Source of the DNA: Candidatus Gastranaerophilales bacterium
GTDB taxonomy: Bacteria > Cyanobacteriota > Vampirovibrionia > Gastranaerophilales > Gastranaerophilaceae
NCBI GenBank assembly: GCA_944324455.1
Contig: CALUWJ010000010.1
Span: 1-56,947, forward strand
Direction of reading: 5' to 3'
DNA: 56,947 nucleotides
The notes below the pieces were generated by a model. That model ran no database searches. It was not told the origin of the DNA and worked only from the letters and a program-made list of their open reading frames with translations. Each line of letters opens with the position of its first letter. Position 1 is the stretch's first letter. Both the position numbers and the translations under genes were made by a program. This document shows, in pieces, positions 1-56,947 of the stretch.

Positions 1-90
1 CGCCGTAGGATAATTGAGCAAACGAACGACAGCGCAAGCGATAGTGAGTTTTGCGAAATACCCACAGGCGGAAGAAAGCATTGGGTGATT
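1..90 (-). repeat. Edge of a G+C-rich intergenic repeat island
   Basis: This stretch is richer in G+C than the AT-rich sequence that follows. It resembles two other islands in the window. Its reverse complement contains CCTGTGG (positions 62-68), like the hairpin flank in the islands at 15.9 and 28 kb. The segment with GAACGACAGC near 24-33 resembles the reverse complement of positions 27811-27835. The island is cut by the window start, so its full extent is unknown. No coding signal is seen. Confidence 0.55.
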
Positions 91-245
91 AAAATAATTT
101 CTCAATATAAAAAAATTATAGAATCTTTCAGGAGTCAAAATGAAAAAAGGCTTTTTCTTTTATTGATTAAATATATCTAACCTACTTAATCACTCCTACA
201 ATTAAATGTTTAAATTTCTTTTTAAACCAATAAAATATAACCATC
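91..245. other. AT-rich spacer with a mini-ORF or weak terminator
   Basis: No clear gene is present. A good ribosome-binding sequence (AGGAG at 130-134) precedes an ATG at 140 that opens only 8 codons (MKKGFFFY, stop at 164-166). The same bases form a weak hairpin, GAAAAA/TTTTTC (142-147 and 152-157), followed by T-rich sequence. It could therefore be an AT-rich terminator or a leader upstream of comF. Neither reading is strong. Confidence 0.3.
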
Positions 246-908
246 ATGGAATTAAGAAAAATAATACCAGATTTATATGACAACTTTTTAAACATGATAT
301 ACAAGAAAAAATGTCTTATCTGTGGTTGTTCAAAAACTGATGATTTATTGTGCAAAACCTGTTTAAAAGATGTTCAATTCTTGTCTTATTTTGCACATAA
401 ATTTTACAACAGAATTCCAATTTATTCAGCTGCAATTTACGATAAAAATATAAAAACTCTGATTCAAATGTTAAAATTTAAACACAAAAAATCTGCCTCA
501 AAACCCTTATCAGATATACTTTTTAGTTATTTTAAAAAATTAAATTTAAAAGATGATTTTATAATTGTTTATCCACCCAGTTATTTTATAAAATCAGCCG
601 AGCGCGGCTATAATCATATGTTTTTAATTGCTAAACACTTTTCAAAACTAACAGGATTTGAAGTAAATAAAAATTTAATTAAAAAAATAAAACCCACAAA
701 ACCCCAGTATAAAGCAAAAGACAGAAGAAAAAATATAAAAGGAAGTTTTAGAATAAATCAAAAAGAACTCTTAAAACTAAAAGATAAAAAACTCCTTTTA
801 ATTGATGATATAACTACATCCGGAGCAACTTTAGAAGAAATAATCAACTGCTTTTTAGAATTAGATTTTAATAATATAACTTGTCTTACAATTTCAAAAA
901 CAAAATAA
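246..908 (+). CDS. comF: ComF family phosphoribosyltransferase-like protein
   Basis: A 220-residue protein. The N-terminus carries two CxxC pairs (Cys23/26 and Cys36/39), a small zinc-ribbon typical of ComF. The C-terminal half is a type I phosphoribosyltransferase fold with the PRPP-loop motif LLIDDITTSGAT near residues 183-194. ComF proteins are cytoplasmic and needed for natural transformation in several bacteria, probably acting on single-stranded DNA entering through ComEC; comEC lies elsewhere in this window. The region before the ATG lacks a clear Shine-Dalgarno sequence, so the exact start is less certain than the family. The gene ends just before the candidate replication origin. Confidence 0.88.
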   Translation: MELRKIIPDLYDNFLNMIYKKKCLICGCSKTDDLLCKTCLKDVQFLSYFAHKFYNRIPIYSAAIYDKNIKTLIQMLKFKHKKSASKPLSDILFSYFKKLNLKDDFIIVYPPSYFIKSAERGYNHMFLIAKHFSKLTGFEVNKNLIKKIKPTKPQYKAKDRRKNIKGSFRINQKELLKLKDKKLLLIDDITTSGATLEEIINCFLELDFNNITCLTISKTK

Positions 909-1141
909 ACTCTCTTGTGGATTAATTGTGTAAAAATTACACATGTTTTACACAAGAAAAAAATCAGATATAACAATAGTTTCAGATAGTTTTACACAAA
1001 TATTTTGTCTTTATTATAGATTATTAAATTTATATATAAATATATTTATTTATATATAATATAAAATTTTAAAAAACTTTTAAAAGGGTGGTTTGTATCT
1101 TTTTTTGTTTTTATACTATAATTTTAGAATGATAAACTAAA
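909..1141. other. Putative chromosomal replication origin (oriC) upstream of dnaN
   Basis: This non-coding gap holds a cluster of DnaA-box-like 9-mers. TTTTACACA occurs at 946-954 and 990-998, with its reverse complement TGTGTAAAA at 927-935. A related AATTACACA lies at 935-943, and TGTGGATTA, one mismatch from a consensus box, at 916-924. They are followed by a very AT-rich run (about 1011-1080) that could serve as the unwinding element. Cyanobacterial origins are often found beside dnaN rather than dnaA, which matches this layout. Assignment as oriC is an inference; a GC-skew switch here would support it. Confidence 0.6.
1093..1122 (+). promoter_or_regulatory. Likely dnaN promoter
   Basis: A -35-like TTGTAT (1093-1098) and a perfect -10 TATAAT (1117-1122) are separated by 18 bp. 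Transcription would start near 1129, giving a leader of about 13 nt with no visible Shine-Dalgarno sequence before the ATG at 1142. Confidence 0.5.
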
Positions 1142-2281
1142 ATGGAGAAATTGCCAGTGGAAATAGTTTTAAATAAAGAAGATTTTTCAAACGGAATTAA
1201 AATTGTTGAAAAAGTTACTTCACAAAAAGCAATTCAGCCAATACTTTCAAATATTTTAATTGAAACCGTGTCATCAGATAGAATAAGATTTTGTGCAACA
1301 GATTTAAATCTTGCAATAAATTACAAAATACAAGCTGAAGTTATAAAAGATGGTTCAACAACATTAAGTGCAAAAAAAATATCTGAAATTGTTTCAAAAT
1401 TATCATCCAGTGAAGTTAATTTAAAAACAATAGAAGATACTGAAAATATTAAAATTAAAAGTGGTAAAACAGAATTTGATTTAATTGGTTTAAGTGCAAA
1501 TGAATTTCCAAAAGTTTTAGATGATGTTGAAATAGGTGATTTTAAAACCATAGTTTTAAATAAAAACGAATTTGCAAAAGTTGTTAAACAAGTTATATTT
1601 GCAGTATCAATACAAGAAACACAAGCTGTTTTAACAGGTGTTTGTTTTAATATCGAAAATGATATTCTTGAATTAGCTGCAACAGATGGAAACAGGTTAA
1701 CAAGAGCACAAATTAAACTTGAAAATCCTGTTGATGAAGCTTACAATTTTATTGTTCCTGCAAAAACCTTACAAGAAATTTTAAGAATTTCATCAATAGT
1801 TGATGATGAAATGATTACAATTAAAATTCAAAAAACAAAAATGTTATTTGAATTTGAAAATTTGGCTTTTCAATCAAGATTAATTGATGGTGTATATCCT
1901 AAATATCAGCAATTAATTCCATCTGAAAGTGAAAGAAAAATTATTGTAGATAGAGTTGAATTAATTAATTCAATTGAAAGAGTATCTGTAATGGTTAATG
2001 ATAGAACAAATGTTGTTCGATTTAATTTTACTCAAGGGCAGCTTGAAATCATGGCAGATACACCTGAAGCAGGAAGATCAAAAGATTATATTGATATTCA
2101 ATATAATTTTGATGATATGTTAACTGCATTTAATTATAAGTACGTATTAGATGGTTTAAAAAATATGGATTCTAAAAAAGTTGAAATTGAAATTTCGGAT
2201 GTTTTAGCTGCTTCCATTTTTAAACCGCAAGAAGACAGTAATAATTATATTTGTTTAATTATGCCTGTTAAAGTTCAATAG
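1142..2281 (+). CDS. dnaN: DNA polymerase III beta subunit (sliding clamp)
   Basis: The 379-residue length and sequence fit the bacterial beta clamp. The three repeated clamp domains can be followed, from an N-terminal segment beginning MEKLPVEIVLNKEDF to the usual C-terminal ending around YICLIMPVKVQ. The clamp forms a ring dimer that holds DNA polymerase III on DNA and recruits repair and replication proteins. It lies immediately downstream of a cluster of DnaA-box-like sites. No dnaA or recF is visible in the neighbourhood, unlike the classic dnaA-dnaN-recF order. thrB follows 8 bp after the stop, so the two may be co-transcribed. Confidence 0.96.
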   Translation: MEKLPVEIVLNKEDFSNGIKIVEKVTSQKAIQPILSNILIETVSSDRIRFCATDLNLAINYKIQAEVIKDGSTTLSAKKISEIVSKLSSSEVNLKTIEDTENIKIKSGKTEFDLIGLSANEFPKVLDDVEIGDFKTIVLNKNEFAKVVKQVIFAVSIQETQAVLTGVCFNIENDILELAATDGNRLTRAQIKLENPVDEAYNFIVPAKTLQEILRISSIVDDEMITIKIQKTKMLFEFENLAFQSRLIDGVYPKYQQLIPSESERKIIVDRVELINSIERVSVMVNDRTNVVRFNFTQGQLEIMADTPEAGRSKDYIDIQYNFDDMLTAFNYKYVLDGLKNMDSKKVEIEISDVLAASIFKPQEDSNNYICLIMPVKVQ

Positions 2282-2289
2282 GAAGCATT

Positions 2290-3222
2290 ATGAAAGTTAG
2301 CGTTAAAACTCCTGCAACAATAGCAAATCTTGGACCTGGTTTTGATTCATTTGGCTTAGCTTTGCCTTTATATAATATTGTTTCTGTGGAAGAAACAGTT
2401 CTTCCGGGGTCAGGAATTGAAATTAATATAATAAATGAAAAAAATAACGAAAAATCTGAATTAGCTGATGTTCCAACAGATAAGACAAATATTGTATATA
2501 AAGCAATTGAATTATTATATAATTTCATTGGTCAAATTCCTAATGAGCTTAAAATTACAATTAAAACTCAAATCCCGATTTCAAGAGGTTTAGGTTCATC
2601 ATCATCTGTTATTGTAGGTGGTTTAATTGCTGCAAATGAACTTTTAGGCAGACCCGCTGATACAAAAGTTTTGATGTCTATTGCAACAGAAATAGAGGGA
2701 CATCCTGATAATATCACCCCTGCCTTTGTTGGCGGTGTTACAATGTCATCATGGGAAGATGATGGTTCTGTTATATATCGTAAATTACCTTGGAATGATG
2801 ATTGGAAATTAATGGTATGTATTCCTGATTATGAATTAAATACAGAAATTTCTCGCTCTGTTTTACCAAAAGAAGTTCCTATGTCATCAGCTATTCATAA
2901 TTTAAAAAGAAGTGCAATGTTTGTTGATGCACTTTATAGTAAAGATGAAGAACTTTTAAAATTGGCTCTAAAAGATAAACTTCATCAACCTTATAGAGAA
3001 AAATTGGTCCCCGGACTGTCTGATATTATGAATAACTTAAAGCACACAAAAGGCGTTATAGGCACTGTTTTATGCGGTGCAGGTCCTGCAATTTTAGTTA
3101 TTTATAATGGAATTGGTGTGGGTGAAATTAAAGAAATTGTTTCAAATAGTTGGAATTACTTTAATGTTGAAACAAATTTCTTAAATTTACCCATTGAAAA
3201 GCAAGGCGCAGTTATTTTATAG
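2290..3222 (+). CDS. thrB: Homoserine kinase
   Basis: A 310-residue GHMP-family kinase. It starts KVSVKTPATIANLGPGFDSF, the usual ThrB opening, and carries the ATP-binding loop PISRGLGSSSSVIVGG at about residues 96-111. The C-terminal GTVLCGAGPAILV motif also fits. It phosphorylates L-homoserine with ATP, the step before threonine synthase. The ATG has a short GGA upstream. It sits between dnaN and mnmG on the same strand with small gaps, so a dnaN-thrB-mnmG transcript is likely. No other threonine gene is adjacent. Confidence 0.95.
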   Translation: MKVSVKTPATIANLGPGFDSFGLALPLYNIVSVEETVLPGSGIEINIINEKNNEKSELADVPTDKTNIVYKAIELLYNFIGQIPNELKITIKTQIPISRGLGSSSSVIVGGLIAANELLGRPADTKVLMSIATEIEGHPDNITPAFVGGVTMSSWEDDGSVIYRKLPWNDDWKLMVCIPDYELNTEISRSVLPKEVPMSSAIHNLKRSAMFVDALYSKDEELLKLALKDKLHQPYREKLVPGLSDIMNNLKHTKGVIGTVLCGAGPAILVIYNGIGVGEIKEIVSNSWNYFNVETNFLNLPIEKQGAVIL

Positions 3223-3245
3223 CGCATTAAAGGAATGGTTAATAA

Positions 3246-5156
3246 ATGTTATACAACGGTTTTAAGTTTGATTGTATTGTTGTGGGCGCAGGTCATGCAG
3301 GCGTTGAAGCTGCAATTAGTGCTTCAAGACTTGGGCTTAAAACTCTTTTAACCACTCTTAATATTGATAATATTGCTCTTATGCCATGTAATCCAGCAAT
3401 AGGCGGACCTGCCAAATCTAATCTTGTTAGAGAAATTGACGCTTTAGGTGGTGTAATGGGTGAATTAGCTGATTCAACCTATATGCAATTAAAAACTCTT
3501 AATTCTTCTAAAGGTCCTGCTGTTAGAGCGCTAAGAGCGCAGTCTGATAAAAAAGAATACAGATATGCTGCAAGGCATTTAGTTGAACAGCAAGAAAATT
3601 TAACTTTGAAACAAACACAAATTGTTGATTTAATTGTTGAAAAAAATGAAATAAAAGGTGTTGTTGATGAACTTGGTATTGAATATTTTGCGCCAACTGT
3701 TATTTTAACCACAGGAACAAGCCTTGAGGGGCGAATTTTTATCGGGTTAAAATCTTTTCAAGCAGGCAGATTGGGAGAAAGAAGCGCAAACGGTTTATCA
3801 AATAAATTAAGAGAACTTGGCTTAAATGTTCGAAAATTAAAAACAGGAACTCCTGCAAGAGTCGATGGAAGAACTATTGATTATTCAAAGCTTGAGCTTC
3901 ACCCAGGGGATGAAGTAATAGATGGTATGCCTCGATTTTTTAGCTACAAACCCAACCGCCCGATAAGAAAACAATATCCTTGTTATTTAACAAAAACAAA
4001 TGAAAGAACTCATCAAATAATTAAAGAAAATCTTCAATATTCACCTCTTTATCGAGGTTTAATAACAGGGGTTGGTCCAAGGTATTGCCCAAGTATTGAA
4101 GATAAAGTGGTTAGATTTAGTCACAACCCCTCGCATCATATTTTTATTGAGCCTGAAGGAGTTGATACTTATGAAGTTTATATTCAAGGGTTTTCAACAA
4201 GCTTACCTATTGAAGCACAATTTGAGATGATACATTCTCTTTCAGGATTGGAAAATGTATCAGTTATAAAACCGGCTTATGCTGTTGAATATGATAGTGT
4301 ATGTGCGCTTGAATTAGATAATGGTTTAATGACTAAAAAAATCAAAGGTTTATTTTTAGCAGGTCAAATAAATGGTACATCAGGTTATGAAGAAGCTGCA
4401 GCCCAAGGGCTTGTAGCTGGAATAAATGCTAAAAATTATCTTGATAAAAAAGAATATATTGAATTAACTCGCTCAAATTCATATATTGGGACTTTGATTG
4501 ATGATTTAATTACAAAAGATATTGATGAACCATATAGAATGCTTACATCAAGAAGTGAATATAGATTAATTTTAAGACAAGATAATGCTGATTTAAGATT
4601 AATGGAATTAGGTTATAAAGCAGGGCTTGTGAAAGAATCTGATATTCAAAGAAAAAGAATTAAAGAAGAAGAAATTAATAAACTGATTGAAAATTTAAAA
4701 GAATTTAAAATTAGTTCAAATGAAAAAAATAAAGAAATTTTAGCAAAATATAATGAAGCGCTTGAGCTTGGAACAAACGGTTTTAATATTTTAAAAAGAC
4801 CAAATGTTGATTTTAAAATATTAAAAGAATTAGGCTATAAATCAAGAGTTAATTCTTCTGATAATTATTTAATCCGAGATATAGAAGAACAAGCAGAAAT
4901 TTTAATTAAATATGATGGCTATATTAAGCGTCAATTGGATCAAATTGATAAACAAATTAAAACTGATGAAATAAGAATTCCTGATGATATTGATTATAAT
5001 GCAATTAAGCAAATATCAACAGAATCAAAAGAAAAGCTTAATAAAATCAGACCTAAAACCATAGGGCAAGCCCTTAGAATAGGCGGAGTTAAACCGGCAG
5101 ATGTTTCTGTTTTAATGGTTTTAATAGAACAACATAGGGTTGCAAAAGTTAATTAA
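3246..5156 (+). CDS. mnmG: tRNA uridine-5-carboxymethylaminomethyl modification enzyme MnmG (GidA)
   Basis: The 636 residues match full-length MnmG. The FAD-binding GAGHAG loop is at about residues 14-19, followed by PCNPAIGG and KGPAVRALRAQ. The central substrate region carries GVGPRYCPSIEDKV, and the C-terminal helical domain ends with the typical IGQALRIGGVKPADVS. With MnmE it modifies the wobble uridine of certain tRNAs. MnmE is not in the window. Its last 8 bp overlap the 3' end of the convergent kdsA gene. Confidence 0.97.
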   Translation: MLYNGFKFDCIVVGAGHAGVEAAISASRLGLKTLLTTLNIDNIALMPCNPAIGGPAKSNLVREIDALGGVMGELADSTYMQLKTLNSSKGPAVRALRAQSDKKEYRYAARHLVEQQENLTLKQTQIVDLIVEKNEIKGVVDELGIEYFAPTVILTTGTSLEGRIFIGLKSFQAGRLGERSANGLSNKLRELGLNVRKLKTGTPARVDGRTIDYSKLELHPGDEVIDGMPRFFSYKPNRPIRKQYPCYLTKTNERTHQIIKENLQYSPLYRGLITGVGPRYCPSIEDKVVRFSHNPSHHIFIEPEGVDTYEVYIQGFSTSLPIEAQFEMIHSLSGLENVSVIKPAYAVEYDSVCALELDNGLMTKKIKGLFLAGQINGTSGYEEAAAQGLVAGINAKNYLDKKEYIELTRSNSYIGTLIDDLITKDIDEPYRMLTSRSEYRLILRQDNADLRLMELGYKAGLVKESDIQRKRIKEEEINKLIENLKEFKISSNEKNKEILAKYNEALELGTNGFNILKRPNVDFKILKELGYKSRVNSSDNYLIRDIEEQAEILIKYDGYIKRQLDQIDKQIKTDEIRIPDDIDYNAIKQISTESKEKLNKIRPKTIGQALRIGGVKPADVSVLMVLIEQHRVAKVN

Positions 5157-5964
5157 CAAGTTTAAATATTTTATTACAAATATCAAAAGTTTCTTCGCAA
5201 CTATCTAATTTAAGCATGTTATCACCATCACAAAGTGCACAATCGGGGTTTGGATGTATTTCAAAAAATAAACATTTAGCTCCTGCTGCAACAGCTGCTT
5301 TTGCTAATAAAGGCACAAATTTTCGCTCCCCTGCAGAACTTCCCCCATGGCCTCCGGGGATTTGTACGCTATGGGTAGCATCAAAAACTAAAGGATAACC
5401 CAGTTCATCTTGAATAATTTGAACACCTCTCATATCAACTACAAGATTGTTATAGCCAAATGATGTTCCTCTATCTGTTATTAAAATTTTATCATTTCCT
5501 GAATCTATTACTTTTTGCGCAATTGATTTCATTTGATAAGGTGACAAAAATTGACCTTTTTTAATATTTACAATTTTATCTGTTTTAGCTGCTGCTACAA
5601 GCAGGTCTGTTTGCCTACACAAAAAAGCGGGAATTTGAATAATATCAGCAACTTTTGCAGTTATGTCAGCTTGAGATGGTTCGTGGATATCTGTAACAAT
5701 AGGTAAATCAAGTTCTTTTTTAACTTTAGCTAAGATTTCTAATCCTTTTTCAATTCCTAAACCTCTATATGAATTTAGTGATGAGCGGTTTGCTTTATCA
5801 AAAGAGGTTTTAAAAATAAAATTTATATCAAGTTTTTTACAAATTTCTTTTAGTTTTTTAGCGGTGGTTAGCGTTATTTCTTCACTTTCCATAGCACAAG
5901 GACCAGCTAAAATTGTAAGTTTATCTTTTCCGATTTCAAAATTATTAAGTGTTAGAGTTTTCAT
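5149..5964 (-). CDS. kdsA: 3-deoxy-8-phosphooctulonate (KDO-8-P) synthase
   Basis: The protein reads [20 protein letters not shown] from the ATG whose complement is 5962-5964, giving 271 residues, the normal KdsA length. A longer upstream reading exists but is poorly conserved in character, so I chose this start. Visible motifs include [46 protein letters not shown] and DATHSVQ. It condenses arabinose-5-phosphate with phosphoenolpyruvate to make the KDO precursor of lipid A-linked core sugar, implying a diderm envelope. It converges on mnmG and diverges from recA. Confidence 0.95.
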
Positions 5965-6015
5965 GAGTTTTATTATATAATAATAATTAATATTAGGGAA
6001 GTGAGGAAAAGTTTT

Positions 6016-7095
6016 ATGTGCGCAGCACCAACAAAAGAAATTGATGAAAAAGAACAAAAAGCCATCCAAGAAGGTAAAAATAAAGCGCTTAAATTAGCAT
6101 TAGATAAAATTGAAAAAGATTTTGGAAAAGGTTCAATTATGCGCCTTGGTGATAAATCAAGTGTGAATTGTGAATGTATTCCAACTGGTTCATTGGCTCT
6201 TGATATTGCACTTGGAATTGGTGGTGTACCTAGAGGAAGAATAATTGAAATCTATGGTCCTGAATCATCAGGTAAAACAACTTTGGCTCAACATATTGTT
6301 GCAAATGCGCAGAAAAAAGGTGGAATTGCAGCATTTATTGATGCTGAACACGCACTTGACCCTGAATATGCAAGAAATCTTGGAGTGGATGTTGACCAGT
6401 TATTAATTTCTCAACCTGATACAGGTGAACAAGCATTAGAAATTGCTGAAGAATTGGTTCGCTCAGGCGCTATTGATGTTATTGTAATTGACTCAGTTGC
6501 AGCACTAGTCCCTAAAGCAGAAATTGAAAAAGCTATGGATGAACAACAAATGGGCTTACAGGCTCGTTTGATGTCAAAGGCATTAAGAAAATTAACGGGT
6601 ATTGTGGGTAAAACCAATACAACTGTTATTTTTATTAACCAATTAAGACAAAAAATCGGCATAATGTTTGGAAATCCTGAAACAACAACAGGAGGTAATG
6701 CTCTAAAATATTATGCTTCTGTACGTCTTGATATAAGAAGATGTGATAGTGTTAAAAATAAAGATAATGAAGATATAGGTAATAGAGTTAGAGTAAAAGT
6801 TGCTAAAAATAAAGTTGCACCTCCATTTAAAGTTGCTGAGTTTGATATTATTTATGGCAAAGGAATTTGCGCTTTAGGTAATATTATCGATGTTGCGGTG
6901 AATTTTGAAATTATTAAAAAAGCCGGTGCTTGGTTTAGTTATAATGATGAAAAACTAGGTCAAGGCAGAGAAAAAGCAAAAGAATTTTTAGAACAAAATC
7001 CTGATATTTTAGCTGAAATTGAAGCAAAAGTTAGAGAAAAAATTGCTTCTAAAAATAAACCTCAACAAGAAACTGAAAACAAGGAAGAAAAATAG
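6016..7095 (+). CDS. recA: Recombinase RecA
   Basis: From the ATG at 6016 (GAGG at 6003-6006 gives good spacing) the protein is 359 residues. A GTG at 6001 is in frame but would remove that ribosome-binding site from use. The protein carries the Walker A loop GPESSGKTT (about 80-88), the [13 protein letters not shown]-like helix, the [17 protein letters not shown] Walker B region, and loop 2 [13 protein letters not shown]. It forms filaments on single-stranded DNA for recombination and SOS induction. It is followed without a gap by rmlA (stop TAG directly before ATG). No LexA-type operator was recognised upstream. Confidence 0.97.
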
Positions 7096-7965
7096 ATGAA
7101 AGGTATTATTTTAGCTGCAGGTGCAGGCTCTAGACTGTATCCTGCAAGTTTACCTATTTCAAAAATATTACTGCCTGTATATGATAAACCTATGATTTAT
7201 TATCCTATAACAACGCTGTTGTTGGCAGGAATTAAGGATATTTTAATTATTACAAGTCCTTATGATGTCGATAATTTTAAAAAAGTTTTAGGAGATGGCA
7301 GTTCAATTGGGGTTAAATTTTCTTATGCTATACAAGAAATTCCAAAAGGCATAGCCGAAAGCTTTTTGATTGCTGAAGATTTTATTGAAAATTCTCCTGT
7401 GGCTTTGATTTTAGGTGATAATATTTTCCATGGGTTTGGTTTTTCATCAATGTTAAAAGAAGTAGGAAAAAGAGAAAAAGGTGCAACTGTATTTGGCTAT
7501 CAGGTTCAAGACCCTGAAAGGTTTGGTGTTGTTGAATTTGATGAAAATAAAAAAGCTGTTTCAATAGAAGAAAAACCAAAAAATCCTAAATCAAATTATG
7601 CTGTTACAGGATTATATTTCTATGATAACAATGTTGTTGAATATGCTAAAACCTTAACTCCATCATTAAGAGGTGAATTAGAAATCACTGATTTAAATAA
7701 AATTTATTTAGAAAAAAATAATTTAAAAGTTGAAATTTTAGGCAGAGGTTTTGCTTGGCTTGATACAGGTACTTTTGAGAGTTTATTGCAAGCAGCAAAT
7801 TTTGTTCAATCAATGGAAATTAATACAGGCATGAAAATAGCTTCAATTGAAGAAGTTGCATATCGTATGGGTTATATTTCAAAAGACCAATTGATTAAAT
7901 TAGCAGATAAATATAAACAAAACGGATATGGAAAATATTTAACTAAAATTGCCGAGTCTATTTAG
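7096..7965 (+). CDS. rmlA: Glucose-1-phosphate thymidylyltransferase
   Basis: A 289-residue nucleotidyltransferase. The N-terminal signature reads [19 protein letters not shown], close to the usual G-GTRL-P-T-KQ pattern. Further on are [36 protein letters not shown] and [18 protein letters not shown], all characteristic of RmlA/RfbA. It makes dTDP-glucose, the entry step for dTDP-rhamnose and related surface sugars. It is joined directly to recA, with the start codon following the stop codon. The other rml genes are absent from the window. Its end overlaps the convergent downstream gene by 4 bp. Confidence 0.93.
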
Positions 7966-9647
7966 CGATTCATTGCATTATAACTTCTGTTGAATAATTT
8001 ATTAAAATAATCAGAAATAATTTTTGTATTAACTATTTCTTCTCTCATACAGAAATTTAAAAATATGTATAGAAAGTCAGTAATTTGACTTACATTTGTG
8101 TTAAATTTTACCTGTACATTATTATCTTCGATGTTAAAAATGGGAACTTTTTTATTTAAAAGTAATAATGCACCAATAAGCCCAAACCTTACTTCTTTAT
8201 TATTTTTTATTTCAGGTGGCAAATTATCTGAATTTTCATTTAAATCATTAAAGAAATCATAAATACCAAGATGAAGTGCAGTAGCGATTTTGTCATCTTC
8301 TTTTGGGTTTTTATCTAAATATAAATTAATGTATTTTTGTATTTTTTTAATGAAGAATTTAGATTTTTCATTGTATTCATCTAAATCATCTCTGCTGATA
8401 AAAGCAACTCCAATGTGCTGTTTAGAGATAGTTTCATTATTATCTTTTGCTAATTGATAAATTTGCTCCATAATCTTATCAGGAAGACATTTTAGGGATA
8501 AAATATTTATTCCATCTGAATTTTTTAAAGATACTGAATTAAATATTTTGAAAGAATCCCACCCTTTTTTAGTGGCTGTTGACCATGGTTCTTTTGCCCA
8601 TTTATTAACTTTCCAGAATTGTTCCAGTAAATTTTCTTTTTCTTTTGGTAAATCCATAGGAGACGACAGTTCATTATCTGATATGTTTTTTGATTGTTTT
8701 TTAAAGAATTTTATGAGCTGTTTTTTAATTGTTTTTCCTTCAGATGTGTTATTCCAAGCAAAATCCATAATTTGAGACAATTCATCTTTTTTTTCAGGAT
8801 TCTTTTCGTAAAATTCTTTTTGTCTTTGTGAAATTTTATAAGAAGCTTCGGGATGTTTAATATAATATTTTATAAGACCTTCTGAAATATGTTGTTTATG
8901 AGCTTCTGAATGCGGTTTTGAAGGAATGTAAATCGGTTCACCTTCAAGAGCTTGTTTATGAGCTTCTTTTGTTTCTTTTAGTTTTTGTGAAAGAGATTGT
9001 GTGAAATTTTCATTATATTCTTTGTTTGAAAGTTTTAATACTCTTGCATAGCGAATTGTCATTAAAGGTATATTTAATTTTTTGGTTAGTGTGTAGTGTA
9101 GTTTTGTTCCTTTTTTATCACCTGTGGTGTCTTTTATATATTTTGATAAATCGTTTAAAGTAAAACCTTGACCCCAGTATAATTTAATTAATTGCAATGT
9201 TAAATCTTCATCAGATGAAAAAACTTTATCATTACCATTTTGCCAGTTATTTATAAAACTTCCTTCTTGCGTATTTACAGAATATGCAGAAACTACATTA
9301 TTGAATTCAGGGTATTTTTCTTTTAATTCTTCTAATGTATAACAGTCATTTATTCCTTTGTATTTATCAAAATGAATATCATAAAGGCTTTTGTTGTTAT
9401 CTGAGTTTTTAATTTCATTTTCAACGGCAATTTTAATATCTTTGGGATAGTCATTATCAGATAAATTGTTATAAACATCTTTTAAATTTAAGCTATAACC
9501 ACCTGTAAATACAGGATAATTTGAATTCATTAAATTTAAATTGGTTTGTTTATTTTGATTTAAAACGCTTGAATTTATATTTTTATTTTGTTTATTGTTG
9601 TTAGTTTTTTGCGTATTAAAATAAATAAAATTATTAGAGATTTTCAT
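7962..9647 (-). CDS. Lineage-specific protein with F-x-G N-terminal motif and NUMOD3-like patch
   Basis: I chose the start at the ATG complementary to 9645-9647, giving 561 residues beginning [17 protein letters not shown] lies a few bases upstream, and the longer reading adds an atypical extension. The first 45 residues are Asn/Gln/Lys-rich and lead to PVFTGGYS (about 45-52), a short F-x-G motif also seen in other proteins here. Residues about 244-285 contain [16 protein letters not shown] and a related [17 protein letters not shown] stretch. This resembles NUMOD3-type helices found in homing-endonuclease DNA-binding tails. No nuclease motif is visible. The rest is charged, soluble and unrecognised, so the function is unknown. 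Confidence 0.6.
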
Positions 9648-9820
9648 AATTTTTCCAACGTTAATTTCAGACAAATAATACAAAACCTCTAAAAGAAAAA
9701 AATGTTGAAAAATAAGCAGTATATTAATTAATGTAAAGGAAATGTAAAAATACTATATTCGTAGAATGTAATATATATCTGGTTTTCCTAGTTCTAATGA
9801 CTTATTTTTTCTTTGTTAGG

Positions 9821-9849
9821 CTTACAAAATATATTTTTTGTGGTATAAT
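9821..9849 (+). promoter_or_regulatory. Promoter for the 53-aa ORF
   Basis: An extended -10 element, TGGTATAAT, contains TATAAT at 9844-9849. A weak -35 CTTACA lies at 9821-9826, 17 bp upstream. The start codon follows about 45 bp later. Confidence 0.5.
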
Positions 9850-9894
9850 GCTTGCAAAAGTTGTTAGTTGTATTAATATCGTTAGGAGGTTCTT

Positions 9895-10056
9895 ATGTCA
9901 CTTTCTACTCAAAAAACGCAGACTCAGATTTCAATTAAATCTAAGTTCAATGATGAATTTCAACATTATTTGAAAAAACAATGTTTAAAAACAACATTTA
10001 ACGGATTAGAATTAGAAACATTCAGTTGGTACAAAAAAGTTTTAGGGTTGGTTTAA
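9895..10056 (+). CDS. Small 53-residue protein of unknown function
   Basis: This short ORF has a textbook ribosome-binding site (AGGAGG at 9884-9889), an upstream promoter with an extended -10, and a strong rho-independent terminator about 20 bp after the stop. It therefore looks like an independently expressed gene. The product is soluble, starts MSLSTQKTQTQISIKSKFND and contains TTFNGLELETFSWYKKVLG. The FNG triplet is reminiscent of the F-x-G motif in neighbouring lineage-specific proteins. I do not recognise a family. A leader peptide or small structured RNA are alternatives. Confidence 0.6.
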   Translation: MSLSTQKTQTQISIKSKFNDEFQHYLKKQCLKTTFNGLELETFSWYKKVLGLV

Positions 10057-10074
10057 AACAAAAGATTTTCAAAA

Positions 10075-10111
10075 GTAAAAAAGCGGAGTTTATTTTAAAT
10101 CCGCTTTTTTT
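10075..10111. terminator. Strong, probably bidirectional terminator
   Basis: The arms AAGCGGA (10081-10087) and TCCGCTT (10100-10106) are flanked by an A-run before and a T-run after. It can end the 53-aa gene on the plus strand and the 89-aa gene on the minus strand. Confidence 0.85.
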
Positions 10112-10120
10112 AGTGTGTTT

Positions 10121-10390
10121 TTATATATTTACATCAAAACTTCTTTTTGTTTCAGTTGCTTTTAAATTCATCCCCACAATCATTGCCTGACGAGAATACA
10201 TATTTATTTCTTTTGCTACATCGCCATTAAAAACATTTTCATTTTTTATAAAATAATTTGACATTGAATCAAACAAATTTGGAGAGCTTGGATTTATATC
10301 AAGTTCTTTTTTGGATCCTTGATAAGTTTTAGTTGATTGAGGCGTAACATTTAAGCCGAATTTTGAACTTAAATTATAATTTTGAGTCAT
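10121..10390 (-). CDS. Small hypothetical protein (89 aa)
   Basis: A strong AAGGAGA ribosome-binding site sits 7 bases before the ATG. The product is soluble with no signal peptide or membrane segment. It contains KTYQGSKKELD near the N-terminus and VFNGDVAKEINMYSRQAM in the middle. Short motifs of this kind recur in the lineage-specific proteins of this window. No family was recognised. It shares a terminator with the convergent 53-aa gene and is separated from hsp20 by a divergent intergenic region. Confidence 0.65.
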   Translation of the reverse strand: MTQNYNLSSKFGLNVTPQSTKTYQGSKKELDINPSSPNLFDSMSNYFIKNENVFNGDVAKEINMYSRQAMIVGMNLKATETKRSFDVNI

Positions 10391-10466
10391 AAAATCTCCT
10401 TTATTGTTCGACCTTATATTTAAAATTACGACATATTAATATTTAAACTTTAATGATTTATATTGT

Positions 10467-10487
10467 TTTGTAAAGAATGTTTACAAA
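10467..10487. promoter_or_regulatory. Inverted repeat upstream of hsp20 (possible operator)
   Basis: A perfect 8-bp inverted repeat, TTTGTAAA (10467-10474) and TTTACAAA (10480-10487), with a 5-bp spacer lies between the divergent 89-aa gene and hsp20. It is not the CIRCE heat-shock operator. A role as a regulator binding site is a guess from position and symmetry. Confidence 0.35.
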
Positions 10488-10583
10488 GATTACTCTTTTT
10501 TTAAAATTTAATAAACAAAAAGGCAATGTTAAATTTTAAAAAATAATTCAAAATATATTATCAAGTTTATAAAAGGAGGAAAA

Positions 10584-11048
10584 ATGCATTTTAGTATTGT
10601 TAAAAGAGAACCGTCATATTTTTTTGAAAATATCCATGAAGACCTAAATAGATTTTTAAAAGACACTTTTGGTGATATAGAATATTTAGATAAAACCAAT
10701 AATTCGATATATAAGGCATTTCGCCCTGCGGTTGAAGTAAAAGAAAAGAAAAATGAATATAAAATAAAAATTGAATTACCCAATGTTAATAAAGAAGATA
10801 TTGATGTTGAATTATCTGAAAATAGTTTATCCTTAAAAGCTGAATCAAAATTTGAAGAATGCAAGGAAGAAGAAAATTTAAAAACAACAGAATTCAGATA
10901 TGGTAAATTTGTTAGAACAATTCCCTTAGAACATGCAATTAATATTGAAGAAGCTAAAAGCGAATTTAAAAATGGTATATTGCATATTGAATTACCTAAA
11001 TTACACCAAGATAAAAAAGAAGACACTAAAAAATTGAAAATAGATTAA
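10584..11048 (+). CDS. Small heat-shock protein, Hsp20/alpha-crystallin family
   Basis: The 154-residue protein has a strong AGGAGG ribosome-binding site. The alpha-crystallin domain runs from about residue 47 (FRPAVEVKEKKNEYKIKIEL) to the end. It includes LPNVNKEDIDVELSENSLSL, RYGKFVRTIPL and the hallmark GILHIELPK. These proteins form oligomers that hold unfolding proteins until ATP-dependent chaperones act. The GroES-GroEL operon lies 3 kb away. It is monocistronic and ends at a shared bidirectional terminator. Confidence 0.9.
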   Translation: MHFSIVKREPSYFFENIHEDLNRFLKDTFGDIEYLDKTNNSIYKAFRPAVEVKEKKNEYKIKIELPNVNKEDIDVELSENSLSLKAESKFEECKEEENLKTTEFRYGKFVRTIPLEHAINIEEAKSEFKNGILHIELPKLHQDKKEDTKKLKID

Positions 11049-11093
11049 TTATTGCCTTTCTTTTGGTATCATATTTTCTTTGTTTTTATATAT

Positions 11094-11139
11094 AAACCAC
11101 CACAAAAAAAGAACTTATTTTATAAGTTCATGGTGGTTT
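11094..11139. terminator. Bidirectional terminator between hsp20 and gmhA
   Basis: The outer arms AAACCACCA (11094-11102) and TGGTGGTTT (11131-11139) enclose a second stem, GAACTTAT/ATAAGTTC (11111-11118 and 11122-11129). The T-run continues into the last codons of the reverse-strand gene. Confidence 0.75.
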
Positions 11140-11679
11140 TTATTTTTCTTCAATAATTTCACAAATTATATGTCCTATTGCAATATGCAGTTCTTGAATT
11201 TCACAAGTAACACAAGATGGTGCATTGATTTCTATATCAACATCAAGATTTGTTTTATTTTTTCCTGTTAGAAAAATTACTTTTAGATTATTTTCTTTAG
11301 CATATTCAATTGCTTTTAGTATATTTTTGCTTTTTGCGCTTGTTGAAATTGCAATTAAAATATCATTTTTATTTGCTAAACCTTCTAATTGGCGAATAAA
11401 AATATTTTCAAAAGAATAATCATTAGAAATTGCAGTTATTATTGAATTATTAGAACATAATGAAATAGCAGGCAGGGATTTTCTTTCTTTTTGGAATTTT
11501 GATATAAATTCGCAAGCTAAATGGTTGCAATCAGAGGCTGAACCTCCGTTTCCGCAAAAGAAAATTTTATTGTTGTTTTTAAAAGCTTCTTTTATTAAGT
11601 TAGCTGCTTTTTCAATATCATTTTTGCAGTTTTTTAATAACTTAAAATTTTCTATCCTTTTTTCAAATTTTTTATCCAA
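11140..11679 (-). CDS. gmhA: Phosphoheptose isomerase (SIS domain)
   Basis: A 179-residue SIS-domain protein with FCGNGGSASDCNHLACEF near residues 41-58, LPAISL, ITAISNDYSFENIF and a C-terminal EIQELHIAIGHIICEIIE. The Gln and His positions of that last segment are those expected in GmhA. It converts sedoheptulose-7-phosphate to heptose-7-phosphate for inner-core lipopolysaccharide. The start is a TTG preceded by AGAGGGA, 3 bp after the rlmD stop, so the two genes are co-transcribed. The related DiaA replication regulator is an alternative but less likely given kdsA nearby. Confidence 0.85.
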   Translation of the reverse strand: MDKKFEKRIENFKLLKNCKNDIEKAANLIKEAFKNNNKIFFCGNGGSASDCNHLACEFISKFQKERKSLPAISLCSNNSIITAISNDYSFENIFIRQLEGLANKNDILIAISTSAKSKNILKAIEYAKENNLKVIFLTGKNKTNLDVDIEINAPSCVTCEIQELHIAIGHIICEIIEEK

Positions 11680-11681
11680 TT

Positions 11682-13043
11682 CTATTCCCTCTCTAATAAA
11701 ACAACCGATTCAATATGATAAGTATATGGAAACAAATCTACACCTTGAATGAATTTTGGTATAAAATTTTCTTTTTTTAGCTCTAAAATATCCCTTTTTA
11801 AAGTTTGGGGATTACAAGAAACATATACTATTTTATTTGCGGTTTTTGAAATTGATAAAAGTCCTTCTTTATCGCAACCCGAGCGAGGAGGGTCTAAAAT
11901 TACATAGTCAAATTTTTTATTTTCTTTTTGAAAATCAATAAAATGTTTTTTTGCGTCCCCTTTTAAAATTTCAAAATTTTTAATATTGTTTAGTTGGAAA
12001 TTTTTTTGCGCCATTAAAACAGCATTTTCATTTTCTTCTACAAGGGTTATTTTTTTAGCTTTTTTACTGCAATAAATTCCTATTGCGCCCACTCCTCCAT
12101 AGGCATCTAAAATTGTTGAATTATTTTTAATTGAATTTTTAACCACATCAAAAAGGCAACTTGCAGCGCAAGGGTTGATTTGAAAAAAGGAAGTTGCGCC
12201 AATATAATATTTTTTATCTTTTAGTGTTTCAATTATATAATCTTTATCAAAAATTTTTATTGTTTCTTTTCCTAAGATGTTGTTTGTTTTAAGGGGATTA
12301 AAATTAATAAAAATACCTTTTAATTCACTAAATTGCGTTGATATTTTTTTGCTGAATTTAAAAATCGGACTTTCAAAATTAATAAAATCATCCTGTGTTG
12401 AATTTAATACTAAGGTTAATAAAATTTCATCATTTGATGAGTTAATTCTAAATAAAACATTTTTTAATAAGCCTTTATGGTTTTTTTCATTATAACAATC
12501 AAGAGGAAAATTATCTCTTATAAATTGAGTTATAGTATTAATTATTTCAGGCTGTATAGGGCAGAATTTGATGTTTGTTAAATTGTGAGAATTGTTTTTA
12601 TAATAACCTAATAAAATTCTTTTTGAGTTTTTTGTTTGTCTTGCGCAATATTGAATTTTATGTCTGTAATTAAGAGTTTTTGGGCTTTTTATGATGGGAT
12701 AAATTAATTTTTCATCAATAATATCTCTAAAAATATCTTTTAAAATCAGAGTTTTTTGCTCAATTAAATAATCATAATCGCAAATTTGATTTTGACAACT
12801 TCCGCAAGCGTTATAAATAGCGCAAAATGGTTTTATTCTATGAGATGAGGGTTTTAATATTTCAATGATTTCAGCACGTGCAAATTTTTTATTTAGAGAA
12901 GTGATTTTAACTTTTAATTCTTCATTTGGAAGTGCACCTTTGATAAAAATAACAAATTTTTCTTCCCCATAGCGGCTAAGAGCGTCATTACCATAGGTTA
13001 ATTTTTCTGTTTTTATATTTATAATGTCATTTAGTTTAATCAA
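11682..13043 (-). CDS. rlmD: 23S rRNA (uracil-C5)-methyltransferase, RlmD/TrmA family
   Basis: The 453-residue protein has an N-terminal TRAM-like beta domain, then a cysteine cluster (FCAIYNACGSCQNQICDY) that would bind a [4Fe-4S] centre. The C-terminal methyltransferase carries DAYGGVGAIGIYC, the LDPPRSGCDKEG motif and the catalytic VSCNPQTLKRDI. The family methylates uridine C5 in 23S rRNA or tRNA; RlmD versus RlmCD specificity cannot be told from sequence. The start is a TTG overlapping the TGA of the upstream gene, showing translational coupling in a three-gene operon with gmhA. Confidence 0.88.
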   Translation of the reverse strand: MIKLNDIINIKTEKLTYGNDALSRYGEEKFVIFIKGALPNEELKVKITSLNKKFARAEIIEILKPSSHRIKPFCAIYNACGSCQNQICDYDYLIEQKTLILKDIFRDIIDEKLIYPIIKSPKTLNYRHKIQYCARQTKNSKRILLGYYKNNSHNLTNIKFCPIQPEIINTITQFIRDNFPLDCYNEKNHKGLLKNVLFRINSSNDEILLTLVLNSTQDDFINFESPIFKFSKKISTQFSELKGIFINFNPLKTNNILGKETIKIFDKDYIIETLKDKKYYIGATSFFQINPCAASCLFDVVKNSIKNNSTILDAYGGVGAIGIYCSKKAKKITLVEENENAVLMAQKNFQLNNIKNFEILKGDAKKHFIDFQKENKKFDYVILDPPRSGCDKEGLLSISKTANKIVYVSCNPQTLKRDILELKKENFIPKFIQGVDLFPYTYHIESVVLLERE

Positions 13044-13363
13044 TATGAAAAATACCTGTCAAAATCTACATCATCAAAAGAACATAATAGCTGATATATT
13101 TCGTCATCTTCATCAAGTCTTTGATAATTATATTCATCAAATTTCCAATATCTTGGATTTATTCCGCTGCATCTTATTATAGAGTGCTCATATAAGACTC
13201 TTAATTTTTTCTTTACTATATCAAGACTTAAATTAACTCTTTTAGATAATTCAACAGCAGTTATGCCTTTTGGGTTTGAATATTTTTCAGGCGTCAAAAA
13301 CATAAGCTCTAAACCAACGAGCTTTAGTTCTTTGTCTTCATTTTCATAATCATATTCAAACAT
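13040..13363 (-). CDS. Small winged-helix-like protein
   Basis: A 107-residue acidic protein heading the rlmD-gmhA operon; its stop overlaps the rlmD start. Residues about 33-75 read GITAVELSKRVNLSLDIVKK followed by LRVLYEHSIIRC and RYWKFDEYN. This is the helix-turn-helix plus wing pattern of MarR/ArsR-like domains, in which an initial helix is selected and a short wing follows. No ligand or oligomerisation domain is present. It may be a DNA-binding regulator, but no target or family name can be assigned. Confidence 0.6.
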   Translation of the reverse strand: MFEYDYENEDKELKLVGLELMFLTPEKYSNPKGITAVELSKRVNLSLDIVKKKLRVLYEHSIIRCSGINPRYWKFDEYNYQRLDEDDEIYQLLCSFDDVDFDRYFSY

Positions 13364-13388
13364 ACTTCTATAATACCTTAAATTGTGC

Positions 13389-13394
13389 TAATAT
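13389..13394 (+). promoter_or_regulatory. Extended -10 element placing the start codon at +1
   Basis: TGCTAATAT carries a -10 TAATAT at 13389-13394. The ATG at 13401 sits where transcription should begin, and no Shine-Dalgarno sequence is visible. The mRNA may be leaderless. Confidence 0.4.
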
Positions 13395-13400
13395 TTAAGT

Positions 13401-13679
13401 ATGAAAAAGATTTTTGTAACCTTTTTATTTGTTTTATTTACTATTTATCCTGTGTTTGCAGTTAATTTTGGTACTTATAAAACAGAAACTGACTACGGTT
13501 TAATAGACGGCTTTAAATGGAATTTCTTTAATCGAGAAAAAGGACAACCTTTGGTTGAATTGAAATCTGAAACAAAAGAAGAACAAATTCGCCTTGAAAG
13601 AGAAAAAGATAAACCAAAAGAAGTTCAAGATGATGTTCAATTATATCGTTTTATGATTGATGATATGGTTGCTTTTTAG
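13401..13679 (+). CDS. Small exported protein of unknown function
   Basis: A 92-residue protein with a clear signal peptide: MKKIFVTFLFVLFTIYPVFA, with probable cleavage after A20. The mature part is short, charged and glutamate-rich, starting VNFGTYKTETDYGLIDGFKW and ending LYRFMIDDMVAF. No cysteine is available for a lipobox, so it is predicted to be periplasmic or secreted. It lies between the divergent winged-helix operon and groES. No family was recognised. Confidence 0.7.
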   Translation: MKKIFVTFLFVLFTIYPVFAVNFGTYKTETDYGLIDGFKWNFFNREKGQPLVELKSETKEEQIRLEREKDKPKEVQDDVQLYRFMIDDMVAF

Positions 13680-13798
13680 TTTGTTGTTTTGAATAATTAA
13701 TTTTTTGTTAATATCCTATATATTTTTTAAAATTACATATATTATAGTAAAGTAGAATATTGTAATACAAAATGTAATCAGCATAAATGGAGGATATT

Positions 13799-14083
13799 AT
13801 GATTAAACCTTTAGCAGACAGACTTGTTATTAAAGTTATTGATGATGTGCAACAAACTTCAGGCGGAATTTTTATTCCTGATAGCGCAAAAGAAAAACCT
13901 CAAAAAGGGGAAGTTGTAGCAGTTGGTTCAGGCAAAACTCTTGATAACGGCGAAAAAGAACCTATGGAAGTAAAAGTAGGGGATGTTGTATTGTTTGCAA
14001 AATATTCAGGAACAGATGTAAAAGTTGATGATGTAGAATATAAAATTATTTCTGTTAAAGACGCTCTTGCCATCCTTGGCTAA
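13799..14083 (+). CDS. groES: Co-chaperonin GroES
   Basis: From the ATG at 13799 (preceded by TGGAGG) the protein is 94 residues, the normal length; an in-frame ATG at 13787 overlaps the ribosome-binding site and is unlikely. MIKPLADRLVIKV, the mobile loop around TSGGIFIPDSAKEKPQKG, and VKVDDVEYKIISVKDALAIL are all typical. It caps the GroEL cavity. The upstream region contains no CIRCE repeat, so HrcA control of the standard type is not evident. Confidence 0.96.
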   Translation: MIKPLADRLVIKVIDDVQQTSGGIFIPDSAKEKPQKGEVVAVGSGKTLDNGEKEPMEVKVGDVVLFAKYSGTDVKVDDVEYKIISVKDALAILG

Positions 14084-14125
14084 TAAAATTTTTAAAGTTT
14101 ATCACTAGAAAGAAAAGGAAAGTAA

Positions 14126-15779
<1,654 letters not shown>

Positions 15780-15781
<2 letters not shown>

Positions 15782-15808
15782 AACCGTAGCGCGACTGCGC
15801 TAGGTTTT
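15780..15808. terminator. Hairpin at the groEL stop codon
   Basis: AAAACC-g-TAGCGC pairs with GCGCTAGGTTTT around a 4-base loop, with one bulged G. It starts in the groEL stop codon. The T-run is short (TTTT), so it may terminate groESL or be one more hairpin of the repeat island. Confidence 0.5.
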
Positions 15809-16034
15809 ACGAATGACCCCATGGTGTGTGAGCTCGTGACGGCAGTCCGTTAAAAACCTTATGTAGTTTGAGCCTAGCCAGACTTGGCTTGGCGAAAACA
15901 AATAAGGCATAAGTGTGTGAAGCAATAAGGCAGGAGTGTAGAGCTCCTGCCTTATTGCGAAAACCTTACTATGGCGACGTAAGAGTTTTGTTTTGACAAA
16001 ACTCCACAGGAGCAAATAAGCGCAAGCCGTGTGT
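15782..16034 (-). repeat. G+C-rich hairpin-module repeat island (reverse orientation)
   Basis: This gap between groEL and glmS contains no credible gene. Its reverse complement matches pieces of the 27.8-28.6 kb island. It contains a perfect 15-bp hairpin (15922-15936 with 15944-15958), a stem GAGTTTTG/CAAAACTC (15983-15990 with 15997-16004) flanked by GACGTAA and CACAGG, and a stem AGCCA/TGGCT (15876-15880 with 15885-15889). The flanks are shared with other copies while the stems differ. The open frame read on the minus strand here is not protein-like. Confidence 0.75.
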
Positions 16035-16067
16035 AAAAAAAGACAAGCTTGGAGCTTGTCTTTTTTT
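16035..16067. terminator. Bidirectional rho-independent terminator
   Basis: A-run, then AGACAAGCT and AGCTTGTCT arms with a short loop, then a run of seven T. It closes the repeat island before the glmS promoter region. Confidence 0.85.
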
Positions 16068-16214
16068 AATCCTATATAAATATAACATTTATCATAAATT
16101 TCATTGTTTTGTATTTAATTTGATTAATGTTCTAAGATATTTACAAAATCTTTATTTGTATTTCATTTAAGCCTGTATTAAAATTACTAAATAAGCTAGA
16201 TTTTAGGAGTTATT

Positions 16215-18062
16215 ATGTGCGGAATAATTGGTTATATAGGTGACAGAAAAGCAAGTGAAGTCCTAATTTCAGGTCTGTCCCATCTTGAATATAGGGGCTA
16301 TGATTCATCGGGTGTTGCTTTGATGAGAGGTTCCGATGTTCAAATTTTTAAAGCACAAGGTAAATTAAAAAATCTTATTGAAATTTTAAAAGACAAACAA
16401 GATATTTGTAATAATGCTCATATTGGTATTGGGCACATTCGCTGGGCAACCCATGGGCTTCCTACAACAATCAACGCACATCCTCATACTTGTGATTGCA
16501 AGAATTTAACCCTTGTACATAATGGAATTATTGAAAATTATCAAGAATTAAAAGAAGAATTAACTAAATTGGGCTGCCACTTTGTTTCTCAAACCGATAC
16601 GGAAGTTGCAGCCCATTTAATTGCACATGAATACGGCAAAACTAAAAACCTTTTAAAAGCAATGCAATCAGCTGTTAAAAAAATAAAAGGCGCATTTGCT
16701 TTTTGCGCAATTCATAAAAATGAACCGGATAGAATTGTTGTTGCTAAAAGAAATGCACCTTTAGTAATTGGCGTTGGACAAGATGAAAACTTTATTGCTT
16801 CAGATATCCCTGCAATAATTGAATACACTAAAAAAGCAATTTATTTATCTGATGGACAAGTTGGTGTTGTTAAGAAAAATTCAATAGAAATTTATGATGA
16901 AAATGACCTAATTACACAAAATAAAATTGAAAATCTTCCTTTTGAAGCAATAGCAATATCAAAAATGGGTTATAAACATTTCATGCTTAAAGAAATCCAT
17001 GAGCAAAGTGATGTTGTAAGAAATGTTTTAAGCGGTAAATTATTATCTCATGATGATAAAATACAGCTTAATGAATTTAAATTAACACCTGAAAAAATTA
17101 AAAAAATTCAAAGAGTTCAAATTGTTGCGTGTGGAACAAGCTTGCATGCCGGAATGGTGGGTAAATATATAATTGAAAAATATGCAGGTATTCCAACTGA
17201 TGTTGAGCCATCAAGCGAATATATTTATAGAGAAACAATAGCAGATGAAAACACTCTTGTAATAGGTATATCTCAATCTGGTGAAACAGCTGATACAATT
17301 ACGGCTATTAAACAAGTTAAAGAAAAAAATTCTCATATAATAATTATCACAAATAGGGCTGATTCTACAATGGCAAGACTGGCGGATAGCTTATTACCTG
17401 TTAGTGCCGGTATTGAAGTTTCTGTTGCAGCTACAAAATCATATATGGCTCAATTAATTAGTCTTTATATGCTTGCAATTTATTTAATGGAGCAAAAAGG
17501 AATTACAAAATATAATGATGAAATAACTAATTTGAAGCAAGAATTGATTGAATTGCCTAATAAAATCGAGGCAATGTTGGAAAATACGGATGATGTTAAG
17601 GCATTAGCGAAAAAATATTCAAGCTACAAAGATTTTATTTTTATAGCAAGGGGAATAAATTTCCCATCAGCTTTAGAAGGTGCGCTAAAACTAAAAGAAA
17701 TAAGCTATATTAATGCAACAGGTTATGGTGCAGGTGAATTAAAACACGGTCCTATTGCAATGCTTGATGAAAATATGCCAGTATTGGCAATTTTAAATAG
17801 AGGTATTGTATATGATAAGGTTTTATCAAATTGCGAAGAAGCGCGTGCTCGTCAAGCAAAATTAATTGGTGTTGCTGATTATATTGCAGAAAAAGACAAA
17901 GATTTATTTGACGATTTAATAATAATTCCATCAGTATCTGATACTTTAAGTCCTGCGCTAAATATAATTATTTTACAATTATTAGCTTATTATATAGCAG
18001 AATATCTTGGAAAAGATGTTGATCAACCAAGAAATTTAGCTAAATCCGTTACTGTTGAATAA
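16215..18062 (+). CDS. glmS: Glutamine--fructose-6-phosphate aminotransferase (isomerizing)
   Basis: A 615-residue enzyme. MCGIIGYIG gives the catalytic N-terminal Cys of the class II glutamine amidotransferase domain, with IGHIRWATHG and LVHNGIIENY. Two SIS domains follow (ACGTSLHAG and SGETADTI; LKLKEISYI). The C-terminus DQPRNLAKSVTVE is canonical. It makes glucosamine-6-phosphate for peptidoglycan and lipopolysaccharide. A TTAGGAG site precedes the ATG. The AT-rich 147-bp leader shows no glmS-ribozyme core, so that control is not indicated. Confidence 0.97.
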   Translation: MCGIIGYIGDRKASEVLISGLSHLEYRGYDSSGVALMRGSDVQIFKAQGKLKNLIEILKDKQDICNNAHIGIGHIRWATHGLPTTINAHPHTCDCKNLTLVHNGIIENYQELKEELTKLGCHFVSQTDTEVAAHLIAHEYGKTKNLLKAMQSAVKKIKGAFAFCAIHKNEPDRIVVAKRNAPLVIGVGQDENFIASDIPAIIEYTKKAIYLSDGQVGVVKKNSIEIYDENDLITQNKIENLPFEAIAISKMGYKHFMLKEIHEQSDVVRNVLSGKLLSHDDKIQLNEFKLTPEKIKKIQRVQIVACGTSLHAGMVGKYIIEKYAGIPTDVEPSSEYIYRETIADENTLVIGISQSGETADTITAIKQVKEKNSHIIIITNRADSTMARLADSLLPVSAGIEVSVAATKSYMAQLISLYMLAIYLMEQKGITKYNDEITNLKQELIELPNKIEAMLENTDDVKALAKKYSSYKDFIFIARGINFPSALEGALKLKEISYINATGYGAGELKHGPIAMLDENMPVLAILNRGIVYDKVLSNCEEARARQAKLIGVADYIAEKDKDLFDDLIIIPSVSDTLSPALNIIILQLLAYYIAEYLGKDVDQPRNLAKSVTVE

Positions 18063-18140
18063 TTGAATTTTCAAATCATTTTTTTAAAGGCATGCTTAAA
18101 GCATGCCTTTAAACGTGTATTATTTACAATTATTTACACC
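18063..18140. other. Post-glmS spacer with GGCATGC hairpin
   Basis: A strong hairpin, AAAGGCATGCT/AGCATGCCTTT (18086-18096 and 18100-18110), follows glmS. It is preceded by T-rich sequence but lacks a real T-run afterwards. Termination is possible but weak by the usual rule. Confidence 0.45.
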
Positions 18141-18310
18141 TTTACAATTTTTAAAATAACTCATATCATGCTCTACTCATGGCTTTTAAAAGGGTCATAA
18201 TACTAAAACCATGTGATAGCATGGCTCTTGGGCGGTGCTTATCCTTGAAATTCAAGCATGATAGGCAATAGCATGATTGTTAAATGTCGTAATAATTGCC
18301 GAAAAATTGC
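18141..18310 (+). ncRNA. Candidate structured intergenic RNA
   Basis: A good promoter, TTTACA (18141-18146), 17 bp, TATCAT (18164-18169), is followed by about 130 bp with no ORF but several self-complementary elements. These include CCATG-TGATAG-CATGG, the palindrome CTTGAA-A-TTCAAG and a longer-range GGCAAT/ATTGCC pair. CATGG/CCATG segments occur more than once, allowing alternative folds. No known RNA family was recognised. Existence of a transcript is inferred from the promoter only. Confidence 0.3.
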
Positions 18311-18338
18311 TTGATAATTGAACATGAAAAGATATAAT
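18311..18338 (+). promoter_or_regulatory. Promoter of the Cys-rich small protein
   Basis: TTGATA (18311-18316), a 16-bp spacer and a perfect TATAAT (18333-18338). Transcription should begin near 18345 and give a leader of about 70 nt. Confidence 0.65.
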
Positions 18339-18345
18339 TATATTA

Positions 18346-18416
18346 AAGCCAAGGGGCAGTAAGGCAAAAGCCTGCTTCTCTGTTTGGAAACTAGATTTTT
18401 TGGGAGAGTTTATAAA
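18346..18416 (+). promoter_or_regulatory. Structured leader with possible Shine-Dalgarno sequestration
   Basis: The leader holds a hairpin centred on AGGC-AAAA-GCCT (about 18360-18372), extended by GGGGCAG pairing with the following GCTTCTC. The segment TTCTCT can instead pair with GGAGAG of the ribosome-binding region (18403-18408). Two mutually exclusive folds are thus possible. No known riboswitch class was recognised. Confidence 0.35.
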
Positions 18417-18638
18417 GTGTTAAAAAGTAGAGATTTTGGCAGAGCAACTGCAGTAAGAAGATGGACACAAACTGCTATTGAATGTTATAAAAGAGGTTGC
18501 AACTGTGAGGGTTGTTTTTATACAGATTTTTTTAATAATTCAAGCCAAAAATGCCAAATGAAAGCATCTGTTTTAGAATTAGTAAGAGTATTAGGAAAAC
18601 CTGATATTGAATTAAAACAAGTTTTAATTGACGAATAA
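18417..18638 (+). CDS. Small cysteine-rich protein of unknown function (73 aa)
   Basis: I prefer the GTG start at 18417, which has GGGAGAG 8-10 bases upstream, over a TTG 33 bases earlier. The 73-residue product starts LKSRDFGRATAVRRWTQTAI and contains ECYKRGCNCEGCFYTDFF and a later QKCQMK. That gives five cysteines close together, suited to binding zinc or an iron-sulphur cluster. It ends SVLELVRVLGKPDIELKQVL plus an acidic tail. No signal peptide is present. The function and family are unknown. It is preceded by its own promoter and a folded leader, and converges on cdd. Confidence 0.65.
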   Translation: MLKSRDFGRATAVRRWTQTAIECYKRGCNCEGCFYTDFFNNSSQKCQMKASVLELVRVLGKPDIELKQVLIDE

Positions 18639-18657
18639 TTTAAAAATTATTCGTCAA
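18628..18657. terminator. Perfect inverted repeat formed by two convergent gene ends
   Basis: 14-bp arms, TTGACGAATAATTT (18628-18641) and AAATTATTCGTCAA (18644-18657), with a 2-bp loop. They contain the last codons and stops of both the Cys-rich gene and cdd, so both proteins end in Asp-Glu. No long T-run follows; a shared terminator is plausible. Confidence 0.55.
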
Positions 18658-19051
18658 ATTTAAAACCGTAAGGAAAAATATCTTCCAAAGATAACACAAG
18701 AATTTTATCATTTGTATCTTCAAGAATAATTTTAGTTTCTTTTTCATTTTTTGCAAATTCACTCAACCATTGTCTGCAAGCTCCGCATGGAAGACATCTT
18801 TTTTGTTTTGGTGAATATATTGCAATCGCTTCTATTTTAGATGTTTCACCATTTATAATTGCATTTGATATTGCATTTCTTTCAGCGCATAAAGTTAAAC
18901 CATAGCTTGCATTTTCAACATTACAACCTTGATATTTATTTCCGCTTTCATATAAAACACAAGCTCCAACAGGAAAAGTTGAATATGGTGAATATGATTT
19001 TTTGCTTGCTTCAATAGCATCTTTTAAAAGTTCAGTATAGCTTATATTCAT
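18647..19051 (-). CDS. cdd: Cytidine deaminase
   Basis: A 134-residue homotetrameric-type cytidine deaminase. The zinc-site motifs are clear: LCAERNAISNAI with the catalytic Glu, and PCGACRQWL with two zinc cysteines. YSPYSTFPVGACVLYESG and GCNVENASYGLT are also typical. It converts cytidine and deoxycytidine to uridine forms for pyrimidine salvage. It is apparently monocistronic. Its 3' end forms a perfect palindrome with the convergent neighbour. Confidence 0.95.
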   Translation of the reverse strand: MNISYTELLKDAIEASKKSYSPYSTFPVGACVLYESGNKYQGCNVENASYGLTLCAERNAISNAIINGETSKIEAIAIYSPKQKRCLPCGACRQWLSEFAKNEKETKIILEDTNDKILVLSLEDIFPYGFKFDE

Positions 19052-19180
19052 TTTATCCTCTTTTAAATATTGGTATTAGTTATTATAACTCTAAAATTCC
19101 CTAAACGTAAAGGGTTAATGTTATTTTTTTATTATTTTTGGGAATTTATATTATGGATAGTAAGAGGTTATGAGTGAGTT

Positions 19181-19672
19181 ATGTCTATAAACGCAATTTC
19201 AAGCCTTTCTATATATGAATATTATTATCAAATTAATCGCAAGGAAGATGATAAAAAAGAATCTCCCTTGGCTGACGAGATGAAAAAATATGGACTTACT
19301 CCGACTGATAACGAAGTAATGAATGCTGCTTTGTTAAGACAAGCAAAAGCTCTTGAAGAATCAAGACAAGAAGCCGGCACTTCTCAAAATATTCCAAATA
19401 GCGATAGACCTTGGGCAGATATTATGTATCAATTAAATATTCCTTTTAATGATGACCCTAAGGATGATATTGAAGATATCAAAAGAGAGCTTGCTTATTT
19501 AACCAATGGCATGGACGATGAAGAACTTTCTAAAGAAATTACGGATTTAGAAAGCTACATTGAAGATTTATACATTGATTTTAAAAACAATTATTCAACA
19601 ACTTTTAATACTTCAACCACACTATATTCACAACTATCTAACATGGCTTTATTGAATAGAGCCACCATATAA
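19181..19672 (+). CDS. Hypothetical soluble protein (163 aa)
   Basis: It begins MSINAISSLSIYEYYYQINR and is acidic and soluble, with no signal peptide or membrane segment. The middle reads EVMNAALLRQAKALEESRQE, a probable helix. A second helical region around DDIEDIKRELAYL and EELSKEITDLESYIEDLYID could form a coiled coil. The C-terminal tail is Ser/Thr/Asn-rich. Its last 24 bp overlap the end of the convergent radical-SAM gene. No family was recognised. Confidence 0.65.
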   Translation: MSINAISSLSIYEYYYQINRKEDDKKESPLADEMKKYGLTPTDNEVMNAALLRQAKALEESRQEAGTSQNIPNSDRPWADIMYQLNIPFNDDPKDDIEDIKRELAYLTNGMDDEELSKEITDLESYIEDLYIDFKNNYSTTFNTSTTLYSQLSNMALLNRATI

Positions 19673-21208
19673 TTCCCCAATGCGCAAGTTTTTTAAATTA
19701 TTTGTGCCTGTATCTATAAAATTCCATTTCGGAGCTTTGATGTTTTGTAAGGGCATTTGGATGCTGTCTTCATAAGAAGGCAGCATTTGATTTTTGGCAT
19801 ATTTTCGCCATAATTGTTTAAATGCTCCAAGATTTCCGCCATTTTCCACAACTTCAATCAAAAAATCAGCTAAAGATTCTTCATATCTTGATAAAATGCT
19901 TTGAATAATATCCCATTCAACACTAGGAGCTCTATAATTTACTCCGATTTTAGCTAAATTTTTCTTTAGATAATTAATTCTTTTTTCAAGCGTTTTTTTG
20001 TCTGTTCGCTCAACTTTTTCAAAAGGAGTTTGAGCTTTTGGAATGAATGTTGAAGTTGAAAGGGTTATTTCAAAAGGTTGTTTTGTTTTTTTAATTTGCA
20101 CTTTAATTTTTTTCATTAATTCAACTAAAGCTTCAATGTCTTCATCACTTTCAGTAGGTAAACCAATCATAGCATATATTTTAAGCCCTTTTAATCCGCC
20201 AAGTTGTGCTGTTTCAACTATTTTTAGGACTTGAGCTTCATTTAAATCTTTTTTGATGTAATCTCTTAATCTTTGACTGCCTGCTTCAAGCGCTATTGTA
20301 GCTGTTTTTTGATTGCATTTTACAAGGGTTTTAATTAAATTTTCATCTGCTAAATCAGCTCTTAGTGATGAAATTGAAAGCTCTATTTCTCTTGTTTCAC
20401 ATTTTTGAGCAATATAATTTATAATATCATCAAACCTTGGATGTCCTGCAACATAAGCCCCTAATAAAGCAAGTTTGTTTGTATATTCTAAACCTAAATC
20501 AATTGCTTTGATAATTTTTTCATAAGGAGCAAATCTTGTGGGCAAATTTAGCCAGCTTGCAAGGCAAAAATTACACATTTTAGGGCAGCCTCTTTCAAGC
20601 TCAATTACAAAAGTATCTTTAAAAAAGCTTTTATCAGATAAAATTTCAGTATAAACTACTTCATCATCAAGATTATCTCTTACAATTTTAATTTTATCTT
20701 TTTTATATTTAGGAACATAAATTCCTTCAAGCTCTGAAAGTTTAGCTAGAATTTCATCTCTTGAAAAGTTATTTTTATTTTTTAATATCTCAAAAACATT
20801 ATTTAAACAGCATTTTTCGCCTATTGAAATAAAATCAAAAAATTCTTCATAAGGCAGAGGATTAGACATTAAAACAGGACCGCCTCCAAAAATAATCGGG
20901 TCATTTTCTTTTCTGTCACAGGATTTTAGAGGAATTGAATATTTCTTTAACATTTTAATCATGTTTAAAATATCAATTTCAAAACTAATTGAAAGCCCTA
21001 TACAATCAACATCTTTAGGTGGAATTTGTGTTGATTTTGTATCTGAATAAACTCTTTCAACATATAAATCTTTATTTAAATCAAGCAATTTAAAAATGGT
21101 TAAATAGCCCAATGATGCCATAGCAAAACTTTCTATTGCAGGATACATCCACCAGACATTAATTTTCGGTTCTTTATGGTTTAATCTTTGATATAAAAAT
21201 TTCTCCAT
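19649..21208 (-). CDS. B12-binding-domain radical SAM protein
   Basis: A 519-residue protein. The N-terminal 150 residues fit a cobalamin-binding-like Rossmann domain (VDCIGLSISFEIDILNMIKM, IIFGGGPVLMSNPLP). The radical SAM core has the cluster-binding CxxxCxxC in ELERGCPKMCNFC (about residues 205-217). Later SAM-barrel motifs include ATIALEAGSQRLRD and GLKIYAMIGLPTESDEDI. The C-terminal third has a conserved-looking WRKYAKNQ region. It resembles the uncharacterised TIGR03960-like group; the substrate is unknown. The ATG follows the stop of the AI-2E-type permease by one base, so the two are co-translated. Confidence 0.8.
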   Translation of the reverse strand: MEKFLYQRLNHKEPKINVWWMYPAIESFAMASLGYLTIFKLLDLNKDLYVERVYSDTKSTQIPPKDVDCIGLSISFEIDILNMIKMLKKYSIPLKSCDRKENDPIIFGGGPVLMSNPLPYEEFFDFISIGEKCCLNNVFEILKNKNNFSRDEILAKLSELEGIYVPKYKKDKIKIVRDNLDDEVVYTEILSDKSFFKDTFVIELERGCPKMCNFCLASWLNLPTRFAPYEKIIKAIDLGLEYTNKLALLGAYVAGHPRFDDIINYIAQKCETREIELSISSLRADLADENLIKTLVKCNQKTATIALEAGSQRLRDYIKKDLNEAQVLKIVETAQLGGLKGLKIYAMIGLPTESDEDIEALVELMKKIKVQIKKTKQPFEITLSTSTFIPKAQTPFEKVERTDKKTLEKRINYLKKNLAKIGVNYRAPSVEWDIIQSILSRYEESLADFLIEVVENGGNLGAFKQLWRKYAKNQMLPSYEDSIQMPLQNIKAPKWNFIDTGTNNLKNLRIGELYGGSIQ

Positions 21209-21209
21209 T

Positions 21210-22229
21210 TTATTCTTGATTTATTCTATTTAAATAAAGTTCATCAACTAAAACACAGATTACAGAAGCAATCGCAGGTGATAAAATCACGCCCCAAAAG
21301 CCTAAAAATCTGGCTGCGATTAATAAGGCAACTATTATTAACAAAGGGTGCATGTTTAATAATTTACCAAAAACAATTGGTCTTAAAAGCTGATTTTGCG
21401 CCCATTGAGCCACCATATAAATTGCAAAAGTCAATAATACATATAAAAAGCCTTGACTAACGCTTGTTAATAAACCAAGTCCAACTGCAATAGCAGGGCC
21501 AACAACAGGGATAATATCAAAAATGCAAGTTATAAAACCAAGTAAAAATGCGTGATGATTGTGGATTAAAAGCAATCCAAAAGTAGTTAAAGCTCCCACA
21601 AAAACCATTGCTATACCTTGAGCGAAAACATAATTACCAACTTTTGAAGCAATATTTTCAAAGATTTTTAGTGCGTGGTCTTTTTGGTTTTTAGGGAAAA
21701 ATTCAATAAATTTATTTTTTAATCTTTTTTCATCATAAGCAAAATAAAAAACCATTATTGAAATAGCAAGCGTTGTGGTTAGAAAATTAGCAATCCATTT
21801 TCCTGCTAAAATAGAATTTTCGATTAACCTTTGTGCACCTTGTGCTAAAGGATCTTTTAAGGAATCAAAAGTTATAAAACTTGAAATTGATTTATCAAAA
21901 ATTTTGAAATTTAAAAGATTATCAATATTATCTATAACGTTTGGAAAATTACCAATAAGAGCAGTTGCCTCTCTGATTGAGATTGAAATTAATGGAACAA
22001 TAATTAAAAAACTTGCTAAAATTAAAGCCAATAAAACTAATGTTACAGCCCAGACTCTCGGGATGAATTTTTCAAGTTTATTAATAACAGGGTTAATAGC
22101 ACATGTTATTACAAAAGAAGCAAATAACATCATCAAAATATCTAGTGAAAAAATTGAAAGAGTTATTATTGCTAAAATAACTATAAAAACTACAACATTT
22201 TTAGGGGTTAAAACTTTTATATTTTCCAT
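21210..22229 (-). CDS. AI-2E family (PerM/YtqF-like) transporter
   Basis: A 339-residue membrane protein with about seven or eight transmembrane segments. The signature region IFDIIPVVGPAIAVGLGLLT near residues 229-248 and the C-terminal PLLIIVALLIAARFLGFWG identify the AI-2E/UPF0118 exporter family. Members have been linked to autoinducer-2 export or cation antiport; the substrate here is unknown. A GGAGAAAA ribosome-binding site precedes the start. It is upstream gene of an operon with the radical SAM protein. Confidence 0.87.
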   Translation of the reverse strand: MENIKVLTPKNVVVFIVILAIITLSIFSLDILMMLFASFVITCAINPVINKLEKFIPRVWAVTLVLLALILASFLIIVPLISISIREATALIGNFPNVIDNIDNLLNFKIFDKSISSFITFDSLKDPLAQGAQRLIENSILAGKWIANFLTTTLAISIMVFYFAYDEKRLKNKFIEFFPKNQKDHALKIFENIASKVGNYVFAQGIAMVFVGALTTFGLLLIHNHHAFLLGFITCIFDIIPVVGPAIAVGLGLLTSVSQGFLYVLLTFAIYMVAQWAQNQLLRPIVFGKLLNMHPLLIIVALLIAARFLGFWGVILSPAIASVICVLVDELYLNRINQE

Positions 22230-22309
22230 TTTTTCTCCGAATTTTAAGATTTACTTATTTATGGTATAATCTTTTAAGAAAATTAGCAAGCAGAAAGTAG
22301 TATAATCGG

Positions 22310-23644
22310 ATGTCTAATCAAGGTTTTGTGAACCAAAATATTAAACCCCTGAATACAAAAAGAAATGAAAAAGGTAATTTAGAAATTTCAGGCTGCGATG
22401 TTGTTGAATTAGCTAAAAAATATTCAACACCATTATATGTCATGGATGAAATAACATTAACTAAAATGGCTGATGATTATAAAAAAGCATTTTCAAAATA
22501 TGAAAATGTTAAAATGACTTTTGCTTCAAAAGCCTTAATGACATCATCCATAGCTAAAATATTTCATAATCTCGGGTTTGGTTTTGATGTTGTCTCAATA
22601 GGCGAAATTTATACTCTTTTAAATGCAGGAATTGATTTAAAAAAAGTTTCTTTTAACGGTAACAATAAATCGCTTGAAGAAATTGCTTTTGCAATAGATA
22701 ACAATATTGACCATTTCAGCGTTGATAATTTTTACGAATTAGAAAAATTAAATTTAATTGCAAAAGAAAAAAATAAAGTTCAAAAAATTCATTTAAGAAT
22801 TACCCCCGGAATTGAATGTCATACCCATGAATACATTAAAACAGGGCAATCTGATTCAAAATTCGGTTTTGATTTAAACCAAATTGATAATGCAATAAAA
22901 TTAATTCAAGATGAATACAAAAATCTTAAATTGGTTGGTCTACATGCCCATATAGGCTCACAAATTTTTGAAGTAAGCGTATATTTTGATGAAGTTAAAA
23001 TTTTATTATCTGAAATTAAAAGAATAAAAGATAAATTTAATCTTGAACTTAATGAAATTAATCTTGGCGGCGGTCTTGGTGTAACATATACAAAAGAAGA
23101 TAACCCTCCAAGCGTATATGAGATAGCGGATACAATAATTAATTCTATTGAAATTCATACAAAAGAATTTAATTTAAAAAAACCTGTTTTATATATTGAA
23201 CCTGGGCGTTCTTTGGTGTGCAGCGCCGGTTTTAGTTTATACACCATAGGAAGCCAAAAAAATATTGAAGGTGTTAGAAAATATGTAGCGATTGATGGCG
23301 GCATGGCGGATAATCCTCGTCCATCCATGTATCAGGCTAAATATTTTGCTGAAATTGCCAATGCTAAAGAAAAAGATGATTTTGAAAAAGTAACAGTAGC
23401 GGGAAAATTCTGTGAATCAGGAGATATTTTAATTAAAGATATTGAGCTTAATTCTCCAAAATCAGGCGATATATTGTGTGTTTATGATACTGGTGCATAT
23501 TGTTATTCAATGTCATCAAATTATAACAATATTTTAAAACCCGCAATGGTGCTGATTAATAATGGGGTATCAGATGTAATTGTTAAAAGGCAAACATTGG
23601 AGCAGCTTGTTCAAAATGATGTTATTTTAGATAGATTAAAATAG
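22310..23644 (+). CDS. lysA: Diaminopimelate decarboxylase
   Basis: A 444-residue fold-type III PLP enzyme. The N-terminal strand TPLYVMDEITL is typical. The PLP lysine is in TFASKALMTS (usually YAxKA). Further motifs include LVGLHAHIGSQIFE, EINLGGGLGVTY, YIEPGRSLVCSAG, VDGGMADNPRPSMY-like, and VAGKFCESGDIL. The active-site DTGAYCYSMSSNYN is present. It makes L-lysine from meso-diaminopimelate; dapL in this window makes the precursor. The downstream cdaA starts 10 bp later. Confidence 0.95.
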   Translation: MSNQGFVNQNIKPLNTKRNEKGNLEISGCDVVELAKKYSTPLYVMDEITLTKMADDYKKAFSKYENVKMTFASKALMTSSIAKIFHNLGFGFDVVSIGEIYTLLNAGIDLKKVSFNGNNKSLEEIAFAIDNNIDHFSVDNFYELEKLNLIAKEKNKVQKIHLRITPGIECHTHEYIKTGQSDSKFGFDLNQIDNAIKLIQDEYKNLKLVGLHAHIGSQIFEVSVYFDEVKILLSEIKRIKDKFNLELNEINLGGGLGVTYTKEDNPPSVYEIADTIINSIEIHTKEFNLKKPVLYIEPGRSLVCSAGFSLYTIGSQKNIEGVRKYVAIDGGMADNPRPSMYQAKYFAEIANAKEKDDFEKVTVAGKFCESGDILIKDIELNSPKSGDILCVYDTGAYCYSMSSNYNNILKPAMVLINNGVSDVIVKRQTLEQLVQNDVILDRLK

Positions 23645-23654
23645 AGGAATAAAA

Positions 23655-24563
23655 TTGAATTTTACTGATTTAGATATTATATTAACCACTCAAATACAAC
23701 ATTTTTTCCATGAAATGGATAAAGTGAGTTTGTTTATCAATATATTTGAAATATTGGTTTTAGCTTTTATTTTGTATTATCTATATCAAAGATTTATTAA
23801 AGGAAGCCAAAGCGAAAATCTTGTTAGAGGTTCACTTGCTCTTGTTGTAATGTGGGGAATATCTGAAATATTAATTAAAATCAATCTTTATATTTTCGGT
23901 GTATTTTTAAAAACATTGGTTTTGATTGTTTCTTTTGCTTTGATTGTAATTTTTCAACCGGAATTAAGAAGATTTTTAGGCTATATCGGACAAGGAAATT
24001 TGTTTGAAAAGCTTTTTATAAATAATAATGAGTTTGATAATACTAAAAAAACAGATGTTGCAAAGGAATTAATAGAAACAATAAAATATCTTTCAAAATC
24101 TAAAACAGGCGGTTTGATTGTATTGCAGAAAGATATTAATTCAATAGCTCAATCAGGAGTGGGCGTTAAATTAAATGCAGATATTTCTCAAGAGCTTTTA
24201 TTAACTATCTTTTTCCCTAAAACTCCTTTGCATGACGGCGCTGTGGTAATTAGAGAAAATAAAATTATAGCAGCAGGAGTATTGTTGCCCCTAACAGAGG
24301 ACCCTAAATTGTCTTGGAGATATGGAACACGTCATAGAGCCGCAATTGGGGTTTCTGAGGTTTATCCTGATTGCGCTTGCATTGTTGTATCAGAAGAAAC
24401 AGGAGATGTTTCTGTTGCAATAGATGGAATATTAAAAAAATATGAGGACTTGGGAAAATTAAAGGCAGATTTAATAAGAATACTTGGTTATAAACAAGAA
24501 GAAAAAAATACCCATGAAAAAAGCTTTATTAAATTTGACAATATTTTTGGTAAAAATCAATAA
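23655..24563 (+). CDS. cdaA: Diadenylate cyclase CdaA (c-di-AMP synthase)
   Basis: A 302-residue protein starting at TTG with GAGGA upstream. Three N-terminal transmembrane helices (about 28-45, 58-76 and 80-100) are followed by the DAC domain. The catalytic motifs are visible: PLHDGAVVI and GTRHRAAIGVSE. It makes cyclic di-AMP from ATP at the membrane, where the signal controls potassium, osmolyte and cell-wall balance. The usual partner gene cdaR does not follow; a helicase gene begins 2 bp downstream instead. An anti-parallel activity cannot be judged from sequence. Confidence 0.94.
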   Translation: MNFTDLDIILTTQIQHFFHEMDKVSLFINIFEILVLAFILYYLYQRFIKGSQSENLVRGSLALVVMWGISEILIKINLYIFGVFLKTLVLIVSFALIVIFQPELRRFLGYIGQGNLFEKLFINNNEFDNTKKTDVAKELIETIKYLSKSKTGGLIVLQKDINSIAQSGVGVKLNADISQELLLTIFFPKTPLHDGAVVIRENKIIAAGVLLPLTEDPKLSWRYGTRHRAAIGVSEVYPDCACIVVSEETGDVSVAIDGILKKYEDLGKLKADLIRILGYKQEEKNTHEKSFIKFDNIFGKNQ

Positions 24564-24565
24564 TT

Positions 24566-26566
24566 ATGTCTGATAATCTTATAGAAAAAAATGAAAATCA
24601 AGCAATAACAAGAAAAAAATTTGTTTTAAAAAAAAGAACATCAATAAAAACAGATTATAAAGTTGATTATGAAAATGAATTAAATAAAGCGCAATTAGAA
24701 GCGGTTATTTCTCAAAAAGGCCCGATTTTGGTTGTGGCTGGAGCTGGAACAGGTAAAACTAAAACTCTAACCTATAGGTGTGCAAGATTAATTGAAGATG
24801 GGGTTGAGCCAAGTTCAATTTTACTTTTAACATTTACAAAAAAAGCTGCTAAAGAAATGCTAAATAGAGCGGCTTTAGTTTTGGATGACAGATGTGAAAA
24901 GGTTTCAGGAGGAACATTTCATAGTTTTTCTAATTTAATTTTAAGAAAATATTCTAAACTTTTGGGTTTTAAAAATAATTTTACAATAATGGACCAAGCT
25001 GATGCTCAAGATGTTATCCAGCACTGCACAAATGTACTATATCCTAAAAAAGAAAAAAGATTTCCTAAAAAATCAACAATATTGGAAATTTATTCAAAAT
25101 CAGTTAATAAAAAAATGCCTGTTAAAGAACTGATTGAAAAAGAATATTATAATTTCACTGATGTTGAAGATAAAATTATTGAAATTCATAAAGCCTATGT
25201 GAAATATAAAAGAGAAAATTCAATTTTAGATTATGATGATTTACTTTTATATTTAAAATTTTTACTTGAAGATAATGAAAATATAAGAAAAAAATTATCT
25301 AATCAATATCAATATATCATGGTGGATGAATATCAAGATACAAATACCTTACAAGCTGATATTATTAAGCTTTTAGCTTCTGAACACAATAATATTATGG
25401 CTGTTGGAGATGACGCTCAAAGCATTTATTCTTTTAGAGGAGCAAATTATAAAAATATTCTTGAATTTCCTGATATTTTTCCAAATTGCAAAATAATTAA
25501 ATTAGAGCAAAATTATAGAAGCAGTAAAAATATTCTAAATCTTACAAATGCAATCATTTCAAAAGCCAAAAAAGGCTATAAAAAAGAGCTTTTTTCAAAT
25601 ATTGAAGATAATAAAAAGCCTGCAATAATAAAAGCTCTAAATTCTCAAATGGAAGCGGAATTTGTTTGTCAAAAAGTGCTTGAACTTTTAGATGAAGACA
25701 TTGAACTAAGCGATATTTGCGTTCTTATAAGAAACGCAAGAATGAGCTATAATCTTGAAATTGAACTATCTAAATATAATATTCCTTATCAAAAATTTGG
25801 CGGACCAAAATTTTTAGAAGCCGCTCATATTAAAGATATTATTGCTCATTTAAGAATTATTTTAAATCCTGATGATACAATTAGCTTAAGCAGAATTTTG
25901 CTTCTTTTAAAAGGAATAGGTTCAAAAGCGGTTAGTTCGATTATTCCTTTAATGCAAGCAAAAAACTATAATCAAAAATTATTACCCTCTAAATATTCAA
26001 CTTCTTTAACGCCATTATTTAATTTATTAACTAAACAAGATGAAAATAATTATAGCTTATCTGAGCTTGTGGGAGCTGTGATTGAATATTATAAACCTAT
26101 TTTAAAAGATAAATATGACGATTGGCAAAAAAGAGAAAAAGACCTTGAACATTTTTCATATTTAGCAACCTTATATAAAAAATTAGATAGCTTTTTATCA
26201 GATTTAGCGCTTGAACCGCCTGAAGCGTCTGTTGAAGGGATGTATAGGAGAAATATTAAAGACGATTGTTTAACAATTTCAACAATACACTCTGCAAAAG
26301 GGCTTGAATGGAATAGTGTTTTTATAATCGGTGCGGTAGACGGCAGGTTTCCAAGCGCATATTCATTTAATTCTGATGAAGAAATGGAAGAAGAATTAAG
26401 ATTAATGTATGTTGCAACAACAAGGGCAAAATCCGATTTATATATCAGCTATCCTGTTGATATGTACGATTATTCAACTCAAATGATTTTAACAAAGCCA
26501 TCAAGATTTTTAGATAATCTTGATGAAGATTTGCTTGAAGTTTGGGATATTGAAGAAGATGATTAA
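24566..26566 (+). CDS. UvrD/PcrA-type superfamily 1 DNA helicase
   Basis: A 666-residue SF1A helicase. A charged N-terminal extension of about 35 residues precedes NKAQLEAVISQKGPILVVAG and the Walker A GAGTGKTKTLTY. Motif Ia LTFTKKAAKEML, motif II VDEYQDTN, motif III GDDAQSIYSFRGA, motif IV LEQNYRSSKNIL, motif V STIHSAKGLEW and motif VI LRLMYVATTRAK are all intact. It unwinds DNA 3' to 5' in repair or replication restart. It could equally be called PcrA, UvrD or Rep. Its ATG lies 2 bp after the cdaA stop. Confidence 0.92.
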   Translation: MSDNLIEKNENQAITRKKFVLKKRTSIKTDYKVDYENELNKAQLEAVISQKGPILVVAGAGTGKTKTLTYRCARLIEDGVEPSSILLLTFTKKAAKEMLNRAALVLDDRCEKVSGGTFHSFSNLILRKYSKLLGFKNNFTIMDQADAQDVIQHCTNVLYPKKEKRFPKKSTILEIYSKSVNKKMPVKELIEKEYYNFTDVEDKIIEIHKAYVKYKRENSILDYDDLLLYLKFLLEDNENIRKKLSNQYQYIMVDEYQDTNTLQADIIKLLASEHNNIMAVGDDAQSIYSFRGANYKNILEFPDIFPNCKIIKLEQNYRSSKNILNLTNAIISKAKKGYKKELFSNIEDNKKPAIIKALNSQMEAEFVCQKVLELLDEDIELSDICVLIRNARMSYNLEIELSKYNIPYQKFGGPKFLEAAHIKDIIAHLRIILNPDDTISLSRILLLLKGIGSKAVSSIIPLMQAKNYNQKLLPSKYSTSLTPLFNLLTKQDENNYSLSELVGAVIEYYKPILKDKYDDWQKREKDLEHFSYLATLYKKLDSFLSDLALEPPEASVEGMYRRNIKDDCLTISTIHSAKGLEWNSVFIIGAVDGRFPSAYSFNSDEEMEEELRLMYVATTRAKSDLYISYPVDMYDYSTQMILTKPSRFLDNLDEDLLEVWDIEEDD

Positions 26567-26577
26567 TTTAATTATGG

Positions 26578-26583
26578 TATAAT
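26578..26583 (+). promoter_or_regulatory. Extended -10 placing rimM start at +1
   Basis: TGGTATAAT with TATAAT at 26578-26583 lies 6 bp before the ATG at 26590. The start codon therefore falls on the expected transcription start, and no Shine-Dalgarno sequence is present. A leaderless rimM mRNA is suggested. Confidence 0.4.
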
Positions 26584-26589
26584 TTCTTT

Positions 26590-27099
26590 ATGGAAAATAA
26601 ATATATTTCAATCGGCAAAATAACTAATTTTTTTGGAATTAGAGGCGAAGCAAAAATAGGCTTTGATAATCTCAATCAAATTAAGAATGCAAAAGAAGTT
26701 TTTTTATTAGATGATATATCAAAAAGAAAATTAACAATTAAATCTATTCGTTTTCATAAAAATTTTGCAATAGTAAAATTCAATGAAATTGATGATATTA
26801 ATGATTTAATTCAATATAAAGGACAGAGAATTTTTGTTTTAAAAGAAGAAGCAATTAAAAAACTTGAAAAAGATGAGTTTTTAATTTCTGATTTAGTTGG
26901 TTGCATTGTTTATGATAAAAATAATGAAAAACTAGGTGAAGTTGTTGCAATTTCAACAAATTCATCACAAGATTTATTGAATATCAAAAATTTAATCGGA
27001 AAAATTTGCCTTGTACCTTTTGTGGATGAATTTTTTCCTGTTGTCGATATAAAAAATAAAAAGATTATTATAAAACCGATTGAAGGTTTGTTAACATAA
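26590..27099 (+). CDS. rimM: Ribosome maturation factor RimM
   Basis: A 169-residue protein with the typical start ISIGKITNFFGIRGEAKIGF, the mid motif YKGQRIFVLKEE, then the PRC-barrel segment FLISDLVGCIVYD, SSQDLLNI and VPFVDEFFPVVDI. It binds ribosomal protein S19 and assists 30S subunit maturation. The usual neighbours rpsP, trmD and rplS are absent, so it is outside its classic operon. A small transcript for SRP RNA ends on the opposite strand just downstream. Confidence 0.92.
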   Translation: MENKYISIGKITNFFGIRGEAKIGFDNLNQIKNAKEVFLLDDISKRKLTIKSIRFHKNFAIVKFNEIDDINDLIQYKGQRIFVLKEEAIKKLEKDEFLISDLVGCIVYDKNNEKLGEVVAISTNSSQDLLNIKNLIGKICLVPFVDEFFPVVDIKNKKIIIKPIEGLLT

Positions 27100-27104
27100 T
27101 AAAA

Positions 27105-27361
27105 GCCACACTATATCTATTGACACTATATTTATAATTCTACGATTAAAAAATCTCCTAAATAAATCCTTACACCCGCATCATCTGCCTTAGGGCTGCT
27201 ATGTTTCCATCCTGACCCGATTCGAGCGATTTTGCGCCATAAAAATTTAAATTATCAACAATTTTTTAATTTTCAAATTACAAATATATATGCCTCATGA
27301 TATACTCTGCACCCGACATAAGCTTTCGGTCAAGGAGAAGCAACCCCCCGTGAAGTGTGGC
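27105..27361 (-). ncRNA. ffs: Signal recognition particle RNA, long Bacillus-type form
   Basis: On the minus strand the conserved SRP domain IV is clear: GGTCAGG, then ATGGAAACATAGCAGCC (tetraloop GGAA and symmetric loop), then CTAAGGCAGATGATGCGGG. It lies within about 27172-27225. The 5' end GCCACACT (complement of 27354-27361) pairs with the 3' AGTGTGGC (complement of 27105-27112), followed by TTTT. About 257 nt in length fits the SRP RNA that includes an Alu-like domain; the 5' segment with GGGGGGTTGCTTCTCC supports this. Its receptor FtsY is also encoded in this window. Confidence 0.9.
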
Positions 27362-27367
27362 ATAAAT

Positions 27368-27397
27368 ATTCTAGCATAAAATTAAACTATGGCGCAA
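27368..27397 (-). promoter_or_regulatory. Promoter of SRP RNA
   Basis: On the minus strand TTGCGC (complement of 27392-27397), an 18-bp spacer and TAGAAT (complement of 27368-27373) lie just upstream of the predicted 5' end. Confidence 0.6.
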
Positions 27398-27446
27398 ATT
27401 TAAAAATTAATATATAATAGTCTTAGATTATAGGAGTAATTAATAA

Positions 27447-27794
27447 ATGACAAAACAACCATCTGATACAGCACCTGTTGAAGTAGTTATTATAACTAAA
27501 GACCATGAAATCAAAGGAACGGTTTATGTTTCAAAGTTTACAAAATCAAACCGCGAATTAACAGAATTATTAAACGATAAAGAAAGAAGATTTTTGGCTG
27601 TTACAAATGCTGAAATCATGGTGCAAGGCGGTACTACTCCTAAAAGATATGACTTTTTAGAAATCCATATTGATTCAATTGTAATTATGCATCCTGCTTC
27701 TCAAACTTTATTTAAAGAAAGTTCTAAAGTTCAAGAAGATATTGCAAAATTTAGAGAATTGAGAAACAGATTATCTCAAACAAAACCGTTCTAG
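27447..27794 (+). CDS. Conserved-looking hypothetical protein (115 aa)
   Basis: A soluble 115-residue protein with a TATAGGAG site and a -10 TATAAT at 27413-27418 upstream. The first 75 residues look like a small beta-rich domain: VEVVIITKDHEIKGTVYVSK, then RRFLAVTNAEIMVQG and YDFLEIHIDSIVIMHPA. An Sm-like or PilZ-like barrel would be compatible, but I cannot name the family. The C-terminus is a charged helix. It is monocistronic and followed by the large repeat island. Confidence 0.65.
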   Translation: MTKQPSDTAPVEVVIITKDHEIKGTVYVSKFTKSNRELTELLNDKERRFLAVTNAEIMVQGGTTPKRYDFLEIHIDSIVIMHPASQTLFKESSKVQEDIAKFRELRNRLSQTKPF

Positions 27795-28556
27795 TTTTGT
27801 CGGATAGGTTTGTAGTGATTTACTGCTGTCGTTTGTTCACTTAATTGTCTTTTGTGCCTCAAGGGTATTTTCAATCTGTAAAACTTGTTTTTATTAAGGG
27901 GTTATGGCATTGTTTGTAGTACGGACTTCGTGCTTTGCGCCAAGCTCCACGCTCCTGCATGTTCCTGTGGAATTTGCGCAACGCAAATTCTTACGTCACT
28001 TTAGTCCAGTGTCGGGCTGTCTGTCAAAACTCAACGTTTTGACATCACGCCCTCACATCCTTTTGCTTCTTTGTTTTCGCCTAACTCCGTCGGAGCAAGG
28101 CTCAAACTGCAGAAGTTCTCCACACACCTATGCCTTCGCTTTGCTCGCTAAGTTCGCCCTGCGAACTAGAGCTCGCTTAACTCAGGTACGGTATCCGCAC
28201 TTGGCAAGAGCTCCACGCTCCTGCATGTTCCTGTGGAATTTGCGCAACGCAAATTCTTACGTCACTTTAGTACGGACTTCGTGCTTTGCGCCAAGCCAAG
28301 TTTGGCTAGGCTCAAACTTCGAAAGGTACGGTATCCGCACTTGGCAAGAGCTCCACGCTCCTGCCTGCGTGCTCCACACACCTATGCCTTTCTCGTTTTC
28401 GCTAAGTCCAGTCGGACTATTGCTCAAACTTCGAAAGGTACGGTATCCGCTCTGTCCGCCAGTCCTCAACGGACTGCCGTCACGAGCTCCACACACCAAT
28501 GCCTTTCTCGTTTTCGCTAAGTCCAGTCGGACTATTACTCAAACTTCGAAAGGTAA
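27795..28556 (+). repeat. Large G+C-rich island of hairpin-module repeats
   Basis: No credible gene lies here. Segments repeat internally: about 27943-28003 recurs at 28208-28268; about 28185-28223 recurs at 28325-28363; and about 28373-28451 recurs in part at 28489-28555. Between them are short hairpins: GAATTTGCG/CGCAAATTC (27970-27990 and 28236-28256), TGTCAAAAC/GTTTTGACA (28022-28044), CTCC/GGAG (28085-28095), AGTTCGC/GCGAACT (28151-28167), AGCCAA/TTGGCT (28294-28307), AGTCC/GGACT (28405-28418 and 28520-28533) and CAGTCC/GGACTG (28460-28476). The flanks match between modules but the stems differ. The long open frames across the island have no protein character. Confidence 0.8.
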
Positions 28557-28656
28557 ACAAATATAAATTTTTTTGAAAATTTTCTTATTTTATTGTTATT
28601 CATTGTATAATTTAGCTATAATATGCATTGTATAGTGCTTTATTTATACAAAAATT

Positions 28657-29304
28657 ATGGAGAATACAAATTTGTTTGATTTTAATTGTGATGCAGCACA
28701 ATCCTATGGAATTTATAAAAATGATTTAGAGCTTGAAATGGCAAAATATGCAAGCTCAATTAATATTTCAGCAGGTTTTCATTCAGGTGACCCTATGAAA
28801 ATAAGAGCTGCTCTATTATTTGCAAAAGACAATAATATTGCGCTTGGAGCGCACATTGGCTATCCTGATATTCAAGGTTTTGGTAAAAGAAAAATGGATT
28901 TATCAAAAGAAGAATTGGAAGCTGTTGTGATTTATCAAGTTGGGGCAATTGTCGCTTACGCAAAAACTTATGACCTTGAAATTGAACAAGTAAGATGTCA
29001 TGGCGCTTTGAAAGATACGCTCAATTCAAATGAAGAAGATGCTTCAGTTATTGTTGAAGCTATTAAAAAAATTAGTCCTTGGCTTAATTTAATTGTTCAA
29101 AAACCTGAAACTAAGGATTTTGTTCAAAGTTTAGGGCTGAAATCTGCTTATGAACTAGATTATTTTGAAGAAATTTTATTAAATAAAGATATTCAAAATA
29201 AGCCCGATACAATACATTTTAGGACTCTTGAAGATATTAAAAAAGCTTATGAAATCATAAAACCCACTCCAATTAATTATAATAGAGTTCAAGAACAAAT
29301 TTAA
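28657..29304 (+). CDS. LamB/YcsF family protein (PxpA-like)
   Basis: A 215-residue protein. FDFNCDAAQSYGIYKNDLEL, NISAGFHSGDPMKIRAAL, IALGAHIGYPDIQGFGKRKM and RCHGALKD follow the LamB/YcsF family, whose best-known member is PxpA, subunit A of 5-oxoprolinase. It is shorter than the usual 245-255 residues, with a reduced C-terminus. The PxpB and PxpC partners are absent. RCHGALKD differs from the common KPHGALYN, so catalytic equivalence is not assured. It is followed 11 bp later by yvcK. Confidence 0.75.
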   Translation: MENTNLFDFNCDAAQSYGIYKNDLELEMAKYASSINISAGFHSGDPMKIRAALLFAKDNNIALGAHIGYPDIQGFGKRKMDLSKEELEAVVIYQVGAIVAYAKTYDLEIEQVRCHGALKDTLNSNEEDASVIVEAIKKISPWLNLIVQKPETKDFVQSLGLKSAYELDYFEEILLNKDIQNKPDTIHFRTLEDIKKAYEIIKPTPINYNRVQEQI

Positions 29305-29315
29305 AAGGCGAAGTA

Positions 29316-30656
29316 ATGAAAATTTTTGATAAAAAAGTTAAAATCCCAAAAGATGCAATATGGTTAGTTCCGGGGCTAAGAGTTAAACGCTGGTTTGCTT
29401 TATCTGTTACAGGTTCTGTTTTAGCTGCAATAGGTGCTACTTTTATATTTAAATTAGAGCCTTTGTATTATATTGTTAAAACTGCAAAAGAATTATTCCA
29501 TGTTGTGCCTCCTGAGCCAATCGGGGTTTTATTTGTTTTTGTCGGAGCGGTTTTATTTCTTTTAGCTTGGAAAAAAACAAATCTTTCAATGATGGATGTG
29601 AATGATGTTAATCAATTAAGAAAAAAAGACTCTATGGGTGAAGTTTTATATAGAAGAATGAAACTTAACCACGGACCTAAAATTGTTGCAATAGGCGGCG
29701 GTACAGGTCTTTCTATGTTACTTCGCGGAATTAAAAAAATTACAAATAACATTACTGCTGTTGTAACAGTTGGTGATGACGGCGGTTCATCAGGAAGATT
29801 AAGAGAGCAAATGGGAGTTTTGCCTCCGGGAGATATAAGAAACTGTATTGCTGCTCTAGCTGATGATGATGATATTGTTACAAAATTATTTCAATATCGT
29901 TTTAAAACAGGTGAAGGGCTTGAAGGCCACAGTTTCGGTAATTTATTTATTACTGCAATGACTGCCATTTGCGGTGATATGATTTCAGCTATTAAAGAAT
30001 CATCTAAAGTTCTTTTAATTAGAGGCAGAGTACTGCCTGCAACTTGTGATGATATGAAATTATATGCAAAAATGGAAGATGATTCCATTGTTCGAGGTGA
30101 AAGCAATATACCTGAAGCAGGTAAAAAAATCATGCAATTATGTTGCGAGCCTGCGAATTGCAAACCAATTCCAGAAGTAATTGATGCTATAAATAATGCT
30201 GATTTAATAATTATGGGTCCAGGCAGCTTATATACATCTGTTATTTCAAATTTTTTAGTAAAAGATATTACAAGAGCTATTTGGCATGCTAAAGCTAAAA
30301 AAATATATGTATGTAATGCAATGACACAAGTGGGCGAAACTGATAATTATTCTGTTTCAGACCACGTTAAAACAATATTTGACCATGTAAGACTTGATGA
30401 TATTGATGATTCAAATAAAAACTTCTTTGATGCGGTATTAGTAAATAATACTATGCCAAGAAACTTAGCAGAAAAATATGAACAAGCAGGCTCTCTGCCT
30501 GTTGAGATTGATATATCAGAATTAAGAAGATTAGGGGTAGAAGTAGTTCAAAGAAGCCTATTAGAAGATAATAAAGAGGGTTTAGTGCGCCATAATTGTT
30601 CTAAAGTGGCTCGTGCAATTTATTTCTGGTATAAAAAAACAACTAAAAAGAAATAG
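29316..30656 (+). CDS. yvcK: YvcK/CofD-like gluconeogenesis factor with N-terminal membrane anchor
   Basis: A 446-residue protein. Two hydrophobic segments (about residues 24-43 and 63-82) precede the YvcK domain, which starts KIVAIGGGTGLSMLLRGIKK and includes TVGDDGGSSGRLREQMGVLP, PGDIRNCIAALA and MGPGSLYTSVISNFLV. YvcK proteins bind UDP-sugars and link carbon metabolism to cell-wall synthesis. The membrane anchor is an addition relative to Bacillus YvcK and resembles the longer cyanobacterial form. A hairpin, GCTCTT/AAGAGC (30665-30680), separates it from panB. Confidence 0.88.
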   Translation: MKIFDKKVKIPKDAIWLVPGLRVKRWFALSVTGSVLAAIGATFIFKLEPLYYIVKTAKELFHVVPPEPIGVLFVFVGAVLFLLAWKKTNLSMMDVNDVNQLRKKDSMGEVLYRRMKLNHGPKIVAIGGGTGLSMLLRGIKKITNNITAVVTVGDDGGSSGRLREQMGVLPPGDIRNCIAALADDDDIVTKLFQYRFKTGEGLEGHSFGNLFITAMTAICGDMISAIKESSKVLLIRGRVLPATCDDMKLYAKMEDDSIVRGESNIPEAGKKIMQLCCEPANCKPIPEVIDAINNADLIIMGPGSLYTSVISNFLVKDITRAIWHAKAKKIYVCNAMTQVGETDNYSVSDHVKTIFDHVRLDDIDDSNKNFFDAVLVNNTMPRNLAEKYEQAGSLPVEIDISELRRLGVEVVQRSLLEDNKEGLVRHNCSKVARAIYFWYKKTTKKK

Positions 30657-30695
30657 GATAGAATGCTCTTATAAAAGAGCGAAAATTTTGATGGT

Positions 30696-31532
30696 ATGAG
30701 AAAAAGTATTCAAAAAATACAAAATTTCAAAAAAGAGGGTAAAAAAATAACGGTTTTGACCGCTTATGATTATTCTACGGCAAAATATATAGACCAAGCG
30801 GGCGTGGATATGATTTTAGTAGGCGATTCATTAGCTCAAGTTGCCCTTGGATACGAAAATACCACTGATATTGGCATGGATGAAATGATAGTGTTTACAA
30901 AAGCTGTATCCAGAGGGGTTGAAAATGCGCTATTAATCGCCGATATGCCTTTTATGAGTTTTCAAATAGATAAAAATGAAACAATGAAAAATGCCTGCAA
31001 ATTAATTAAAGCAGGCGCAAATGCTGTTAAAATGGAAGGAATATCCGATTATTTAATTGATACCATTAAACATCTAACTCAAAATGGTATTCCTGTTATG
31101 GGGCATTTGGGTTTTACTCCTATGAGCATAAATTCTTTGGGCGGTCATAAAATTCAGGGAAAAGACGCCGATAGAACTATTGATATTTTAAAAGATGCAC
31201 TAAGATTGCAAAATGCGGGTTGTTTTGCAATTGTTTTAGAATTAATGCCCCTGCAATCAAGCCAGTTTATTTCTCAAAGATTAAGAATTCCAACAATAGG
31301 AATTGGCGGAGGAAAATTCTGTGATGGACAAGTATTGGTTTCTGATGATATGCTTGGAAAATATGACAGATTTAAACCAAAATTTGCTCGTCAATATTCA
31401 AGTTTAAAAGATATAATATTAAATGTAGCAAAAGCATATTGCCAAGACGTTGAAAATGGGGTATTCCCCAGTATCAAAGAGTCTTTTTCACTAGATATTA
31501 AGGAGATAGAAAAACTTGAAAATTATAGATAA
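30696..31532 (+). CDS. panB: 3-methyl-2-oxobutanoate hydroxymethyltransferase
   Basis: A 278-residue PanB. Motifs: TVLTAYDYSTAKYIDQAG, the metal-site VGDSLAQVALGYENT, IADMPFMSF, AVKMEG, MGHLGFTPMS and IPTIGIGGGKFCDGQVLV. It adds a hydroxymethyl group to alpha-ketoisovalerate using methylene-tetrahydrofolate, the first step to pantothenate and coenzyme A. The next gene, panC, starts within its last 17 bp, so the two are translationally coupled. The ribosome-binding site before panB is weak. Confidence 0.96.
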   Translation: MRKSIQKIQNFKKEGKKITVLTAYDYSTAKYIDQAGVDMILVGDSLAQVALGYENTTDIGMDEMIVFTKAVSRGVENALLIADMPFMSFQIDKNETMKNACKLIKAGANAVKMEGISDYLIDTIKHLTQNGIPVMGHLGFTPMSINSLGGHKIQGKDADRTIDILKDALRLQNAGCFAIVLELMPLQSSQFISQRLRIPTIGIGGGKFCDGQVLVSDDMLGKYDRFKPKFARQYSSLKDIILNVAKAYCQDVENGVFPSIKESFSLDIKEIEKLENYR

Positions 31533-32358
31533 CATTAAGGAATTAAAAGAAGAAATTAAAAAATTACAAGGCTCAATTGGGCTTGTGCCTACTATGGGTG
31601 CTTTGCATAACGGTCATAAATCTTTAATTGATAGAGCAATAAAAGAAAATGATAACGTTATTGTTTCTATATTTGTTAATCCAATTCAGTTTTGTGCTGG
31701 CGAAGATTTGGATAAATATCCAAGACAACTAAAAAAAGACGCTGAGCTTTGTGAAAATGCTGGTGTAAAAATTGTTTTTGCGCCAAAAGTCAGCGAAATG
31801 TATCAAGAGGATAAAAATAATTTAACTTTAATTTGTCCATCTTATTCGATTGTAGATAAATTATGCGGAAAATCTCGTCCTGGGCATTTTGATGGGGTAT
31901 GCAGCGTTGTTGCAAAATTATTTAATTTAACAAAAGCTACTAGAGCTTATTTTGGGCAAAAAGACGCTCAACAATTATTTATTATTCAAAAAATGGTTAG
32001 AGATTTAAATTTTGATATTGAAATTGTTTCTTGTCCAATTGTAAGAGAGGCTGATAATCTTGCACTATCAAGCAGAAACAAATATTTGACTGATAATGAA
32101 AGAAAAATTGCACTTAATATTTCAAAAGCTTTATTTGAAGCAAAGAGATTATATAAAGAGGGCACTTTAACAAAAAGAGCGATAATAGATAATTCTTTGA
32201 AACTGATGGCAGATTTAGATGTGGAATACATTGAATTTGTTGATAAAAATACATTTATAGAACAAGAAGAAATAAACAATGACACGCTTATTTTAATTGC
32301 AGCAAGAACTCCTGAAACAAATACAAGATTAATCGATAATATTTTATTATGGGAATAA
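31516..32358 (+). CDS. panC: Pantothenate synthetase
   Basis: A 280-residue PanC with GLVPTMGALHNGHKSLIDRA (the HxGH nucleotide motif appears as HNGH), VSIFVNPIQFCAGEDLDKYP, RPGHFDGVCSVVAKLF, YFGQKDAQQL and ALSSRNKYL. It joins pantoate and beta-alanine using ATP. The start is a TTG with AGGAGA nine bases upstream, inside the 3' end of panB. The neighbouring downstream membrane protein overlaps its last 10 bp. Confidence 0.95.
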   Translation: MKIIDNIKELKEEIKKLQGSIGLVPTMGALHNGHKSLIDRAIKENDNVIVSIFVNPIQFCAGEDLDKYPRQLKKDAELCENAGVKIVFAPKVSEMYQEDKNNLTLICPSYSIVDKLCGKSRPGHFDGVCSVVAKLFNLTKATRAYFGQKDAQQLFIIQKMVRDLNFDIEIVSCPIVREADNLALSSRNKYLTDNERKIALNISKALFEAKRLYKEGTLTKRAIIDNSLKLMADLDVEYIEFVDKNTFIEQEEINNDTLILIAARTPETNTRLIDNILLWE

Positions 32359-33278
32359 TTAAAAAAATAATGTCTATATTTTTTCAAACATTAAAATTTT
32401 TGATGTTTGTTTTAGCTTTTCTTTATTTTTTTATTTGGATTACTCAGATATTTGCGATTGATTTATATGAAAAATTAAATGGTATCTTTGGGTTTTTGCC
32501 TGATTATTTTGATGAAATAATTGGTGTTGATATTGTAATAAATGGTGAATTTTATTCACTGGGCTATATTTATTGTGCTTTATTTTTAATTGTAGCAGCT
32601 TTAATTTTAACATTGCTTACAAAAGAACCGATAAATGAAACAAATATAGAAGAAAATATAAAAGAAGAAAAAATTGAACCTAAAAAAAATGTTGTTTTAG
32701 AAAAAACAGAAAAAAAAGAGCCAAAAATTATAAAGCAAAAAAAAGAAGAAAAAATTAATTTTTTCTTTGCGCTATTTGAATTTAAACTAAAATATACGGA
32801 TGAGAATGAAAAATCATATACTGATATTAAAAAATTAAAGAAAGAATATTCAAAAATAATTGAGCGGAAATTAAATGAAAAATATTCTTCAAATTTAAAA
32901 TTTTTTACATCCGATAAAGTATTTTTTATTTGTAATGATTTTTCTTTAATAAATTCAATCGTTAGTGATATTTTAAGATTATATGAAGTTATAGAAAATA
33001 TAGACAGGCAAAAATCAATTGAAACAAATTATTTATTTACGTTGTATGCTTCTTTAAAAAATACCGATATAAAGGAAAATTTAAAGATATTACACAAAAT
33101 AAATGAATATAAAAATTTAAATAAAGTTGTAATTAACCATGATGTTTATTTAAAATACTGGGATTTAAAAAATAAAATTTTTGATTTTAAACCAATGGAT
33201 AATGTAAAACTATTAAACATAAATTCAACAATTAAAACCTTAGAGGTTGATTTATATTATATTAAAAATATTATTTAA
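32349..33278 (+). CDS. Membrane protein of unknown function with charged linker
   Basis: A 309-residue protein. Two hydrophobic segments (about residues 14-35 and 72-92) are followed by a Lys/Glu-rich low-complexity linker (about 97-140). A soluble C-terminal domain includes FFFALFEFKLKYTDENEKS and a helical region. Overlap with panC suggests co-transcription but no metabolic tie is evident. It is A/T-rich and fast-evolving in look. The last 8 bp overlap the convergent prepilin gene. The family is unknown. Confidence 0.6.
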   Translation: MGIIKKIMSIFFQTLKFLMFVLAFLYFFIWITQIFAIDLYEKLNGIFGFLPDYFDEIIGVDIVINGEFYSLGYIYCALFLIVAALILTLLTKEPINETNIEENIKEEKIEPKKNVVLEKTEKKEPKIIKQKKEEKINFFFALFEFKLKYTDENEKSYTDIKKLKKEYSKIIERKLNEKYSSNLKFFTSDKVFFICNDFSLINSIVSDILRLYEVIENIDRQKSIETNYLFTLYASLKNTDIKENLKILHKINEYKNLNKVVINHDVYLKYWDLKNKIFDFKPMDNVKLLNINSTIKTLEVDLYYIKNII

Positions 33279-33954
33279 CTCTTGTAATTCCAAAAGGAAC
33301 AATAAAAGTATCTTTTGTAAAAATGCCTTCGCTGTTTATATATGAATATAAAATATATCCGCAAGCATTACTAACCGTTCTTGTGTCAGAGCTTGGTAAA
33401 AGCCCTTCTTCTGCATTTGGAGAGCCATCGTCTTCTTGGCTTTCATCCTCATTATTTTTTGTATTTTCAATTTGAGCATACTTATCATCTTTTGAAAGAT
33501 ATTCTTTAGTTAAAACGTTTAATGAACAGGTATTATCATAAACAAAAGCAGCTTTGATTTTTGGTACAAAAAACGCACATTGCGGGTCTAAGGATGAATT
33601 TATGTAGTCTTTAATTCCTTCAGTACTTATTAAAATTTCAGAACAATCTATGGGTTCTCCATCTAAATATTTAACAAAATAATTTCTTAAATCCACAGCG
33701 TCAACTAATGTATCGCCGTTTTCATCTTTAAGATTTCTTAAATCGCTATTTACACTGTTATTTATTAAAACATTTTGAAGGGTTGTTATGATTGTTGAAT
33801 AAAAATCTTGACTGACTACAATTGTTTGTTTTCTTTTTATTGTATCAACATTAACACTGGTGGCAATTGTAAGCACTGAAACTAAACCTATAACAGCTAA
33901 AACTATTAAAGATTCTGCAATGGTAAATGCTTTTTTCTTTTTAAAATCAAACAT
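33271..33954 (-). CDS. Prepilin-like protein (type IV pilin/pseudopilin)
   Basis: A 227-residue protein with a class III prepilin start: a short basic leader MFDFKKKKA, then FTIAESLIVLAVIGLVSVLT, with Glu at position +5 after the predicted cleavage before Phe. The head is soluble, with Cys pairs and an acidic Asp/Glu/Ser loop near 170-185, and ends CGYILYSYINSEGIFTKDTF. It is convergent to the 309-aa membrane protein and divergent from three similar genes to its right. It probably is a minor pilin of a type IV or type II secretion-like machine. Confidence 0.78.
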   Translation of the reverse strand: MFDFKKKKAFTIAESLIVLAVIGLVSVLTIATSVNVDTIKRKQTIVVSQDFYSTIITTLQNVLINNSVNSDLRNLKDENGDTLVDAVDLRNYFVKYLDGEPIDCSEILISTEGIKDYINSSLDPQCAFFVPKIKAAFVYDNTCSLNVLTKEYLSKDDKYAQIENTKNNEDESQEDDGSPNAEEGLLPSSDTRTVSNACGYILYSYINSEGIFTKDTFIVPFGITRVK

Positions 33955-34031
33955 TTTATACCTATTAAATACCCAAGTATATTTTTACACAAAATCGGAT
34001 TTCACTGTTCATATAAATAGAGGACTTGGAA

Positions 34032-34059
34032 TTGAATATTAAAAGCTAATTGATATAAT
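34032..34059 (+). promoter_or_regulatory. Promoter of the second prepilin gene, possibly leaderless
   Basis: TTGAAT (34032-34037), a 16-bp spacer, and TATAAT (34054-34059). The GTG at 34066 lies at the expected transcription start and no Shine-Dalgarno site is seen. Confidence 0.5.
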
Positions 34060-34065
34060 AATTTT

Positions 34066-34698
34066 GTGGATATATCTAAATTTAAAAAAAGAGCTTTTAC
34101 ACTAACTGAAACCTTGGTTATACTTTTAATCATGGCAATTATTTTTGCCATTTATATGTCAGTATATTCAGTGCCAAACCCGACAAAAGAAGGTTGGACT
34201 ACGATTTCAGAAAAAACAGAAATAGCACTTGAACAAGCAAGTACGGGAATTTTATTAAATAATTGTATATATGATGATTATAAAAAAATGAGGGATTCAA
34301 AAGGATATTTTTCAATTGAAGATAAAAATATCGAAAAAAGATTTTCGGATTTATATAAAAGATATCTTCAAGATGTGGATATTAATATAGATTCTACAAA
34401 TGAGTATTTTTCAAAAAACATTAAAGGTGCCAAAAAAGAACTCTCGAATGTACCATTAAAAGATTTATATAACAATTTCTTTTTAATACAAGATGGAGTT
34501 TTAGTTGGCTTTAGATTATATAACTCTTGCTCTGCCACCGAAAAATTAACCTCTCCTGCAGGCTATAACGGAGTTTATGAAACAAATGATATATGCGGTT
34601 CTATATTTTATGATGTAAATTCATACGCAAAACCGAATAAATTGGGATTAGATCAGCATATTGTGGCAATATATAGTAGAGGGCTTAAATATGATTAG
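34066..34698 (+). CDS. Prepilin-like protein
   Basis: A 210-residue protein starting at GTG. The leader MDISKFKKRA is followed by FTLTETLVILLIMAIIFAIY, with Glu at +5. The C-terminal part has CGSIFYDVNSYAKPNKLGLD, a variant of a motif shared with the two genes after it. It is first of three co-directional prepilin genes, with the following start 19 bp after its stop. Type IV pilus, pseudopilus and competence pilus are all compatible; none of the assembly ATPases is in this window. Confidence 0.75.
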   Translation: MDISKFKKRAFTLTETLVILLIMAIIFAIYMSVYSVPNPTKEGWTTISEKTEIALEQASTGILLNNCIYDDYKKMRDSKGYFSIEDKNIEKRFSDLYKRYLQDVDINIDSTNEYFSKNIKGAKKELSNVPLKDLYNNFFLIQDGVLVGFRLYNSCSATEKLTSPAGYNGVYETNDICGSIFYDVNSYAKPNKLGLDQHIVAIYSRGLKYD

Positions 34699-34717
34699 TA
34701 ATAATAAAGGAGATAAA

Positions 34718-35272
34718 ATGAAATATAAAAAGGCTTTTACAATGGCGGAAGCTATTTTAGTAATGACCATTTTGGGTATAATTGCAACAATTATGATAAC
34801 ATCATTGAAACCTGCTCAATTTAAAGATAAAGGTTTTTCAATTATGGCAAATAAAGTTTTAACCGAAATTGATACAACAATGACTCAAATTCTTGTTAAT
34901 GATTCAAAATACGGTAAATTAACAAATTTAATTGATGGTGCCGTAATGTTTAGTTTTTCGGAAGTTGATAAAGCTGATAATTTGAAAAATTTATTTAAAA
35001 AATATTTAACTACTACAAGAAAAGATGTAACAGATACAGAATGTGCCGTAGATACTACTTTTTATTTTGCTTTAAAAGATGGAGCATGCATGGGTGTTAA
35101 AATGGGAAAAGTTGACACAGCTGCTACAATTTTCCCTGGAGAAGATACAACCACAGATGTTGCAGCAGAATATGGAATTATTAAATTTGATATCAACGGA
35201 GCAGAAGAACCTAATGCTGTGGGTAAAGACCAATTTTTACTTCCTATAGGGCCTGATGGCATAATGTATTAA
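34718..35272 (+). CDS. Prepilin-like protein
   Basis: I set the start at the ATG at 34718, with AAAGGAGA upstream, giving 184 residues. The alternative 203-residue reading adds sequence overlapping the previous gene. The leader MKYKKA precedes FTMAEAILVMTILGIIATIM. The C-terminus reads YGIIKFDINGAEEPNAVGKD then QFLLPIG, matching its neighbours. Together the D-[IV]-N-G-x5-P-N-x2-G-x-D pattern may bind a metal such as calcium, as in other pseudopilins, but that is inference. Confidence 0.78.
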   Translation: MKYKKAFTMAEAILVMTILGIIATIMITSLKPAQFKDKGFSIMANKVLTEIDTTMTQILVNDSKYGKLTNLIDGAVMFSFSEVDKADNLKNLFKKYLTTTRKDVTDTECAVDTTFYFALKDGACMGVKMGKVDTAATIFPGEDTTTDVAAEYGIIKFDINGAEEPNAVGKDQFLLPIGPDGIMY

Positions 35273-35285
35273 ATAGGGTTTAAAA

Positions 35286-35828
35286 ATGGCAAAAAGTGCT
35301 TTTACTTTATTTGAAGCTATGGTGGCAATGATTGTAGCAGGAACTATAGTCACTGTTTTATTTATAGCGTTTAAACCGGGTAATGTAAAACAAGAGGCAT
35401 TGCAAAAAGCGGGATTGGTGCTATATCGTCATATTGATTTTGCAACCAATCAAATAATTATTAAAAATTCTCCTACATATTCTCTGGATAACGTAAAAGC
35501 GCTTGATGGCACAAGCTGTTCTATTACAAAAGAAGATGATGCAAAATGTTTTTTAGGGTTATATAAAAAATATTTAATCGTAAAAAGAAGTGATAGCGCA
35601 ATTGTTGATGGCGAAGTAACTTTAAGAAATAATGCCGCTTTTAAAATAGAATTAAATGGAGATTGCACTCAAGAAGCCACAGGCTTATATAATCCCATGC
35701 TTCCTAATACCACTGTGGCTCAAAAAAGCTGCGGATTAATATATTTTGACGTAAATGGCGCTGAATCCCCAAATATTTTGGGAGTTGATAAATACATTAT
35801 TTCAATAGGAAAGTTAGGATTAAGATAA
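35286..35828 (+). CDS. Prepilin-like protein
   Basis: A 180-residue protein with leader MAKSA and FTLFEAMVAMIVAGTIVTVL; Glu sits at +5. It carries CGLIYFDVNGAESPNILGVD at the C-terminus, close to the preceding gene, and extra cysteines in the head. The short 13-bp gap indicates one transcript with the prior prepilin. Likely a minor pilin or pseudopilin paralogue. Confidence 0.77.
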   Translation: MAKSAFTLFEAMVAMIVAGTIVTVLFIAFKPGNVKQEALQKAGLVLYRHIDFATNQIIIKNSPTYSLDNVKALDGTSCSITKEDDAKCFLGLYKKYLIVKRSDSAIVDGEVTLRNNAAFKIELNGDCTQEATGLYNPMLPNTTVAQKSCGLIYFDVNGAESPNILGVDKYIISIGKLGLR

Positions 35829-35928
35829 TTTCATCTAATTAGATGATTTAATCTTAATAATATTAAAGCATAATCTTATACAATCGATAGCTAAGACAAT
35901 ACTAAAATTTGTCAAAGCAAGGATTAAA

Positions 35929-37596
35929 ATGATAAAACATCAAGAGAATTTCCCCATAAAAGAAAACGAAACATCTATGACACAAGCGCAAAAAACATTG
36001 GAAAAGGCAGTTGCAGCACATCAAAGGTATCTTTTAAAAGAAACCAATGAGGATTTAAGTGCTGCAATAAACGGTTATATTGAAACAATATCCGAAAATC
36101 CAAAACAAACAACAGCATATTACAGATTAGCAACGCTTTTACATAAAAATGGTCAAATAGGTATTGAAAGTGCTATTGAACAGTGTAAAAAAGCAGTTGC
36201 GATTAATCCTGATGATGCTAATGCGCACATGTATTTGGGATATTTTCTTTCTTTAAATGCTAATTTTGATGAAGCTAAAGAAGAATTTAAAAAAGCGATA
36301 AATTTAAAGCCTGTTGCTTCAAGAACACGTATTGTAATGGCTTTGACTTGTCTTGAAAAAATCAGAAATACCCATGATAAAAATGCAATAAAAGATTTAA
36401 CAGGTGCAATTTATTATGGAATTACAGGAACTTTGATGAGCATATTTGATAAAGCAAGTATAAAAATGCTTTGTCAAAATATAAAAGATGATATTAATTT
36501 TATAAAATACAAAACAAAAGGCGAATTTTATGAAAAAATAAATTCGCAAAAAAAAGCTTATAATATCTATCTTAGCGCAGTTGATAATTCTAAAAGATCA
36601 ATTTTATTGTATGAACGTATGGCAAAAATTGCAATCAAGAAAAATCGTTATGACATAGCTTTTGATTGCTTGAATAATGTTGTTATTTTATCAAATAATG
36701 ACCCGATGAAAGTGGTTAATGCCATTGAATTTATTGAAGAATATCAAAAAGATAAAGTAGATGAATTAATAGATTATTATACAATTTTAGCTAATAAATA
36801 TCCTGAATTTTCTAAATGTTATTATGAATTGGGACATTTATATTTAAAGAAAGATGAAAAAATAAATGCGCTTTCAGCATTTAAATTGGCGCTAAAATAT
36901 GATGAGAATAATCCTTATTATCAAAATTCTCTAGCCTATGCTTATGTTCAATTAGAACAGTATGATAGCGCCATAGAGCTATATAAAAAGGCTCTTGAAA
37001 CAAATCCTAACGATGAATGGTCGGCTGTTGTTGCACAAGCTCTTGCTGCTATATACCACCAAATCAAGGGTAATTCAGATGCTGCAATTTCAATGTTGCA
37101 AAGCAGCCTTTTATTAACAAAAAATAAATCGCAAATCCATGAAGCGATAGCTGATATATATTATGATAACGAAAAGCTTGATAATGCAGTCGAATATTAT
37201 CAATTAGCTCTAAAAGAAGATAGTGAAAATCCAAAAATTTATTCACGTCTTGCTATGGCATATTGGGAAAAAGATTGTATTGAAAAAGCAATTATTTATT
37301 ATTCAAAAGCAATAGAGCTTGATTCAAGCTATGATATAGCATACAATAATCTTGGAGTTGTGTTCCTTGATGGCTTGGGAGATAGCCAAAGAGCAATGGA
37401 ATATTTTAAAACTGCAATTGCTATTAATCCATCTTATGTTCTTGCTCATTTTAACTTAGCAAGAAGCCATGAAGTTTTAGATGAAAAAATCCAAGCAGCT
37501 AAACAATATCAAAAAGCTCTAAATTTAAACAAAGAAAAAAATGAAATGGATCAAAAAATTATAGAAGACAGACTCTATAAATTATTTGAAGCATAG
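35929..37596 (+). CDS. Tetratricopeptide-repeat protein (555 aa)
   Basis: A soluble 555-residue protein made mostly of TPR units. Examples are AIEQCKKAVAINPDDANAHM, YLGYFLSLNANFDEAKEEFK, and AIELYKKALETNPNDEWSAV. At least eight to ten 34-residue helical pairs can be traced. No signal peptide is visible. TPR arrays scaffold protein complexes. An AAGGA precedes the ATG. The next gene, also TPR, begins 21 bp after its stop, and a GGDEF gene follows, so they probably form one operon. Confidence 0.82.
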   Translation: MIKHQENFPIKENETSMTQAQKTLEKAVAAHQRYLLKETNEDLSAAINGYIETISENPKQTTAYYRLATLLHKNGQIGIESAIEQCKKAVAINPDDANAHMYLGYFLSLNANFDEAKEEFKKAINLKPVASRTRIVMALTCLEKIRNTHDKNAIKDLTGAIYYGITGTLMSIFDKASIKMLCQNIKDDINFIKYKTKGEFYEKINSQKKAYNIYLSAVDNSKRSILLYERMAKIAIKKNRYDIAFDCLNNVVILSNNDPMKVVNAIEFIEEYQKDKVDELIDYYTILANKYPEFSKCYYELGHLYLKKDEKINALSAFKLALKYDENNPYYQNSLAYAYVQLEQYDSAIELYKKALETNPNDEWSAVVAQALAAIYHQIKGNSDAAISMLQSSLLLTKNKSQIHEAIADIYYDNEKLDNAVEYYQLALKEDSENPKIYSRLAMAYWEKDCIEKAIIYYSKAIELDSSYDIAYNNLGVVFLDGLGDSQRAMEYFKTAIAINPSYVLAHFNLARSHEVLDEKIQAAKQYQKALNLNKEKNEMDQKIIEDRLYKLFEA

Positions 37597-37617
37597 AAAT
37601 CATAAACCATCACTAAA

Positions 37618-38685
37618 ATGTATAAAATAAGAAGAATATTTGAATCAACCTTAGTTCGTGTTATGAGCCTTGTGCTCATTGTTTCTTTTGTGTTGAGCGG
37701 GTTTTTCTTTTATGATTTTTATAAAGTTCAAATAAATAAAATTAAGGGCTATTATTGGGTGCATCAAGGGGATGTTGCCTATAAAAAAAGGGATTTACAA
37801 AGAGCAGTTAATTGCTATGAATATGGCATAAAATTACACCCAAAGCATTATAGAGCTATGTATAATCTTGCAAATATTTATGTAGCTTATGAAGATTATT
37901 ATTCAGCTTTAAAAAACTATGAAAAGGCTCTTTTGGTTCGTCCTGATTATGAAGTTGCAAGAATTGACTATGCCATAATTTTATCTGAAACATATAGAAC
38001 TGATGAAGCAATAGAACAATATAAAAAAGTAATTAATAATAAACCTAAATTTTATAAAATACCCTTTATTGTTGATAATAAAAAATCTTATTATCATAAT
38101 AAAGGCGTTGCTTATTATAATATGGGTATAGCTTATAGAACAAAATCTTTATTGGCAGGTTTAAACAAGAAAACAAGCAGAGAATATTTAAGTAAAGCAG
38201 GCGAATCTTATGAAGAAGCTGTCGATATTTTAAAAACATATAATTCAAATTATAATTTGGGTTTAATAAACCAATTATTAAAAAATACCCATCAAGCAGG
38301 CTATTATTATTGTAAAGCAATGGCAATAGAGCCAATGGAATATGAAGCGCATTTTAATCTTGCTGTTTTATTAAAGGATATGGAAAAATACCCTCAATCA
38401 GCTGAAGAATTTAAAAAAGCGGGTTTAATTTTGGATTCTATATCAGATAATGTTAAAACAAGATATTTATATGATGTTTTATCTGAAGTTAATCAAAGAA
38501 TTGCAATTACAAATGATGAGGGTTATTTTAAAAAACTAAAAGAAGATGAAGAAAAAAATCTTTCTTCAAAATATAAAGCGGGTAAATTGATTATAGATTT
38601 AGATTCAAAAGGAAAAGATGATGAATTGTTAAAGAATTTTTCTATTTGTGAGGGTAAGGAATTTTTTATGGGGGCGGATGAATAA
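37618..38685 (+). CDS. Membrane-anchored TPR protein (355 aa)
   Basis: One transmembrane segment (about residues 14-33, VRVMSLVLIVSFVLSGFFFY) is followed by TPR repeats: YYWVHQGDVAYKKRDLQRAV, YRAMYNLANIYVAYEDYYSA and VRPDYEVARIDYAIILSETY. The C-terminal end is charged. It probably sits in the inner membrane with TPRs in the periplasm or cytoplasm. The stop overlaps the start of the GGDEF gene by one base, so the two are tightly coupled. Its role may be to scaffold a signalling or pilus complex, which is inference. Confidence 0.8.
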   Translation: MYKIRRIFESTLVRVMSLVLIVSFVLSGFFFYDFYKVQINKIKGYYWVHQGDVAYKKRDLQRAVNCYEYGIKLHPKHYRAMYNLANIYVAYEDYYSALKNYEKALLVRPDYEVARIDYAIILSETYRTDEAIEQYKKVINNKPKFYKIPFIVDNKKSYYHNKGVAYYNMGIAYRTKSLLAGLNKKTSREYLSKAGESYEEAVDILKTYNSNYNLGLINQLLKNTHQAGYYYCKAMAIEPMEYEAHFNLAVLLKDMEKYPQSAEEFKKAGLILDSISDNVKTRYLYDVLSEVNQRIAITNDEGYFKKLKEDEEKNLSSKYKAGKLIIDLDSKGKDDELLKNFSICEGKEFFMGADE

Positions 38686-40070
38686 TGCAAACATTATTAT
38701 ATGATTTTATATGTATATTAATAAAATCCGCTCAAGAAAGCCAAGATAGGACTTCTTTGTGCGAGGGTTTTATAAAAGCGCTATCATTATATTTTCCTGT
38801 TGTTGGTCTTAGAATTTTTATGATGGATGAATATTCTTATCAATTAAAAGATTTTATAAAACCTTGGGAAAATATATCAAATGTTGAAGAAAATGAAAAT
38901 ATCAAAAAGAAATTTGATAATTTTTTAGTTCAAAAATCAAATTATGAAATAAAAGACAATTTTTTATATTTTCCGATTGTTCAAAAAAATAAAACTCTGG
39001 GGCTTGTGGAAGTAAAAGCAAGAGAAGATTTTAATAATCAAAACAGTTTTTTTGAAATATTACCTTTAGCTATTGCTCAAATTTCTTTTTTGTGTGGAGC
39101 ATTAAAAAATGAAGAACAAATTAAAATCAGTTCAAAATTTCATCAAACAGTTAGAAATATAGCAAAAATTACTGAAACTCAATATGAGCTTGATTATATT
39201 TTACCTATAATGGGTGAAATGATAGATGGTTTTATTCAAGAGCATTTAATTTATATTTTTATTAAAAATAAATCTAAAAAAGAATATAAATTAATTTGGC
39301 CGAAAAAATGTTCCGATGATAGAATATATAGCTATTTAGAAGAAATTAATTCAAAATCACATACTTTAATTAAACAAGACGGAAGAATGGGAATTTTCCC
39401 TTTGATTATTGATTCAAAGCCTTATGGGGCGATTGTTGCATATAATCATTTTGATAAAATAACAAATAAAGAAATAGAATATCTTGAAGAAATTAAATCT
39501 CAAGCGCAAACTACATTGGAGCGTGCTAAATCGTATATAGAGGTATTAGAATATGCAACGCTTGACGCCCTAACAGGATATAATAACCGTCATCAATTTG
39601 AAAAAAGATTAAAAGAAACAATTGCAGCGGCAAAAAGACAAAATCAGCCCTTGTGTTGTATTATGTCTGATATTGATTATTTTAAAAAGGTTAATGATAC
39701 TTATGGGCATGCTGTTGGTGATTGCGTTTTAAAAACTGTTGCAAAAACAATCAAAAAAGAGCTTCGTGAGTCTGATATTCCATCAAGATATGGTGGAGAA
39801 GAATTTATTTTCTTATTACCTCATACAAACCTTTCTGAAGCGGAAATTGTTGCCCAAAGGCTTAAAAATGCGGTTGAAAATAAAAAAATAAACATAGAAG
39901 AATATAATATAAAAGATATTAAAGAAATTTCTGTTACTATTTCTATAGGGGTTTCTCAATATAATAAAACGGATAAAGACCCACAAATGCTTTATAAAAA
40001 AGCAGATAGTGCTTTATATGAAGCAAAAGAAACAGGTAGAAATAAAGTTGTTATTTATGAAGAAAAATAG
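38685..40070 (+). CDS. Diguanylate cyclase (GGDEF domain) with N-terminal GAF-like sensor
   Basis: A 461-residue protein. The N-terminal about 280 residues look like two GAF-like sensor domains (FPVVGLRIFMMDEY; IFPLIIDSKPYGAIVAYNHF). The GGDEF domain starts DALTGYNNRHQFEKRL, has SDIDYFKKVNDTYGHAVGD, and the active site appears as GGEEF in SRYGGEEFIFLLP. An RxxD inhibitory site (RESD) lies five residues before it, so product feedback is likely. It makes cyclic di-GMP from GTP. It is coupled to the upstream TPR gene; an HD-GYP protein in this window may degrade the signal. Confidence 0.92.
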   Translation: MQTLLYDFICILIKSAQESQDRTSLCEGFIKALSLYFPVVGLRIFMMDEYSYQLKDFIKPWENISNVEENENIKKKFDNFLVQKSNYEIKDNFLYFPIVQKNKTLGLVEVKAREDFNNQNSFFEILPLAIAQISFLCGALKNEEQIKISSKFHQTVRNIAKITETQYELDYILPIMGEMIDGFIQEHLIYIFIKNKSKKEYKLIWPKKCSDDRIYSYLEEINSKSHTLIKQDGRMGIFPLIIDSKPYGAIVAYNHFDKITNKEIEYLEEIKSQAQTTLERAKSYIEVLEYATLDALTGYNNRHQFEKRLKETIAAAKRQNQPLCCIMSDIDYFKKVNDTYGHAVGDCVLKTVAKTIKKELRESDIPSRYGGEEFIFLLPHTNLSEAEIVAQRLKNAVENKKINIEEYNIKDIKEISVTISIGVSQYNKTDKDPQMLYKKADSALYEAKETGRNKVVIYEEK

Positions 40071-40811
40071 TTATTTCTTTTTATTTATTTTGTCATAGAA
40101 CCAGAAAGTATTTATTGAATAAAAATAAACATTTAAAAGAAGCATTATAACCCCTTGTAAAACAGGATTTAAAAGCCCTGGCAGGCTTGATATAATAGAG
40201 ATTGTCAAAGCTATGATAACTCCATCTTTATCTAAATATTTATAACAATTTATAAATACATCAGAAAATGTTTCATAGTCTTTTTTGAAGAAAAATGCTT
40301 GTGTCATGAAGTTTATAAAAGGAATTAATACTATTGAATTTATTAAAAAGATTATAAATGTGCTGACAAATTTATTCAGCATAGTCATTATTCCTGCGGG
40401 GTTAGTAAATAAAGTGCCTAAAATTGATATTGAAGATAAAATTGTAGGCATGAATAAAATAATAGTAACAATAGCGCAAAAACTAAGATATAGTGCAAGA
40501 TTTTTTTCTTTGGTTTTATTTTGCTCAATAAAATCTAATAGTGTATAGTCATTTTCATCATTATAAAAATCATAAGCAGCATAATTTAGTGCATAAGTAA
40601 TAACATAACCTCTCCAAAATGCCCAAAATATACAAGGAAATGTTATTAAAAATACAAAAATTATAAAAAACGGATTTTTCATGGCTAACTGTACAAACAT
40701 ATAGCCGATGAGCCCAACTATAATTGGTTTTAACATTAAAATAAGGTATTCTTTTATATATTTTTTGCTGAATTTTTTACTATATTTAAGATATTTATTA
40801 ATTTCACTCAT
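40071..40811 (-). CDS. Polytopic membrane protein, unknown function
   Basis: A 246-residue protein with about six hydrophobic segments, for example YLILMLKPIIVGLIGYMFVQ and NPFFIIFVFLITFPCIFWAF. It is very similar in layout to the upstream partner, whose end overlaps its start by 8 bp, suggesting paralogues that act together. The C-terminus is basic (KINKKK). It ends 1 bp from the convergent GGDEF gene. I cannot assign a family. Confidence 0.6.
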   Translation of the reverse strand: MSEINKYLKYSKKFSKKYIKEYLILMLKPIIVGLIGYMFVQLAMKNPFFIIFVFLITFPCIFWAFWRGYVITYALNYAAYDFYNDENDYTLLDFIEQNKTKEKNLALYLSFCAIVTIILFMPTILSSISILGTLFTNPAGIMTMLNKFVSTFIIFLINSIVLIPFINFMTQAFFFKKDYETFSDVFINCYKYLDKDGVIIALTISIISSLPGLLNPVLQGVIMLLLNVYFYSINTFWFYDKINKKK

Positions 40812-41580
40812 TATTTTGTCCTTTAGCTAAATCATTGATTAAAATTGTTTGAATAGATAAATATATAGGCGCTATTAAATATAGTCCTAAATTATTTACT
40901 ATTGCATGGAATGACTCTAATAAAAATTGATTTAATGGGATAAATCTTGCAGCAATATAAAAAACTATTGTGCATATTAAAATTACAGAAATTTGACCCA
41001 AAATATATACAAAAAGATATAATGGAGCTGTTTTTAATATGTTTTTAACTGTGATTTTCATAGATTGATATACTGCAAAAAACGGATTTTTATCTTGGTA
41101 ATATACAATTGATGAAACAGATAAAAATAAAGATAAATAATATAAAACAGTGAAAATATTTGCAATTATTTGCAGATACATTATTATAGGGCTATTAAAT
41201 TTTGCAAGCGAAATAATTAAAAAGAAAATAAACATAGGAACTATGTTGAATAATCCTAAAACTAAAAGAGATTTTATTATTGAAAGGTTATTTAATTTAT
41301 CTTTTTCAAGATTTTTTGAAACAAAATTAAAGATTGTTTTAAACATGAAAAATAAAGACGGAATATAAATCATAGCGCCAACAGCAACAAAAGCTTCTAT
41401 TATAAGGGTATCTATTGCGCCATATAATTTCATAGGTATAACAATCATTAAATAACCTATAACTTGTACTATAATTAAAACCCAAATGAGTGCTTGAGTT
41501 TTTATATTGTTTTTAAATGAAATCAAGCTTTTCAAGATTACATCAAACAAATATTTAAAATAATTTTTAATTAATTCCAT
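40804..41580 (-). CDS. Polytopic membrane protein, unknown function
   Basis: A 258-residue protein with about six transmembrane segments (for example TQALIWVLIIVQVIGYLMIV, LLVLGLFNIVPMFIFFLIIS). It heads a two-gene unit with the following membrane protein. A soluble loop includes FKTIFNFVSKNLEKDKLN. It has no signal peptide, cysteine motif or nucleotide-binding site. The function is unknown. Confidence 0.6.
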   Translation of the reverse strand: MELIKNYFKYLFDVILKSLISFKNNIKTQALIWVLIIVQVIGYLMIVIPMKLYGAIDTLIIEAFVAVGAMIYIPSLFFMFKTIFNFVSKNLEKDKLNNLSIIKSLLVLGLFNIVPMFIFFLIISLAKFNSPIIMYLQIIANIFTVLYYLSLFLSVSSIVYYQDKNPFFAVYQSMKITVKNILKTAPLYLFVYILGQISVILICTIVFYIAARFIPLNQFLLESFHAIVNNLGLYLIAPIYLSIQTILINDLAKGQNNE

Positions 41581-41638
41581 TGTAATATCCTCTTTAGTTG
41601 AATTATACTATTAGTATATTATTAAGGGCAATTAATTT

Positions 41639-42274
41639 ATGGATATTAAGGAATTATTTTCAACTTTTAAAAAAGAAGATTTTTATAATAAGGTAAATTT
41701 ACATATTCATTCTAATTATTCTGACGGGAAAATTGATTTTGATGAACTAATTTTGCAAGCAAAAAAACTTAATATGAAATATATTTCAATAACCGATCAT
41801 AATTGTGTTGAGGGCTATAAGAATTCAAAATATAAAGACGACCCTATTTTAATAAAAGGGGTCGAGTTTGATTGTTTTTATAGGATGTCTTTATTGCATA
41901 TTTTGGGTTATGGAATAGATATTGAAAACATAGAATTAAATAAATTATGCGCAAAAAATGAACTTGAACAAAAAAATGATTTAATTCGTCTTTTTAAATC
42001 AAGACATCCTAAAAAGGTTATAAAAGCTATACATAACGCAGGAGGAATTGCGGTTTTGGCTCATCCTTGCTGTTGTAATGTTTTATTTTTAAAAGATTTT
42101 GTTAAAAGATTAAAAAATTATGGGCTTGATGGAATTGAGGTTTATTATCCTTATGATAGATTTAGAGGCATAATAAAATTCTCATCAAGAAACTATCCTT
42201 TTGAAATTGCGAAAGAACTAAATTTAATTAAAACAGGCGGAAGCGATGAACATTCTTCATTAATAAAAGCTTAA
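41639..42274 (+). CDS. PHP-domain phosphoesterase-like protein
   Basis: A 211-residue PHP domain. Metal-binding motifs are in place: VNLHIHSNYSDGKIDFDELI, SITDHNCVEGY, GVEFDC, AVLAHPCCC and a terminal KTGGSDEHSS. These fit the histidinol-phosphatase/YciV-like branch, which hydrolyses phosphoesters such as 3',5'-bisphosphates or nucleic acid ends. The protein is shorter than E. coli RNase AM (YciV, about 290 residues) and lacks the insert. It ends 4 bp into the convergent HD-GYP gene. Confidence 0.82.
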   Translation: MDIKELFSTFKKEDFYNKVNLHIHSNYSDGKIDFDELILQAKKLNMKYISITDHNCVEGYKNSKYKDDPILIKGVEFDCFYRMSLLHILGYGIDIENIELNKLCAKNELEQKNDLIRLFKSRHPKKVIKAIHNAGGIAVLAHPCCCNVLFLKDFVKRLKNYGLDGIEVYYPYDRFRGIIKFSSRNYPFEIAKELNLIKTGGSDEHSSLIKA

Positions 42275-43374
42275 TGGATTTGTTCATATAATGTTGAATA
42301 TTTTAAATAATATTCTTCAGGGTGTTCTTTTGCTGCTTCTATAATATCTTGAATTTCTACGAATTTTTTAGCTAAAACAGGGTCAAATTGTGTACCTGCG
42401 CATTTTTCAATTTCCGATATTGCTGTTTGATGACTTAGCGCTACTCTATAAGAACGTGTTGAAGTCATAGCATCATAAGTATCAGCTATTGCTATAATTC
42501 TTGCTGCAAAGGGTATATCTTCTCCTTGTAATTTATCAGGATATCCCTTGCCGTCCCATCTTTCGTGGTGATGTTTTACCCCAGGGGAAATTTCATGGAG
42601 TTTTTTAATGCTTGAAATAAGTTTTTCAGAATTAGCCGGATGAGATTTCATAATTGTAAATTCATCATCGGTTAATTTGCCGGGTTTGCATAAAATTGAT
42701 TCAGGAATGGCAATTTTTCCTATATCATGCAACAAACCCGCTGTTTCAATAGATTCTAATTGATTAGAGGGCACATTTAATTCTTTAGCTAAGATGATTG
42801 AATATAATGTAACTCTCATAGAATGCCCATGGGTATAGGGGTCTTTGGCATCAAGGGCTGAAGCTATTGATTTTATTGTTTTATAGAATAATTCTTTTAA
42901 ATCTTTTAAAATTATGGATTTAGAAGAAGCAAGATCAAATTTATCAACTCCGTTTTTAACAACTTCCAGTAATTCTTCAGGGTTGAAAGGTTTTAAGATA
43001 TATTGAAAAAGATTACATTTATTAACTGCATCTGTAATAATTTCAATATCGGAAAAACCGGTTAAAAGAATTTTTATAACATCAGGCGCAATGTTATTTG
43101 CTTCTTCAAGGAATTTTGTGCCTTCCATAATGGGCATTTTATGGTCTGATACAATTAGGGAAATATCATTTATATTGTTTTTTAAAGTTTCTAAACCTTC
43201 AAGCCCGTTTGAGGCTGTTAAAACTTTATATTTATTTCTAAAAGTTCTTTTTAAAAGTTGCAGATTGTTTATTTCATCATCTACAATTAAAATGGTGTGT
43301 TCATTATGAATACTTGCAGCGCTAATTAAATCCCCGACATTATTTAAAAATAAGTCGTTTTTCACATTCAACAT
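42271..43374 (-). CDS. Response regulator with HD-GYP domain (RpfG-like)
   Basis: A 367-residue protein. The N-terminal receiver domain (about 25-145) has ILIVDDEINNLQLL and the phospho-acceptor Asp in LIVSDHKMP; the conserved Lys is in YILKPFNPEE. The HD-GYP domain follows with LLHDIGKIAIPESIL, HHERWDGKGYPDKLQGE and IIAIADTYDAMTSTRSYR. All catalytic residues are present, so it likely hydrolyses c-di-GMP when phosphorylated. No histidine kinase is next to it. The ATG has GAGGA upstream. Confidence 0.93.
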   Translation of the reverse strand: MLNVKNDLFLNNVGDLISAASIHNEHTILIVDDEINNLQLLKRTFRNKYKVLTASNGLEGLETLKNNINDISLIVSDHKMPIMEGTKFLEEANNIAPDVIKILLTGFSDIEIITDAVNKCNLFQYILKPFNPEELLEVVKNGVDKFDLASSKSIILKDLKELFYKTIKSIASALDAKDPYTHGHSMRVTLYSIILAKELNVPSNQLESIETAGLLHDIGKIAIPESILCKPGKLTDDEFTIMKSHPANSEKLISSIKKLHEISPGVKHHHERWDGKGYPDKLQGEDIPFAARIIAIADTYDAMTSTRSYRVALSHQTAISEIEKCAGTQFDPVLAKKFVEIQDIIEAAKEHPEEYYLKYSTLYEQIH

Positions 43375-43472
43375 GTGTTCTTCCTCTTAGAAATTTTATT
43401 ATTCACTTTATCGGCATAAAGTAAAAAAACTTTAATTTTTTTTAGGATATTTTTTAATAAATTTAAATTTAT

Positions 43473-44222
43473 TTACAATAAAACAGTTGTAATAATAGGT
43501 CCGTCTTGGGTCGCAATAACTGTGTGCTCAAAATGGGCAGATGGTTTTTTATCATCAGTTACAACCGTCCATTTATCAGCTAAAGTGTGTACATCATCAC
43601 ATCCTAAATTAAACATAGGTTCAATTGCAATAGCGCAATTATTTTTAATGATTACATCACAATTTGTTCGATAATTGAATAAAAATGGGTCTTCATGCAT
43701 TTCTCTACCCACGCCATGACCGCCATATTGTCTTACAATGCCCATTTTTGCTTCAAGAGCAACATCTTCAATAGCGGCTGATACGTTTTCCAGAGGTTTA
43801 TCGGGAATCATTTGTTCTATTCCTTTAAATAGAGCTTTTTCGGTTGCTTTTAATAAATTTTCAACTTCAGGGCTAACTTTACCGACAGGATAAGTCCAAG
43901 CGCCATCACCCACCATGCCTCTAAAAGTTGCACCAACATCAATGGAAATAATATCCCCTTCTTTTAAAATAGCATCTTTAGAGGGGATTCCATGGACAAC
44001 TTGCTCGTTTATTGAAGCACAAATTGAATTAGGAAAACCTGCATAGCCTAAGAAAGTTGGAATAGCTTTATTTTTTTTAATTATGTCATAAGCAATTTTA
44101 TCAAGCTCAAGAGTAGAAATTCCGGCTTCTATTACCTTTTTCATTTCTTGATGGACTAGAGCAACAATGTTTCCGGCATGGCGCATTAATTTTATTTCTT
44201 CTCTTGATTTTTTATGTATCAT
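43473..44222 (-). CDS. map: Methionine aminopeptidase, type I
   Basis: A 249-residue enzyme. Metal ligands are visible in ISIDVGATFRGMVGDGAWT, YGGHGVGREMHEDP, AIEPMF and the final HFEHTVIATQDGP. It removes the initiator Met from new proteins. An AGGAATTTT sequence precedes the start. It is the last gene of the reverse block, separated from comEC by about 66 bp. In many bacteria map lies with secY and adk; here it does not. Confidence 0.96.
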   Translation of the reverse strand: MIHKKSREEIKLMRHAGNIVALVHQEMKKVIEAGISTLELDKIAYDIIKKNKAIPTFLGYAGFPNSICASINEQVVHGIPSKDAILKEGDIISIDVGATFRGMVGDGAWTYPVGKVSPEVENLLKATEKALFKGIEQMIPDKPLENVSAAIEDVALEAKMGIVRQYGGHGVGREMHEDPFLFNYRTNCDVIIKNNCAIAIEPMFNLGCDDVHTLADKWTVVTDDKKPSAHFEHTVIATQDGPIITTVLL

Positions 44223-44288
44223 AATAAAATTCCTTATTTTGTCCTTAAAAGCGATTTTATTATATAACGGGAAAATACTTTTTTCAAA

Positions 44289-46853
44289 TTAAGAATTTTC
44301 TTTTATCAGATTTTGCATAAAAATACTCTTATGAAAAGGAAGTTCATCTTTTTTATTAAACAAAATTTCTTGAATTGAATGAGTTGTTTTATCGAAATGT
44401 TTAAAATCAGGTTTTATATTTTTGTTGATTATTACTTTGCTAAAACCATAATTTTTAGTTGAAATTGTTTTAATATTGTTATTTTCTAACAATATAATTG
44501 TTGAATAATGCGGATGATTATATTTATTTAATCCTGTTGAAATAAGAGCATATTTAGGTTTTAGCTGATTTAGCATTGTTTTATTTATTACATCTTTTGC
44601 GCCGTGGTGTCCTATTTTTAAAATTTCAATTTCACCTTGAATATCTTTTTTGATTTTATTAAAACCCTCAACTCCGCAGTCTGCCATAAAAAGATAGTTT
44701 TTATTTTTGTAAGTTAAAAGAGTTATAATTGATTCTTCGTTATCATATTTATCATTATTTTGATTAAATTTTGCACTAAAGGTTCTTATTTTAAGGTCTT
44801 TTTCTTCATAAATTATTTCATTATTTTTAGCTGTTGAATAATTAAGATGTTTATTTTTAATATAATCCATAATCGAAGCAGAGATTTTTGATTTAGTTTG
44901 TTCTTTTTGAATTATAATTTTTTTAATTTTTATATTTTTCATTAAATCCAACGCTCCGCCGCAATGGTCAGAATCAAAGTGTGTTATTTCAAGAATATCA
45001 AGATTTTTTATTCTTTCATTTCTCATATAAGGAAGAATGACGTTTTGAGCGCTGTTTGATGATTTATAGATAATTTTACCTGTATCAATCATTATGTATT
45101 TATTTTTTGGGGTTTTAATTAAAAAACAATCGGCATTTTCAACATCAAACATAATAATTTCAAGATTATTTTGAAAAATTGCGGGTTTTATAAAGCTCAA
45201 AAGGAAGATAATTATTGATAAAATAAGTATTATAGCGTGTTTTGTTTTTCTGAAATTATTTTTTAAATTTAAAATAAATAATAAAATTAAAGTCCAAAAG
45301 CCTAATATTTGAAAAATATTAAAACCCATAGTTGTAATCAAAGAGAATTTAAAAGACGAGAAAATTTGACTTATTTTAACTAATAAACTTAATAAAGGGT
45401 TTGCTATTGTATCAAAAATAAAAATACAATAATCTGAAATTTTAGGTAAAAGTGCTAAAATTGAACTGATAAATCCAATAAAGCTTAATATCCCGATAAA
45501 AGGAATGACTGCAATATTAGCTAATATGCTAAAAGGTGCAAGATTATTAAAATAATGCATTTGCAAAGGAATAACCCATAATTGCGCTACAAGAGGAGCG
45601 CAAATCAAAGAAACTGCATTCATTGGCGAGAATAAAAATAAAATATATTTTTCAAAACGGCTTTTATTTTTAAATTTTTCTTTAAATTTTTCATCTTTTT
45701 TTCTGAATTTTTCAACAATTACAGGACAACAAACAATTAAACCGAAAGTTACCATAAAAGATAATTGAAAACCAATATCGAAAAACATTTTCGGATTAAA
45801 AAGAAGTATTAAAAACCCGACAAAACAAACTAAAGCAATGGAATCAGCGTCTCTATCTATTAATTTGCCAAATAAAATAAATAAAAGCATTAGAGAAGCT
45901 CTTAAAATTGATGGTGGAAAACCTGTCATAAATGTATATAAAATTACAAAAACACTGCCTGTTAAAATGGAAATTTTATAGGGCAATTTTATTAAACTTG
46001 CAATCCACCACCAAATTCCATAAATTAAGGCAACATTTAAGCCGCTTGCTGCTAAAAGATGTAATAAACCTGAATTTTTGAAATTTTCTTTTATGCTTTC
46101 ATCAGGGTTTATGGTTTCATTACCAAAAACAATACCTCCTAATACTTCTAAATTCGGTGATTTAATTTTCTTGGAGTGTTGTTTGATTATTTTTTCTCTT
46201 ATATTTTCAAAATTATTTAAAATATGATACCAGTTATCTTTAAGATTATGATTGAATTTTGAGCTTTTTATCAGAGTTAAGTCATTGTTATTTATATAAA
46301 AAACGCTATGGCAATCATTATTGGATAAATATTTTCTATAATCAAATTGATATGGGTTTGTTGCTTCTTTTGGAGTTCTTAATTTGCCTTTTATTTCAAC
46401 TCTGTTTCCTATTTTTATTATGTTTTCAATATTTTTATCGTAATCTATGCTAACTAAAATTTTAGAATTAATATTAGAAATTGTTCTATTAAATATTTCT
46501 GCTTTATTTGCTTCTAAATAAAATTTTATTTTGTTAGTTTTATATGAAACATCCTTGGAGCTTATTATTCTTCCTTGAATTTTTGCATCTGAGCAATTTA
46601 TGCCTTTTAAAATATCATCATTTTTAGAAAAATCCGCTCTTATAAACCCAACAAAAAATATTAAATATAAAATTAAAATCTTCTTTTTGTTGTAGTTAAA
46701 ATACAAAACCAAAAAAGATAAAACCACAAATGTAATAAAAGCAAATACTATGCCATGGTTATAAAAACAGCCTAAAACTCCAAAGATATAAAATAGAGAA
46801 AATAATATGGTAAAATTTTTTTCGTATAAAAAAGTTTTTGTGTTCTCATTCAT
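44289..46853 (-). CDS. comEC: ComEC/Rec2 DNA-uptake channel protein
   Basis: About 854 residues from the ATG complementary to 46851-46853; an in-frame TTG 9 bp upstream is the alternative. There is an N-terminal DUF4131-like segment, then many transmembrane helices of the Competence domain (SGLLHLLAASGLNVALIYGI, FPPSILRASLMLLFILFGKL). A C-terminal metallo-beta-lactamase-like domain has DILEITHFDSDHCGGALDLM, EILKIGHHGAKD and STGLNKYNHPH. It forms the inner-membrane channel for transforming DNA. The start follows the ftsY stop by 1 base, so it is coupled to ftsY. Confidence 0.93.
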   Translation of the reverse strand: MNENTKTFLYEKNFTILFSLFYIFGVLGCFYNHGIVFAFITFVVLSFLVLYFNYNKKKILILYLIFFVGFIRADFSKNDDILKGINCSDAKIQGRIISSKDVSYKTNKIKFYLEANKAEIFNRTISNINSKILVSIDYDKNIENIIKIGNRVEIKGKLRTPKEATNPYQFDYRKYLSNNDCHSVFYINNNDLTLIKSSKFNHNLKDNWYHILNNFENIREKIIKQHSKKIKSPNLEVLGGIVFGNETINPDESIKENFKNSGLLHLLAASGLNVALIYGIWWWIASLIKLPYKISILTGSVFVILYTFMTGFPPSILRASLMLLFILFGKLIDRDADSIALVCFVGFLILLFNPKMFFDIGFQLSFMVTFGLIVCCPVIVEKFRKKDEKFKEKFKNKSRFEKYILFLFSPMNAVSLICAPLVAQLWVIPLQMHYFNNLAPFSILANIAVIPFIGILSFIGFISSILALLPKISDYCIFIFDTIANPLLSLLVKISQIFSSFKFSLITTMGFNIFQILGFWTLILLFILNLKNNFRKTKHAIILILSIIIFLLSFIKPAIFQNNLEIIMFDVENADCFLIKTPKNKYIMIDTGKIIYKSSNSAQNVILPYMRNERIKNLDILEITHFDSDHCGGALDLMKNIKIKKIIIQKEQTKSKISASIMDYIKNKHLNYSTAKNNEIIYEEKDLKIRTFSAKFNQNNDKYDNEESIITLLTYKNKNYLFMADCGVEGFNKIKKDIQGEIEILKIGHHGAKDVINKTMLNQLKPKYALISTGLNKYNHPHYSTIILLENNNIKTISTKNYGFSKVIINKNIKPDFKHFDKTTHSIQEILFNKKDELPFHKSIFMQNLIKENS

Positions 46854-46854
46854 T

Positions 46855-47781
46855 TTAATCAAATAAAGCGTTTATAAATTCATCTTTATTAAATTCTTTA
46901 ATATCTTCAATATTTTCACCAACTCCTATTAATTTAGTCGGCAATTTAAGATTTTTTGCAATAGAAAAAATAATCCCGCCTTTTGGAGTGCCATCAAGCT
47001 TTGTTATTGCAATAGCTGAAATATCCACTGCTTCATTAAATACCATTGCTTGATTTAGTCCGTTTTGTCCTTGGGTGCCGTCTAGAACAAGGATTGTTTC
47101 AAGGTTATCGTTTTCAATTTTCTTTGCTATGACATTTTTTATTTTTTTTAATTCTTCAATTAAATTAAATTTATTTTGCAATCTTCCTGCGCTATCAATA
47201 ATTACAACATTGTAATTATCTTTTCTTGCCATATCAATGGCTCTATAAGCTAAAGAAGCGCTGTCTGCTTTATCTTCTCTTAAAATATCAACATCTGCTC
47301 TTTTAGACCAAACATCAAGCTGTTCTTCTGCTGCTGCTCTAAAAGTATCCCCCGCAACAAGAAGAACTTTTTGCCCTTCTTTTTTAAATTTATGAGCCAG
47401 TTTTCCGATAAGAGTAGTTTTTCCTGCGCCATTTACGCCCACAACAAAATAGATATTAATTTTATCTTTATCAAATTTTAATTTTTCATTGGGGGCATTA
47501 TTTAAAATATTAATAAATTCTTCTTTTAAAAATGGCTTTAATTCAGAAGATTTAATTTTTCTATCTTTTAATTTTTCAACAAGCTCAACAGATAAATCCA
47601 CCCCTAAATCAGCTTTAATCAACATAGATTCAATATCATCAAATTCATATTCATTAATGATTTCATCATTAGCTATTGATGTAACATTGTTGATTAGAGA
47701 ATTAATTGTTTTTGATAAAGCGTTTTTAAGAGTGTTTTCTTTTTTATTTTCGTCTTTATTTTTTTTAAAAAAATTAAACAT
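46855..47781 (-). CDS. ftsY: Signal recognition particle receptor FtsY
   Basis: 308 residues from the ATG complementary to 47779-47781; a TTG 9 bp upstream would overlap nusB further. The N-terminal acidic A domain is short (FKKNKDENKKENTLKNALSK). The NG domain is complete: VGVNGAGKTTLIGKLAHKFK, AGDTFRAAAEEQLDVWSKRA, IIDSAGRLQNKFNL, TKLDGTPKGGIIFS and LIGVGENIEDI. It is the membrane docking GTPase for SRP; the SRP RNA gene is also in this window. It lies between nusB and comEC. Confidence 0.95.
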   Translation of the reverse strand: MFNFFKKNKDENKKENTLKNALSKTINSLINNVTSIANDEIINEYEFDDIESMLIKADLGVDLSVELVEKLKDRKIKSSELKPFLKEEFINILNNAPNEKLKFDKDKINIYFVVGVNGAGKTTLIGKLAHKFKKEGQKVLLVAGDTFRAAAEEQLDVWSKRADVDILREDKADSASLAYRAIDMARKDNYNVVIIDSAGRLQNKFNLIEELKKIKNVIAKKIENDNLETILVLDGTQGQNGLNQAMVFNEAVDISAIAITKLDGTPKGGIIFSIAKNLKLPTKLIGVGENIEDIKEFNKDEFINALFD

Positions 47782-48427
47782 ATTTTTCAACTACTTTAGC
47801 TAAAATACCGTTGATAAATGAAGGTGAATCATCAGTTGAATATTTTTTAGCAAGTTCTAAGGCTTCATCAATAACAACTTTGTGCGGTGCGTCTTTAATG
47901 AACACCAATTCTGTTATTGCAATTCTTAGAATGTCTTTATCTATTTTAAATAATCTGTCTATATCCCAGCCAAAGGCAAATTCGCTGATTATTTTATCAA
48001 TTTCAACTTTATTTTTTTGATAATCACTGCAAATTTTTAAAATATAGCTTCTAACATCATCTTGAGATGATAGTGTGCATAATTCTGCTATATCAAGTGC
48101 GCTCATTGTTTTTTCGCTTGCATTTAATAAAACATCAATTTTTGCTTCTAAGTCTGATGTTAAAGGAAGCACAACAGGTATATTCTCGCAATCAATCGGG
48201 CGAGAAAGATTGTCAGGGTGATTGTTTTCAAAGTCAATTATTTGATTTTTGATTTCGTTTAATTTAGAAACACACATTGAAATTTCATCAGAAGATGTTG
48301 AAATAAGTGTTCTAACTGATTTTAAAATGATAGAAGAAAAATCTTCGTTTTTATATTTTTCTAAATTTTTATCCAATTGAGAGAATAATATTAAAGTTAA
48401 TTCTCTGCTTGCTCTTCTTGCTTGCAT
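47774..48427 (-). CDS. nusB: Transcription antitermination factor NusB (long form)
   Basis: A 217-residue protein. MQARRASRELTLILFSQLDK and the C-terminal VFIKDAPHKVVIDEALELAKKYS and FINGILAKVVEKYV are NusB-like. An additional 60-70 residues in the middle make it longer than the usual 140. Cyanobacterial NusB proteins have a similar extension, so this supports the lineage call. NusB works with NusE in rRNA antitermination. It overlaps ftsY by 8 bp. Confidence 0.88.
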   Translation of the reverse strand: MQARRASRELTLILFSQLDKNLEKYKNEDFSSIILKSVRTLISTSSDEISMCVSKLNEIKNQIIDFENNHPDNLSRPIDCENIPVVLPLTSDLEAKIDVLLNASEKTMSALDIAELCTLSSQDDVRSYILKICSDYQKNKVEIDKIISEFAFGWDIDRLFKIDKDILRIAITELVFIKDAPHKVVIDEALELAKKYSTDDSPSFINGILAKVVEKYV

Positions 48428-48479
48428 TTTTAGTTCCTTTTTAAATTATATTTTAATTATATTGAAAACACGTCTATTT

Positions 48480-49553
48480 TCATAGAATTTTTTTAATTGT
48501 TTCAACATATTTTGTTATAATTTTTTCTTTTTCATAATTTTTAATTGTTTTTAGTGCATTTTTTGAAATTTCTTCTTTTTTTTCGATTGGAAAATTATAA
48601 ATTTCAAATAAAATTTTTTTTATTTCTTCAACATTTGGATTAATTAAAAAGCCGTTTTCGTTGTTTTTTATTATGCCATCTATGCCTTCATTTTTTGTTC
48701 CTATTGTAATTAATCCTCTTGTCATAGCTTCAAGATAGGCCAATCCAAGGGTTTCTTTTATTGATGGAAGTATAAAAACATCATTTTCATCCAATTTTTC
48801 AAAAATTAAATCGTGATTTATGTAGGGCAAGATTTCAATTTTATTATGAAGATTTAATTTTTTGATTAGGTTGTTTAAATTGTTATATTCTGCTCCTTTT
48901 CCATATATTTTATATTCAAAATCAAAATCAATTTTGCTTAGTGCTTTAATAACAAGATTTAGATTTTTTCTTTTAATTAATTTTGAAAGGGTTATTATTT
49001 TTAATTTATTTTGATTAAAAGTTTTCTTTTCTTTTATATTTTCTTTTTCAACAAATGAGGGAAGTATAAAATCTGCTTTTAATTCTTTTTTTAAAAAATG
49101 ACTTCTGGCACCAATCAGGGTTGAGTTTTTTAGTGCTTTTTTTAATCTTTTTTTAAAATAAAAGCTGTATTTAAATTCTTTTAAAACCCGATAATCGCTA
49201 TAATGCAGAATGGAAATTCTCGGAAGTTTTAGTTTTTTGTTGATTAAATCAGCATAAATATGCCCCGAGGGCATGTGGGAAATTATCACATCAAAATTAT
49301 TTTCTAATTTTAAATTATCAAATAAAAAAGGTGTTAAAAAATTTCTGTTATAAATTTTTATATTATTTCTATAATAAATTCCTGTTTTAAATATTTTGTG
49401 TTTTCTTAAAAAAGTGTTGAATAAAAAATTGGGTCTGATAACTTCAACTAAAATATTTTTTTCATTTAATGCAAGCGAAAAATCCTCTAAAACTGATGGA
49501 ATTGTGCTATCAGATTTTAGAGGATATAAATCGCTAATTAATAATATTTTCAT
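48480..49553 (-). CDS. Family 4 glycosyltransferase
   Basis: A 357-residue GT-B enzyme. The N-terminal domain starts MKILLISDLYPLKSDSTIPS. The C-terminal domain includes IITLSKLIKRKNLNLVIKAL, and the catalytic-type E-x7-E motif in LPSIKETLGLAYLEAMTRGL. It transfers a sugar from a nucleotide donor; the acceptor is unknown but surface polysaccharide or lipopolysaccharide is likely given kdsA and gmhA. The ATG overlaps the stop of glyS (TAATG), so translation is coupled. Confidence 0.85.
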   Translation of the reverse strand: MKILLISDLYPLKSDSTIPSVLEDFSLALNEKNILVEVIRPNFLFNTFLRKHKIFKTGIYYRNNIKIYNRNFLTPFLFDNLKLENNFDVIISHMPSGHIYADLINKKLKLPRISILHYSDYRVLKEFKYSFYFKKRLKKALKNSTLIGARSHFLKKELKADFILPSFVEKENIKEKKTFNQNKLKIITLSKLIKRKNLNLVIKALSKIDFDFEYKIYGKGAEYNNLNNLIKKLNLHNKIEILPYINHDLIFEKLDENDVFILPSIKETLGLAYLEAMTRGLITIGTKNEGIDGIIKNNENGFLINPNVEEIKKILFEIYNFPIEKKEEISKNALKTIKNYEKEKIITKYVETIKKIL

Positions 49554-51610
49554 TATAATTTTTCAAAATCGCAAACTACACTGAATTTTTCATTTAGTTT
49601 TGATAATAGTGCGAGTCTGTTATTTTTGATTTTTTCATCTTTATCCATAACGAGAACTTTGTCAAAAAATTGAACAATAGGACTTATTAAAGATTTTAGT
49701 GATTGAATATATAAATCAAGATTATTTGTATTTGCATTATGATTTTTAATTGCTTCATAAAGAGCTTTTTCTTCATCTAAAACAAATAAATCACTTGAAA
49801 TATTATCAAAAGAATTATTTTTCAAAATTCTTTTAACCCTTGTTGCGTTTTCTTTAATTAATTCAAAATCAGAATTTGTTTGATATTTTGTTAATATTTT
49901 AGCTTTTTCAATAAATCCTGTTAAATCTTTTAAAGGATTAAATTCTGAAATTGAATTAATAACTTGAATTTGGAAATCTTTTTCATACATGAATAATAAT
50001 CTTTGTAGGAAAAATTCTTTTAATTCATCTAAAATTGTTTCTTCAAGCTCGATATTAAATTCTTTTGATAATAAATCAAGAGAATGTTTAATAACGCTTT
50101 CTAAATCAAGGTTTAGATTTTTTTCAATAATTGTTCTTAAAATGCCGATTGCGGCACGTCTTGCGCCAAGAGGGTCGTTTGAGCCTGTGGGGCGTTTTTT
50201 CTTTTTGTCTTTTTGAGTTGAAATAAATAAAGCACAAATTGTATCAACTTTATCTGCTATTGAAACAATTTGACCTGCTATTTCGCTAGGCAGTTCGCCA
50301 TTTGCACCCAAAGGAAAATAATGTTCACAAATTCCCTTTGAAACTGTTTCATTTTCTTTATCAAACATAGCATAGTTTTCGCCGATAAAACCTTGCAATT
50401 CGGTAAATTCGAAAACTAATTTAGAAGATAAATCACATTTTGATAAAAGAGCACATCTTAGGATGTTTTCAGTATCTTCTACAGCTAATTTATCACAGAT
50501 AAATTGAGTTAGATTAACCATTCTTTGAGTTTTATCAAAAAGTGTGCCAAGACCTTTTTGGAAAGTCATTCCTTTAAGGTTATCTAATTTATCTATAAGT
50601 TTTGTTTTAGTGTCTTCATTATAGAAAAATGCGCCGTCTTCTAATCTTGCCGTAATAACTCTTTGATTACCTGCTTTTATGTTTGAAAAATCATTCCCAA
50701 CATAATTCGCCATTGTGATGAATTTATTTGATAATTTGCCGTTTTTATTCCAAAGCGGGAAATATCTTTGATGTTGAGTCATAACGGTTGTTGTAACAAT
50801 TGATGGAATTTGAAGATATTTTTCATCAAATTCACACAAAACAGGAACGGGCCATTCTGTGATAAAAGTAATTTCTTCTAATAAATCTTCAACATTTTCA
50901 AAATTTATTTCAAGGTTGTTTTCTTGGGCGCATTTTTGAGCAAGATTAACAATAACTTCTTTTCTTTCATCTTGATTTGCTATAACATTACCTGTTTTCA
51001 AAATTTCAAGATAATTTTTAGGCTCATCTATATTCAAATATCTGTTTTTAGAATATCTATGACCTTGAGTTTTATTTGTTGATTTTTTATCAAGGATATT
51101 TAACTCAACAATTTCATTTCCTAAAATTGCAACAACGTTTTCAATGGGACGAGAGAATTTTTCTGTATTATCTGCCCAGCGCATAAAGTGTGAGCCTTGC
51201 ATTTTTAAGATTAAATTTTCAATATTTTCTTTAAGAATTTCTTGTGCGGTTTTGCCTTTTATTTCTATTTTTGCCCAGATATAGTTATCTTTTTCATAAA
51301 GCATTGAAACATCGACATTGTTTTTCTTTGCAAAACCAACAGCAGCAGGACTATATGTGCCATCATCATTTTTTGCAACAGACAATATAGGGCCCTTAGC
51401 TTCTTTTTCAATATCTTGTTGTTTATCTGCTAAATTTTCAACAATAACTGCTAAACGTCTTGGAGTTGCATAAACTTTAATATCGCCATAATTAAGCGCA
51501 TTTTCTTTAAATAGTTTTTCAAAAGAGCTTTTTAGCTGCAAAATTGCACTGGGAATGAATTTATATGGAAGCTCTTGAACCAATATTTCCAATAAAAAAT
51601 CTTTTCTCAT
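49553..51610 (-). CDS. glyS: Glycine--tRNA ligase beta subunit
   Basis: A 685-residue protein, the usual length. It begins RKDFLLEILVQELPYKFIPS and contains VYATPRRLAVIVENLADKQQ, GPILSV, PFVQKGLGTLFDKT-like text, and SKCDLSSKLVFEFTELQGF. The C-terminal anticodon-binding region includes FFDKVLVMDKDEKIKNNRLA. It works with the alpha subunit GlyQ, not seen in the window. A tRNA-Gly gene is about 3 kb away. It heads the reverse operon block. Confidence 0.95.
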   Translation of the reverse strand: MRKDFLLEILVQELPYKFIPSAILQLKSSFEKLFKENALNYGDIKVYATPRRLAVIVENLADKQQDIEKEAKGPILSVAKNDDGTYSPAAVGFAKKNNVDVSMLYEKDNYIWAKIEIKGKTAQEILKENIENLILKMQGSHFMRWADNTEKFSRPIENVVAILGNEIVELNILDKKSTNKTQGHRYSKNRYLNIDEPKNYLEILKTGNVIANQDERKEVIVNLAQKCAQENNLEINFENVEDLLEEITFITEWPVPVLCEFDEKYLQIPSIVTTTVMTQHQRYFPLWNKNGKLSNKFITMANYVGNDFSNIKAGNQRVITARLEDGAFFYNEDTKTKLIDKLDNLKGMTFQKGLGTLFDKTQRMVNLTQFICDKLAVEDTENILRCALLSKCDLSSKLVFEFTELQGFIGENYAMFDKENETVSKGICEHYFPLGANGELPSEIAGQIVSIADKVDTICALFISTQKDKKKKRPTGSNDPLGARRAAIGILRTIIEKNLNLDLESVIKHSLDLLSKEFNIELEETILDELKEFFLQRLLFMYEKDFQIQVINSISEFNPLKDLTGFIEKAKILTKYQTNSDFELIKENATRVKRILKNNSFDNISSDLFVLDEEKALYEAIKNHNANTNNLDLYIQSLKSLISPIVQFFDKVLVMDKDEKIKNNRLALLSKLNEKFSVVCDFEKL

Positions 51611-51766
51611 AGTAATTAGATTATATTATAAAAATCAAAACAAAATATAAACTAAAAAAATATATTAAGAAAATGCAACAAAAACGTAACAATAATGAAA
51701 TTTTTTTTGAAAAAATTTTCATTATGTGTCAAATTATAGATAAAGAGATTATTGGGTTTATAAATT

Positions 51767-53380
51767 TTGTTAATACAGGAAGTGGAAATAGTTGAAATAG
51801 CTGATGAGCAAGCATACGACGCTAAGCTCTTAGCGAGTGCTTTATCTGAAAGCAAAGCGAGAAAAAGAGCAATGATTGATATGCTCGGTATTTCTTGTGC
51901 TATAAATTACCTAAATAACAAAAAAATAAGAGTTAACACTAAAAGAAGCGTATATAAAATTCCGCTTTTGTTTGAAGAATTTAAAATAACAGATATTTAC
52001 CACGGGAATTATAGAATTGATGTTATAACTCTTTATAGAGAAAAAACAATAAAAATCCCTAAAATCCATTCTGAAATGGATATAATGCCTCATTTTTATT
52101 TTGTTGTACAAATCGGGGCCAAAATAAAAGAAGCAAAGATGATAGGTTTTATTGATTCAAAAAGTATCAGCGCCTGCTCATCAGATTCTAAGTTTTTCTA
52201 TCCGACTTTGGATATGATTTTTGATGTAAATAAATTTGTTAATTTAACAAGACACTCAGTTCCTGCAAAAACACTTCTTGGTAAACATATTGATTGTTTA
52301 GGCTTATTTTTAAAATTTATTGATAATGATTTATCATCTTTATATAAAAGACAAATGATTCAGCATCTTATGAATTGCGATTCATGCAGAGCCCGTTTTA
52401 TTGATGTTGTTGAATTTGAAAAATTGGCAAATAATATAAAATATTATCCTGATGTTGTAAGAAAAAACGAGGCTAAAATTAAAGCAAAAGATATTTCATC
52501 AGAATTACAATCTCCTAAAAAAGCAATGACTTTGGAAGAAAGCCTTGAAAATGTTGTTTTGGACGATAATGAAGATGAAATTGAAGAAACTTTTATTGAT
52601 ATAGAAAAACCAATTGATGAAAAAGAAGATTTTTCAGATAAAGAAAAACCTAAAACCGTTCAAATGTTTGATTTATCAGCTGATGATTCAAATAGACAAT
52701 CAAGAAAAAATGTAATTGATGCAATTTTTAATGAAATTCCTAAATTAGAATTGCCGCAAATTAAAACGGTGGTTAGTGCAAAGCACAGAAGAACAATGTT
52801 TGTAATTGCTTTGATATTCATAATTTTAGGAAGTTTTGCTTTTATTTCAATTAAAGGAAGCACGGAAACTTTAGAGGAAAACACTCCTTTGGCTGAATTT
52901 GAAGAAGCAAGCGAAAATTATGATGAGTCTTATTCATATCCGATGTCATCAAATGGGCAAGCACAACTTATTCCAAAAGAAACAGATATAAATGATTTTA
53001 TAATAAAACAGCCTGTTTCAAATAGTCCTGCATATTCACCCTCTGTTGCAAAAATCTCTTGGGAAGCACCTGAAAGTATTGTTAAAAAAGATAGTTATAT
53101 TAAATTTTTACAATTAATTGGAAAAAATATAAAATTAAATCTGCAAAACGATTTACTTTTGGTTAATGATGTTCCGATAAATAAAATTGTAAAATTAGAT
53201 ATAAAAATATCTTCCACAGGTAATATTGACGATATTAAATTAGCGTCATCATCAGGCACCGTTGCGATTGATGATGCAATTAAAAAAGTTATAAATGATA
53301 CTTTAACATACATGAAACCGCCAAGTAACGGCATAATTTCAAAAGCTGCTGATGTTACATTGGTGATTGAATTAAAATAA
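51767..53380 (+). CDS. DUF1822-like / zinc-finger / transmembrane / TonB-C-like protein
   Basis: A 537-residue multidomain protein. The N-terminal about 190 residues resemble cyanobacterial DUF1822 (AINYLNNKKIRVNTKRS; FYFVVQIGAKIKEAKMIGFI). An anti-sigma-like zinc motif H-x3-C-x2-C follows in MIQHLMNCDSCRARF. An acidic linker leads to a transmembrane segment (about 345-363, TMFVIALIFIILGSFAFISI). The final about 90 residues look like a TonB/TolA C-terminal domain. This suggests an inner-membrane protein linking a cytoplasmic sensor to the periplasm. The start is uncertain; TTG at 51767 or GTG at 51782 are both weakly supported. Confidence 0.65.
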   Translation: MLIQEVEIVEIADEQAYDAKLLASALSESKARKRAMIDMLGISCAINYLNNKKIRVNTKRSVYKIPLLFEEFKITDIYHGNYRIDVITLYREKTIKIPKIHSEMDIMPHFYFVVQIGAKIKEAKMIGFIDSKSISACSSDSKFFYPTLDMIFDVNKFVNLTRHSVPAKTLLGKHIDCLGLFLKFIDNDLSSLYKRQMIQHLMNCDSCRARFIDVVEFEKLANNIKYYPDVVRKNEAKIKAKDISSELQSPKKAMTLEESLENVVLDDNEDEIEETFIDIEKPIDEKEDFSDKEKPKTVQMFDLSADDSNRQSRKNVIDAIFNEIPKLELPQIKTVVSAKHRRTMFVIALIFIILGSFAFISIKGSTETLEENTPLAEFEEASENYDESYSYPMSSNGQAQLIPKETDINDFIIKQPVSNSPAYSPSVAKISWEAPESIVKKDSYIKFLQLIGKNIKLNLQNDLLLVNDVPINKIVKLDIKISSTGNIDDIKLASSSGTVAIDDAIKKVINDTLTYMKPPSNGIISKAADVTLVIELK

Positions 53381-53400
53381 TATGATTAATTGAGGCAAGT

Positions 53401-54594
53401 ATGGAAATTAATAAAAATTATAAAAATCTTGAAGCTAGTTATCTTTTTTCTACAATAGCAAAAAAGGTAAAAGAATTTGTTGAAAAAAACCCCGATAAAA
53501 AGGTTATTCGTCTTGGAATAGGGGATGTTACAAGACCATTGTGCAAAAGTGTAGTTGAAGCTATGAAAAATGCGGTTAGCGAAATGGGTACTTTTGAGGG
53601 ATTTCACGGCTATGGTCCTGAACAAGGTTATGATTTTCTAAAAAAAGAAATTCAAAATTATTATAAAGAAAAAAATGTTAATTTAGAGATTGATGAAATA
53701 TTTATTTCTGATGGCGCTAAATCTGATTTAGGAAATATTTTAGATATATTTTCAAAAGAAAATACGGTTTTAGTTCCTGATCCTGTTTATCCTGTTTATG
53801 TTGATACAAATATAATGCAAGGAAGAAAAATAATATTTGCTCAAGCGAATCAAGAGAATAATTTTCTTCCTTTGCCTGATGAAAATTTAAAAGCTGATAT
53901 TATATATATTTGTTCACCAAATAATCCGACAGGAGCTGTTTATAATAAAGAACAGCTTAAAAAATGGGTAGATTGGGCAAATAAAAATAAAGCAATAATT
54001 TTATTTGATGCTGCTTATGAATGTTTTATCAGCGATGATAATTTACCTAGAAGTATTTTTGAGATTGAGGGTGCTAAAACTTGCGCTATTGAATTTTGTT
54101 CATTATCTAAAACAGCAGGTTTCACAGGTACTCGCTGCGGTTATACTGTTGTTCCTTTTGAGCTTAAATTTGATGATATGAGCTTAAATAAAATGTGGTT
54201 AAGAAGACAAACAACAAAATTCAATGGTGTTCCATATATCGTTCAAAAAGGTGCGCAAGCAGTATTTAGTGAACAAGGTCAAAAAGAAATTAAAGAAAAT
54301 ATTGATTACTATAAAAAGAACGCTAAAATTATTGCTGATACTTTATCTAAGCACAATATTTGGTTTACAGGCGGTATTCATTCACCCTATATCTGGCTTA
54401 AATGTCCTAATAACATGACAAGTTGGGAATTTTTCGATTTTCTTTTAGAAAAAGCTCAGATTGTGGGTACTCCCGGAGCCGGTTTTGGCAAAAACGGCGA
54501 AGGATTTTTCCGCTTAACTTCTTTTGGAACAAATGAATTAACAAAAGAAGCTATGGAAAGACTGGATAAAATCCTAACTACCTATTGCAAATAA
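53401..54594 (+). CDS. dapL: LL-diaminopimelate aminotransferase
   Basis: A 397-residue class I aminotransferase. KVIRLGIGDVTRPLCKSVVE, GTFEGFHGYGPEQGYDFL, VLVPDPVYPVYVDTNIM, CSPNNPTGAVYNKEQL and the PLP-lysine SLSKTAGFTGTRCG identify DapL. It converts tetrahydrodipicolinate directly to LL-diaminopimelate, bypassing succinyl or acetyl intermediates; the pathway is found in cyanobacteria, plants and Chlamydiae. With lysA in this window it supplies lysine and peptidoglycan. Confidence 0.94.
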   Translation: MEINKNYKNLEASYLFSTIAKKVKEFVEKNPDKKVIRLGIGDVTRPLCKSVVEAMKNAVSEMGTFEGFHGYGPEQGYDFLKKEIQNYYKEKNVNLEIDEIFISDGAKSDLGNILDIFSKENTVLVPDPVYPVYVDTNIMQGRKIIFAQANQENNFLPLPDENLKADIIYICSPNNPTGAVYNKEQLKKWVDWANKNKAIILFDAAYECFISDDNLPRSIFEIEGAKTCAIEFCSLSKTAGFTGTRCGYTVVPFELKFDDMSLNKMWLRRQTTKFNGVPYIVQKGAQAVFSEQGQKEIKENIDYYKKNAKIIADTLSKHNIWFTGGIHSPYIWLKCPNNMTSWEFFDFLLEKAQIVGTPGAGFGKNGEGFFRLTSFGTNELTKEAMERLDKILTTYCK

Positions 54595-54625
54595 TTTTTG
54601 TTTATAGCAAAATAATCTTGTAGTT

Positions 54626-54701
54626 GCGGAAGTAACTCAATTGGTAGAGTACCTGCCTTCCAAGCAGGCTGCTGCGGGTTCGAGCCCCGTCTTCCGCTCC
54701 A
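54626..54701 (+). tRNA. tRNA-Gly (anticodon TCC)
   Basis: The acceptor arms GCGGAAG (54626-54632) and CTTCCGC (54691-54697), D-arm and T-arm GGTTCGAGCC are intact. The anticodon stem CCTGC/GCAGG encloses CTTCCAA with anticodon TCC. The 3' CCA (54699-54701) is encoded. Confidence 0.97.
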
Positions 54702-54731
54702 AAAACACCCATAATCATGGGTGTTTTTTTT
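54702..54731 (+). terminator. tRNA terminator
   Basis: AAACACCCAT and ATGGGTGTTT arms around AATC, followed by a long T-run, directly after the tRNA. Confidence 0.88.
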
Positions 54732-55007
54732 ATAAAAAATACATCTAATAAACTATTATGTATTCCATGCTCTTGAAAAATATCATGTTTTAATATATAA
54801 ATATCTACACCGGTTAACAAAATATAATAAAAATACTTAATTAATGAGTCTTTAAAATTTGATATGTTAAGGGAATAATATTTAATGCCATTATTGTAAA
54901 AATTTATTAAGGAATGTAAATTTTGTGTTAAAGTTTTCCCCGTATGAGCAAATCTTATTATTTACGTAACTTTAAAATACAGCAATTTATTTTAGGAGTC
55001 GTTGCAT
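54732..55007. other. AT-rich spacer before the CHAP-domain gene
   Basis: About 275 bp with no convincing gene. It includes the ribosome-binding site AGGAG (54994-54998) for the downstream ORF. No operator or attachment site was seen. Confidence 0.5.
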
Positions 55008-56947
55008 ATGAAAATTAATGGAATATCTTCAATTCAAACAAGTAAAACTGAAAAACAAAATATAACAAATCAAAGAAGTCAAAATCCAATTTATAAAAAT
55101 CAGTATAATTTTGATACTGTATCTTTTAAAGGTAAAAAATCAAGTCTTAAACAGCGCTTAGCAGCTAAAATTGCCGCTGCTTTAGTTATGTTAACAACTG
55201 CATTGGGTATTACAACTTGTGCTTCTAAGCCAAGTTCAGATACTGACACTGTTCCTACATCTCATAGTTTAGCTGAAGATATTGACAATTCTTCTAATAT
55301 AGATGAGTTAGAAGTTGAGGATAGTGCTCCTTCTATTACCCATGAAATGAAAGAGGATGATTCTACTCCAACTAATACTGTGGTTGTGGTGAATGATATA
55401 ATTGATGAAAAAGAAGCTGTTGATCCTGATTACATAAATTATATTGACCCTCTTTATGATGAAATAGCCGATCCTGAAAATATTATAGATGGTGTTATAA
55501 GAAGCGAGCAAGCAGGTGATGCTGACCATTTTGTTGAAGAAAGCGGACTCGGTGCTAATGGCGATAAGGGTGGTGTTGCTTGGTGCGCAGCTTATGTTAC
55601 CTACATCAACGAAAATTCAGGCATAGATTTATTGCCTTGGTACGATAATATACGTCAAGATATCAATCGTGATGGCGTAAAAGATTCTTGGACAGTTAAA
55701 TATGTAAGAAAAGCAGCAGAAGATAATTGTGCAATGATTGAAGGAAATAAGGCAATTGTTGGTGATATTTGCTTTATTAATTCACACCATATGGGTATTG
55801 TATGTAAAACAGAAGACGACGGTACAATATTAGTAATTGCCGGTAATAGTGCCGATAGAACTTTAGTTTATGCAATTCAACCTCAAGATTATGATAAAGT
55901 TGCTTTTGCTGATACAACAGGCAGAGATAGAACCTATGTAAATAACCTTGAAGGCGCAGTTTACGGTAATTCAATAGATTATAATATATTTACTAAAACG
56001 CCTGATAATATACTTTCTCTAGATGAATATAAACCTTGTGATAATAATTCTAAAAGAGAATGGTATGTGCCGGGGGATGATTTTAGAGAATTTTTGGATG
56101 AAGAAATTAAATGTCCGACTCCTGAACCATCAAAACCGGTTGAAACGCCTGTTACACGCCCAACTCAAACTCCGACACAATGTCCAAGTATAACTCCATC
56201 AGAATGCCCAACACAAACTCCAACGGAATGTCCAACAGAATGTCCAACACAAACTCCAACGGAATGTCCAACTCAAACTCCAACGGAATGTCCAACAGAA
56301 TGTCCAACTCAAACTCCAACGGAATGTCCAACTCAAACTCCAACGGAATGTCCAACAGAATGTCCGACAGAAACTCCAACGGAAGTTCCTACTGAAACCC
56401 CAACGGAAATTCCTACAGAGGAACCGACAGATGTTCCAACAGAAATCCCAACAGAAGAGCCTACTGAAATTCCTACAGAAGAGCCTACGGAAATTCCTAC
56501 AGAGGAACCGACAGATGTTCCAACAGAAGAACCTACGACTTGTCCTACTTTGCCGGAGGTTGAACCCAGTGATACTCCAATAACAACTGATGAACCTGAA
56601 ACTCCTCCTCCATCTGTAACTGAAACTCCAAGTACAGATCCTTCAACAACCGAATTACCTGATACTAGTGACGGCGATATGGATGCAGAAGATGGCGGTG
56701 CAGATTTTGATGATGATGTAGAGCCATCAAAAGAACCAACAGTTGAACCATCAAAAGAACCAACAGTAGAGCCATCAAAAGAACCAACAGTAGAGCCGTC
56801 AAATCCTGACAGCGGCGATGGCGATATGGATGCAGAAGATGGCGGTGCAGATTTTGATGATGATGTAGAGCCATCAAAAGAACCAACAGTTGAACCATCA
56901 AAAGAACCAACAGTTGAACCATCAAAAGAACCAACAGTTGAACCATC
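55008..56947 (+). CDS. Large CHAP-type amidase/peptidase-like protein with Thr-Pro-Cys repeats (3' end outside window)
   Basis: An ORF open from the ATG at 55008 (AGGAG upstream) to the window end, at least 646 codons. The N-terminus [18 protein letters not shown] leads to DTVSFKGKK (F-x-G motif at 40-42). A hydrophobic segment (about 53-70) ends [10 protein letters not shown]; the Thr at -1 makes a lipobox atypical. Residues about 185-285 match a CHAP-like Cys/His fold: [13 protein letters not shown] (Cys193), [15 protein letters not shown] (His261) and VIAGNS. From about 369 a low-complexity region has repeated PTECPTQT units, then [10 protein letters not shown] units, then a 49-residue tandem repeat. 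It is probably exported and acts on or decorates the cell surface. Confidence 0.75.
56110..56530 (+). repeat. Coding tandem repeats: Thr-Pro-Glu/Gln-Cys and Thr-Pro-Glu-Glu units
   Basis: Within the CHAP-domain gene, 6- to 12-codon units reading PTECPTQT and PTECPTE alternate up to about 56375. They then change to PTEIPTEE-type units without Cys. Cysteines recur at regular spacing, which is unusual for such linkers. Confidence 0.85.
56674..56947 (+). repeat. 147-bp coding tandem repeat
   Basis: The block beginning GGCGATATGGATGCAGAAG at 56673 recurs at 56820, a period of 147 bp (49 codons). Each unit encodes an acidic [16 protein letters not shown] stretch, then three or more EPSKEPTV repeats. 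The array continues past the window end. Confidence 0.9.

Follow-up and report, generated by a model that had tools for sequence, protein, structure and literature searches.

The hairpin islands described here are probably arrays of a mobile element that is non-coding, non-autonomous, and selective in its insertion sites and in which the fold is kept rather than the sequence; it belongs to the Gastranaerophilaceae, gut bacteria allied to the cyanobacteria. The stems of this element turn over while its fold is preserved, its unit has defined ends, it prefers the 3' ends of tmRNA and tRNA genes, it has moved recently between genera, it accumulates in tandem arrays, and it has been inserted into the RNase P RNA gene, rnpB. 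The window in which the islands were found (56,947 nt) is contig C10 of a Candidatus Gastranaerophilales genome of 1.76 Mb in 40 contigs. It contains two islands, both intergenic, with a GC content of up to about 50% as against about 28% in the surrounding DNA. The sequence of island 1 matches 49 places, grouped in about 25 islands of the same genome.

Island 1 is a mosaic head-to-tail array of three kinds of hairpin, M1, D, and C (Table 1), which correspond to the modules 1, 2, and 3 that a first-pass annotation of this DNA had distinguished; all of the stems named in that annotation are present. Island 2, between groEL and glmS, consists of an alternative hairpin, half a C module, a D hairpin, a C-type hairpin, an M1 hairpin, and a terminator-like hairpin. 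A scan of the window with Rfam 15 gave only tRNA and SRP RNA above the gathering score and no family over the island. A 220-aa ORF (27904-28566) spans island 1; it is probably spurious, although annotation pipelines are likely to call it a protein.

Table 1. Hairpin islands of the window and their modules. The strand is the one that folds (the R strand), which for island 1 is probably the minus strand.
Feature	Position	Strand	Stems and remarks
Island 1	27795..28556	-	C, D, and M1 hairpins combined head-to-tail as a mosaic
C-type hairpin	27919..27961	-	arms mismatched (CAAGC/GCTCC), pairing read from the sequence; probably a recombinant
M1 hairpin	27964..27997	-	R strand GACGT-stem-CAGGA; GAATTTGCG/CGCAAATTC
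C module	28010..28056	-	GGGC/GCCC and GTCAAAAC/GTTTTGAC (28023-28043); loop TCAAC (GTTGA on the R strand); covariance-model match 70.7 bits, E 1.9e-17
D hairpin	28060..28114	-	inner stem CTCC/GGAG at 28085
D hairpin	28133..28186	-	inner stem AGTTCGC/GCGAACT at 28151
C-type hairpin variant	28187..28227	-	GAGC/GCTC; loop TCCAC
M1 hairpin	28230..28263	-	identical to 27964..27997
D hairpin	28283..28324	-	one side truncated; inner stem AGCCAA/TTGGCT at 28294
C-type hairpin variant	28326..28377	-	GAGC/GCTC; loop TCCAC
D hairpin	28388..28440	-	inner stem AGTCC/GGACT at 28405
C module	28445..28491	-	GCTC/GAGC and CAGTCC/GGACTG (28460-28476); loop TCAAC; covariance-model match 69.6 bits, E 4.2e-17
D hairpin	28503..28555	-	inner stem AGTCC/GGACT at 28520; R-strand 5' terminus TACCTTTCGAAGTTTGAG, matching the beginning of the elements next to t(m)RNA genes
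Island 2	15782..16066	+	between groEL and glmS
Alternative hairpin	15787-15802	+	TAGCGC/GCGCTA
D hairpin	15876..15889	+	AGCCA/TGGCT
C-type hairpin	15929..15951	+	GGCAGGAG/CTCCTGCC
M1 hairpin	15976..16012	+	GAGTTTTG/CAAAACTC; flanks GACGT and CAGGA
Terminator-like hairpin	16038-16065	+	

The first-pass annotation had proposed that the two arms of each hairpin change together. For M1, the arms were excised with the unpaired flanks as the sole guide (pattern CTCCTG...ACG[TC]); among 24 distinct arm pairs, with the better of two registers taken, the two arms of the same hairpin are paired in 87% of cells, as against 64% for randomly dealt arms (z 8.4). The inner stem of C gave a similar result, 92% of cells being paired as against 64% for random arms (z 5.8). 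In a gap-free alignment of 35 C copies, 93% of cells are paired, 9 of the 13 pairs of the helices have changed on both sides, and the covariation is 0.517, compared with 0.168 ± 0.016 after shuffling (500 times) and a maximum of 0.143 in slid registers; these 35 copies are kin, so that the covariation does not represent 35 independent events. The stems of D also vary with their pairing kept, at a z of 3.7 obtained from a noisy regular-expression set that includes false hits in coding DNA. The concerted change of the arms among relatives thus stands far above both the shuffled and the register-slid controls, while the loops are fixed.

The outer stem of C occurs as GCTC/GAGC, GGGC/GCCC, GTCC/GGAC, GCCC/GGGC, and GAGC/GCTC, and is mismatched in 6 of 50 copies, which are apparently recombinants. 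The stems had earlier been described as swapped; their pairing is indeed kept, but they are better read as a limited set of variants that different genomes have in common, shuffled as a mosaic. Between the two helices of C, the columns GTGA and GACA face each other, unpaired, and are invariant in 35/35 copies, an invariance that is in part due to the selection of the copies since both columns were also in the search pattern. A search with R1, a covariance model of C, does not require GTGA or GACA, and it found 22 matches in the genome of the window, all of them high-scoring (E below 1e-12 in every case). The observation made in the annotation is confirmed. The further suggestion that some force preserves the hairpin structure is supported by the covariation together with the invariant non-Watson-Crick loops.

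Which strand folds can be approached through the mismatches. Those that are conserved read C.C, A.A, C.T, and A.C on the island-forward strand and G.G, U.U, G.A, and G.U at the same positions on the R strand. Read on the R strand, C has tandem GA/GA internal loops and a GTTGA or GTGGA terminal loop; by reading, D likewise has a tandem GA/GA internal loop, and M1 has one at its base (GC-GA-CGT...CAG-GA-GC), in place of which some M1 copies have GCC...GGC. On this strand, G.U outnumbers A.C by 16 to 7 (p 0.09), an excess that favours the R strand but is suggestive only. The complete unit folds as RNA with -62.3 kcal/mol on the R strand (z -4.7) and -46.2 kcal/mol on the other (z -3.2). Folded as DNA, the R strand also does better than shuffles (z -4.5), and folding therefore does not separate an RNA from a single-stranded DNA.

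The modules share one orientation in 71 of 73 islands, in a sample consisting of stretches around matches and hence biased towards copies like those of island 1, and they succeed one another cyclically as M1, (M4), C, D. The M4 hairpin, which is optional, is nested in M1 between GGCGA and CGT, as read from the sequence. M1, C, and D are hairpins of one structured unit of about 170 nt. An additional pairing of the 3' end with the outer arm of C, which one of the folds showed, was rejected on finding that it is not preserved in the tRNA-Leu copy.

The parent form of the unit is 169-180 nt long, non-coding, and arranged on the R strand as D hairpin, C hairpin, and M1 hairpin; it begins with ACTTTTGAAGTTTGAGCC and ends with GTTCGATTTTACGGACATT, and 13 units next to t(m)RNA genes agree in their ends. 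By eye, these ends (ACTTTTGAAG and CGGACATT) are not inverted. Outside the window's genus, the copy mostly lies directly 3' of a tmRNA or tRNA gene, where the 3' end of the t(m)RNA is followed by the unit and then, mostly, by a repeat of the last 5-9 nt of the t(m)RNA. These repeats take the sequence of the target, namely ATCTCCA(TA) for tmRNA, ATGCCCA for tRNA-Leu, and TCTCCG for tRNA-Ser. In G025, the copy at tRNA-Ser has TCTCCG and that at tmRNA has ATCTCCA, the last base differing just as it does in the targets. The right end of the tRNA-Lys copy in the window's own genome shares only CCA with its target, and the copies in islands and in rnpB have no repeat of a target end. Empty tmRNA sites were found in G010, G023, G130, and G197, and one copy lies between a 23S-like sequence and the 5S rRNA in G168. 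At the hfq-like/pxpA intergenic space, the gene order is not kept in relatives, and there is therefore no comparison with an empty site at that locus.

Other, unrelated small elements are stacked at the same tmRNA end in G000, G003 (L264), G022 (L263), G058 (L274), G121 (L268), G168, and G174 (L277/L249). In G003, G022, G058, G121, and G174, each of the stacked non-coding elements ends in a copy of the tmRNA 3' end, and one type has a hairpin with a GTTGA loop. Several units are also stacked behind a tRNA-Arg gene (L009, G000:C13:1-1400), and after each of them 13-15 nt from the 3' end of the tRNA are repeated (TCCAAGCGCGCCATA).

R1 matches 46 of the 286 genomes of the order, all of them in the same family, the Gastranaerophilaceae; in the phylum, 29 of 386 genomes match, again solely in this family. 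The copies per genome reach at least 21 among the matches listed in the window's genus and often number just one in other genera. Between G002 and G124, which belong to different genera (g1 and g35), the element is 99% identical over 169 nt, whereas the 400 nt upstream, which are mostly tmRNA, are only 64% identical; this difference argues for a recent movement between genera. It should be noted that these metagenome assemblies break at repeats and that contig ends often lie inside the repeats of the islands.

The gene encoding RNase P RNA is another site of insertion. Among 25 genomes of the window's genus with a match to RF00010, in which the P3 and P12 regions were compared, one or the other is filled by modules in 15. 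In 11 genomes, including that of the window, P3 is filled with 164-382 nt of modules, a count that leaves out three rnpB genes at a contig edge or not delimited. P12 contains 121-228 nt in eight (G005, G006, G007, G008, G012, G013, G018, and G026), which have C-like and M1-like hairpins in common, although the stems differ; in an alignment of seven P12 inserts, 9 of 16 predicted pairs have changed on both sides. Both regions are short in G010, G003, G025, G023, G015, G011, and one of the two rnpB copies of G020 (n = 7). The R strand is the RNA sense in 18 of the 19 filled sites, which are not 19 independent events inasmuch as the P12 inserts may stem from a single one. As for G020 (L209, L233), P3 is empty in one rnpB copy and filled in the other; the empty copy is nearly identical to that of G003, which makes contamination of the bin likely.

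Among protein genes, of the 48 islands whose neighbouring genes are known on both sides, 44 lie between convergent or codirectional genes, and only four are flanked by divergent pairs. Between codirectional genes, 17 islands have the R strand in the sense orientation and 11 in the opposite one, which is not significant; a function in the sense strand of mRNA was rejected on this basis, and a role exerted purely at the level of RNA is weakened.

Could the covarying stems be explained without mobility? Template switching between imperfect inverted repeats is an established process in bacteria, and such quasi-palindrome correction, by copying one arm onto the other, would yield paired changes and hence perfect, changing stems without selection. 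No result of the analysis speaks in favour of it, and it would also have made the GA/GA mismatches Watson-Crick, whereas these tandem G.A/A.G mismatches between the helices are the invariant ones of the 35 C copies, and a purely mutational origin is therefore very improbable. Alternatively, the modules could be domesticated RNAs that bind a host protein (an RNase, an Hfq-like protein, or a ribosomal protein) and thereby stabilize the 3' ends of mRNAs, cause attenuation, or serve as sites of assembly, so that the covariation would reflect a function for the host rather than mobility. The strong structure with its invariant loops, the occupation of gene 3' ends with avoidance of divergent promoters, and the copies within RNase P RNA and a 23S-5S spacer are all consistent with this. 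It is nevertheless quite unlikely, given that species of a single genus have anywhere from 0 to about 20 model matches, that relatives often have empty sites, that the sense orientation at protein genes is inconsistent, and that a near-identical element occurs in different genera.

Other explanations involve mobility of another kind. The unit could be the end region of larger islands integrating at tmRNA or tRNA genes (IMEs), of which the copies would be relics or satellites and the hairpins a folded single-stranded attachment site moved by an integrase. The position directly behind t(m)RNA genes, the target-end repeats, and the stacking of unrelated small elements at one tmRNA all recall the ssrA-specific islands of Dehalococcoides (PMC3146451), and a solitary match to the right end, with neither tRNA nor element, lies in a variable region with phage-like genes in G062 (L350, G062:C1:88000-107000). 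On the other hand, no island was seen that combines an integrase with the two ends of the element; the repeats are 5-9 nt long as against 20 nt in Dehalococcoides; the arrays at non-tRNA sites and at the tips of RNase P RNA are left unexplained; and the phage, plasmid, and viral-contig collections searched contain no match to the element, which led to the rejection of a carrier of these kinds. We consider such an origin unlikely. Finally, the copies could be REP/BIME sequences that a REP-associated tyrosine transposase (RAYT) moves in the form of single-stranded hairpins, which would fit the short palindromes, the conserved unpaired flank, the complementary stem variants, and the location at gene 3' ends (PMC3733652). 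This is hardly credible, since the Y1 transposase (PF01797) has no match in the window's genome, in a search whose control was positive in five genomes, no GTAG/CGTC tag is conserved at the required place, and the arrays are head-to-tail rather than head-head dimers.

That no mobilizing enzyme turned up, Y1 transposases having been sought in the window's genome and tyrosine recombinases more widely, counts against the mobile-element reading, as do the shortness of the direct repeats (5-9 nt) and the mismatched outer stems of C. Besides two Xer-like ones, a PF00589 scan found at least one of about 185-200 aa in many genomes (e.g., G000:C19:23368-23829 and G200:C1:54036-54497). None of these short recombinases (about 190 aa) lies beside a tRNA or is linked to the elements, and G022, with 17 model matches, has only the Xer-like pair; they were therefore rejected as integrase partners. 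An autonomous version with the same right end was also sought; the solitary match in G062 is the only candidate, and by eye there is no recombinase among its ORFs. The region beside it has a helicase and a neighbour that, by eye, may be a Hachiman-type defence pair. Coding sequence resembling the variable proteins of diversity-generating retroelements was seen at L022 (G000:C17:27500-28931) and L013 (G000:C3:1-1800), with the protein repeats GLQLCDY..VWSGTV..FSVRC; it adjoins hairpin islands at contig ends.

How does the element compare with known ones? Bacterial MITEs (e.g., NEMIS/Correia and ERIC) are non-autonomous, 70-300 bp long, and form hairpins when transcribed; the element is likewise non-autonomous and hairpin-forming but, by eye, the unit as a whole has no terminal inverted repeats. 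Protein genes are the main site of Rickettsia palindromic elements (RPE), and STRR repeats, short tandem heptamers, were reportedly described by Vioque in 1997 in the RNase P RNA genes of cyanobacteria. To our knowledge, neither forms a unit of several hairpins placed at t(m)RNA ends. RPE are inserted in functional genes, which they do not destroy (in part PMC3733652). The element resembles RPE and STRR in that it resides, presumably without destroying it, in the gene for RNase P RNA, and differs from them in sequence and structure.

The closest comparison is with the REP families, which are palindromic repeats with an unpaired GTAG/CGTC tag and alternative complementary residues in the stem (Di Nocera et al. 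2013, PMC3733652); they are located at gene 3' ends, and some families have no known transposase (PMC3733652). As in REPs, the element consists of many copies of short palindromes with a conserved unpaired end and complementary stem variants, found in convergent or codirectional gaps and in mosaic clusters. A REP tag (GTAG/GTRG or CGTC) is lacking; the R strand of M1 has GACGT followed by variable bases, the CGTC of its F strand sits 3' of the stem and is replaced by ACGCACC where M4 is nested, and the C module has neither GTAG nor CGTC. Moreover, whereas REPs are single stems in head-head pairs, the element combines three different hairpins in a fixed unit of about 170 nt with invariant GA/GA loops and a GUUGA-type loop, is arrayed head-to-tail, prefers t(m)RNA 3' ends and the tips of RNase P RNA, and inhabits a genome without a Y1 transposase. 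The ssrA-specific islands of Dehalococcoides, for their part, are coding elements of kilobase size that have a serine recombinase and repeats of 20 bp (PMC3146451); the element shares with them the tmRNA 3'-end site, the repeat of the tmRNA end at the far side, and the tandem stacking, unlike them being about 170 nt long and non-coding, with repeats of 5-9 nt, or CCA only at tRNA-Lys. Taken together, these likenesses and differences make it a new family within a broad kind that is already known, the REP/BIME-like palindromic repeats, and one with an unusual fold and choice of sites. The earlier statement that no element of this kind had been described consequently holds only in part: REP palindromes with an unpaired tag and complementary stem variants are known (PMC3733652), but this family, its fold, and its sites at RNA genes are absent from Rfam and the literature searched. 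That literature, which covers few subscription journals, contained no paper on such repeats in Gastranaerophilales.

If the islands are indeed arrays of a mobile element, a protein or a mobilization process would read the fold and the loops and not the sequence of the stems, which could then drift by compensatory change. The enzyme that inserts the unit would act in trans and would most likely be a site-specific recombinase with t(m)RNA 3' ends as its targets; the arrays would grow by tandem duplication and recombination. Insertions may persist at gene 3' ends and at the tips of helices in structural RNAs because a self-contained hairpin would be harmless there. In a transcribed RNA, the R strand would be the folded one. 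A more speculative version, which we regard as distinctly improbable, is that the unit moves via an R-strand transcript whose T-arm-like end (GTTCGA...ATCTCCA) mimics a tRNA 3' end and is copied at t(m)RNA ends and RNase P loops; if true, such a movement by an RNA route would be a bacterial analogue of tRNA-related SINEs.

The element would offer a clean case of a mobile element that conserves its fold instead of its sequence, and its size of about 170 nt would help to define the minimum that a mobile element needs. The fixed GA/GA loops suggest a specific protein ligand. The filled and empty tmRNA and RNase P RNA sites in dozens of species constitute a natural experiment on the entry of mobile hairpins into essential RNAs and the remodelling of these RNAs by them, and the element may account for breaks in assemblies and changes in gene order in these gut bacteria.

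Two further observations concern the window itself. A large-type bacterial SRP RNA, barely over the Rfam cut-off, is encoded at 27106-27360 on the minus strand, just upstream of the hfq-like gene. Near the end of the window (56124-56543 and 56658-56947), there are a tandem repeat with a 12-bp period (24 register copies) and two repeats of 143-147 bp.
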